From IMG/VR virus record IMGVR_UViG_3300046740_000479, positions 1 to 35,431 of that record: DNA of 35,431 nt; one strand, 5' to 3'. Each line of letters begins with the position of its first letter. Within the stretch, counting starts at the first letter, position 1. Below the pieces are notes generated by a model that worked only from the letters and a program-made list of their open reading frames with translations, did not search any database and was not told the origin of the DNA. Below are positions 1 to 35,431 of this stretch, piece by piece. This DNA comes from a virus. A program made the translations under genes and the position numbers.

Positions 1-519
1 TTTGTCCTCCTCGCCGTCCACCGCGCGCCCGAACGTGTCGATCACCACCAGGCGCACCCCGAGGCCTTTCGCCATGCCGACGACCGCCCGGCCACCCTCG
101 GCGGTGTCGAGCGGCGCCAGCGACGGCAACGAGGCGTAGTGGAGCCGTTTCAGCGCCTCGGGTTCGTCGTAGCCCATGTCGACGAGCCGCTCGACGACGG
201 TATCGAGCGTCATCTCGTAATCCAGGTAGAGCACCTCGACCGCCTCCAACGGCCCGACGAGGCCGAGGCCGGTGGCGAGGCCCGCCGCTATCCACAGGGC
301 GAGCAGCGACTTCCCGGTGCCACCCTTGGCGAACACGGCCACCGAGCCGGCGTCGGGTAACAGCGGCTCGGCGAGCCACCGGGCGGGATCGTCGCCCCGT
401 CCATAGGCCTCGACCCAGTCCACGAGCGGCGTCGGCCACTCGCCCTCGGCGGCGGGCTTCGCCGCGGTCCGTCGGGATCGCAGCTCGTCGAAGAGGGCCA
501 GCAGGTCGTCGGTCGTGGG
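1..519. repeat. Window-terminal near-direct repeat, left copy
   Basis: Aligns with 34913-35431 over 519 bases with no gap and about 29 mismatches. It starts at the first base and its partner ends at the last base. Nine mismatches are clustered at 448-458, where the protein reads KPAA against SGHV. Confidence 0.92.
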
Positions 520-528
520 TTCGTTCAT
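1..528 (-). CDS. Replication-type RecA-fold ATPase, N-terminal 176 residues (cut by window start)
   Basis: The ATG at 528 overlaps the stop of the zinc protein upstream (ATGA). The product has a Walker A motif AKGGTGKS at residues 67-74 and a Walker B-like VVIDT at 161-165, typical of the RepA/RecA-like AAA_25 ATPases found in phage replication modules. Such proteins are thought to act as helicase or helicase-loader ATPases. The frame is open at base 1, where it reads EEDK. It matches the end of the window (34913-35431) without gaps, with about 29 base differences, most of them synonymous. If the ends join, it continues into the copy at 34912 to give about 477 residues. ATPase class is confident; the exact replication role is inferred. 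Confidence 0.85.
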   Translation of the reverse strand, partial: MNEPTTDDLLALFDELRSRRTAAKPAAEGEWPTPLVDWVEAYGRGDDPARWLAEPLLPDAGSVAVFAKGGTGKSLLALWIAAGLATGLGLVGPLEAVEVLYLDYEMTLDTVVERLVDMGYDEPEALKRLHYASLPSLAPLDTAEGGRAVVGMAKGLGVRLVVIDTFGRAVDGEEDK

Positions 529-890
529 CTGGTGACCCTTCGAATCGCTCGGCGTGCTTCCTGTTCTCCGATCAGCCCGGCGGCGACTCCCCGCTCCAAC
601 CGGCCGATCCATGTCGTGACGGCGTCCACGCCCCGGCTCTGCCCGCGGGTGCGGTCCCACACCGCCTTCCCTGCCTCGTCCAGGGCGTCGTAACGCGGGT
701 GGCCGACACTGGTAGCCAGCCACGGCGGATCGAGCAGCACGGCGCGTTGTGCCGCCCTCAGACGGGCGACGGCTTGCTCGCACCACCAGCAGCCGGCGTC
801 GGGTCGGCCGACCCACGAGGCGCCGCACGTCGCGCACACACGGTCCACGTAGCCGGCGCCGTGATCCGGCCGCGGGTAGCCGTCGGGCAC
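525..890 (-). CDS. Small zinc-binding phage protein, unknown function
   Basis: 121 residues. The GTG start at 890 directly follows the methyltransferase stop, and the stop overlaps the ATPase start (ATGA), so translation is probably coupled on both sides. Two CxxC pairs near the N-terminus (CATC at about 20 and CWWC at about 34) suggest a zinc knuckle. The rest is charged and probably helical. Similar short CxxC proteins are common in actinophage early regions, but I do not recognise a named function. Confidence 0.75.
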   Translation of the reverse strand: MPDGYPRPDHGAGYVDRVCATCGASWVGRPDAGCWWCEQAVARLRAAQRAVLLDPPWLATSVGHPRYDALDEAGKAVWDRTRGQSRGVDAVTTWIGRLERGVAAGLIGEQEARRAIRRVTR

Positions 891-2177
891 TCACGCCACC
901 ACCTCGAGGAACATGCCGAGCCGGTCGGCGATCAGGTCGGCGTTGTCGGGGTAGAGCTCGATGCCGGTGGCGTCGCGGCCGCAGCCGTGGGCGACGGCGA
1001 GGGTGGTGCCGCTGCCGGCGAACGGGTCGAGGACGTGGCCGTTGCGCCAGGCGTCGTGCCCGCAATCAGTCCAGCCGAGGGTCACGTTTTCGGCGCTGGT
1101 CATCTGCCCTAGCTGAGCGGCACGCGAACCGCTGACTCTGCCGTGCTCGTCCGTGCTCATGTGTCCGACGCGAGCCCGGGCGGCCGCGTACTCGGGTGTC
1201 TGTCCAGTGATCCTCCGCGACGGTTCCCCGCACACGGTGCACACCCGTAGTGGGCAGAGCATTTCGACGAGTCGTTTGGCGAGGGTGGGGGGCCAGGTTG
1301 CGTAGTGGGCGCCGGGGTAGGGCTGGGTGGGCAGGACGAGGGTGGCGTGTCCGGTGGGGTCGTCGTCTTCCCACCAGTCAAGCGGCGGCGCACCGGCGGG
1401 ATGACTCTCTGTCCGATCAACACCGGAGTCGGCGCGTTTGCTGTTACCAGACTTCGACGCCGAGTAACCGTTAGCGGAGTATCGCATGTCGTGTTCGTAT
1501 GAGTTGCCCGGAGCACGTACGGCGTCCAAATCGAACCATCGTTTCGCGGAGGTGCAGGCGATGGTGATGTAGGAGGTCGCCGGGCGGACCTTGTCGCCGA
1601 GGGCGCCTACCGGCGGGTTGGGGCGTGCCCAGACGACGACGTTGCGGACCCGCCACCGTCCCGCCGGGCTGTCCGGTCCGTTGCGGTGCAGGACGTTGTG
1701 GCCGTAGGCGAGTGACAGCATGTACGCCTCGGGGATACCGGCGAGCGACTTGGCGAGCGGCCACGCTTCACCGTCTCTGCGTTGTCCGTTGCTGATTCCT
1801 GCGCTCTGAATCGTGCGACCGTCGGCGAGCTTCACGCGGTGCTCTTTGCGGGCCGCTGAGCCCTTGTATGCCGGTTGTCCTTCTCGTAGCCCGTTCTCGT
1901 TGTAGTCCCCACCGGCGCCACCGGAGCCGCTGTACGTGTCGCCGAGTTCGATGGCGATGGAGCCGTGCGGGGCGAGGACACGGCGAAACTGTGCGGTCAG
2001 CTCGAGCAGGGCGTCGATGAACGCGGCCGGGTTCGCCTCGGATCCCATCTCGGCGTCGTCGCCTCCGTATTTGCGTAGGGCGAGGAACGGCGGCGAACAG
2101 ATGACGGCGTCCACCGTGCCGTCGGGTATCTCGCCGATGCGTTCGTTGACGTCGCCGACGAGGAGGCGGGCGGTCAT
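891..2177 (-). CDS. DNA methyltransferase, beta class (N4-cytosine or N6-adenine)
   Basis: 428 residues. Motif IV SPPF lies near the N-terminus (residues 28-31) and the SAM-binding motif I DPFAGSGTT near the C-terminus (384-392), the order of beta-class amino-methyltransferases. A CTVCGEP segment at about 310 with a later Cys/His pair looks like a zinc insertion in the target-recognition part. No restriction endonuclease gene lies beside it, so it is probably an orphan phage enzyme that protects phage DNA from host restriction or marks its own DNA. SPPF favours N4-cytosine methylation in this family but does not prove it. The ATG at 2177 overlaps the preceding stop as ATGA. Confidence 0.9.
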   Translation of the reverse strand: MTARLLVGDVNERIGEIPDGTVDAVICSPPFLALRKYGGDDAEMGSEANPAAFIDALLELTAQFRRVLAPHGSIAIELGDTYSGSGGAGGDYNENGLREGQPAYKGSAARKEHRVKLADGRTIQSAGISNGQRRDGEAWPLAKSLAGIPEAYMLSLAYGHNVLHRNGPDSPAGRWRVRNVVVWARPNPPVGALGDKVRPATSYITIACTSAKRWFDLDAVRAPGNSYEHDMRYSANGYSASKSGNSKRADSGVDRTESHPAGAPPLDWWEDDDPTGHATLVLPTQPYPGAHYATWPPTLAKRLVEMLCPLRVCTVCGEPSRRITGQTPEYAAARARVGHMSTDEHGRVSGSRAAQLGQMTSAENVTLGWTDCGHDAWRNGHVLDPFAGSGTTLAVAHGCGRDATGIELYPDNADLIADRLGMFLEVVA

Positions 2178-2350
2178 GCCTCACTGCCGTCGGTAGGGGG
2201 CAGGGGCGACTCGTTGTTGGCTTGCCGCAGTAAGCAGCCGTAGCAGAGCCTCGGACCACCCCACGCTGGCTCGTAGTGGTCATCCCACGGCGTGGGCACG
2301 TAGACCCGACGGCAGTCAGCGCATGTCACATAATCGGCGTTAGGGGTCAT
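2174..2350 (-). CDS. Tiny zinc-ribbon protein of the PNAD/DGS family
   Basis: 58 residues. I chose the ATG at 2350 because it overlaps the preceding stop (ATGA); a longer frame starts at 2404 but runs deep into the upstream gene. Two CxxC pairs (CADC, CYGC) indicate a zinc ribbon. The protein opens with TPNADYV and ends with PPTDGSEA. The same start and end signatures recur in tiny genes at 33033-33203 and 33813-34010. Function unknown. Confidence 0.7.
   Translation of the reverse strand: MTPNADYVTCADCRRVYVPTPWDDHYEPAWGGPRLCYGCLLRQANNESPLPPTDGSEA
2187..2200 (-). repeat. DGS-coding short repeat (CCCCCTACCGACGG)
   Basis: At the 3' end of the zinc-ribbon gene 2174-2350, coding PPTDG. Related copies lie at 32717-32727, 32819-32832, 33046-33058 and 33829-33842. 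Confidence 0.65.
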
Positions 2351-2685
2351 GTCGCCTCGCGCCAGTAGGTCGCCCACGCGGCAGGTGTCAACACGACGCG
2401 CCACGTCCCGCCGCGGATCCGCACGAACGTCGCCGCGAACGTCGTGCCGGCGGTGACCGCCTGGGCGTCGGCTTCGAGCGGCTTGCGTACGAGGGCCACG
2501 GCGACGACGTCCGAGGAGCGGGAGACGACCTGGACGGTCGTGTTGGGCACGCCGTCCAGGTCTCCCTCGTCGTCGAAGCGTCCGGCGCCGAGTTTGCGCC
2601 GCACCGGCACGCCGAGCAGGTCGGCGATCAACGTCGCCGCCTCCCGCTCGGCCGTGTCGCCTTTGCGCTTCGACGAGTTGGTCAT
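2347..2685 (-). CDS. Holliday junction resolvase-like nuclease fold, possibly inactive
   Basis: 112 residues. The N-terminus KRKGDTAEREAATLIADLLG followed by GDLDGVP resembles the small Hjc/VRR-NUC type PD-(D/E)xK nucleases that actinophages carry among replication genes, which cut branched DNA. The usual (E/Q)xK end of the active site would fall at VQVVSR, where the lysine is valine. The protein may be catalytically dead, use another lysine, or be a DNA-binding relative. It lies between two unknown genes and overlaps the next start by ATGA. Confidence 0.55.
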   Translation of the reverse strand: MTNSSKRKGDTAEREAATLIADLLGVPVRRKLGAGRFDDEGDLDGVPNTTVQVVSRSSDVVAVALVRKPLEADAQAVTAGTTFAATFVRIRGGTWRVVLTPAAWATYWREAT

Positions 2686-2690
2686 CGGCC

Positions 2691-3278
2691 TTAGGGCCCC
2701 ACGATCAGGGCGCGGATGCGATCAACGCTGACGTCCTGCGGCATGCCGAAGGTCCGTACGTCGTGTTCATAATCGAGCCATGCAATGGCGAGCGGAATGT
2801 TGCCGGCCGCCGTTGCGTTCTCGGCCGCTGCTCGAGCCCACCCCTGGATTCGCACACGTTCGGTGCTGTGTTGCACGAACCGGACGTGATCACCGAGCAG
2901 CGCGAACAGGCCAGCCGCGGGATCGAGCAGATTACCGTCGTCGTCCTTGAGCACCGTCGGCGAACCCTTGATGTCGCGGTAGCCGAAGTACCAACCGGAG
3001 AACACGCGCTTGGGGTCGCCTGGCTTTAGGCCCTGCTCGGCCTCACGGCGGGACTTGTTGTTGACATGGGCGCGGGTGGCGCGGACACGCTCGCCGTCCG
3101 GCAAGCCCCTGCCCGTCAGCCAGTGTGGACGCAGCGCGGCAGCGATCTCGTTGTCCCTGAGATCGACGATCCCCGGCGGTTGCTGCGCCATGTAGAACCC
3201 GATCAGCTGCCAACCGTCGGCGTTGCGGTCGCGCTTCTTGGGCGGAGGCGGACTGATGGGGAAGCCACGGCGACTCAT
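2691..3278 (-). CDS. Unknown early phage protein
   Basis: 195 residues from the ATG at 3278, which overlaps the upstream stop (ATGA); the frame is open to 3326 but that extension lies in the preceding gene. The N-terminus has a proline run and a basic patch (PPPPKKRDR). The remainder is a soluble mixed sequence including RVFSGWYFGYRDIKG. No family recognised. Its place between exonuclease and replication genes suggests a DNA-metabolism role, which is inference only. Confidence 0.7.
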   Translation of the reverse strand: MSRRGFPISPPPPKKRDRNADGWQLIGFYMAQQPPGIVDLRDNEIAAALRPHWLTGRGLPDGERVRATRAHVNNKSRREAEQGLKPGDPKRVFSGWYFGYRDIKGSPTVLKDDDGNLLDPAAGLFALLGDHVRFVQHSTERVRIQGWARAAAENATAAGNIPLAIAWLDYEHDVRTFGMPQDVSVDRIRALIVGP

Positions 3279-3916
3279 CCCGCGCCCCCTTCGGTGGCAA
3301 CGAGATCCTTCATCTCCTTGTCCCAATCAGTGACGACGACCTCACCGATGAGCATCTGGCCCAGCAGCGTCATCGCCAGGCGCGCCATCGGACTCGGCGC
3401 GTACTTGCCGGCCTCCTTGGCGACGTAGTGGGAGGCGATGACGGCTGCCGCCGAGATCACCTTGTCGTCGGTGAACTCCGATCTCGACGAGTCACCAGTA
3501 CTAGATGTAGTACTAGATGTAGTACTGAACTCTGTCCTGACGACTGCCGCCGTTGGTTGTGTTCCTTCCAATCGGCAACGGCGAATAAGGTCGGCTGTCG
3601 CCTCCGCTGTTGCTCCGACGCTGCATGCCGTGAACACCACCGACCACGGCACAGACCGCAAAGTGTTGGAATCACGTTTAGTGGCCGAGTGCGCCATCTT
3701 GCCAACGACGGCTCGATTTCTGATCGTGTGCCACGCGAGTTCAACACCGGCATCCACTAGTTCGAGACGGATCTCCTCGATGATCGGACCGGATGTGATG
3801 TTCTTATAGGTCGGATCGCGGTCGAAGGCCTCCTCGGCCATCGCCCAGATCATCGACCAGGCCGATGACTCCTCGGCCTTGGCTGCGGCAACGGTGCGCT
3901 TCCAGTTCTTCGCCAT
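3275..3916 (-). CDS. Unknown early phage protein with a Ser/Thr-rich linker
   Basis: 213 residues. The ATG at 3916 overlaps the preceding stop (TGATG). The N-terminal half is helical and charged and could hold a winged-helix or HTH fold (segment around AWHTIRNRAVVGKM). A low-complexity linker of serine and threonine near residues 130-145 is encoded by the AGTACT repeat at 3497-3526. The C-terminal part is alanine-rich and helical. Not recognised; the two-domain layout with a flexible linker would suit a replication initiator or regulator, but I cannot show that. Confidence 0.7.
   Translation of the reverse strand: MAKNWKRTVAAAKAEESSAWSMIWAMAEEAFDRDPTYKNITSGPIIEEIRLELVDAGVELAWHTIRNRAVVGKMAHSATKRDSNTLRSVPWSVVFTACSVGATAEATADLIRRCRLEGTQPTAAVVRTEFSTTSSTTSSTGDSSRSEFTDDKVISAAAVIASHYVAKEAGKYAPSPMARLAMTLLGQMLIGEVVVTDWDKEMKDLVATEGGAG
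3497..3526. repeat. Three AGTACT palindromes at 12-bp spacing
   Basis: AGTACTAGATGT occurs twice in tandem, followed by a third AGTACT. It is a clearly AT-richer patch in a GC-rich gene and codes the Ser/Thr linker of the surrounding protein. It could be a simple-sequence expansion or an iteron-like protein-binding array. Confidence 0.8.
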
Positions 3917-4317
3917 CAGAACGGCTCCTCATCGACCACAGTCGTCGCCGCGGTGCGCTGGGCGTGGTAAGCGAGGAACCGTTCACCGACGGCGCGGTCG
4001 GCGTCGGTGGCGACGTCGAGTTTCCACGGCGCCGACTGCCCGGCCTTCGCCTGGCCTCGGGCGAGACGCCCGAGCACCTGCTGTCCGACCGAGCTGCGGA
4101 GCTGACCGATCAACACTCGCCCGAAGATCAGCGCGTCGACGTACTCGTCACCCTTGTGCGCGCCGTCGAGCACGAAGACGTCGGCGCGGATCGGCGATGC
4201 CGGCCCGAAGCTCGTCTGAATCTCGTCGACTTGCTCGTGGACGTCGAGCATCAGTAGCGAGCCGATAACCTCGTCGAGCGGTACACCGGTCGTGTTACTG
4301 GGGTCCTTGAAAGGCAT
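3916..4317 (-). CDS. Conserved early phage protein, possible ssDNA-binding partner
   Basis: 133 residues. The start at 4317 is supported by a good AAGGAG site 7 bases upstream; the frame is open to 4524 but that is a shadow of the exonuclease gene. The segment GQAKAGQSAPWKLDVATDAD is typical of a conserved actinophage protein found beside RecB/Cas4-type exonucleases, where OB-fold or recombination-accessory roles have been suggested. The C-terminus is acidic (VVDEEPF), as in single-strand-binding proteins that recruit partners by their tails. The stop overlaps the next start. Confidence 0.65.
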   Translation of the reverse strand: MPFKDPSNTTGVPLDEVIGSLLMLDVHEQVDEIQTSFGPASPIRADVFVLDGAHKGDEYVDALIFGRVLIGQLRSSVGQQVLGRLARGQAKAGQSAPWKLDVATDADRAVGERFLAYHAQRTAATTVVDEEPF

Positions 4318-4348
4318 AACTGTCTCCTTGTTGGCTTGTTGGCTTGGG

Positions 4349-5827
4349 TCAGACGGGAACGAGGCGCATGGCCGGGCCCGAGCAGTCGGCCACGAGGCGT
4401 CCGGCGCAGAGATCGGCCGCGGCGGTGACGAAGGCCTTGGCCTCCTCCGCGCCCATCGCGCCGACGGCATGGCCGACGGTGATCGTCGGGAACAACGGCG
4501 CGTCCGAGTCCGTTGCTCGAGCAACGAGGGCGCGCACGGCGTCGGGATCGTCGACGCCTCCCTCGGCGAGCAGGATCAGTGCGGCGTAGAGCCAGTAGCG
4601 GCGGAAGCTGCGCGAGTCCTTCAGGCGGAAGCCGACACCGGCGCGGCGCGCCTCGGCCTCGATCGTCGCCGCCCAGAACTGCGACGCCGGTGCCAGCGCC
4701 TCGTAGCGGGCGCGCACCTTGGTGTAACGCTCGTCGTCGATCGTGTCGCCCTCGTCGTGGTCGTGGCCGAGTTGCTGGACGACGTCGCCGAGGGTGATGG
4801 GCAACTCGCCCTCGCAGATGCCGCACGCCTCGTGGCACCACACGCCGTGCGGGCAGCGATCCTCTTCCTCCTGACAAATGACGCACATCTCGTCGTACGA
4901 CTTCCCGTGCGGGCACGGGTCGTCCTGAACGGCAACCTCGGCGGCCGCCCCCCTCGAGGGGTGACGTCGTTGCGCCTCGACAACCGGTGCAGCCGTCACC
5001 AGCGGGGTGATCCAGCGCTTCGCCTCGCGGCGCACGGCGCGGATCTCGTTGGCGAGTTGGGCGGCGCGGTAGCCGGCCACCAGGTCGATCTCGTACAACG
5101 TGCACACGCCCTTACCGGCGGGCAGGTGCACGATGATGCCCGTCGCGAGATCGATCGGCGGCGTGTCGAGCCGCTCGCCGTGCTCGACGTCGTAGAGCAA
5201 ACCGTGGGCGTAGGCGGCGAGCTGCGCTCCCCAGCCGAGCCCGCCGTAGTCGACGGACCCGCCGGTCTTCAGATCGGCGATTATGTTCCGGCCGTCGGCC
5301 GAGCGAAGGATGCGGTCGGGTGTGCCGGCGGTGAGCAGTTCGTCGCACACCATGCGGCACTCGATCCAGCGCGGGTCGATGTCGAAGCCGGCTGCCGCGA
5401 CGGCGTTCACGTAGGCGGCGATGTCGGCTTCATACGGGCCAGCGATCAGCGGCAGGTTCCGGTCGACGATCTCGGTCATGCGATGCACGGCCGTGCCGAT
5501 GTCGGCGGCCTTGTTCGCCAGGGCGACCTCGGCGGCCGCCTCGTGGATCTTGTTGGCCGCGTTCTTCTTCGCCTTGTCCCACGTCGAGGGGTCGCCGCCG
5601 AGGGCGATCACCCGAGCCACGAGCGAGGGATCGCGGGCCATGCCGAAGACGACATTGCGGCGCGCCCACATCTCGAGGTTGAACGTGTCCTCGACCGTCT
5701 TCGCCGCCGCGCTGGCGCGCGTGTAGGCGATCGGCTTCCCGCCGCCGACCGGCACGATCAGCGGGCGTCCCCATTGGTCGCGCACGAAGTCGAGCACCTC
5801 GGTCGCCGGATCGGTGAGTGTGCTCAC
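4349..5827 (-). CDS. RecB/Cas4-type PD-(D/E)xK exonuclease
   Basis: 492 residues from a GTG at 5827 that overlaps the preceding stop (GTGA); an ATG at 5845 is the alternative. GTAVH at about 111, acidic residues in WIECRM (about 156) and TPDR (about 171), and DLKTG at about 185 form the motif series of the Cas4/RecB nuclease family. A cysteine- and histidine-rich stretch at about 312-350 (CPHG, CVIC, CPHG, CGIC) looks like a zinc or iron-sulphur insertion. These phage enzymes resect DNA ends for recombination or replication. The following gene, with its own ribosome site, may be a single-strand-binding partner. Confidence 0.85.
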   Translation of the reverse strand: MSTLTDPATEVLDFVRDQWGRPLIVPVGGGKPIAYTRASAAAKTVEDTFNLEMWARRNVVFGMARDPSLVARVIALGGDPSTWDKAKKNAANKIHEAAAEVALANKAADIGTAVHRMTEIVDRNLPLIAGPYEADIAAYVNAVAAAGFDIDPRWIECRMVCDELLTAGTPDRILRSADGRNIIADLKTGGSVDYGGLGWGAQLAAYAHGLLYDVEHGERLDTPPIDLATGIIVHLPAGKGVCTLYEIDLVAGYRAAQLANEIRAVRREAKRWITPLVTAAPVVEAQRRHPSRGAAAEVAVQDDPCPHGKSYDEMCVICQEEEDRCPHGVWCHEACGICEGELPITLGDVVQQLGHDHDEGDTIDDERYTKVRARYEALAPASQFWAATIEAEARRAGVGFRLKDSRSFRRYWLYAALILLAEGGVDDPDAVRALVARATDSDAPLFPTITVGHAVGAMGAEEAKAFVTAAADLCAGRLVADCSGPAMRLVPV

Positions 5828-6024
5828 TGCTGCCCGAGCATCCACGCGTCGAGCTCGGCGTAGAAGTAGCGGACGATGCCGTTTCTCTTGTGGAACGGCG
5901 GACCGTTACCCCTGGACCGGCGCATGCGTAGGGCGTGCTCGGTCATGTCGAGGTATTCAGCGGCACCTCGGGTGTCGGTGAAGCCAGTCTTTCGTTCGGG
6001 GCGCGACAAAGCAGCAGCCTCCAC
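5824..6024 (-). CDS. xis: Excisionase-like helix-turn-helix protein
   Basis: 66 residues from a GTG at 6024 with a strong GGGAGGAG site upstream. The sequence TRGAAEYLDMTEHALRMRR followed by GPPFHKRNGIVRYFY is a MerR-like winged HTH of the HTH_17/excisionase type, which bends DNA at attachment sites and directs integrase towards excision. It is the first leftward gene after the control region, opposite the integrase cassette. It could instead be an early regulator such as a Cro analogue. Its stop overlaps the exonuclease start. Confidence 0.75.
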   Translation of the reverse strand: MEAAALSRPERKTGFTDTRGAAEYLDMTEHALRMRRSRGNGPPFHKRNGIVRYFYAELDAWMLGQQ

Positions 6025-6172
6025 GGGGGTCTCCTCCCAATCCGCAAAACCTGGTCGACGAGTCCGGGGTCCAGGGGCTCGGGGTTACGTCAACTTTGGC
6101 ACCTGTTATGGCCTGTGACAAGGCCAACACGCAGAGTGTTACCTCTTGTGACACAACAATCGCCTGACGTGC

Positions 6173-6184
6173 GACAACGTTGTC
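6173..6184. promoter_or_regulatory. Palindrome GACAACGTTGTC, candidate operator
   Basis: A perfect 12-bp palindrome. On the minus strand it overlaps a TTGACA (6186-6181) that could serve as the -35 element of the leftward promoter; I see no strong -10 at 17 bases, so the promoter itself is uncertain. Confidence 0.55.
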
Positions 6185-6211
6185 AAGTCAGGTCACCCGA
6201 ACCAGGGTGCG

Positions 6212-6225
6212 TCAACCTAGGTTGA
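6212..6225. promoter_or_regulatory. Palindrome TCAACCTAGGTTGA, candidate operator
   Basis: A perfect 14-bp palindrome about 15 bases upstream of the rightward TTGACA. It shares TCAAC/GTTGA arms with the site at 6271-6284, which suggests both bind the same dimeric repressor. Confidence 0.6.
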
Positions 6226-6239
6226 GAAGCGATTGGTTC

Positions 6240-6269
6240 TTGACATATCCGACCCGGTCAGTGTGCAAT
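6240..6269 (+). promoter_or_regulatory. Candidate rightward promoter
   Basis: TTGACA at 6240-6245 is a consensus -35. TGCAAT at 6264-6269 is a plausible -10 after 18 bases. An operator-like site begins two bases further on, where RNA polymerase would start, and another lies upstream, so the promoter looks repressible. It would drive the HTH and integrase cassette. Confidence 0.45.
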
Positions 6270-6270
6270 G

Positions 6271-6284
6271 TCAACCGACGTTGA
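6271..6284. promoter_or_regulatory. TCAAC-CGAC-GTTGA site, candidate operator
   Basis: The same 5-bp inverted arms and 4-bp spacer length as the perfect palindrome at 6212-6225. It lies at the predicted transcription start of the rightward promoter. Confidence 0.55.
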
Positions 6285-6368
6285 AGCCCGCCATCCGAAA
6301 GGCCTTACCCAGTGCGAAGATCGCGTAACCTGCACGTTCCGAAGGTTTCAACGAAACGGGAGAACCTG

Positions 6369-6602
6369 GTGGCGCGTCGACGCCACATCGACGATTGGCG
6401 GACTTGGATGCGTGACCTCGCGCGACGACAGCGCCGCGTCGACGAGGAACGCTTCCAAGCCGTCGTCCAGGCCCGCCGCGAGGGCGTGTCGTGGGCCAAT
6501 ATCGCCGAGATCCTCGAGATATCGGTGCAGGCGGCACACAAGCGCTACAAGGATCGGGTCGACGAGTGGATGGACGCCCACGGCAACGGGGAGGTCATGT
6601 GA
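6369..6602 (+). CDS. Small HTH DNA-binding protein, candidate repressor or regulator
   Basis: 77 residues from a GTG at 6369, placed 6 bases after a GGGAG ribosome site; an ATG at 6312 would add 19 residues but has poorer spacing. The second half, SWANIAEILEISVQAAHKRY, is a clear helix-turn-helix like sigma region 4 or resolvase tails, and the first half is basic and helical. It is the first gene rightward of the operator region and no other repressor is visible in the window, so it is the best candidate for the immunity repressor, though unusually small. Its stop overlaps the next GTG. Confidence 0.7.
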   Translation: MARRRHIDDWRTWMRDLARRQRRVDEERFQAVVQARREGVSWANIAEILEISVQAAHKRYKDRVDEWMDAHGNGEVM

Positions 6603-6889
6603 GCTTCTACGGGCTTGACCATCAGCCGATCGGCTCGGACGAGGGCGGGCGACTGCTCGGCGACGCGGATGCTCGCCGTGTCGCACGGACCGAGGTCGGC
6701 GACGCAGTCGTGTCGACGGTGTTCCTCGTCATCGATCACAACTGGGGTGACGGTCCACCGTTGCTGTACGAGACGATGGTCTTCCGCGACGGCGACTGGG
6801 TAGGCGAAGATCAGTGGCGGTACTCCACGCGTGCGGCCGCTCTCGCCGGCCACGAGGAAGCCGTCGCAACACTGCGCGCGACACCATGA
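6599..6889 (+). CDS. Conserved actinophage protein of unknown function
   Basis: 96 residues from a GTG at 6599 (GTGA overlap, with GGGGAGG just upstream). The sequence TEVGDAVVSTVFLVIDHNW, followed by a stretch containing ETMVF and YSTRAAALAGHEEAV, belongs to a small protein type widespread in actinobacteriophages and predicted as a compact alpha/beta fold. No function is known to me. It is co-transcribed with integrase through an ATGA overlap. Confidence 0.75.
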   Translation: MSFYGLDHQPIGSDEGGRLLGDADARRVARTEVGDAVVSTVFLVIDHNWGDGPPLLYETMVFRDGDWVGEDQWRYSTRAAALAGHEEAVATLRATP

Positions 6890-8028
6890 CTGAGTCGAAC
6901 GGAATCCGCCAGCTCGCTTCCGGCCGCTATCAGGCCCGCTATCGGTTCGCTCCCGGCCCGCGGGGGACGCGCACGGCGACCTTCGACAACCGGCGCGACG
7001 CGAAGACGTGGCTCGTGTCGCAGGAAGCGTCACTCCACGCCGGCGTCGGTATCGACCCACGGTTGAGCCGCACCCTCATGGCCGACTGGTGGGAGACGTG
7101 GCTGGTTCGCCGGTCGTGGCGCTCGGTCGGCACCCGTGAGCAGTACCGGCGCAAGTGGCGGACCATGCTCGCTCCGACGTTCGGGCCTCGACGTCTACGT
7201 GATGTCGACGCGGCGATGGTGGAGCGGTGGCGTGACGCGATGCTGGTGCGTTACGCGCCGCGGACGGTGGCCCACGCGCAACAGTTGCTCTCGCAGTTGA
7301 TGTCGGAAGCGGTACGGGATCGGATGATCGCCACCAACCCGGTCGCCGTCGTCGAGGCACCGCGCGTCGAACGGGTGGTGGTGGATGCACCCGAGCGTGA
7401 GACGGTCGCCGCCTTGTTCGAGCACGCACCCGAGCACATGACCGTCGCGCTGCATCTGGCGTTGGGTGCCGGTCTGCGCTCCGGTGAGATGCGCGGGTTG
7501 ACGGTCGATCGGATCGACTTCGACCGCGGCTTGTTGACGATCGACCGTCAGTTGAAGACGCATCCGAAGGATCACGTTTTCGTCGAGGGTGAGTGGCATC
7601 ACGGCCGGGAAGGGTTCGTGGCGCCGAAGGGACAGCGCAAGCGGTTGGTGCCGGTCGAGTCCGCCGTGCTCGACGCCATCCGCGACCATCTGGCGCGTCG
7701 GCGGTTCGGGGCCGAGGGTCTGGTGGTGACGTCGCGCACGGGACGGCCGATGGGTCGGGGTTCGTGGGAGTGGGAGTGGACGCGCTTGTGCGCGACGGTG
7801 GGGATCTCCGGCTTCGGGGTTCACCAGTTGCGCCACGCCTACGCGTCGTGGTTGTTCGAGCTCGGCGCCAACCCGGCCGACATCTCCCGCAACCTCGGCC
7901 ACGCCCGTACGTCGTTCACCATCGACATGTACGTGCACGCCTCGGCGCCGGTGGTGACGCACTCGGTTCTGGGCGAGATCGCGGGACGCTCGCGCGTGGC
8001 TCGACTGCCTAAGTCCGACACGGCATGA
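6886..8028 (+). CDS. int: Tyrosine site-specific integrase
   Basis: 380 residues. The start at 6886 overlaps the previous stop (ATGA). Residues 1-60 form an arm-binding-type N-terminus, about 65-160 the SAM-like core-binding domain, and about 165-360 the catalytic domain. Catalytic residues are visible: R198 in GAGLRSGEM, a lysine in the APKGQRKRL strand, H313 and R316 in HQLRHAYAS, H339 in LGHARTSF and nucleophile Y349 in DMYVH. The enzyme integrates the phage at a host attachment site and, with the excisionase, removes it. I found no tRNA-like core in the window, so the attachment site is unresolved. Confidence 0.95.
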   Translation: MTESNGIRQLASGRYQARYRFAPGPRGTRTATFDNRRDAKTWLVSQEASLHAGVGIDPRLSRTLMADWWETWLVRRSWRSVGTREQYRRKWRTMLAPTFGPRRLRDVDAAMVERWRDAMLVRYAPRTVAHAQQLLSQLMSEAVRDRMIATNPVAVVEAPRVERVVVDAPERETVAALFEHAPEHMTVALHLALGAGLRSGEMRGLTVDRIDFDRGLLTIDRQLKTHPKDHVFVEGEWHHGREGFVAPKGQRKRLVPVESAVLDAIRDHLARRRFGAEGLVVTSRTGRPMGRGSWEWEWTRLCATVGISGFGVHQLRHAYASWLFELGANPADISRNLGHARTSFTIDMYVHASAPVVTHSVLGEIAGRSRVARLPKSDTA

Positions 8029-8180
8029 GGGTCTGGATTCTGGTCATGGACGAGGCGTGGGAAGGTCGAGATGTCATATCGGTACACGCCACGGAAGAAG
8101 GCGCCAAGACTGCCCTGCGCGAGCGGATGGTCGGCAGCCGCCTCCGCTATGACATCGACGAATGGGAAGTCCTCGACTGA
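8025..8180 (+). CDS. Tiny conserved phage protein, unknown function
   Basis: 51 residues. The ATG at 8025 overlaps the integrase stop (ATGA). Sequence begins MRVWILVMDEAWEGRDVISV and ends IDEWEVLD. It looks like a small beta-alpha-beta unit, as in short phage proteins that begin with a VWxLxxxxxxEGxDVxxV strand. Function unknown. Confidence 0.65.
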   Translation: MRVWILVMDEAWEGRDVISVHATEEGAKTALRERMVGSRLRYDIDEWEVLD

Positions 8181-8181
8181 T

Positions 8182-8202
8182 TCGCGCGTGGGACGCGCGT
8201 GG
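8182..8202 (+). repeat. Hairpin repeat CGCGCGTnnnACGCGCG, copy 1
   Basis: A 7-bp inverted repeat with a 3-base loop. It recurs 188 bases downstream with one difference over 21 bases. Confidence 0.75.
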
Positions 8203-8238
8203 CCCGGCTGCCTCGTGCGCTCTGACCAGCCGAAAGGG

Positions 8239-8279
8239 CCCCACATGGATCATGTGATCCATGACCCAAGTGGGGTTTT
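8239..8279 (+). terminator. Rho-independent-like terminator after the integrase cassette
   Basis: Outer arms CCCCAC (8239-8244) and GTGGGG (8270-8275) enclose an inner perfect stem ATGGATCA/TGATCCAT, and TTTT follows at 8276-8279. It lies 60 bases after the last cassette gene. Confidence 0.7.
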
Positions 8280-8286
8280 ATCGGTG

Positions 8287-8319
8287 CAGGTCAGAGAGGT
8301 GGATACCCTGTCTGACCTG
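8287..8319. repeat. 9-bp inverted repeat CAGGTCAGA ... TCTGACCTG
   Basis: Perfect arms at 8287-8295 and 8311-8319 separated by 15 bases. It lies just downstream of integrase, where attachment sites or integrase arm sites are often found. Confidence 0.6.
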
Positions 8320-8330
8320 GGGAGACGTGT

Positions 8331-8349
8331 CACGAGGCGTAACCTCGTG
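8331..8349. repeat. 7-bp inverted repeat CACGAGG-CGTAA-CCTCGTG
   Basis: A perfect stem with a 5-base loop, itself flanked by direct GTGTCAC sequences. It is part of the cluster of symmetric elements between 8182 and 8390. Confidence 0.6.
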
Positions 8350-8369
8350 TCACTGTGGATAACATCAAC

Positions 8370-8390
8370 TCGCGCGTGAGACGCGCGTGG
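8370..8390 (+). repeat. Hairpin repeat CGCGCGTnnnACGCGCG, copy 2
   Basis: Matches 8182-8202 at 20 of 21 bases and lies just before a small membrane-protein gene. Confidence 0.75.
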
Positions 8391-8405
8391 AAAGGTTTGA
8401 CCGAC

Positions 8406-8546
8406 ATGGCGACAACGAAGCCGAACCCGAAGCCGATCCGCGACGCCATCGACTCATTCTTGAACCGACTCCCGCTCTGGTTCGTCATCGTCGGAACGAT
8501 CGCCCTACTGGTCGGCATGCTCTGGGCACTGAACCAGGTCCACTGA
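8406..8546 (+). CDS. Small single-span membrane protein
   Basis: 46 residues from the ATG at 8406, with GGAAAGG upstream. A basic, proline-rich N-terminus (TTKPNPKPIRD) is followed by a membrane segment of about 20 residues (LWFVIVGTIALLVGMLWAL). No family recognised. Its plus-strand position by the integrase suggests expression in the lysogen, so superinfection exclusion is possible but unproven. Confidence 0.6.
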   Translation: MATTKPNPKPIRDAIDSFLNRLPLWFVIVGTIALLVGMLWALNQVH

Positions 8547-8561
8547 CGGTAGAACGCAAAC

Positions 8562-8603
8562 AGCCCACCGGGTGCTGGCCTGAGGGGACCGACCCGGTGG
8601 GCT
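8562..8603. terminator. Strong hairpin between convergent operons
   Basis: A perfect 12-bp stem AGCCCACCGGGT/ACCCGGTGGGCT with an 18-base loop. It lies between the rightward small membrane gene and the end of the leftward structural operon, so it may stop transcription from both sides. The T-tracts are weak. Confidence 0.65.
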
Positions 8604-8635
8604 GAATGCGTGGATGCAGCGACAGTGAGGTTAGT

Positions 8636-8989
8636 TCACGGCCGCCATTTCATGAGGAGCTGGCGGGATGCGGTCAGGTCCGACGTGTCGGCGGTACGGC
8701 GCGCGGTGAGAAACATCAGGTACGAGACGTTGTCGACGGCGAACGTGGCGGTCACGAGAGCGGTGGCGAGCTCGACGCCGGTGAACATGACCGTCACGAC
8801 TCCCCCGGCGGCGCCGGTGATCCCGGTCGACTTGGTGAGCAGCGTCGTCGGTGTCCCGGTGGTCGTGGTGATGACGACCGAGAACGTCCACCCGGTCGAC
8901 ATGTCGGGGGAGACACCGTTGGAGATGAACGTCTCGACGTAGTCGGGTTGCTCGTCGTTGATGAACCTGGTTATCGGGCCGGTCGTCAT
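8636..8989 (-). CDS. Probable minor virion or appendage protein
   Basis: 117 residues. The ATG at 8989 overlaps the previous stop (TGATG). Alternating beta-prone stretches (WTFSVVITTTTGTPTTLLTK, then VVTVMFTG) resemble the N-terminal beta-sandwich domains of baseplate proteins such as BppU. It is the last gene of the leftward late region, beside the fibre-like protein. Structural role inferred from content and position. Confidence 0.6.
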   Translation of the reverse strand: MTTGPITRFINDEQPDYVETFISNGVSPDMSTGWTFSVVITTTTGTPTTLLTKSTGITGAAGGVVTVMFTGVELATALVTATFAVDNVSYLMFLTARRTADTSDLTASRQLLMKWRP

Positions 8990-10551
8990 CAGTCCTCTTC
9001 CCATGTGCGCCGGTTGTCGACGCGCCAGATCCGACGGTTGTCGACGGTCCACGTGCGCCGGCCGTCGACCCGCCAGGTGCGGCGTTCTTTGATGGCGGCC
9101 GGTTGTTGAGCTCCGACGAGCGAGGCGACGAGCGTGCCGACGGCGGTGAGCGTCCCGGCGTACGCCTTGCGGACCAGCTTGGCGAGAGCACCGGATGCTG
9201 TGACGGTTCCTGCGAGCCCTTTGGCCGTTTGGCGTGTGATGGTGCCCGACGGCGTGCTCGAGCCGCCAAGCGCCTTCTGAGCCTGCCGTACGAGGACACC
9301 GGCCGCGGTGACCGTCCCGGCGAACGAGCGGAGCACGACTTTGATGGTGGACAGCGCGCCGGTCGCCGTTGAGGTGCCGGCGAACGCCTTGCGGGCCTGT
9401 TTCGCCAACGCGCCCGCCGGGGTCGCCGACCCGGCGAACGCTTTGGCGTCCTGCTTCGCCAAGGTGCCGCTCGGGCTGGTCGACCCCGCGAGGGCTTTGG
9501 CGACCTGTTTGACGAGAGTGCTGGTGGCCGTCACGGAACCGGCGAACGCTCGAAGCACGACCTTGATGGAGGTGAGCGTCCCCGACGGTGTCGAGCTGCC
9601 GGCGAACGCTTTCTGTGCCTGTTTGGCGAGCGCACCGGTCGAGGTGCTCGACCCGGCCAGCGGTTTCTGTGCCTGTTTCGCCGGTGTGCCGGTAGCAGTC
9701 GACGACCCGGCGAGGGTTTTGTTGTCCTGATTGGCGAGCGCACCGGTCGGAGTGACCGACCCGGCGAGGCTCGCCGTGAACAGACCGCCCGACGGGTCGA
9801 CACCGAAACGTTGCAGCCATTGGAAGGCGAGCGGACCTTGAGCGCCGGGACCGGTGAGCACGCCGGATGGAGCGGCGGATGGAGCGACGGCGGTGCCGGT
9901 CGACGGGAGGACTTCGGCGGCGATGGTGCCCCAGAAGTCGGACCCGCCGTTCCAGGTCATGGTGACCGTGCCACCGGCCGGCGCGGTCGACATGCCGAGT
10001 TGGTTGGCGGCGGCGCCGCTACCGGTGTTGGCGTGTATCCGTTGGGTCTGCGAGCCGCCGACCGAGGTCATGCTCGTCCCGGCGCACGCGGTGTCGACGA
10101 CAAAGTTGCCGGAGGTGGTGCCGGTCACGTTGACCGAGACACTGGTCCCGTTCGCCGTGTTCGTGAACGGCGAACTCAGCGGCGTCGTCTGGTGGACGCC
10201 GGTGAAGCTGATCGAACCGCCGCCGTAGTCGACGGACCCGCCGGTGCTGCCGGCTGCGGTGACGATGACGTTATGAGCACTGGTCGCCGGGTTGATCAGA
10301 TAGAAGAACTGGACGTAACCCGACGTCGACCCGCCGGAATGCACGACACCGAGCGATGTCATCGACACGGCGTTATAGGTCGCCGTCGTCGAAAGTCCGG
10401 TGTCCGGGTTGACGGTGCAGTTGACACCGACGACGAGGAGTAGATCCGACCCGGTGCAGGTGTGCGACCACGTCAACGCGACGCCGGGCGGGTTGATCCC
10501 GTTGATCTGACCGGATGCTCCGGGGCCGATTGCGTCGACGGCGACGGCCAT
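8989..10551 (-). CDS. Repeat-rich tail fibre-like appendage protein
   Basis: 520 residues. Residues 1 to about 215 form a beta-rich jelly-roll-like domain (GSDLLLVVGVN, FYLINPATSAHNVIVTAAG, GGGSISFTGV), as seen in appendage and secreted adhesive proteins. Residues 261-480 are twelve repeats of 18 residues (two of 20) with consensus AFAGSxTxxGxLxKQxxK. Residues 490-520 are four 7-8 residue repeats RRTWxVD. It is probably a fibre or receptor-binding component displayed on the tail. The two repeat blocks are likely to form an elongated shaft and a terminal trimeric tip; that fold is inference. Confidence 0.75.
   Translation of the reverse strand: MAVAVDAIGPGASGQINGINPPGVALTWSHTCTGSDLLLVVGVNCTVNPDTGLSTTATYNAVSMTSLGVVHSGGSTSGYVQFFYLINPATSAHNVIVTAAGSTGGSVDYGGGSISFTGVHQTTPLSSPFTNTANGTSVSVNVTGTTSGNFVVDTACAGTSMTSVGGSQTQRIHANTGSGAAANQLGMSTAPAGGTVTMTWNGGSDFWGTIAAEVLPSTGTAVAPSAAPSGVLTGPGAQGPLAFQWLQRFGVDPSGGLFTASLAGSVTPTGALANQDNKTLAGSSTATGTPAKQAQKPLAGSSTSTGALAKQAQKAFAGSSTPSGTLTSIKVVLRAFAGSVTATSTLVKQVAKALAGSTSPSGTLAKQDAKAFAGSATPAGALAKQARKAFAGTSTATGALSTIKVVLRSFAGTVTAAGVLVRQAQKALGGSSTPSGTITRQTAKGLAGTVTASGALAKLVRKAYAGTLTAVGTLVASLVGAQQPAAIKERRTWRVDGRRTWTVDNRRIWRVDNRRTWEED
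8992..9084 (-). repeat. Four RRTWxVD-type coding repeats
   Basis: 24-bp units coding RRTWRVDG, RRTWTVDN, RRIWRVDN and RRTWEED at the extreme C-terminus of the fibre-like protein. Similar short RTWTV-type strands end several actinophage structural proteins. Confidence 0.8.
9112..9771 (-). repeat. Twelve 54-60 bp coding repeats
   Basis: Units of 18 residues with consensus AFAGSxTxxGxLxKQxxK. Units four and eight are 20 residues long and end in IKVVLR, giving a higher-order period of four. Amino-acid similarity exceeds base identity, so the array is old or under selection rather than freshly expanded. Confidence 0.85.
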
Positions 10552-10811
10552 CAGCCGGCCGTGACGTCAGCGGTCATCGGACCGCACGAAGCCGCTCTAC
10601 AGGTGGCACCGGCGGGAAACGTGACGACGATCGTCTCGAGCGGATGGCATTTCCAGCCGGAGAAGATGAACGTGCCGCTCTGCGTGTAGATGTTGATGTA
10701 GCACGGCGCGTCGGTCGACGGGTTCGTTACGTGTACCTGTCCGGCCGCACCGGAAACGGGGATCGGCTGCCAGGTCGCCGGGTCGGTGTAGGGGAGAACG
10801 AAGCCGGCCAC
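10551..10811 (-). CDS. Small putative virion protein
   Basis: 86 residues, TGATG overlap with the fibre-like gene. Beta-rich with four cysteines, including a C-terminal CRAASCGP. No family recognised; its place among appendage genes suggests a minor structural role. Confidence 0.6.
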   Translation of the reverse strand: MAGFVLPYTDPATWQPIPVSGAAGQVHVTNPSTDAPCYINIYTQSGTFIFSGWKCHPLETIVVTFPAGATCRAASCGPMTADVTAG

Positions 10812-10812
10812 A

Positions 10813-11367
10813 TCAGCCGTGAACTTCTACGAGGCACTCATGACAGGTGATCGTGTTCGAGATGCTCGACGTGCCCCACGTCGCACCGATCGAGATCTGT
10901 TTGTTGATGGTCGTGTCGATGGCGACCGCCGCCGGTGCGGTTTCGGGAAGTCGTATCTGCGTCCACGCCGTGAGCGAGGTCGGCAGGTTCCAGTAACCGG
11001 AACCGACGATCGAACCGCCGGTGGTGGCGGTGCCGACGCCGATGATCCGCGACGTGTACCAGAGATGCCATTCCCAGTTCGTCATGGCGGTTGTCGTCGT
11101 CTTCGCGGTGCTGACGGCGATGGCGGTACCGGCGACGAGTCCCCAGTAGATACCGAGCGCGAGGGTCGGCGTCCCCGTGTTCGACGCGACGCCCCACGCC
11201 TCGATCTGGATGTGGCTGCCGGGGCTGAGGGTGCCGCCGTAGATGATCGGGAAGTTGGTGGCGAACTCGCCTACCGGGAGATCCTTCGCCGCGGTGAACG
11301 TGTTCTGCGCGATCGACGTGCCGGGAGCGAGCGGCGCCGACGGTGCGGTCCACAAGTTGACAGGCAT
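10813..11367 (-). CDS. Putative minor tail or appendage protein
   Basis: 184 residues, beta-rich, starting MPVNLWTAPSAPLAPGTS. Segments such as SHIQIEAWGVASNTG and ISIGATWGTSS resemble capsid-fibre or head-decoration folds in actinophages. It stands one base before the next start. Structural role inferred from position and composition. Confidence 0.65.
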   Translation of the reverse strand: MPVNLWTAPSAPLAPGTSIAQNTFTAAKDLPVGEFATNFPIIYGGTLSPGSHIQIEAWGVASNTGTPTLALGIYWGLVAGTAIAVSTAKTTTTAMTNWEWHLWYTSRIIGVGTATTGGSIVGSGYWNLPTSLTAWTQIRLPETAPAAVAIDTTINKQISIGATWGTSSISNTITCHECLVEVHG

Positions 11368-11370
11368 AAC

Positions 11371-12090
11371 TCAGCTCCCTGCGGGGAAGGTCGCGACGTA
11401 TGTGGCTTGCAAGCTGTCGGAGGAGGCGACGAGGTTGACGACGGAGAACAGGGTGCGGTCCCACAGGGTGCCGCCACCGGTCGCCGCTTGGGTGAAGATG
11501 CCGTGCTCGGTGATGGCACGCGTCGCACCCGAGTCGGGCGAGTAGGTGGCGACGGTCGTGTAGGTGTTGGTGCTCGAGGCCTGCGAACCGGTAGGTCGGG
11601 TGCTGTCCGGGTTGTACTGGGTGGTTTCCTCGGTGACGAGCGCGGTGTCGGCGGCCGCTTCGGCGGTGCCGCCGGTGCCGAACCCGTGGAACTTGAACAG
11701 GTTCGAGTCGGCTGCGCCGCCGGCGATGTCGGCGGTGAGGTAGGCGACGCCGGCGTTCGTGACGACGCGCAGCGATGCGAGGCCGAGTTCTTCGACGTCG
11801 CCGTTCCCGCGGAACACGCGCAACCAGAGTGCGCCGTAGATGAACGGCATTCCGTGGATGCGTTGCGCTGCTCGGGCGACGGCGAGTTTCCCCCAGCCTT
11901 TCGAGAAGTGCCGGAAGTTGGCGGTGCGCCAGTCGTTCACCGCTGCGGGGAGGCCGGCGCGCGGGAGGGCCCACCGGGCTATCTGGCGGTGGGTCGGGTC
12001 GGGCGGATATTCGGGGGTCGACCATGTCTCACCGCGTATGACCTTGAGGAACAGGTCGCCGTCGGGGGCGATGATTCCTTCTGATTGCAT
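11371..12090 (-). CDS. Putative tail appendage protein
   Basis: 239 residues from an ATG at 12090 preceded by AGGGAGCAAC. The central and C-terminal part (FHGFGTGGTAEAAADTALVT, then AITEHGIFTQ, LWDRTLFSVVNL and LQATYVATF) is a conserved phage structural sequence type that I recognise from several siphoviruses without a firm name. Probably part of the tail tip or receptor-binding apparatus. Confidence 0.7.
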   Translation of the reverse strand: MQSEGIIAPDGDLFLKVIRGETWSTPEYPPDPTHRQIARWALPRAGLPAAVNDWRTANFRHFSKGWGKLAVARAAQRIHGMPFIYGALWLRVFRGNGDVEELGLASLRVVTNAGVAYLTADIAGGAADSNLFKFHGFGTGGTAEAAADTALVTEETTQYNPDSTRPTGSQASSTNTYTTVATYSPDSGATRAITEHGIFTQAATGGGTLWDRTLFSVVNLVASSDSLQATYVATFPAGS

Positions 12091-12104
12091 GTTGCTCCCT
12101 TTGG

Positions 12105-12248
12105 TTAGGTGATGAGCAGGCCGACAGCGAGAGCCGTGAGCCCGGCGGCGTACAAGGCGGCGACGACGGCTCGTTCGACGAGGTTCATGACGAACACGAC
12201 GGCGAACAGGATGGCGGCGATCAGGTAGGCGACATCAGATTGCGTCAT
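12105..12248 (-). CDS. Tiny two-span membrane protein of the lysis region
   Basis: 47 residues. Two hydrophobic segments (YLIAAILFAVVFVMNL and AALYAAGLTALAVGLLI) flank a short charged turn with E and R. It overlaps the end of the next upstream membrane gene by 14 bases. A holin or antiholin role is likely from context but not proved. Confidence 0.65.
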   Translation of the reverse strand: MTQSDVAYLIAAILFAVVFVMNLVERAVVAALYAAGLTALAVGLLIT

Positions 12249-12417
12249 GCTGCTCCTCGGCGGGTGCGTTGGTGACCTGGCGGACGGCGAGAGCTCCGAC
12301 GAAGGCGACGGCGATGGCGACCCATTCGGCCGCGGTGATGTGGCCGTCGGCGAGACAGGTGCCGGTCACCGCGAGGGCGGCGGCGAGCGCGGCGATGAAC
12401 TTCGCGTAGTGAGCCAT
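12235..12417 (-). CDS. Putative holin
   Basis: 60 residues from the ATG at 12417, with AAAGG 5 bases upstream; a GTG at 12423 is the alternative. Two membrane segments (KFIAALAAALAVTGTCLA and EWVAIAVAFVGALAV) and a charged C-terminal tail (APAEEQHDAI) match small actinophage holins of the N-out type. It lies downstream of the endolysin among three other membrane genes. Confidence 0.65.
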   Translation of the reverse strand: MAHYAKFIAALAAALAVTGTCLADGHITAAEWVAIAVAFVGALAVRQVTNAPAEEQHDAI

Positions 12418-12426
12418 GTCCACCTT

Positions 12427-12519
12427 TCAGGTGACGACGGCGACCAGGACGAACGCGAGCACCACCAGGAACACGGTGAGGGCGGCGAGCCAGCGCCAGT
12501 CAAAGGTCGGGGCCTTCAT
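12427..12519 (-). CDS. Tiny single-span membrane protein of the lysis region
   Basis: 30 residues: a short polar start (MKAPTFDWRW) and one membrane segment (LAALTVFLVVLAFVLVAVV). It overlaps the upstream coiled-coil gene by 20 bases. It may modulate the holin. Its small size keeps confidence moderate. Confidence 0.5.
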   Translation of the reverse strand: MKAPTFDWRWLAALTVFLVVLAFVLVAVVT

Positions 12520-12823
12520 CTCGTGCCTCCAGGATCTCGACGGTGCGGCGCAGATTGTTGACTTGTGCCTGCAACGCTGAGATTCGTTCGGCTTCTCCGA
12601 TACGTCCCGCTTCGCACGCGCGGAGACGTTTGTGTGCCCTGGTGAGATCGGCGCGTAGCTCCCGGATGACGGCGGTGAACTCCTCGGTCGCCGCTCGGCG
12701 TTCTTCTGCCTTGCCGGCAACCTTGGCACCTTTGAGCGAGTAGTAGCCGCTGATGGCCGCGACGAGGATGGCAACGATCGCCGTCGCCAGGGCTGGGCTG
12801 ATGTCGCCGTAGATCCGCGACAT
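12500..12823 (-). CDS. Membrane-anchored coiled-coil lysis protein
   Basis: 107 residues. One N-terminal membrane segment (ALATAIVAILVAAISGYYSL) is followed by a long charged coiled coil (about residues 30-100). This is the plan of a type II single-span protein reaching across the cell envelope, as in spanin inner-membrane subunits or some holin-like proteins. Its place directly after the endolysin supports a lysis role. Confidence 0.65.
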   Translation of the reverse strand: MSRIYGDISPALATAIVAILVAAISGYYSLKGAKVAGKAEERRAATEEFTAVIRELRADLTRAHKRLRACEAGRIGEAERISALQAQVNNLRRTVEILEARDEGPDL

Positions 12824-12895
12824 GACCTATCGACACCGATATACGTCGCCCATCGGCTGTCCTCCTTCAGGGCTTGCGAGAACGACGAGAGGGTG

Positions 12896-13639
12896 TCACT
12901 GCCCTGGCGGTACGGCGGGGACGGTGCAAGCGGCTACGAGGGCGTCAAAGGTGCCTGGATCGCTTTCTACGTAGGCGTCCGGGTAGAGCGGGGCTTCGGC
13001 GTGCGAGCACCATCCGAGGGCGCCTGACGGCCAGCGGATGAGTTGGGTTGCCCGGTCCGGGTTGGTGATGCGGTAGGGCGCCATGTCGTACTCCTCTTCC
13101 GGTGCCGGCGGTTTCCGGCCGTACCGGGCTGCTCGAGCGATGATGTCGGGGACTTGGGCGAAGCGGGCGTCACCGGGGCACGAGTGGCCGGTGAGGGACC
13201 ATTGCGGGAAGTCGCGGTGCGCTCCGACACCGGAGCCGGACCAGTGCGCGGCGCGGACCATCGGGATCTGCCATTCGTCGCGGAGCCAGGCGAGGACTTC
13301 GACGAGGGCGTCGACCTGCGCCCGTGTCCACGGCGTCACGTTCAGGGTGGCCGATCCGCGGTCCTGTGTTTCGATCGACACGGCGAACGGGTTGGCTTGG
13401 TAGTTGCAGTCGGCGCGGACATTGACCGGCATGTACTGCCAGACCGCACCGTCGGAGCCGACATCGAACGTGCATTCCACTCCGACGTCGGCTCGTCCCA
13501 TGTAGGCGCGGAGCTGCGCGGGGGTGACGGTGCCCGGTGAGGCGTTGGTGTGGAGGATGACGAGCCGTGGCTGGATCTTCGGTTGGGTTTGCGCCTCGCC
13601 GAGCAGATCGATACGGGCGAGCGGGTAGAGCGGGTTCAC
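12896..13639 (-). CDS. Endolysin, N-acetylmuramoyl-L-alanine amidase (Amidase_2)
   Basis: 247 residues from a GTG at 13639 just after the upstream stop. Residues about 22-165 form the T7-lysozyme-like amidase: zinc ligands fit H30 (ILHTN), H141 (GAHRD) and C154 (HSCPGD). It cuts the lactyl-alanine amide bond of peptidoglycan. The C-terminal 70 residues (after PPAPEEEYD) look like a separate wall-binding or structural tail. Membrane genes follow at once, forming the lysis cassette. No signal peptide, so export depends on the holin. Confidence 0.9.
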   Translation of the reverse strand: MNPLYPLARIDLLGEAQTQPKIQPRLVILHTNASPGTVTPAQLRAYMGRADVGVECTFDVGSDGAVWQYMPVNVRADCNYQANPFAVSIETQDRGSATLNVTPWTRAQVDALVEVLAWLRDEWQIPMVRAAHWSGSGVGAHRDFPQWSLTGHSCPGDARFAQVPDIIARAARYGRKPPAPEEEYDMAPYRITNPDRATQLIRWPSGALGWCSHAEAPLYPDAYVESDPGTFDALVAACTVPAVPPGQ

Positions 13640-13640
13640 G

Positions 13641-14162
13641 TCAGTTCCACGTGTAGACGCCGAACGCCCGGAGAAGGTCACCGGACGCCACCGCGATCGC
13701 GGTGGTCGCCGGCGCGGCCACGAGTGTCTGGCCGAGTGTCCCGTTGGTGCCGCCGTTGGCGTTGAGCTTCACGGTCGTCGTCGACGCCAGCTGTAGCTCG
13801 ACGTTGTAGAGAGTCGGAACCGAGGCGTCGGTGAAGGTGCCGGCACCGATGACGGCGTTGGTCGAATGGCCGACGGCGGTGACCGGCAACGTCATGGTGA
13901 TGTTGTTCGCCGACGTACCTGCCGACGTGAGAGACAGGTCGACCCAGAACACGACGGTGTTAGCGATCTTGATGTAGCGGGCTTCGTTGACGGTCTTCGT
14001 GATCGCGCTCGACTGGGTGACCGTCGGAGTCCACGACGTCTCGGTGCCGAGCGCGGTGATCTGGTCTTGGAGGTTCGTCATGTTGTCGCGCAGATACGAG
14101 TTCATGTACGCGGCGGTGGCGACGTCGCCCGACACGATCGTGGGTGGGGTGGTGATCGGCAT
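13641..14162 (-). CDS. Putative minor tail protein, receptor-binding type
   Basis: 173 residues from an ATG with GGGGAGGG 8 bases upstream. The N-terminus (PPTIVSGDVATAAYMNSYLR) is a common start of phage fibre or tip proteins, followed by beta-rich sequence ending FGVYTWN. It lies between the tail-tip protein and endolysin. Likely a trimeric tip component; the exact role is inferred. Confidence 0.65.
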   Translation of the reverse strand: MPITTPPTIVSGDVATAAYMNSYLRDNMTNLQDQITALGTETSWTPTVTQSSAITKTVNEARYIKIANTVVFWVDLSLTSAGTSANNITMTLPVTAVGHSTNAVIGAGTFTDASVPTLYNVELQLASTTTVKLNANGGTNGTLGQTLVAAPATTAIAVASGDLLRAFGVYTWN

Positions 14163-14179
14163 CTAACATTCCCTCCCCG

Positions 14180-16123
14180 TCAGGCGAACCGGCTGAAATC
14201 CCATTTGCCGTACGTGGCGTTGTCGAAAATCATGTAGCTGGCACCACCACCGGACGGGTCGTCGGTTTCTGACGGCGACAAGAAGTAGGTCACCGTGTAC
14301 TCGCCGTCGGCGGTGGCGCGGTGCGAAATACCTTCGATGAGTACGTCGTGGGAGATCGGCGCGCCGACACCTTGCGGCCGATGTTTGACGGTGACCTTGT
14401 CGGTCAGTTGGAGATCGCGGACGAGCGGAAACAGGTTCGAAGGATCGCGGCGCGGTTTGACCTCGAGGCTGGTGACCCGCAGACGTGGCTGGGCGAAGTT
14501 GGCGAGGCGCCTATCTGCCAAGGCGCGCATCGCGGCCTCGTCCACGAGGAGGAGGTCATCGAGTTGTTCGCCGACTTCGAGATGATCCGTTATCGAGGTC
14601 GCGTCGCTCGCGGTGTAGCTCGTCCCGTTGATACTCGTCGCCACGATCTTGTTGCGTACGAACGTCGTCGAGTAGTCGAACGCGATGCCCGAGTAGCGGG
14701 CTTCGACACTCAAGGCGTTGGCATCACCGAACGTCGCCGACGATGCCAAGGTGATCGTGTAGTTCTGGTCGCGGAACACGGCGATCCCGGTCTTGTCGAT
14801 GTAGAACCGGCCTTGTTCGCTGCGTTCGACCTTCTTGATGAAGTCGAGAGCCGACTGTCCTCTGAGATCCCCGGTCACGACCGCCGCGGTTCCCGCCGCG
14901 ATGGTCCGGTCAGCAGTCGGCCATCCGGCGATATCGAGGGCTTTCGTGACGATCGTCCCCGACGCGCTGCCGGTACCAAACCCGAAAGGCGCCGTGTCGG
15001 CACCATACAGACCGGCAAAGCTGTGGACGGCTACTCGGGCAGCGCTCAACGCGGTTCCGTAAACCGACAACTCGTCGAGGACGCCCGTGAAGGCCGAGAT
15101 GCCGGTGGCAGTCAACGCTCTCGGCAACACGATCGATGATTCACCGGGATTCGGAGGTGTCCCGCTGACACTGCCGCTGGTGCTGACACCGTCGAAGTAG
15201 AGCGTTATCGCCGTCGAGGTGAACGTGGCGACGATGTGGACGTTGTAGCCGATGTGTCCGACACTGACCGGTTTGAACGCCGACATCGTGAAGGTCGAAG
15301 CGTTGTTGCGGTACTCGACAAATACGCCACCGCCGACACCGCCGATGATCTGGAACCAGATCCGTTTGTCCAGATCGGCGAGCGGTGGGGTGCTCAACTG
15401 GAACGGGATCACCGCGTTGGTCGGGGTGATCGTGTCCCCCGGTGTCTCGTACCAGAACTCGATGGTGAACGGGAAGTTCGGCCACGGCACGTTCTGTTTG
15501 CTGAGCGCGTCGCCGGTGGCGAAGAACGTGGCCTTGCCGGAGCCGAGCGGGATTCCGTCGACAACCGCAGTCGATGCCCCGGACAGGCCGCCGGCGTGAC
15601 CGGGTGCCGAATCGTAGAACGACTCGCCGTTGGCGTCGCCGAGCCGGTACCACATGAGCGGGTTGTCCTGGCGTACTTCGTATTCGTAGAGCGAGACGAG
15701 TTTGACGTCTTGGAGGACAGAGAACCCGTCGACGGCGTTCACGGTGACCGTGGCGTCGCTGGTGTTGAGATCGTAGGTTTGGGGCCAGCCGAGCAGATAG
15801 CCGGTGTACTGCGGGACGAACACGCTACCGACGTACGACGTCGAGATCCGGACCCGTTTGCGGGGTAACAGTTTGCCGTAATACGGGCCGGAGGCGTGGT
15901 TCGGGTCGTAGTCACGGTCACGGTTCCCGAGTACGAACGTGGCGGTGCCCGGCTGGTAGTCGTCGAAGTTCGTGGCGCGTCCGGTGTGGATCTCGACGGA
16001 TCGCACATCGGTCGAGACGTCGGTCCACACGGTGGCGCCCAACGCGACCGATGGTGCAGAGTCGAAGGCGATCTCGAGTTTGATCCGGTAGCCGGCGAAC
16101 CCGAGAACCCAACTGCTAGCCAT
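14180..16123 (-). CDS. Tail-tip (Tal/Dit-like) protein with inserted LamG domain
   Basis: 647 residues, TGATG overlap with the tape measure. Residues 1-145 resemble a siphovirus tail-associated protein (NFDDYQPGTATFVLGNRDRD). Residues about 155-375 form a concanavalin/LamG-like domain (LMWYRLGDANGE, FTIEFWYETP, ITLYFDGV, LDELSVYG), a carbohydrate-binding fold. The C-terminal 270 residues return to the tail-protein fold (QGRFYIDKTGIAVF, VTYFLSPSE). The LamG insertion could bind host surface glycans. Confidence 0.8.
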   Translation of the reverse strand: MASSWVLGFAGYRIKLEIAFDSAPSVALGATVWTDVSTDVRSVEIHTGRATNFDDYQPGTATFVLGNRDRDYDPNHASGPYYGKLLPRKRVRISTSYVGSVFVPQYTGYLLGWPQTYDLNTSDATVTVNAVDGFSVLQDVKLVSLYEYEVRQDNPLMWYRLGDANGESFYDSAPGHAGGLSGASTAVVDGIPLGSGKATFFATGDALSKQNVPWPNFPFTIEFWYETPGDTITPTNAVIPFQLSTPPLADLDKRIWFQIIGGVGGGVFVEYRNNASTFTMSAFKPVSVGHIGYNVHIVATFTSTAITLYFDGVSTSGSVSGTPPNPGESSIVLPRALTATGISAFTGVLDELSVYGTALSAARVAVHSFAGLYGADTAPFGFGTGSASGTIVTKALDIAGWPTADRTIAAGTAAVVTGDLRGQSALDFIKKVERSEQGRFYIDKTGIAVFRDQNYTITLASSATFGDANALSVEARYSGIAFDYSTTFVRNKIVATSINGTSYTASDATSITDHLEVGEQLDDLLLVDEAAMRALADRRLANFAQPRLRVTSLEVKPRRDPSNLFPLVRDLQLTDKVTVKHRPQGVGAPISHDVLIEGISHRATADGEYTVTYFLSPSETDDPSGGGASYMIFDNATYGKWDFSRFA

Positions 16124-18903
16124 CAGGCAGCCTGGCCGCCGGCTTTGAGAAAGTCGCGGCGGGCCTGTTCGATGATCCGACCGAACGCGATGGTGTCGGT
16201 ACCCGGCGCCACGTTGATCGTCCAGCTGTAACTCGTCGTACCACCACGCGACCACGACGTCGGAGCAGACGCAGAGTTCGTCGGCGCGCCGACCGGCACC
16301 ACCCGTTCCCCGCCGTGCACGAGGGCGAGCATCGATTGACCGACCGGTCCGGGGACCGTTCCACCCGTCGCGAAATGAGGTACACCGCCACCGGGAGCAA
16401 CCCGCGCGCCGTACCCTGCCGCACCACCACCAGGGACGCCGTTGTAAATGTTCAACGACGCCACCGCCGCGTCCGCGGCGGCAGCCTGATCCTTCAACTG
16501 CTGTATGTGCGCGTCCACCGCGACCGCCAGAGCAGAACCGGGAGCCAACGTCTTCTCGATGTTCGTCAGTGAGGTGACCTGCGCGTCGAGCGAGTCACGC
16601 ACGTTCCACGAGAGCCCGGCCTCTTTCTTCAGGATCTCCTGCTCGGCGGCGTGCGTCGACGCGCTGTCGTTGATCGCCCGTTGCACGTCCTCGTAGGCGG
16701 TCTTCTTGTCCTGCTCCGAATGGATCACCGTGCGCGTCGTCGCGTCGTAGTCCTTCTGCGCGTCCGTCACGTCCTGCAACGCTGCCGCCTGCTCGTCCGC
16801 GCTGGCGGAAGAACCCTTGATCACCTTGTCGTAGGCCATCTGCGCCTCGGTGAGCGAGATGGTGGCCTTGCGGCGCTCGAGGTCCGGTGCGCGGCCGGGA
16901 TGCTGAATCGAGTCGGTGTAGGCAAGCTGCGCCTCAGCCAACGCGATCTGCGCTTTCTCCTTGTCGAGGTCGGACGCCGGCGTCACCTTCAACGAGTCGT
17001 TGTACTTCTCCTTCGCCTTCGTCAACCGGTCCTGGGCTTTGGCGACGTCGTCGAGGTTGGGCGGGGTTCCACGCAGCATCTCGTTGTACTTGGCGATGGC
17101 GTCCGACACCCGTTGGTCGGCGTCGACCGACGACAGGTGAGCCGAGTTGGCGTCGAGCGCGGCAGAAACCTCGTCGTCGATGCCCTTGCGGAGTTTGTCG
17201 ACGGCGTCGAGCTGATCCTGGTAGCTCTTGACGAGCCGGTCGGTTTGGTCGATCCGGTCTTGGTCGACCTTGTTCTGAGCCGCCGTAGCGTCGGTCAGGT
17301 GGTTGACGTAGTTCACGCCTTCCTTGTCGGCTTCGGCGACGAGGTTCAAGTTGTCGGACAGCGGGCCGGAGATCTGAGCCATGTAGGTGAGGTTCGCGGC
17401 GGCTTGTCTCGCCGAGTAGGACAGCCCGTCCGCTGCGGTGGCGGCACCATCGGTTCCGTCGGCCAACGCTTTCGTCGCCGCCGTGGCGAGATCCGCGCCG
17501 GAGGCGAGATCGGCGAGAACTTTCGGGGTCAATCCGAACGAGTCAACGAAATGTTGCGCCGATTTGTTACCGAGCTCGGCTTCACCGCCGATGGCGCCGA
17601 GCGCGTCGATCGTCTGCTGATAGTCCTGCGGCGATGTCTGCTGGATCTTGCCGAGTGCTTCTTTCAGGGTCGCCAGGTTTATCGCCGCTTCACTCGCCGA
17701 AAGGGTGACGTGGCCGAGGCCGTTCTTCAAACCGTCGAACGCCTGCGACGTCAAACCTTTGGAACTTTCGAGACTGTTCGTCAACTGAACCAACGCGTTG
17801 ATACTGTCGGCCGTCTCGTCGACCGTGCCCCGAGCGGCGTGCGTAGAAACGACGAACTGGTCCATCGCCGTCTTCGCCTTGCCGGTGTTCTGTGTCACCG
17901 CGTCGAGTGCCTGCAAAGCGGTGATCGCGATACCGATCGCGCCGATACCGATCGCCGCGCCTTTGGCGGCGGTCCCGAAGCTGTTCAGTGCACCGGTGGC
18001 GTCGGTGAACCGGTCCCGCATCTTGATCGCCTGCCCGGCGACGAGGGAGATACCACCGACGAGTCCGACGGCGGCGGTACCCAACGCAAGGAACTGGCCG
18101 ACCGCACCGTTGGTCACCTTGTCGGCTTTTCCGATGGCGTCGACGGCGGCGCCGAGTCCGTCGGCGAACCGGCCGATGAGTGGGGCGGCACCTTTACCGA
18201 TGGCGATACCGAGGCCGTCGACCGAGTCGCGTAGATGGTCAAGTTCGTCCCGATACGTTTTCGCGGCGTTGACAGCGCTGTCATCGACGATTTTGGCGCC
18301 GGCAACATCGGCGAGTCTGGCTGTCAGATCGGCGGAACCCTGGCCGATGATGTTCGCCATCTGCTGCCAGCCACGACCGAGAAGAGCGACGGCGGTGGTC
18401 TGACGTAGGGCCGGGTCTTGTATGGCGTTAAGCGAATCGACGACCTTTAGGAACGTGGCGTTGACGTCCACAGCGCCGCTCTTCGTCTTGACGATCGTCG
18501 CGCCGATCTGGTTGAACAGTTGCGGGGTTGTCTCGGCCGCCTTGTTCAGTTTCCCGAGCGCCAGTTCGACGGTCGATGTTTCGACGCCGAGATCTTTCGA
18601 CACTTCGATCCACCGTGACGCCGCCTCGACGGACAGGCCGGTGGCTATCGACATGTGGTTGGCGGCGAGCGCGAGGTCTTCGAAGTTGCCGGCGAGTTTC
18701 GTCAGACCGGTCCCGGCTGCCGCGGCGACGGCGATGCCGGCAGTTCCGACCTTCGTGAGCCCGGTGGAGATCTTGTCGAGCGACGCCGTGGCTTTCGATT
18801 GTGCTTTGGTGGCGGCGTCGCCGAGATGGTCGAGCCCGGCGATCGCGTCTTTCGGGTCGGCGTCGAGGACCAGTCGAAACTTCTTGACGAAATCGCCGGC
18901 CAT
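16123..18903 (-). CDS. Tape measure protein
   Basis: 926 residues, mostly alpha-helical, alanine- and lysine-rich. The N-terminus (MAGDFVKKFRLVLDADPKDA) and alternating hydrophobic segments near residues 270-340 are typical of siphovirus tape measures. A long charged coiled coil spans about 540-770 and a Gly-rich end carries FATGGTVPGPVGQSMLALVH, the usual tape-measure C-terminal signature. The protein sets tail length and is ejected with DNA; by the rule of about 1.5 angstrom per residue the tail would be near 140 nm. No peptidoglycan hydrolase motif is evident. Confidence 0.92.
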   Translation of the reverse strand: MAGDFVKKFRLVLDADPKDAIAGLDHLGDAATKAQSKATASLDKISTGLTKVGTAGIAVAAAAGTGLTKLAGNFEDLALAANHMSIATGLSVEAASRWIEVSKDLGVETSTVELALGKLNKAAETTPQLFNQIGATIVKTKSGAVDVNATFLKVVDSLNAIQDPALRQTTAVALLGRGWQQMANIIGQGSADLTARLADVAGAKIVDDSAVNAAKTYRDELDHLRDSVDGLGIAIGKGAAPLIGRFADGLGAAVDAIGKADKVTNGAVGQFLALGTAAVGLVGGISLVAGQAIKMRDRFTDATGALNSFGTAAKGAAIGIGAIGIAITALQALDAVTQNTGKAKTAMDQFVVSTHAARGTVDETADSINALVQLTNSLESSKGLTSQAFDGLKNGLGHVTLSASEAAINLATLKEALGKIQQTSPQDYQQTIDALGAIGGEAELGNKSAQHFVDSFGLTPKVLADLASGADLATAATKALADGTDGAATAADGLSYSARQAAANLTYMAQISGPLSDNLNLVAEADKEGVNYVNHLTDATAAQNKVDQDRIDQTDRLVKSYQDQLDAVDKLRKGIDDEVSAALDANSAHLSSVDADQRVSDAIAKYNEMLRGTPPNLDDVAKAQDRLTKAKEKYNDSLKVTPASDLDKEKAQIALAEAQLAYTDSIQHPGRAPDLERRKATISLTEAQMAYDKVIKGSSASADEQAAALQDVTDAQKDYDATTRTVIHSEQDKKTAYEDVQRAINDSASTHAAEQEILKKEAGLSWNVRDSLDAQVTSLTNIEKTLAPGSALAVAVDAHIQQLKDQAAAADAAVASLNIYNGVPGGGAAGYGARVAPGGGVPHFATGGTVPGPVGQSMLALVHGGERVVPVGAPTNSASAPTSWSRGGTTSYSWTINVAPGTDTIAFGRIIEQARRDFLKAGGQAA

Positions 18904-18907
18904 CAGA

Positions 18908-19393
18908 TCACCGCCAGACGTCTTTGAACGCGGACACGATCGTTGGGTCGAGGATCTCTTGCGGCATCCGTTCGACCTCTGCCATCGCCGTTTCCCACGG
19001 GTGCCCGACCGGGCGTTGCCCTTTGCGGATCACATACGGGCGGGGACCGTACGGTGTCGACAGGAGTTGCGCGCGACGGTTCCGGCCACGGCCAAGAAGT
19101 TTCCGTTCGATCCGCCAGGTCTTCGTTGAACCTTCGTTGACGATTGCCCAGAATCCAGGCGGCGTGCCTTGAACGAAGTGTTGCGCTAATCGGGCGTTGA
19201 GGTGCACGGGCTTACGGGTGCGACGAGCTCGAATGTAGAACGGTTGCCCTGCGGCGACAATCACCTTGCGAGCCCATATGCCTGACTCGCGAACGCATCC
19301 CTTGCTGGCCTCGTCGAGCCGATCGACGGTCTTGGTCATCAGCTCGGGGATCGTCGTTCCGTCGAGAGCCCGGAACACCGCAGACGCGCTCAT
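18908..19393 (-). CDS. Putative HK97 gp10-like tail completion protein
   Basis: 161 residues from an ATG with AGGAG 6 bases upstream. A helical N-terminus is followed by basic beta segments, with PWETAMAEVERMP near the end, the general plan of gp10-like head-tail or tail-completion proteins. Its place between the chaperone frameshift gene and the tape measure is unusual, since gp10-like genes normally precede the major tail gene, so the call is tentative. Confidence 0.5.
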   Translation of the reverse strand: MSASAVFRALDGTTIPELMTKTVDRLDEASKGCVRESGIWARKVIVAAGQPFYIRARRTRKPVHLNARLAQHFVQGTPPGFWAIVNEGSTKTWRIERKLLGRGRNRRAQLLSTPYGPRPYVIRKGQRPVGHPWETAMAEVERMPQEILDPTIVSAFKDVWR

Positions 19394-19402
19394 TGGGTTC
19401 TC

Positions 19403-19552
19403 CTAGTCCGGTGGTGGTATCGCGCCCATGAGGAGCTGTAGGTCACGCCACGACTGTTTGCGGGTGACGGTCGGCGGCCAGTTCCACGGGGCTTTCGAGA
19501 AGGCGACTAGCCAGTCGTCGCCATCTCTGCCGCCGGTAGCCCCGATTTTGGG
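19403..19552 (-). CDS. Tail assembly chaperone, frameshift extension (T part)
   Basis: Read only after a -1 shift at CCCAAAA. It adds 47 residues (beginning IGATGGRDGD and ending LLMGAIPPPD) to the first 94 residues of the preceding frame, giving a 141-residue fusion. It has no credible start of its own. In siphoviruses both the short G and the long G-T proteins coat the tape measure during tail assembly; the next downstream genes are tail completion and tape measure, as expected. Confidence 0.85.
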   Translation of the reverse strand, partial: PKIGATGGRDGDDWLVAFSKAPWNWPPTVTRKQSWRDLQLLMGAIPPPD

Positions 19553-19827
19553 AGGCCTTCCGCGTGTTCGGTGGGCAGGTCGTCGTCGACGAGCTCGAGC
19601 ATGTCGAAGATGACCCGCACCGACGGCAGATCCGGGGTCGGGACACCGAGCTTCCTGGCGGCGGCGGCGACGACCGCTTTCGCCACCGCCGCGGACTGGA
19701 GCGGGGCGTCGATGCACGACAACCAAGAGATGCCGTTGGCGGTGCCGATCGTTTCGCAATCCTCGATCGGCAGATCGAACAAGAAGAGCTTCTTGCCGCC
19801 GATGTTGGCTTGGAACACCTTCGGCAT
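19507..19827 (-). CDS. Tail assembly chaperone (G part)
   Basis: 106 residues starting directly after the major tail protein stop. Helical, moderately acidic sequence with FDMLELVDDDLPTEHAEG before the slip site. Position between the major tail and tape measure genes plus the slippery heptamer identify it as the short chaperone. Ends with a TAG at 19509-19507 when no shift occurs. Confidence 0.85.
   Translation of the reverse strand: MPKVFQANIGGKKLFLFDLPIEDCETIGTANGISWLSCIDAPLQSAAVAKAVVAAAARKLGVPTPDLPSVRVIFDMLELVDDDLPTEHAEGLPKSGLPAAEMATTG
19546..19552 (-). other. Programmed -1 frameshift site CCCAAAA
   Basis: On the minus strand the zero-frame codons are CTC CCA AAA, an exact X XXY YYZ heptamer. 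Slipping back one base leads into the frame that stays open to 19403. The zero frame ends 37 bases after the heptamer. Confidence 0.88.
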
Positions 19828-20229
19828 CTAGCCGACCCGGATGATCGACGACGCCGCCACCCAGTTCGAGCTCGTCGTCACCGCCGAGGAGACAGCGCCG
19901 GCGGTCGAGAAGTCGGGGAACACCGTCCCGAAGAAGTAGGTGCCGGGCGCCTGCGAAATGTTCGGGTACAGATAGAACTTGCGGGCGACGCCATCGGCGG
20001 CGGCCGTGTAGGCCTGCTGGGTGGCGTCGTCGAAGAACCCGGTGAACGTCCCCGACGCGTCGGGGAGGCCGACGACGTACGCCTTGTTCGTGTCACCGAA
20101 CGAGGTGACGTCCTGTTTGTCGGTGACGGCGTTGAACGTCCACGCCGACTGGAACGCGACCGCCTCAGCCGTACCGGCCGACGTGATCGCCATGTAGACG
20201 CGGCCTCGAGCACCGTGTTCTCTTGCCAT
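19828..20229 (-). CDS. Major tail tube protein
   Basis: 133 residues from an ATG with AGGAGG 6 bases upstream, one of the strongest ribosome sites in the window and expected for an abundant virion protein. Beta-rich sequence (VAFQSAWTFNAVTDKQDVTS, TFTGFFDDATQQAY, GTYFFGTVFPDFS) fits the siphovirus tube-protein fold. The chaperone gene follows immediately. A glycosyltransferase precedes it directly, so the tube may be a glycosylation substrate. Confidence 0.85.
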   Translation of the reverse strand: MAREHGARGRVYMAITSAGTAEAVAFQSAWTFNAVTDKQDVTSFGDTNKAYVVGLPDASGTFTGFFDDATQQAYTAAADGVARKFYLYPNISQAPGTYFFGTVFPDFSTAGAVSSAVTTSSNWVAASSIIRVG

Positions 20230-20238
20230 ATCGGCCTC

Positions 20239-21258
20239 CTAGGCCTTGTCGATGATGCGGAGTAGCTGGGCGGCATTGTGTGCAAACGTGCGGCGCGCCA
20301 CCGCCACACGAGCCCGGCGGCCGAGCTCGGCCGCACGAGAAGGGTCCGACACCAGCCACCGCAGACGGCTTTCCAGCTCTTCGGCGGTGTCGTAGGTCGG
20401 GAGAAACGGAAACAGCTCATCGGACTCGGGGCGAGGGTCACGCACGAACGGCAGCCCACACGCCGCCATCTCGATCTCACGCGGCCCACAGGCGACACCG
20501 TCGGCGTGGGCGCCGTCGTGGTGTTCCTGCCGGTAACAGTTGAACCCGGCCACCGACGACCGGTACAGGTCGGCGGTGTCGGTGTTCTCCATGCAGGCCT
20601 GCGGGTCGTCGAGGAGGTACTTGTTCAGGTCGGAATCTTCGGGGAGGTACTGCCAGTTCCCACCCAAGCGCAGATCGAGGCCGGACCAGTCGACCTGCTC
20701 GAGGAGTTCGATACGTGACGGGAACCCGGTCCCACAGAACCCGACACCCGAGCGGGACTGGCTGCCGGGGTAATGGGTGAGCGGGTCGAAGGCGTGACCG
20801 ATGTAATGCGTGTTCGGGTTGACGAGACGGAAAGCGTCGAGGTTCACCGGGTCGTTGACGATGACCGTGTCGAACGCCTCGGCCTGTTTCAGGTGGCGTT
20901 CGTCCTCGTAGGGGGACTCGGTGCAGAGCAGCACCATGTGCATCCCACGGTCCCGCAACCGTTCGACGACGGTCGGGGACACGAAGGTGCCCATGACCAT
21001 GATGACGACGTCGGGCCACCAGAGGAACGCCGAGGAGTAGATCCCGTTGATCGCCATGTGCATCGCCGTTTGCGCGTCGAACGCTTTCGGCATGTCACCG
21101 TTTTCGAGGCTGACGTGCGCGGCACTGTAGAAGTCGAGCCGGTTGTCCAGGTTGAAGTCGGCGACTCCGACACCGGCCTGGCCGAGCCCACGGACCCACC
21201 CGTTGTACACATCCGCGACCGAGTAGTGCGGACCGGGGTGGACCATGAGCACACGCAT
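20239..21258 (-). CDS. CgeB-like glycosyltransferase
   Basis: 339 residues; the ATG follows the previous stop without a gap. The C-terminal half has the GT-B hallmarks of the YkvP/CgeB-type family (EIEMAACGLPFVRD, then a GRRARVAVARRTFAHNAAQL helix). The N-terminal half is a Rossmann-like acceptor domain (MRVLMVHPGPHYSVADVYNG). It should transfer a sugar from a nucleotide-sugar. It ends 9 bases before the major tail gene in a virion operon, so glycosylation of virion proteins is the likely job; modification of host envelope sugars is the alternative. Confidence 0.85.
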   Translation of the reverse strand: MRVLMVHPGPHYSVADVYNGWVRGLGQAGVGVADFNLDNRLDFYSAAHVSLENGDMPKAFDAQTAMHMAINGIYSSAFLWWPDVVIMVMGTFVSPTVVERLRDRGMHMVLLCTESPYEDERHLKQAEAFDTVIVNDPVNLDAFRLVNPNTHYIGHAFDPLTHYPGSQSRSGVGFCGTGFPSRIELLEQVDWSGLDLRLGGNWQYLPEDSDLNKYLLDDPQACMENTDTADLYRSSVAGFNCYRQEHHDGAHADGVACGPREIEMAACGLPFVRDPRPESDELFPFLPTYDTAEELESRLRWLVSDPSRAAELGRRARVAVARRTFAHNAAQLLRIIDKA

Positions 21259-21591
21259 TCAGCTACCCCGACGCTTGATGTCATAACGCATGCCATCAGC
21301 GAGGCCTCTGATCGTGGCGAGATCCTCGAGCAACCTCTTAGCCAGGTCGGCGGTTATCGCATGTGTGTCGGCCTCGTAACGCAGACGGCTGATCTCATCG
21401 AGTGCCCGCACCACTTCGGCGCCCAACCCGTCGCGCCCGACGATCGAGTACAACAGCGGGTAATCCTCACCAATAGGAGGAGGATTAGGGGCACGGTTAA
21501 CTTCTTTCGGAGGATTGCGACTGTCGGGGACGGTCACCTCGATCGAGCCGTAACGTTCGATCTGCTTCTGAATCTCGGCAGGCACACGCAC
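21259..21591 (-). CDS. Unknown protein of the head-tail region
   Basis: 110 residues from a GTG at 21591 that overlaps the upstream stop (TAGTG). A helical C-terminal half (ALDEISRLRYEADTHAITAD) follows a proline-rich middle (PNPPPIGEDYP). Not recognised. Position between head-tail joining genes and a glycosyltransferase suggests a virion or assembly role. Confidence 0.6.
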   Translation of the reverse strand: MRVPAEIQKQIERYGSIEVTVPDSRNPPKEVNRAPNPPPIGEDYPLLYSIVGRDGLGAEVVRALDEISRLRYEADTHAITADLAKRLLEDLATIRGLADGMRYDIKRRGS

Positions 21592-21803
21592 TAGAACCCC
21601 TTGGAAGCGACCGACATCGAGGGAACCTCGTCGGCATCGAGAACATCGACCAGCGCGCTTTCCGGCCACATCGAGCCGGAATGCTTCGTGCGCCAGACGA
21701 CGACGAGATGACGATCCGGCACCGGCTTACAGTTGATGAGCGTGCCGAAATCTCTGACGACGTCACCGGTTTCGAGTTCGGATGCTTTGCGTTGAACCCA
21801 CAT
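21591..21803 (-). CDS. Small protein, possible head-closure protein
   Basis: 70 residues starting MWVQRKASELETGDVVRDFG, with beta strands DRHLVVVWRT and a DVLDADEV end. The small beta-barrel look and its place between tail terminator and major tail genes resemble head-closure or stopper proteins, but a small SH3-like regulator is equally possible. Confidence 0.5.
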   Translation of the reverse strand: MWVQRKASELETGDVVRDFGTLINCKPVPDRHLVVVWRTKHSGSMWPESALVDVLDADEVPSMSVASKGF

Positions 21804-21805
21804 GA

Positions 21806-21907
21806 CTAGCTGTCGGCTTCCTCTTCGACAGTCTCGGCGGCCTCGTCGTCACCCTCCTCGGCGGCCTCTTCGACGACTTCCGGTTCGGTGGTTTCGATCT
21901 CCGACAT
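21806..21907 (-). CDS. Tiny highly acidic protein
   Basis: 33 residues with about half Asp or Glu and no basic residue. GGGAAGGG lies upstream of the ATG. It is one of two tiny charged genes interleaved with the head-tail joining and sugar-modification genes. Function unknown; it may be a flexible partner or DNA mimic. Confidence 0.55.
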   Translation of the reverse strand: MSEIETTEPEVVEEAAEEGDDEAAETVEEEADS

Positions 21908-21909
21908 GG

Positions 21910-22299
21910 TTAGAACCCTTCCCTTCCGATAGTGACGGCAGTTTCGGCGACGAGCGCGTCGATGCCGTCGGCGTAACCGATAGTCCAGTTGACCGGACCG
22001 ACCCGCCCGGCGGCGGCCAGCGCCTCGTCGACGGCGTCGACGACAACGTCCAAACCTTTCTGGGCGTCCTCCGGTACCGAGATCTTCGTCTCGTAGTAGA
22101 CACGCACCGCGAACAGGAACAGCCACTCGGTCGGGTCGAACCCGGTGGCGAAGACCGACACGACCGCCGGCCCGGTTGTCTCGGCGATGGCCGGTTCGTA
22201 ATCGAACACCTGTTGCACCGCTTCGAGAGCGTTTATGGCGTCGACGTCGAGGGCGGCGAACAGGTAGGCGCGGGCATCAGCAAACGACAGGATCGCCAC
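21910..22299 (-). CDS. Putative tail terminator protein
   Basis: 129 residues from a GTG at 22299 with GGAGG 7 bases upstream; the frame is open to 22344 but inside the preceding gene. Alpha/beta sequence (VRVYYETKISVPEDAQKGLD, AVDEALAAAGRVGPVNW) resembles tail terminator/neck proteins that cap the tail tube. It lies between the head-tail connector and major tail gene, the normal place. Confidence 0.6.
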   Translation of the reverse strand: MAILSFADARAYLFAALDVDAINALEAVQQVFDYEPAIAETTGPAVVSVFATGFDPTEWLFLFAVRVYYETKISVPEDAQKGLDVVVDAVDEALAAAGRVGPVNWTIGYADGIDALVAETAVTIGREGF

Positions 22300-22303
22300 C
22301 GGG

Positions 22304-22801
22304 TCACCTCCACGCGACGCAGCGGGTGTCGTCGCCGGCGACATCGACGGCGAACTTCGCCCATTCCTGCTCGGTCAACCAGCCCGTGAGTTCGTCGGAG
22401 GACACGTTGCGGTAATGCTCACCGTCGCGCAACGGTCCACCGTCGACCGCCGAGTGTTCCGCCCGTCCGACACCGGCACACGTCATGATCAACTTCCCGC
22501 CGAGGTGCAGCACGTCGAACGCCTTGGCGAGCAGAGCAGCGGGGTCGGTGTCGTGCTCGAGCACTTCGCAGCAGATGACGACGTCGGCGAGCTGGTCGAC
22601 CATCTCGACCTCACGGAAATCGGCGACCATGTCGACACCGGGCCCGGCTTCGATGTCGATGCCGAGGTATTGGGCGTAGGGGAACAGGCCGCGGACCGAG
22701 CCGTTGACGTTACGGCTGCCGCATTCGACCACGATGCCGGTGGTACCGGAGACATCCTCGCAATGCTCGTCGACATAGAGGAACGCGGCGGTGTGCATCA
22801 C
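22304..22801 (-). CDS. SAM-dependent methyltransferase (type 11-like)
   Basis: 165 residues from a GTG at 22801 (ATG at 22798 also possible). Class I fold: VVECGSRNVNGSVRGLFP is motif I, GIDIEAGPGVDMVAD motif II, DVVICCEVLEHD motif IV/V and LHLGGKLIMTCAG the following strand. Typical substrates are sugars, lipids and small molecules, not DNA. It sits between the connector and tail terminator genes in a region with two glycosyltransferases, so O-methylation of a transferred sugar is plausible. Confidence 0.85.
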   Translation of the reverse strand: MMHTAAFLYVDEHCEDVSGTTGIVVECGSRNVNGSVRGLFPYAQYLGIDIEAGPGVDMVADFREVEMVDQLADVVICCEVLEHDTDPAALLAKAFDVLHLGGKLIMTCAGVGRAEHSAVDGGPLRDGEHYRNVSSDELTGWLTEQEWAKFAVDVAGDDTRCVAWR

Positions 22802-22804
22802 GGC

Positions 22805-23353
22805 TCACAGATAGGCTTCCTGCGCGTAGGGCGCCAACAGTTCGAGCGCCTGCTGCGAGATCGGGGTCACGACCGGCGGTGTGTACGGGTCGTGTTGGGG
22901 GGGGCTGTTCAACCCGAGACGGATCTGCCACAGACGGGCGACGATGATCCGGGCGGCCAGGTTGAACGTCGGCAGCAGCGTCGTGCCCCAACCGGCCGTG
23001 TAGGTCACCGTGTAGTACGGGCCGCGCGAGTAGAACGCCAGATCGAGTTTGCGGCGCACGATCCCCGAGTTCGCATCGATGTCCAGATCGGTGATCGTCA
23101 TGGCCGTCCCCGAGGCGATGTCGACGATCGAGTCGACCGACACGATCGGACGTTCACGTAACGCCAACGTCCGATAGTTGCTCGTCGCCTGAACCCGTTC
23201 GACGACGGTGCGGTTGATGAGCGGCCCGCCGGTGATGTTCTCGATCTGTAGCGTGACGGCGTCGATCATCAGTTGGAGCTCGGCGTCCGACGTGATCACG
23301 CTCGCCGGGATCCGCAACCACGTCTTGATTTCCTCGACGGTGACGATCGCCAT
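22805..23353 (-). CDS. Head-tail connector (gp6-like adaptor)
   Basis: 182 residues. The N-terminus (TVEEIKTWLRIPASVITSDA, then a helix beginning LQLMIDAVTLQIENITG) matches phage gp6-like DNA-packaging/connector proteins, which bind beneath the portal ring. The rest is beta with YYTVTYTAGWG and a helical C-terminus. It follows the capsid gene and the first modification genes. Confidence 0.8.
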   Translation of the reverse strand: MAIVTVEEIKTWLRIPASVITSDAELQLMIDAVTLQIENITGGPLINRTVVERVQATSNYRTLALRERPIVSVDSIVDIASGTAMTITDLDIDANSGIVRRKLDLAFYSRGPYYTVTYTAGWGTTLLPTFNLAARIIVARLWQIRLGLNSPPQHDPYTPPVVTPISQQALELLAPYAQEAYL

Positions 23354-23485
23354 CTAGTCGCCAGGTTTCGACGGCTTCGAGTCCGACTCGGCGGCTTTCC
23401 TGTCTTTCACTTTTCCGGCCGGGCCTTCGTCGATCTCTTCTTCGGCGACCGGGTCGTGGCCTTCGAGTTCGTCGTAGTCACCCAT
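23354..23485 (-). CDS. Tiny charged protein
   Basis: 43 residues, acidic first half (DYDELEGHDPVAEEEIDEG) and lysine/serine-rich second half. It overlaps the glycosyltransferase stop by 8 bases and ends right before the connector start. Likely disordered; function unknown. Confidence 0.55.
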   Translation of the reverse strand: MGDYDELEGHDPVAEEEIDEGPAGKVKDRKAAESDSKPSKPGD

Positions 23486-24488
23486 GATGCGCTCCTGTCT
23501 CGCCTGCGGCGTGTTCGTACGCTGACTCCCACAAACGCCAGCCCTCCTCGATCGTGAATCCCGACGCCTGCTCTTTCGCGGCGGCGCCCATCTCGGCGCG
23601 CATGTCGGCGTCGTTGATCAGATCGGTCAGCCGGCCTTCCCATTCCTGCTCGCTCGAAACGAGGAACCCGGTCTTCCCGTCGACGACGTAGTCGGAGTAC
23701 GGGAGCCGGTCCTGCGCGACGATCGGGATACCGAGCGCACCCATCTCCAACGCCCGCAACCACGTCTTCCCCCGGTTGAACTGGGTGTCTTCCGACGGTG
23801 CGATGGCGATATCGAAATCGATGCCGCGGTAGTAGTCGCCCACGTCGCGTTCCCAAATCGACCAGCGACACTCGCGGCGTACGAGCGGCGAGAAATCGAA
23901 ACCCATGAAGTGCATGTCGACGTCGGGGTGGACCTCGAGCACCCGCCGCAACGGATCGGCGATCGTCACCATGTCGCCGAGGTGGGAGGTGCCACCGGCC
24001 CAACCGATCGTCAGACGGTCGCGGTGCGGACGTTCAAGCTCGAGCAGTCCGGCCTTCACGTGGTTGGGCAGGATGACGATGTTGTCGTTGTACGGGCGGA
24101 TCGTGTCGGCCAGGTGCTCGTTGGTGGTGGTCACCATGTCGCAGAGCCGCAGGCACCGTTTCACCGACTGCCGTAACTGGTCGTTGACGAGGTGCGGCAG
24201 ACCGGACGACGTCGCGTTCAACATGTCGTCGTCGACCTCGTAGACGAGCTTGGTCAATCCGACGAGGCCTTCGAGGAGGCGGGCGCCTTCCTTGCCGGCG
24301 GGCCGTTGGAAGACGAGCACGTCGAGTTGCCCGGCTTCCTGCGGGGTCACACCGGGACCGCCGGGTCGGGCGACACCGACGATGTGATGCGAGTTCTTCT
24401 CCATGTGCTGCGCCGGCAGCCAGCACCGATAGTAAGACGACCCGTCGAACGAGTGAGGGACGACGCCGATCGTGAGGGTTCTCATCAT
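23478..24488 (-). CDS. GT-B glycosyltransferase (GT4-like)
   Basis: 336 residues, ATGA overlap with the preceding methyltransferase. The N-terminus (SFDGSSYYRCWLPAQHMEKN) resembles an acceptor domain and the C-terminal half has GT-B signatures: LTIGWAGGTSHLGDM, then LEMGALGIPIVAQD with a following YVVDGKTGFLV, where an acidic residue and the G-rich loop bind the nucleotide-sugar. It lies one gene after the major capsid gene, so the capsid or a decoration protein is a likely substrate. Confidence 0.88.
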   Translation of the reverse strand: MMRTLTIGVVPHSFDGSSYYRCWLPAQHMEKNSHHIVGVARPGGPGVTPQEAGQLDVLVFQRPAGKEGARLLEGLVGLTKLVYEVDDDMLNATSSGLPHLVNDQLRQSVKRCLRLCDMVTTTNEHLADTIRPYNDNIVILPNHVKAGLLELERPHRDRLTIGWAGGTSHLGDMVTIADPLRRVLEVHPDVDMHFMGFDFSPLVRRECRWSIWERDVGDYYRGIDFDIAIAPSEDTQFNRGKTWLRALEMGALGIPIVAQDRLPYSDYVVDGKTGFLVSSEQEWEGRLTDLINDADMRAEMGAAAKEQASGFTIEEGWRLWESAYEHAAGETGAHHG

Positions 24489-25141
24489 CTCGCCTTCTGA
24501 AACTTCTTGTTCGGGTTGTGATAGGTGAGGGCCTGTTCGCGGCGGTACTGGGCGAGGAGCCGTTCACGGTTCTCGGCCGCCTCGGTACGGGCCTCGGCGC
24601 GGATGACACCGATCCCACCCCATGTCACCGGCCAGGCGACGAGTTCTTCTTTGTCGCCGTCGAGGGTGAACCAGAACCGGTTCACCTCGATGAACGGCAT
24701 CTCGGCGTGGAGACAGATGTCGTGGAACCCGATGACACCACCCGGCCGCACCAGCGGCGAGTAGAGCTCGTAATCGGCTTTGACGCCTTCGTAGGTGTGG
24801 TCGCCGTCGATGAACAGCATGTCGACCGGCGCGCCGTCGAGTTCTTTCACGAGTTGGTCACGGGTGTCGGGATGGTGACTGTCGCCCAGGATGACCGTCA
24901 TGCCGAGATCGTTGACCTGCGGGCCGTCCGGGTAGCCAGGCGGTGGCATGTCGACACCGATGACCCGGGCACCCAACTGGTGCCAGGCCCACAGGGTGCC
25001 ACCGGCGAACGCGCCGACTTCGACGATCGTGTCGAGCGGTTCGAGGTCCATGACGATCGCGAGGTAGGCGGCGAGTTCCTGTTCTTTCTGGATAGCGGAG
25101 TGCTCGCCGATTGCCGTCCTCGCGATCGTCAACGGATGCAT
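24485..25141 (-). CDS. SAM-dependent methyltransferase (Methyltransf_24 / CmcI-like)
   Basis: 218 residues. Class I motifs: TIVEVGAFAGGTLWAWHQLG (motif I), ARVIGVDMP, DMLFIDGDHTYEGVKAD and LVRPGGVIGFHDI. This family acts on sugars and small molecules in glycan and antibiotic pathways. It starts 4 bases after the capsid stop with no clear ribosome site, so it probably depends on ribosomes leaving the capsid gene. It overlaps the glycosyltransferase start, which suggests a joint task. Confidence 0.85.
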   Translation of the reverse strand: MHPLTIARTAIGEHSAIQKEQELAAYLAIVMDLEPLDTIVEVGAFAGGTLWAWHQLGARVIGVDMPPPGYPDGPQVNDLGMTVILGDSHHPDTRDQLVKELDGAPVDMLFIDGDHTYEGVKADYELYSPLVRPGGVIGFHDICLHAEMPFIEVNRFWFTLDGDKEELVAWPVTWGGIGVIRAEARTEAAENRERLLAQYRREQALTYHNPNKKFQKAR

Positions 25142-25145
25142 AGGT

Positions 25146-26567
25146 TCAGCTGATCGTCAGGTTGCGGAACGCCGCCGTCGTGGCGATCTGGCTCGAGGTA
25201 CGCCAGAACATGTACCAGCCGGCCTGACCGGACGGCAGCTGTGAACTGGCGCTGGTGCCCTTGATGAGCGGGTCGTACAACATCGACACACCGACACGGT
25301 CGGCGATGATGAACTGTCCGAAGTCGCCGTAGACGAGCGTGGTCGACGCCGTACCCGACGCCGCCGACGTGCCCGTCGTCGTCGCCGAGAAATCGGAGGC
25401 CTCGTACACCGGCTGACCGAGCAGCGACGGCGGGGTATCCGACGTCATGTTCGCCCAGAAACTGCCGCCGCCGTACTGGTCGATGGCTCGCACCTTGTTC
25501 AGGATGACGATGTTCGCCATGAAACAGGCGCCGGGTGCCTTACGGAACCGGGGTGGCAGGGCCGCTTGCAGGTTGTAGACGTCGGGGATCGACGCCGTAC
25601 CGTTGAACGCCGTACCCGTCGTCGACGGGGCGACGCGCGTACCGGACGTCAGACCGGACTCGATGCCTTGCGGGGCGAGGGTGCCGGAACCGGTCGCGAA
25701 GTACGACGACTCGATGCGGTCCTTCGCGTCGGACAGCAGACCGGGCAACTGGGTACCGAAATCGGTATCGTCCAACGCCTCGTAGGTGCCGAGCACCCAC
25801 GCCGCGAACTTCTTCGGTACCACCTGGATCTGCGCGAAGTCCGACGGTGCCGCATCTGCCGCGGTGGCGGCTTCGGCGACGAGCGCCGCGTTGACACCGG
25901 CCGAGGAGACACCTTGCCAGGCGTTCGAGGTGGTCTGCACGATGCGCGACACCCGCCGGAACGGGTTCGCCGACGACGAGTTGGTGAGCACGATGGTCGG
26001 GTCGAGCACGTACGGGAGCAGGTAGCCGCCCGAGGCGTTCGCCAGACGGATGTCTCGGAACCGGTTGTCTTCACCCGAATCGAGATAGGCGCGGAACGCA
26101 TCCCGATACTCGGGGGAACCGGTGAGCAGGATGTGGCGGGCGATCTGCGGGCTCTGCGCCCGAACGGTGGCCGCTTCGGCGCGGTCGTCGGGGAACTCCC
26201 AGCGCTGCCGCTTCGAATCACCCTCGATCAGATCCATGGCGCGGGCACGGAGCTCGTCGCCCGACACCAGGTTCGAGCGGACACGCTCGAGGTCTTCGAG
26301 CGGGTCACGGTTCGAGCGGACAACGACGGTCGGGCCGGTGCGGGGCTCTTCCCGGTTCTCGGGTTCGGCCGACAGGGTCCGGATGCGGTCCAACTCGGCC
26401 ATCCGCTTGCGTAGCGGCGCGACCGAGGCTTCCAGTTCGGCGTGCTCGTGGATGAGGGTGTCCTGCAAGATGACGTCTTCATCGGTCGGAGATTGGATGT
26501 CGGCGATGGAACGCAGGTCGGCCTGGATCGACCGCATCCGCTCTTCCATCTCTTGAACGGTGCTCAT
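25146..26567 (-). CDS. Major capsid protein, HK97 fold
   Basis: 473 residues with AAGGAG before the ATG. Residues 1 to about 115 form the coiled-coil delta/scaffold domain (EMEERMRSIQADLRSIADIQ), probably removed by the upstream protease. The mature part shows typical HK97 sequence (NASGGYLLPYVLDPTIVLTN, VPKKFAAWVLGTYEALDDTD, SLLGQPVYEASDF, DFGQFIIADRVGVSMLYDP). Order portal-protease-capsid supports it. Confidence 0.93.
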   Translation of the reverse strand: MSTVQEMEERMRSIQADLRSIADIQSPTDEDVILQDTLIHEHAELEASVAPLRKRMAELDRIRTLSAEPENREEPRTGPTVVVRSNRDPLEDLERVRSNLVSGDELRARAMDLIEGDSKRQRWEFPDDRAEAATVRAQSPQIARHILLTGSPEYRDAFRAYLDSGEDNRFRDIRLANASGGYLLPYVLDPTIVLTNSSSANPFRRVSRIVQTTSNAWQGVSSAGVNAALVAEAATAADAAPSDFAQIQVVPKKFAAWVLGTYEALDDTDFGTQLPGLLSDAKDRIESSYFATGSGTLAPQGIESGLTSGTRVAPSTTGTAFNGTASIPDVYNLQAALPPRFRKAPGACFMANIVILNKVRAIDQYGGGSFWANMTSDTPPSLLGQPVYEASDFSATTTGTSAASGTASTTLVYGDFGQFIIADRVGVSMLYDPLIKGTSASSQLPSGQAGWYMFWRTSSQIATTAAFRNLTIS

Positions 26568-27349
26568 GTGGCACTCCTTGTGCGAATGAACTCGGCGTAA
26601 CGCGCCCGTAGTTCTTCTTTGGGTGACCGGACCGAGTGCTCTTCGAGCGGGTCGCCGGTGGCTGGTCCCGAATCGTCGGGAGTGCCGATCTCTGGCGGGT
26701 CGACAGGAGTGCCAGAGCGATACTTCTCCAAAAGCCGCTCGATCTCTTCGAGCGGCAGCGTGTCGAGATAGGCGTTCATCATGGCGAGCGCGCGGACACC
26801 GACGACCTCGGCGCCGGCGTAGACCGGGAACGTCGCCGGACCGAACTCACGTAACGTCGACTCGGTGCGCCGCACCGTCGGCAGATCACCGGAATGGTCG
26901 GCACGGAACCCGCCACGAGGCACCAACGGGTCGGAACGGCGGAACGCACCGGAGAACGAATAAGCGGTGATCGAACCCTCGCGGATCGATTCGAGCACCG
27001 CACGTGCGCGCGGGCTGTCGTGGTAGCGGGTACGGGTGAACAGGCCCCGCTTGTCGGCGCGGATCTCTTCAGGAACACCGATCGGAACCGAATCGACCTC
27101 CGACGGTGTGTGGAACAGCGTCATGCCGTGGTTGAACATCACCGGGATGTTCCACCCACCCTTGGCGCGCCGTGCATGGTCGATGGCCCGGTTGAACGCC
27201 GCCGGGTCGATCTCCTCGATGTATTCACCGTCGGCGTCGCGCACCGGTGCCGGCGTATTGAACACCGTCGCATAGGCGTCGACGGTGCGGCCGTCGCCAC
27301 CGGAACGAACCGAGATGTCCTCGAGGGCGAACGAGCGGGTGTATTCCAT
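26564..27349 (-). CDS. Prohead maturation protease (HK97 family)
   Basis: 261 residues, ATGA overlap with the capsid gene. MEYTRSFALEDISVRSGGDG begins the fold; catalytic histidine fits H74 in VMFNHGM and serine S131 in ITAYSFSGAF. It cleaves the capsid delta domain during head maturation. The C-terminal 60 residues are Pro- and Glu-rich and probably disordered. Confidence 0.9.
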   Translation of the reverse strand: MEYTRSFALEDISVRSGGDGRTVDAYATVFNTPAPVRDADGEYIEEIDPAAFNRAIDHARRAKGGWNIPVMFNHGMTLFHTPSEVDSVPIGVPEEIRADKRGLFTRTRYHDSPRARAVLESIREGSITAYSFSGAFRRSDPLVPRGGFRADHSGDLPTVRRTESTLREFGPATFPVYAGAEVVGVRALAMMNAYLDTLPLEEIERLLEKYRSGTPVDPPEIGTPDDSGPATGDPLEEHSVRSPKEELRARYAEFIRTRSAT

Positions 27350-27352
27350 TGG

Positions 27353-28789
27353 TCATCCTTTCCCGTTCGCCGACGGCGCGCGGGGACGTCCCGTAGCTGA
27401 TGGAGTTGTCGGTATCGACGCCGGCATCGGCATCTTGGAAGCCGGAGTCTGCGGCTTGGTGAGCACCGGCTGAACCCCGGCGGCCTGTCCGAGCTTCGCC
27501 CCGGCCGCGGTGCCGCCGATGGCGTCGGTGATCGTCTCGCGTCCCGTGATACCCGGAGGCGGCGCTTCCGGTGCGGACACCAACAGCGACAGATCACCGG
27601 AGGTCACCGCCGACAGGATCGAATCACGGGTGAACCCGGCCTGCACGAACGTCAGGATCGCCGCCGAGTTCACCTGCGTCACTTGCGCCTTCTCCGTCTC
27701 GGCGGCCTGCAACGCGGCGATATCGGAGGTGTCGTACCAGAGCTGCACGCCCTGCGCCGGCACGTTCGGCACGAGTTTCTGCAACGACGCGCACGCCGAA
27801 CGCCACAACGGCCGCAGGTGCATGTCGGCCAGTTGCCGCATGGCCGTCTCGTACGACTCGCCCGGCTCGGCGTTCCGCAACCCGACGAGAACCGGAGAGA
27901 CACCGGCCGCCGCGCAGATCCGGGTCTCACCGCCGGTCTGCACGTTGCGGTAATCGATGTCGGCCAGCCCGCCACCCATCATCGGATCGGCGCCCTGGTC
28001 GAAGATCAACGGTTTGAACGCGTTGGCGACACCGCCGTACTTCGCCTGGATCCGCTCCATCAACGAGTCGACCGTCTCCGGTTTCAACGGACGCGTGTAC
28101 TTGACGGCGACGATCGGAGAGCCGTGGTCCATGTACATCGACTTGTAGTTCGTCATCGCCGAATCGGCGTTCACGTCGCGCAGCACCGGCGTCAACCACG
28201 ACATGCCCCGGAACTGGGCGACCGGATCAGGGATCGGGGACCAGTGGGCGACCTCGTCGACGGTGAAGAACTGGGCCTTCGATTTCGCCGCCGGATCGGC
28301 CAGCGACGGATCCCAGTCGTAACCGAGCGGCCGCTTGTAGCGCGTCCCGCTCGGCGACACGACAACTTCGGACACGATCGTCACCTCAGCCGACGGCAAC
28401 ACCAGCAACTCGTCGACGGCGACCTTGGCGACGAACGCGTTCCCGGTCAGCGACGACTGCTGTTCCATCCGCGCCCACAGTTCGCCCGCCGTCGCGTTCG
28501 GCCACGGATACTCGAGGATGCGGAGATCCGGGTTCCCGAACAGGCGCTTGTCGACGAGCGAACGAAACTTGAACGCCGCCTCGGCGAGCATCATCATCCG
28601 CACCAGGGTGCAGGCGAACACGACACCGTTCGTCTCGTACGCCTGCGTCGCCGCCGCCACCAGCGGCTTGACCGCCGGTTCCTTCTTCGGGTCGTTCGTG
28701 TAGGTCATCAGGACCGCGGCGCCCGACGCCATACCTTCGTAGTAGCCCTGGGCCCGGTAGCGGGCCGTCACACGGTCGAGGAGTCTCAT
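27353..28789 (-). CDS. Portal protein
   Basis: 478 residues, ATGA overlap with the preceding zinc protein. Portal features: FRGMSWLTPVLRDVNADSAM helix pair, PIVAVKYTRPLKPET, the GGLADIDYRNVQTGGETRIC segment and VSPVLVGLRNAEPGESYETA, typical of HK97-type portals. Forms the dodecameric DNA gate in the head. The Pro-rich C-terminal tail (about residue 430 on) is probably disordered. Confidence 0.92.
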   Translation of the reverse strand: MRLLDRVTARYRAQGYYEGMASGAAVLMTYTNDPKKEPAVKPLVAAATQAYETNGVVFACTLVRMMMLAEAAFKFRSLVDKRLFGNPDLRILEYPWPNATAGELWARMEQQSSLTGNAFVAKVAVDELLVLPSAEVTIVSEVVVSPSGTRYKRPLGYDWDPSLADPAAKSKAQFFTVDEVAHWSPIPDPVAQFRGMSWLTPVLRDVNADSAMTNYKSMYMDHGSPIVAVKYTRPLKPETVDSLMERIQAKYGGVANAFKPLIFDQGADPMMGGGLADIDYRNVQTGGETRICAAAGVSPVLVGLRNAEPGESYETAMRQLADMHLRPLWRSACASLQKLVPNVPAQGVQLWYDTSDIAALQAAETEKAQVTQVNSAAILTFVQAGFTRDSILSAVTSGDLSLLVSAPEAPPPGITGRETITDAIGGTAAGAKLGQAAGVQPVLTKPQTPASKMPMPASIPTTPSATGRPRAPSANGKG

Positions 28790-28953
28790 CGCCGGCGCCT
28801 ATTCCGCTTCTCCGACTTTTCGATCTCCTTCAACGCCTGAAGGATCCCCATCGGTTGAGCCGGAGGACACGCGGGACACCTGAACTCGTCATGCCACAGT
28901 TCGCATCGCGGGCACTGCCACGGCGTCAGAGGATGGCGAACGCTGCTTCTCAT
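28786..28953 (-). CDS. Tiny zinc-ribbon protein next to the portal gene
   Basis: 55 residues from the ATG at 28953 (ATGA overlap). CPRC and CPAC pairs form a zinc ribbon, and the C-terminus is strongly basic (EKRNRRRR), so DNA or RNA binding is likely. Its insertion between terminase and portal genes is not part of the common core order. Confidence 0.65.
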   Translation of the reverse strand: MRSSVRHPLTPWQCPRCELWHDEFRCPACPPAQPMGILQALKEIEKSEKRNRRRR

Positions 28954-29156
28954 CGTGCGTTCCTCCACCGTTCCAGGATCTCGTCATGAGAACCACGCAG
29001 AGCCGCCCGCCGCTTGTCGTCACGCAGGAGCGCGTCGCCGGCGACGAGCACACCGAACACGACGAGCACGATCCCGACCGCCCACCAGCCGATCAGCCAC
29101 GCGCCGACGAGCATCAACACGACCGCGGCGCCCAGCTCGACGGCGGGACGGGTCAC
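28950..29156 (-). CDS. Small membrane protein between terminase and portal
   Basis: 68 residues from a GTG at 29156 (GTGA overlap). Two membrane segments (LGAAVVLMLVGAWLI and AVGIVLVVFGVLVAGDALL) and a charged cytoplasmic tail (DDKRRAALRGSHDEILERWR). Membrane proteins are rare in this part of phage genomes; it is probably cargo. Function unknown. Confidence 0.65.
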   Translation of the reverse strand: MTRPAVELGAAVVLMLVGAWLIGWWAVGIVLVVFGVLVAGDALLRDDKRRAALRGSHDEILERWRNAR

Positions 29157-29329
29157 GTACCGACAGGATTGTGACCGCTGATCACCGCAGCACCATGCTC
29201 GGAGATGAACCGATCGGATTGCGCCTGATAGGCGGCGACGCGCGCCGTCTCCGACGCGACACCGGCCTGCACACCCGAGCTCGTCGCCGCCTCGTCCGCG
29301 CTGTTGGCATCACCATACGAACCGGACAT
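29153..29329 (-). CDS. Tiny Ala/Ser-rich protein
   Basis: 58 residues, TGATG overlap with the previous gene, soluble and alanine/serine-rich (NSADEAATSSGVQAGVASET). Unknown; gene structure and coupling support that it is translated. Confidence 0.55.
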   Translation of the reverse strand: MSGSYGDANSADEAATSSGVQAGVASETARVAAYQAQSDRFISEHGAAVISGHNPVGT

Positions 29330-29598
29330 CACGCCTCCCCTGTTCCCTCGTCGATCGCCAGACCGGCGTCCCACTCGAACATCGACCCGCCGGCACCGAC
29401 CGTGTGACCGCCACGACCGGAACCGGCCGGAGTCTGGAACTCGGCGATCGTCTCCGCGGCACGACCGAGAGCCGCCGACTCCGACTGTCCCATCGCCGGC
29501 GAGATGATCGACGTCGTATCCGGACCGGGCACCGCCGTCGAATGACCCGGCGCCGGATCCGGTCCGACACCGTTGCGTTCCTGCTTGGGTGTGAGCAT
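29329..29598 (-). CDS. Small unknown protein after terminase
   Basis: 89 residues from the ATG at 29598, with AAAGG 8 bases upstream; a GTG at 29607 is the alternative. Pro/Gly/Ser-rich and probably disordered. It follows the large terminase stop after 12 bases. No family recognised. Confidence 0.55.
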   Translation of the reverse strand: MLTPKQERNGVGPDPAPGHSTAVPGPDTTSIISPAMGQSESAALGRAAETIAEFQTPAGSGRGGHTVGAGGSMFEWDAGLAIDEGTGEA

Positions 29599-29610
29599 CA
29601 CTTGCACCTT

Positions 29611-31038
29611 TCACCAGACGCCAGGTTCGGCAGACTCGGACTTCAAGAACCCCCACAACGCGAACGACGCCGCCACCAGAGGCGAGATGTCATCGGACGT
29701 ACCGCGACGATCCCACCCCCACGCCTGCCCGATCGGCCGCTGCTTCGCGCCGGCCACCGCCCGACCCAACCGCACATCGGACTGATGCACGATCTGCCGT
29801 TGCGTCACCGCGTCGTAGAAGCCCTCAGCGGCCTGCGCGACGTCGTGCGCCGCCGGGATAGTCAACTCCACGCCAGAACGCTCCAGCAGGCCTAGAGCGG
29901 TGCCTGCCGGCCCGCTGCGATCCACCACCACGGCGAGCGGGTCGTGGCGCTCCACCAACTCGACGAGACGGTCACCGATCCAATCGACCCCCGGCTTGTG
30001 GTCGACGAGCTCCACCATCAACGAACCATCCGACAACCGGCCCGCCGTGGCGATCACACCGAAGGTCCGCTCCGGAGTCGCGTCAGCCGCGAAACACACC
30101 GGCGCCGGCCGCTCCTCCGACGGCGACGCGCACGCCTCCCAGTCGGCGAGCTCGATCACCGAGAACGACTCGTCCGACGGCCAGTCACCGACACCGAGAC
30201 GTTCCGCCGCGAACCCTTCCGTCGACATCGCTGCGCGTTCACGCTCGACGTACTCCGGTGAGATCCGGATACCGAGCGCCGGGTTCGCCACACGCCAGGC
30301 TTCCGGGTCGGCCGGATCGTGCTCGTCCTCCACGGACCATTCGAGATACGTGAGCCCCGCATCGCCACCGGCCAACGCGCGCCGTCGCACCGAAGCCAGA
30401 TGCGACGAGGCCTGACCGATGCCGGCAGTGCCCGTGTACCAGAGCTGCGGATTCCGGACCGCCGACAACGTCGGCAACATCGCCCTGATCGCATCGTCCC
30501 CGAGGATCTGCGCCTCGTCGAACACGATGCAATCCCCGGTGAAGCCCCGACCCGAACCCTTCGACCGGGCCATGAACCGCAACCGGGCACCAGACAACAA
30601 CTCGACCGCCTCGTCGCCGTGCCCCATCGGAATCGACTTCACCCGCTTACGAAGTCGGTCGCAGTTCATTATCAGGTCACGGATACGCAGGAACCCTTCG
30701 CGCGCCGTCTTGAACTCGTGCGCCGAATGGATCACCAGCCGCTCTTTGAGCATGAACAACCCGACGAGCTCACGCGCCATCAACAGTTCGCCCTTACCGT
30801 TCTGACGGGGCACCACCAACCCGACCTCGAACGACGCCCACCTACGACGATCATCCGGTGACTCGGCCAGACCGTGCTCCAAACAGAGCGCCTGCCACGG
30901 GTCGAGCACGAGCCCGACCGACGCGCAGAACTCGACCGCCTCCTGGCCCGACGTCGACGAGTACGGCGGATGCGTCAAGATCCGCGGAGCCTGACTACCC
31001 AGACAGTCGGGCCTCACGTCGGGAAGCAAGCTCGTCAA
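29611..31038 (-). CDS. terL: Terminase large subunit
   Basis: 475 residues from a TTG at 31038 supported by GGGAG 7 bases upstream. ATPase domain: Walker A variant PRQNGKGE (77-84) and Walker B IVFDEA (171-176). Nuclease domain in the second half with acidic residues in VCFAADATPE and AVVVDRSG. It pumps DNA into the prohead through the portal and cuts concatemers. It overlaps the upstream gene by 44 bases. Confidence 0.93.
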   Translation of the reverse strand: MTSLLPDVRPDCLGSQAPRILTHPPYSSTSGQEAVEFCASVGLVLDPWQALCLEHGLAESPDDRRRWASFEVGLVVPRQNGKGELLMARELVGLFMLKERLVIHSAHEFKTAREGFLRIRDLIMNCDRLRKRVKSIPMGHGDEAVELLSGARLRFMARSKGSGRGFTGDCIVFDEAQILGDDAIRAMLPTLSAVRNPQLWYTGTAGIGQASSHLASVRRRALAGGDAGLTYLEWSVEDEHDPADPEAWRVANPALGIRISPEYVERERAAMSTEGFAAERLGVGDWPSDESFSVIELADWEACASPSEERPAPVCFAADATPERTFGVIATAGRLSDGSLMVELVDHKPGVDWIGDRLVELVERHDPLAVVVDRSGPAGTALGLLERSGVELTIPAAHDVAQAAEGFYDAVTQRQIVHQSDVRLGRAVAGAKQRPIGQAWGWDRRGTSDDISPLVAASFALWGFLKSESAEPGVW

Positions 31039-31243
31039 GATCGTCTCCCTCGGTCACCCGATCAGCCGCCACGTCGATCGCCGCCTGAGTCATCCGCAAC
31101 TCACGCGCCAGAGCGGCCAGAGCAGCCGGCGGCGTCTCCGGATCAACCATCGCTTTCGCCATCTGCAACCGCGACGCCTCGAGCACCTCCACCGACACGC
31201 CGCCGCCCTTCACGGCCGTAAGCACATTCCGGCGACGCCTCAC
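30995..31243 (-). CDS. Putative terminase small subunit
   Basis: 82 residues from the GTG at 31243 (GTGA overlap with the HNH stop); a GTG at 31246 is equally possible. A basic start (RRRRNV) and helical body (EVLEASRLQMAKAMVDPETP, LAALARELRMTQAAIDVAAD) are typical of a small actinophage gene before terL that is often called the small terminase. It would recognise the packaging site. Confidence 0.6.
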   Translation of the reverse strand: MRRRRNVLTAVKGGGVSVEVLEASRLQMAKAMVDPETPPAALAALARELRMTQAAIDVAADRVTEGDDLDELASRREARLSG

Positions 31244-31503
31244 CACCTCGAGCCCTCCCGAGCTCGACGGCGCGCGTTCGTCATCCGAGCGCCGGCCGCA
31301 CGGTTACACGCGCGATGCGTCAGGAGCCGGGGACCGGCACCACCGGCGACCCGAGGCACGGTGTGATCGAGGTCGAGGAGCTGGCCGGGGAACATCGGAC
31401 GGCCGCAGCGCCAGCACGGCTCACCAGGTCGGAGCATCGCCAGTTGCCGCTTGCGTTCCTGCTGGTGCTCGTAACCCAAACCGCGGTCAGTAGTCGATTT
31501 CAT
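31240..31503 (-). CDS. HNH endonuclease
   Basis: 87 residues from the ATG at 31503; a GTG at 31512 is the alternative. CWRC zinc pair, HNH core LLDLDHTVPRVAGG (His-Asn/Asp part) and THRACNRAAGA. In many HK97-type phages an HNH protein beside terminase is required for DNA cutting during packaging, which its position supports. Confidence 0.85.
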   Translation of the reverse strand: MKSTTDRGLGYEHQQERKRQLAMLRPGEPCWRCGRPMFPGQLLDLDHTVPRVAGGAGPRLLTHRACNRAAGARMTNARRRAREGSRW

Positions 31504-31583
31504 GTGACTCACCCACTCCTAGTGGGAAGCGAGATGGCTGCGGGGTGCTGAGCCGGCGACAGGGAAGGGTGCGACCTGGCCCA
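31504..31583. promoter_or_regulatory. Gap before HNH/terminase with palindrome CCCACT-cct-AGTGGG
   Basis: About 80 bases without a gene, ahead of the packaging genes. The palindrome lies at 31512-31526 next to the HNH start. This is a usual place for a cos or pac site or for a late promoter; none can be defined from sequence alone. Confidence 0.35.
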
Positions 31584-31775
31584 TCAGTCAGTTGCGCGTC
31601 GGAGCGGGCCAGCAGGTCGACCAGTGAGCGACGAGAAGCGTGCTGGCACTGGGGATGGCGTGATCTCGCCAGCGAATGCGGCACGCATGTACTCGCGGTC
31701 CTCGTCGAGTTCCCTGATCAGGTCGGCGCTAAACGGTATCCACGCTGCGATCTTCTTGACAGGGATGATGTCCAT
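31584..31775 (-). CDS. Small unknown protein
   Basis: 63 residues. The ATG at 31775 overlaps the upstream stop (TGATG). Sequence begins MDIIPVKKIAAWIPFSADLI and continues with an acidic helix (RELDEDREYMRAAF). No family recognised. It is the last of the tiny early genes before the packaging genes. Confidence 0.65.
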   Translation of the reverse strand: MDIIPVKKIAAWIPFSADLIRELDEDREYMRAAFAGEITPSPVPARFSSLTGRPAGPLRRATD

Positions 31776-31942
31776 CAGGGTTGCTCGTCGCCAGACTGGC
31801 GGGCACGGTAGCGCTTCTGCCTGTGGATATCAAGGATGGTGCACGTCAGGGGCCAGGTTGCACGCCCGGGTTCTGGTTGCACGGGGCGTCGGGTGTTCCA
31901 GTAGACGGTGAGTTCGGCTTGGACGGTGGCGGCGCCGATCAT
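31775..31942 (-). CDS. Small unknown protein
   Basis: 55 residues from the ATG at 31942 (ATGA overlap). A beta start (QAELTVYWNTRRPV) and a basic C-terminus (HRQKRYRARQSGDEQP) suggest nucleic-acid contact. Not recognised. Confidence 0.55.
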   Translation of the reverse strand: MIGAATVQAELTVYWNTRRPVQPEPGRATWPLTCTILDIHRQKRYRARQSGDEQP

Positions 31943-32076
31943 GGCTTGCCTCGATGCATGCCGCACTTGACGTCAGGTGTCCGAATCCAGGTGTAGTCAT
32001 CGGGCGCTGTCCAGGTGCAGGTGCAACCAGGCACGCTCGGTGTCCATCCCTTCCTAAGCGGCTGCCACTTGGTCAT
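31939..32076 (-). CDS. Tiny cysteine-containing protein
   Basis: 45 residues, ATGA overlaps at both ends. Sequence has CTCTW, a later cysteine and a C-terminal GMHRG, compatible with a single small zinc site. Unknown function. Confidence 0.55.
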   Translation of the reverse strand: MTKWQPLRKGWTPSVPGCTCTWTAPDDYTWIRTPDVKCGMHRGKP

Positions 32077-32549
32077 GCTGCTGGTTCTATCTCTCGTGCC
32101 GGTAGCCCGTGGGCTTGTCGCCATCGGCGTTCCCGGTGGTAGCAGGCGACACAGAGCCCGGCTTTGTCGGGCAGGTTCTCGCAGGTGGGGTCGCCCCATT
32201 CGATGGCGCCTTGCCGGCCGGTGTGGTTGTCCCGGCAGCGGGCGATGGTGACGGGTGCTCGTAGGCCGAGTGAGTCGCGGGTGAGACGGGACAGGTGGTG
32301 GATGTCGCGTTCGATGTCGGCGATGGTGTTGCGGATGCGTTGGGCGCGGGTGTCGAGGCGGTCGGCTTGGAGGGCGGCGGCTTCGGTGGTGGAACTGTCG
32401 GAGGTTCCTCGTCCACTGCCGATGCCGGCGGTGTACCCGTCGCAGATGGCTCGTTCGCGGTGGAGGTTGGTGAGTGCGGCGGTGACGTCGGGGGCGAGTT
32501 GCTCGAGGGTGTAGGCGGCTTGCAGGGTGCGATGGTCGGGGCGGGTCAT
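32073..32549 (-). CDS. Unknown early protein with coiled coil and C-terminal zinc motif
   Basis: 158 residues from the ATG at 32549 (ATGA overlap); the frame is open to 32744 but that part lies in other genes. The first 110 residues are helical (QAAYTLEQLAPDVTAALTNL). The end carries CRDNHTGRQG then CENLPDKAGLCVACYHRERR, a four-cysteine zinc site resembling recombination-directionality or whiB-like small DNA-binding modules. Function unknown. Confidence 0.65.
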   Translation of the reverse strand: MTRPDHRTLQAAYTLEQLAPDVTAALTNLHRERAICDGYTAGIGSGRGTSDSSTTEAAALQADRLDTRAQRIRNTIADIERDIHHLSRLTRDSLGLRAPVTIARCRDNHTGRQGAIEWGDPTCENLPDKAGLCVACYHRERRWRQAHGLPAREIEPAA

Positions 32550-32707
32550 GGTTGCTCGAGGATGGCGAGGGCGGCGTCGAGGTGGTCGCGGGTTCGGTAC
32601 AGGTGGGCGTAGACGGTTGCGTTGTCGTAGAGGGTGCCGGCGACGTAGATGGTGGCGAGGTCGTGGAGGGCGATACGTACATGGTCGTCGATGACGGCGC
32701 GGCTCAT
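32546..32707 (-). CDS. Tiny helical protein
   Basis: 53 residues with ATGA overlaps at both ends. Amphipathic helix content (VRIALHDLATIYVAG, AHLYRTRDHLDAALAILEQ), no cysteines. Not recognised; the tight coupling makes translation likely. Confidence 0.6.
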   Translation of the reverse strand: MSRAVIDDHVRIALHDLATIYVAGTLYDNATVYAHLYRTRDHLDAALAILEQP

Positions 32708-33036
32708 GTCCGCGAACCGTCGTTAGGCACGTCGTCTTGGTCAAGACCTAGTTCGTGATGCCGCTTGGCCGCTCGCTCCTTCACCGAGCGAAGCTGCTCC
32801 TCGGTGTATGCCTCGGAGCCGTCGATAGGGGGCACATCGCGGAGGTCGGGCATTCGAGGATGTGCCCACGATGTCCAGCGGTCGCGTTCGATCCGTCGGA
32901 GCCGGGCGACCTCGGCGAGTGCTTCCTCCCACGCTTGCTTCGGTGAAATCGGCATGGCTCCGGCGAACAAGCCAAGCGCCTCGCGCAGTTCGGCGACGAG
33001 GTCGACAAGGTCAGGTGTGGGCGTCCGCTCGGTCAC
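32704..33036 (-). CDS. Unknown early protein ending in PNDGS
   Basis: 110 residues from a GTG at 33036 (GTGA overlap). Helical N-terminus (LVDLVAELREALGLFAG), middle WTSWAHPRMPDLRDV. Contains PPIDGSEAYTEEQ internally and ends VPNDGSRT, so it carries two copies of the short signature that also ends neighbouring zinc proteins. No family recognised. Confidence 0.65.
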   Translation of the reverse strand: MTERTPTPDLVDLVAELREALGLFAGAMPISPKQAWEEALAEVARLRRIERDRWTSWAHPRMPDLRDVPPIDGSEAYTEEQLRSVKERAAKRHHELGLDQDDVPNDGSRT

Positions 33037-33203
33037 GCCCCACTCCCGTCGTTAGGGGATACGTCATCTCGGCGACGAGCGCAGAAGGCGCAGTCGCAGA
33101 ACTCAAGGCAGGGAGCGCTCCCGCACTCGGGACAGAGGCCCGCTTCGATCACCGCGAGCCATTCGTCCCCTGCCCCATAATCGGCGTTGGGGGGCACGGT
33201 CAT
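33033..33203 (-). CDS. Tiny zinc-ribbon protein of the PNAD/DGS family
   Basis: 56 residues from the ATG at 33203 (ATGA overlap with the preceding membrane protein). Begins MTVPPNADYG and ends SPNDGSGA. Seven residues from CPEC to CAFC region include five cysteines, consistent with zinc binding. Related in both end signatures to 2174-2350 and 33813-34010. Function unknown. Confidence 0.65.
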   Translation of the reverse strand: MTVPPNADYGAGDEWLAVIEAGLCPECGSAPCLEFCDCAFCARRRDDVSPNDGSGA

Positions 33204-33349
33204 GTCTCACCGTCCAGCGGGTCGCGTCGGCGTCGTTCGCTGCGGTAGTCGACGAGGCCGTCGAAGACGTGGGCGCGGTGCACGCTGCGGCGTAGGGCGA
33301 TGACGGCACACCATCCGCCGACGACCAGGACAACCCACACGGCGATCAT
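33200..33349 (-). CDS. Small single-span membrane protein
   Basis: 49 residues from the ATG at 33349 (ATGA overlap with the lysozyme-like gene). Membrane segment VVLVVGGWCAVIAL at the start, then a basic cytoplasmic tail (DYRSERRRRDPLDGET). It may act with the secreted lysozyme just upstream; this is inference from coupling only. Confidence 0.6.
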   Translation of the reverse strand: MIAVWVVLVVGGWCAVIALRRSVHRAHVFDGLVDYRSERRRRDPLDGET

Positions 33350-33816
33350 GGCCGCCACCGTCCCAGCCACCAGGGTCGCCAGCACGACCGGCCACGCGAC
33401 GTCTGCTCGAGGCAGAGCTGGTAGCCGGCGGCGATGTTGGTGCCGGCGTCCTGCAAATCCCAGCGGGTGACTCCGAGGCGGGCATGGTTCCCCCGGCAGA
33501 TCTGCATCACGCCGATGCACCCGTAGCGGTTGACGACCCACGGGTGGCAGCGTGACTCCCGCCAGAAGATCCGATCGAGCACCGGCCAGTGCTCGGCGGC
33601 GCCGGGCCAGTGCTCGACGGCGACCGGGTAGAGCTCGGGGCAGCGGGAACCGGGCGGGGCGACCAACTCCGGTTCCGGTTCGGGCTCGAGCACTCCGAGT
33701 CGTAGGGCGGGGGCGATGGCAGTCGCGTCGACCGGGACGGCATCCGCGTGGGCGACTTCGACGGCGCGCGGGTAGAGCAGGACGGCGACGGTGATGGCGG
33801 CGAGGACGGCTTTCAC
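33346..33816 (-). CDS. Secreted lysozyme/transglycosylase-like protein
   Basis: 156 residues from a GTG at 33816 (GTGA overlap). The N-terminus is a signal peptide (MKAVLAAITVAVLLYPRAVE, then AHADA as likely cleavage site). The second half has the SLT-like pattern: catalytic glutamate in FWRESRCHPW, GVMQI, and AAGYQLCLEQ. It should cut peptidoglycan glycan strands outside the membrane. It lies about 20 kb from the endolysin, in the early region, so it may aid early wall loosening, infection or host competition. Two cysteine pairs may form disulphides. Confidence 0.75.
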   Translation of the reverse strand: MKAVLAAITVAVLLYPRAVEVAHADAVPVDATAIAPALRLGVLEPEPEPELVAPPGSRCPELYPVAVEHWPGAAEHWPVLDRIFWRESRCHPWVVNRYGCIGVMQICRGNHARLGVTRWDLQDAGTNIAAGYQLCLEQTSRGRSCWRPWWLGRWRP

Positions 33817-34010
33817 GGTGTCCCCGAGCCGTCGTTAGGGGGCAGGGTCCAAGTGAAGTCACCGCGACAGCGCGGGCACGTCATCGCCTTCGGCCCGCTC
33901 TTGCCGATGCTCGTCGCTGCTGGCTCGTAACCGCAGTCACCGCATCGCCAAGCGGAACGGGCGGGATGTCTGCCAGGTGCCCCAAAATCGGCGTTTGCGG
34001 GCATGGTCAC
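33813..34010 (-). CDS. Tiny zinc-ribbon protein of the PNAD/DGS family
   Basis: 65 residues from a GTG at 34010 (GTGA overlap with the ATPase stop). Begins MTMPANADFG and ends PPNDGSGTP. CGDC and CPRC pairs form a zinc ribbon with a clear ribbon spacing, plus FTWTLP. Shares end signatures with 2174-2350 and 33033-33203. Function unknown. Confidence 0.7.
   Translation of the reverse strand: MTMPANADFGAPGRHPARSAWRCGDCGYEPAATSIGKSGPKAMTCPRCRGDFTWTLPPNDGSGTP
33829..33842 (-). repeat. DGS-coding short repeat (CCCCCTAACGACGG)
   Basis: At the 3' end of the zinc-ribbon gene 33813-34010, coding PPNDG; the clearest copy of the motif. The AACGCCGATT companion motif lies at gene starts (2331-2350, 33178-33198, 33984-34001). 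Confidence 0.65.
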
Positions 34011-35431
34011 GACTCCTCCGGTAGCTCGTCGAACAGTCCGGGGACGGCCTGGTCCTCCCCACCCCTTACAGGGGTGTGGGGTGGAGGACCCTTAGGCCCG
34101 GTTTCTGGTACTGACTGGTACGGGGGCGGTACTACCTGCGGCGATGCCTCACGCAGCGATGCGGTACGCGAGTCCTCGGTTTCCCCCGCGATCGAGTGGT
34201 TCAGATGGTTGGGTTTGAGGGTAGGGTCTCCAAGATGACTGAGATCGTCTGGTCCGAGCCGCCCAGCCCGAAACGCGGCGTCCATCGCGCCACGGTTGAG
34301 TTCGACGCCGTCGTCGCCCGACTGCGGGAACACCCCGGCGAGTGGGCGCTCGTGCGGGTTCATCACTCCCGCGACGGACGTGAGCCCTACCTGACCCGCG
34401 GGTGTGAGGTGCGGACGCACCGCCGCGCCGATGGGCTGATCGAGATCTACGCCCGCGACGTCTGACCGCTCACGCCGCCAACGCAGGGCATCGGCCACGA
34501 TGTTGTTGGCTTTGCCGAGGCCTTCGGCGCGTAGGAGAGCCATCGCCCGACGGCGGGAGATCTCGATCGGCGCGTCGAGTCGGTCGAGCAGATCGGCCAC
34601 CTCGGTCGTGCCGGTGAGGTAGGTCACCGAGCCGCTGTCCCACCGGTAGCCGAGCACGCCGTTGACGTCGGTCTGGCGTAGGACGATGCGCTCGTCCACC
34701 CACGAGACGCGCCGCTTCGTGGCCCGCAAGAGGAACTCGCCGTGGCCGCGTTCGGTCATCTCCCACACCACGTCGACGTCGTCGTTCTTGGCCGACGAGC
34801 CCCGCTGGCCGTTCTCGAGGTGCTTGCCGGCGTGGTCGATCCGCAGGAAGGCGACGCCCGCCATCTTGAGCAACTGGCCCGTCCATCGATACCAGGCCCG
34901 CACGGTGTCGGCTTTGTCCTCCTCGCCGTCCACCGCGCGCCCGAACGTGTCGATCACCACCAGGCGCGCACCGAGGCCCTTCGCCATGCCGACGACCGCC
35001 CGGCCACCTTCGGCGGTGTCGAGCGGCGCCAGCGACGGCAGGGAGGCGTAGTGGAGCCGTTTGAGCGCCTCGGGCTCGTCGTAACCCATGTCGACGAGCC
35101 GCTCGACGACGGTATCGAGCGTCATCTCGTAGTCCAGGTAGAGCACCTCGACCGCCTCCACTGGCCCGACGAGGCCGAGGCCGGTGGCGAGACCGGCCGC
35201 CATCCACAGGGCGAGCAGCGACTTGCCGGTGCCGCCCTTGGCGAACACGGCGACCGAGCCGGCGTCGGGCAACAGCGGCTCGGCGAGCCACCGGGCGGGA
35301 TCGTCGCCCCGTCCGTAGGCCTCGACCCAGTCCACGAGCGGCGTCGGCCACTCGCCCTCCACGTGTCCGCTCGCCGCGGTCCGTCGGGATCGCAGCTCGT
35401 CGAAGAGGGCCAGCAGGTCGTCGGTCGTGGG
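34007..35431 (-). CDS. Replication-type RecA-fold ATPase (start beyond window end)
   Basis: At least 474 codons are open to 35431; the true start is expected just beyond, as in the copy at 528. Walker A AKGGTGKS and Walker B VVIDT are present. The core continues through an AAA_25 helicase-like domain to a winged-helix segment (ISRRRAMALLRAEGLGKANN). The C-terminal ~150 residues are Pro-rich and variable (VVPPPYQSVPETGPKGPPP), common in phage RepA-like proteins. Positions 34235-34465 are also covered by a plus-strand gene, so the C-terminal part could be a chance open antisense frame. Confidence 0.85.
   Translation of the reverse strand, partial: PTTDDLLALFDELRSRRTAASGHVEGEWPTPLVDWVEAYGRGDDPARWLAEPLLPDAGSVAVFAKGGTGKSLLALWMAAGLATGLGLVGPVEAVEVLYLDYEMTLDTVVERLVDMGYDEPEALKRLHYASLPSLAPLDTAEGGRAVVGMAKGLGARLVVIDTFGRAVDGEEDKADTVRAWYRWTGQLLKMAGVAFLRIDHAGKHLENGQRGSSAKNDDVDVVWEMTERGHGEFLLRATKRRVSWVDERIVLRQTDVNGVLGYRWDSGSVTYLTGTTEVADLLDRLDAPIEISRRRAMALLRAEGLGKANNIVADALRWRRERSDVAGVDLDQPIGAAVRPHLTPAGQVGLTSVAGVMNPHERPLAGVFPQSGDDGVELNRGAMDAAFRAGRLGPDDLSHLGDPTLKPNHLNHSIAGETEDSRTASLREASPQVVPPPYQSVPETGPKGPPPHTPVRGGEDQAVPGLFDELPEES
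34235..34465 (+). CDS. Small conserved actinophage protein, antisense to the ATPase
   Basis: 76 residues from the ATG at 34235 with AGGGTAGGG about 8 bases upstream. The sequence MTEIVWSEPPSPKRG, HPGEWALVRVHHS and a terminal GLIEIYARDV belongs to a small protein type I recognise from actinobacteriophages (pattern VWxEPP ... PGEWA ... YARxV). Third codon positions are strongly GC-rich. It runs opposite to all neighbours, with codons in register with the ATPase frame. Role unknown. Confidence 0.65.
   Translation: MTEIVWSEPPSPKRGVHRATVEFDAVVARLREHPGEWALVRVHHSRDGREPYLTRGCEVRTHRRADGLIEIYARDV
34913..35431. repeat. Window-terminal near-direct repeat, right copy
   Basis: Partner of 1-519. The upstream context differs (ATPase continuation here, window edge there), as expected if the two copies are the overlapping ends of one circle from slightly different genomes. 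Confidence 0.92.

Follow-up and report, generated by a model that had tools for sequence, protein, structure and literature searches.

The virus analyzed here, uncultured and known from sequence alone, is likely to encode its own system for virion glycosylation, with a capsid sugar that is probably O-methylated. It is a virus of bacteria, probably of actinobacteria, and the window studied spans an entire IMG/VR viral record (35,431 bases). In the proposed mechanism, a GT4-like glycosyltransferase (GTB) would move a sugar from a host nucleotide-sugar to the capsid protein, or to a sugar already present on the capsid, and a Methyltransf_24-type enzyme (MT24) would O-methylate the capsid sugar using S-adenosylmethionine and a metal ion. 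A CgeB-type glycosyltransferase would glycosylate the tail tube subunit, which is encoded directly after it, and a second methyltransferase (MT11) would most likely act on the glycan too. Every glycosyltransferase gene would travel with the gene of its substrate, and the particle may gain shielding or distinct surface properties. The acceptors, the sugar, the order of the steps and the benefit are those that we infer. Because many related genomes keep the enzymes together with their shell or tail neighbours, the data suggest that phages of this kind coat their particles with sugars, possibly methylated ones. That virion proteins are glycosylated by enzymes encoded beside their substrates had been proposed in a sequence-only reading of this DNA, and the genome comparisons support it, as MT24 and GTB track the capsid and the CgeB-type enzyme tracks the tail tube in very diverged genomes. 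The linkage is strong, yet it is no proof of substrate.

Organization of the late operon

The late operon occupies the minus strand in the order terminase, portal, protease, capsid, MT24, GTB, connector, MT11, a terminator-like gene, two small ORFs, the CgeB-type glycosyltransferase, tail tube, two small genes and tape measure (Table 1). Profile matches agree with the positions first assigned to the four enzymes and to the capsid, connector and tail tube, confirming that observation. The identities of the genes, their fold matches, the conservation of active-site residues and the linkage between genes are all directly observed. As in virion glycosylation of the mycobacteriophage type, the glycosyltransferase genes sit inside the virion structural operon. 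No match was obtained when the window was compared with cultured phages by megablast, and the terminator-like gene had none in family or PHROG profile searches.

Table 1. Genes of the late operon that bear on the proposed glycosylation system.
Gene	Position	Strand	Basis and remarks
Terminase	29611-31038	-	Late operon
Portal	27353-28789	-	Late operon
Protease	26564-27349	-	Late operon
Major capsid protein, HK97 fold; proposed glycan acceptor	25146-26567	-	Phage_capsid 2e-31
MT24, Methyltransf_24/RMNT_CmcI-type, probably metal-dependent sugar O-methyltransferase	24485-25141	-	Methyltransf_24 2e-14, RMNT_CmcI 1.6e-7
GTB, GT4-like glycosyltransferase, GT-B by family	23478-24488	-	Glycos_transf_1 1.7e-8; phrog_7162 glycosyltransferase 5.1e-49
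Head-tail connector/adaptor	22805-23353	-	phrog_442 2.3e-23
MT11, small class I SAM methyltransferase	22304-22801	-	Methyltransf_11 2.5e-6; phrog_32762 8.4e-20; probable start ATG 22798
Tail-terminator-like gene	21910-22299	-	ORF, sequence, position; probable start GTG 22299
CgeB-type glycosyltransferase (Glyco_trans_1_2)	20239-21258	-	Glyco_trans_1_2 2.4e-14
Tail tube protein; proposed acceptor of the CgeB-type enzyme	19828-20229	-	phrog_10528 1.3e-7; structure model
Tape measure	16123-18903	-	Late operon

The genes had been described as coupled by overlaps, which holds for MT24 and GTB (4 bp) and nearly so for the CgeB-type gene, which abuts the stop of the upstream ORF; the other junctions are gaps of 3-124 bp (connector-MT11 3 bp, capsid-MT24 4 bp, CgeB-tail tube 9 bp, GTB-connector 124 bp). 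The start given for the terminator-like gene in the ORF list, 22344, lies inside MT11, and use of the in-frame GTG abolishes that overlap. Since the arrangement of enzymes and virion genes is found again in dozens of diverged relatives, it is far beyond chance.

Phage glucosyltransferases acting on hydroxymethylated bases exist, and the window carries a true N6/N4 DNA methylase (891-2177, minus strand; 4.7e-21), apart from MT24 and MT11. It is nonetheless very improbable that the enzyme set described here serves to hypermodify a base, and this reading was rejected. That methylase is of a different family and distant from the set, and neither MT24 nor GTB matches any DNA-acting family in Pfam or NCBIfam. 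No pyrimidine-hydroxymethylating gene occurs among the families scanned, and the single PHROG label of DNA methyltransferase on MT24 spans only 45 residues.

The methyltransferases

MT24 matches both Methyltransf_24 and RMNT_CmcI (rhamnosyl O-methyltransferase/CmcI) above the Pfam cut-off, and a PDB sequence search with the protein returned MycE (3ssm) as the sole match. Its AlphaFold2 model (pLDDT 88.9) had MycE, MeT1 and SpnK among the first Foldseek matches. In VIA alignments the model reached Z scores of about 15-16.6 with MycE, MeT1, SpnK, MycF and SpnH, 16.5 with TrmR (tRNA) and 14-15 with COMT-like enzymes. By entry titles and general background, the substrates of MycE, SpnK, MycF and SpnH are sugars of macrolides or spinosyns, and that of MeT1 is a mannoside. 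Residues D112, D114, H115, H140 and D141 (DxDH...HD) are invariant in an alignment of 17 homologues, so that the Asp-His...Asp signature of MycE/TylF/RMNT-type enzymes (D112, H115, D141), presumably equivalent to the metal and catalytic residues of MycE, is present in these sequences. In fold and family, MT24 agrees with the sugar O-methyltransferases of this type; its model is best read as a putative sugar O-methyltransferase, the fold by itself being no proof. Its closest structural and family matches make action on DNA, RNA or lipids less likely.

Sugar O-methyltransferases rank at or near the top among the structural matches of the MT24 model, and the closest solved relatives of MT11 are UbiG-like. 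MT11 is present in only 24 of the 80 CgeB loci. Its relatives adjoin glycosyltransferases in the phages KimJongPhill and phiPsal1 and lie near one in S-CBS4, and it is most likely a second glycan-modifying methyltransferase. Since methyltransferases with a class I fold accept a wide range of substrates, an alternative has to be weighed in which the targets of MT24 and MT11 are virion proteins or small molecules instead of sugars, with the glycosyltransferases acting separately. The COMT-like matches to MT24 fall merely 1-2 Z units under MycE, and MT11 has no substrate-specific match. Even so, we regard this alternative as unlikely, given that sugar O-methyltransferases dominate the top-ranked matches of MT24, that MT24 and GTB form a strictly adjacent pair in all 18 loci with both, and that the relatives of MT11 keep the company of glycosyltransferases just described.

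The site behind the capsid gene

Among 54 loci collected as capsid relatives and mapped by tblastn, 30 extend at least 2.5 kb downstream of the capsid gene, and 28 of these 30 hold at least one glycosyltransferase or methyltransferase there. The comparison with related phages that the sequence-only reading had recommended makes the linkage much firmer: MT24 followed by GTB stands behind the capsid gene in all 18 loci holding both (18/18), at capsid identities of 47-97%. In the most distant relatives this site is occupied by different sugar enzymes, including a GT2-like enzyme (L040), a fusion of a GT4 enzyme with an FkbM methyltransferase (L049) and another Methyltransf_11 (L038), and some nearer relatives have an extra GT2 (L008). 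From these differences, the site appears to be one where sugar enzymes are exchanged, as judged by gene content. In the Gordonia phage Eyre, which has a related capsid, nothing lies between capsid and connectors.

The capsid protein contains a Ser/Thr-rich loop at residues 392-410 (DFSATTTGTSAASGTASTT). On average, this loop holds 9.0 Ser or Thr residues in 21 loci with GTB versus 4.0 in 12 loci without it, a contrast confounded by phylogeny, as the two sets separate phylogenetically and the GTB-bearing relatives form a group apart. As a possible sign of the glycan acceptor, it serves as a lead only.

Several further features of this region were observed. The GT4-FkbM-type fusion protein (637 aa) directly follows the capsid gene in distant relatives (L049 3259-5172, as well as L043, L044 and L050). 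In ten relatives (L029 9924-10550, L021, L025 and others) an HNH endonuclease with repeated zinc-finger-like motifs is encoded directly behind the capsid gene, and it could help in moving sugar-enzyme cassettes. Many relatives also have, between GTB and connector, large proteins of 530-750 aa with no convincing family match, which are absent from the window (L021 15610-17541, L024 10517-12334, L029 14473-16077). These are possibly head fibres or decoration proteins, and alternative acceptors of the glycan.

The CgeB-type glycosyltransferase and the tail tube

The CgeB-type enzyme matches Glyco_trans_1_2 at 53.9 bits against a cut-off of 25 and contains the conserved C-terminal GPRExE region. 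Across 126 homologues, E114, P116, Y117, N135, D136, G258, P259, R260, E261 and E263 are kept at 95% or more; since the same charged residues persist in 126 sequences, this conservation argues for a working enzyme. The model of its neighbour, the 133-residue tail tube protein (mean pLDDT 70), had as its best Foldseek matches the tail tubes of monocin (MttP), phage R4C, GTA and lambda (gpV).

A search of viral contigs with the CgeB-type enzyme yielded 151 relatives, of which 80 with 41-99% identity were kept. A tail tube homologue lies downstream in each of the 77 testable loci (77/77); in the remaining three, the contig ends within about 160 bases. In the converse test, loci were picked by tail tube alignment, blind to the enzyme. 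The enzyme stands upstream of the tail tube in 76/79 testable loci among the best 80 of about 330 relatives, there mostly at most 40 bases away, and in 79/79 of a further sample whose ranking used another tail tube (again the best 80 of about 330); the three samples behind these counts partly overlap. In the three exceptions (L271, L287, L292) the capsid gene occupies that place, and no CgeB-type gene was found elsewhere on these fragments. The pair also occurs on two contigs of actinobacterial MAGs (Micromonosporaceae and Propionibacteriaceae), which were found via the tail tube. A search of genome contigs with the CgeB-type enzyme found no relative, so the linkage has been tested on viral contigs and these two MAG contigs. 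Neither protein had a match by tblastn against 50,697 cultured phage records. Distances of the CgeB-type enzyme correlate with those of the tail tube at a Mantel r of 0.82, versus 0.59-0.78 for the other pairs tested; the correlations with TMP (0.78) and the connector (0.70) come fairly close to this, and the conserved gene order can be inherited synteny.

Transfer of a sugar to the tail tube by the CgeB-type enzyme is what we infer from these genomes. Glycolipids of actinobacteria are also substrates of GT4 and GT2 enzymes and of RMNT-type O-methyltransferases, and MT24 does match RMNT_CmcI. The enzymes might then alter glycans of the host surface (wall polysaccharide or glycolipid) at a late stage of infection, blocking superinfection or aiding progeny release, with their place in the virion operon setting the timing only. 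This is quite improbable: a surface modifier need not adjoin one tail-tube family, as the CgeB-type enzyme does in all but three loci of the two samples chosen by tail tube, the nearest arrangements in cultured phages are likewise at the capsid, and no flippase-like partner gene occurs among the families found.

As a candidate glycosylation site, residue T42 of the tail tube was discarded as evidence. The position is Thr in 127 and Ser in 3 of 130 sequences, and its TxFG motif is also found in the distant tail tube of phiPsal1, which has no adjoining CgeB-type gene; the motif is probably structural. As separate observations, the enzyme lies between two tail tube copies in L193 (7553-9479) and L200 (2777-4701), and in the Micromonosporaceae MAG contig (L308 3144-5907) ORFs resembling, by eye, a methyltransferase, a dioxygenase-like and a GT2-like protein precede the connector.

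Implications

A wider generalization can be offered tentatively, as a possibility we hold at somewhat less than even confidence. In a large, almost uncultured and probably actinobacterial siphophage clade, tail-tube glycosylation would be near-obligate, with a single dedicated CgeB-type glycosyltransferase passed on together with a single family of tail tubes. A further set of enzymes, located behind the capsid gene and open to replacement, would produce a capsid glycan bearing O-methyl groups. The sugars on the particle would then count among the core traits of these phages, and evolve. If virion glycosylation of this kind is true, it would be a widespread inherited property of environmental phages, beyond a few mycobacteriophages. 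The system would consist of simple enzyme-substrate pairs, one glycosyltransferase with the tail tube and one glycosyltransferase plus one O-methyltransferase with one capsid protein, testable in E. coli without phage growth. Exchange of such enzymes next to the capsid gene would point to selection acting on the chemistry of the particle surface.

Comparison with known systems

Capsid and tail-tube glycosylation is reported for mycobacteriophages, those of the Corndog type among them (PMC12363180, citing Freeman 2023; PMC11600133). Cluster O mycobacteriophages have an O-methyltransferase and glycosyltransferases encoded between the portal and protease genes, and those who described these phages proposed that the capsid is modified by methyl groups and glycans (PMC4351075). 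The Corndogvirus members of this cluster (Corndog, Firecracker, Dylan) share with the window a Methyltransf_24 O-methyltransferase adjoining glycosyltransferases among the head genes. Firecracker gp33 matches the TylF and Methyltransf_24 profiles, the latter common to MT24, although the Corndogvirus O-methyltransferases align only weakly with MT24 directly. The Corndogvirus set also differs in lying between portal and protease, in having GT2/GT25-like glycosyltransferases and in having no CgeB-type enzyme beside its tail tube.

The Pontimonas phage phiPsal1, which infects an actinobacterium, shares its head backbone with the window, as judged by HMM (TerL, portal, protease, capsid, connector). 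Its capsid and neck genes are separated by those of a group I glycosyltransferase, an MT11 homologue and a GT2, in the order GT-MT-GT. Unlike the window, however, phiPsal1 encodes its methyltransferase on the opposite strand, has no MT24 and no CgeB-type enzyme at its tail tube, and the tube itself is only a distant relative. The closest cultured relatives of GTB (29-31% identity), along with relatives of MT11, occur in the Streptomyces phages Zuko and KimJongPhill. In KimJongPhill the MT11 relative is flanked by glycosyltransferases (GT-MT-GT), but in both phages these genes are found towards the ends of the genome instead of next to the capsid gene, and Zuko also has a UDP-glucose dehydrogenase. 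S-CBS4 shows the order GT-unknown-MT. For the chlorovirus PBCV-1 (A064R/A061L), it has been shown biochemically that viral glycosyltransferases and O-methyltransferases make a methylated capsid glycan (PMC9614988); as a eukaryotic virus with an N-glycan and an unrelated capsid, it is likened by function only.

Methyl capping of a virion sugar had been put forward as a new twist, a claim not supported in that form in view of Firecracker gp33 (Methyltransf_24/TylF), the cluster O proposal and PBCV-1. With phiPsal1 as a further precedent, virion glycosylation with methylation is not categorically new. What is new, judging from the genomes compared, is the near-fixed pairing of a dedicated CgeB-type glycosyltransferase with one tail-tube family, as well as an MT24-GTB pair fixed behind the capsid gene within a variable sugar-enzyme site.
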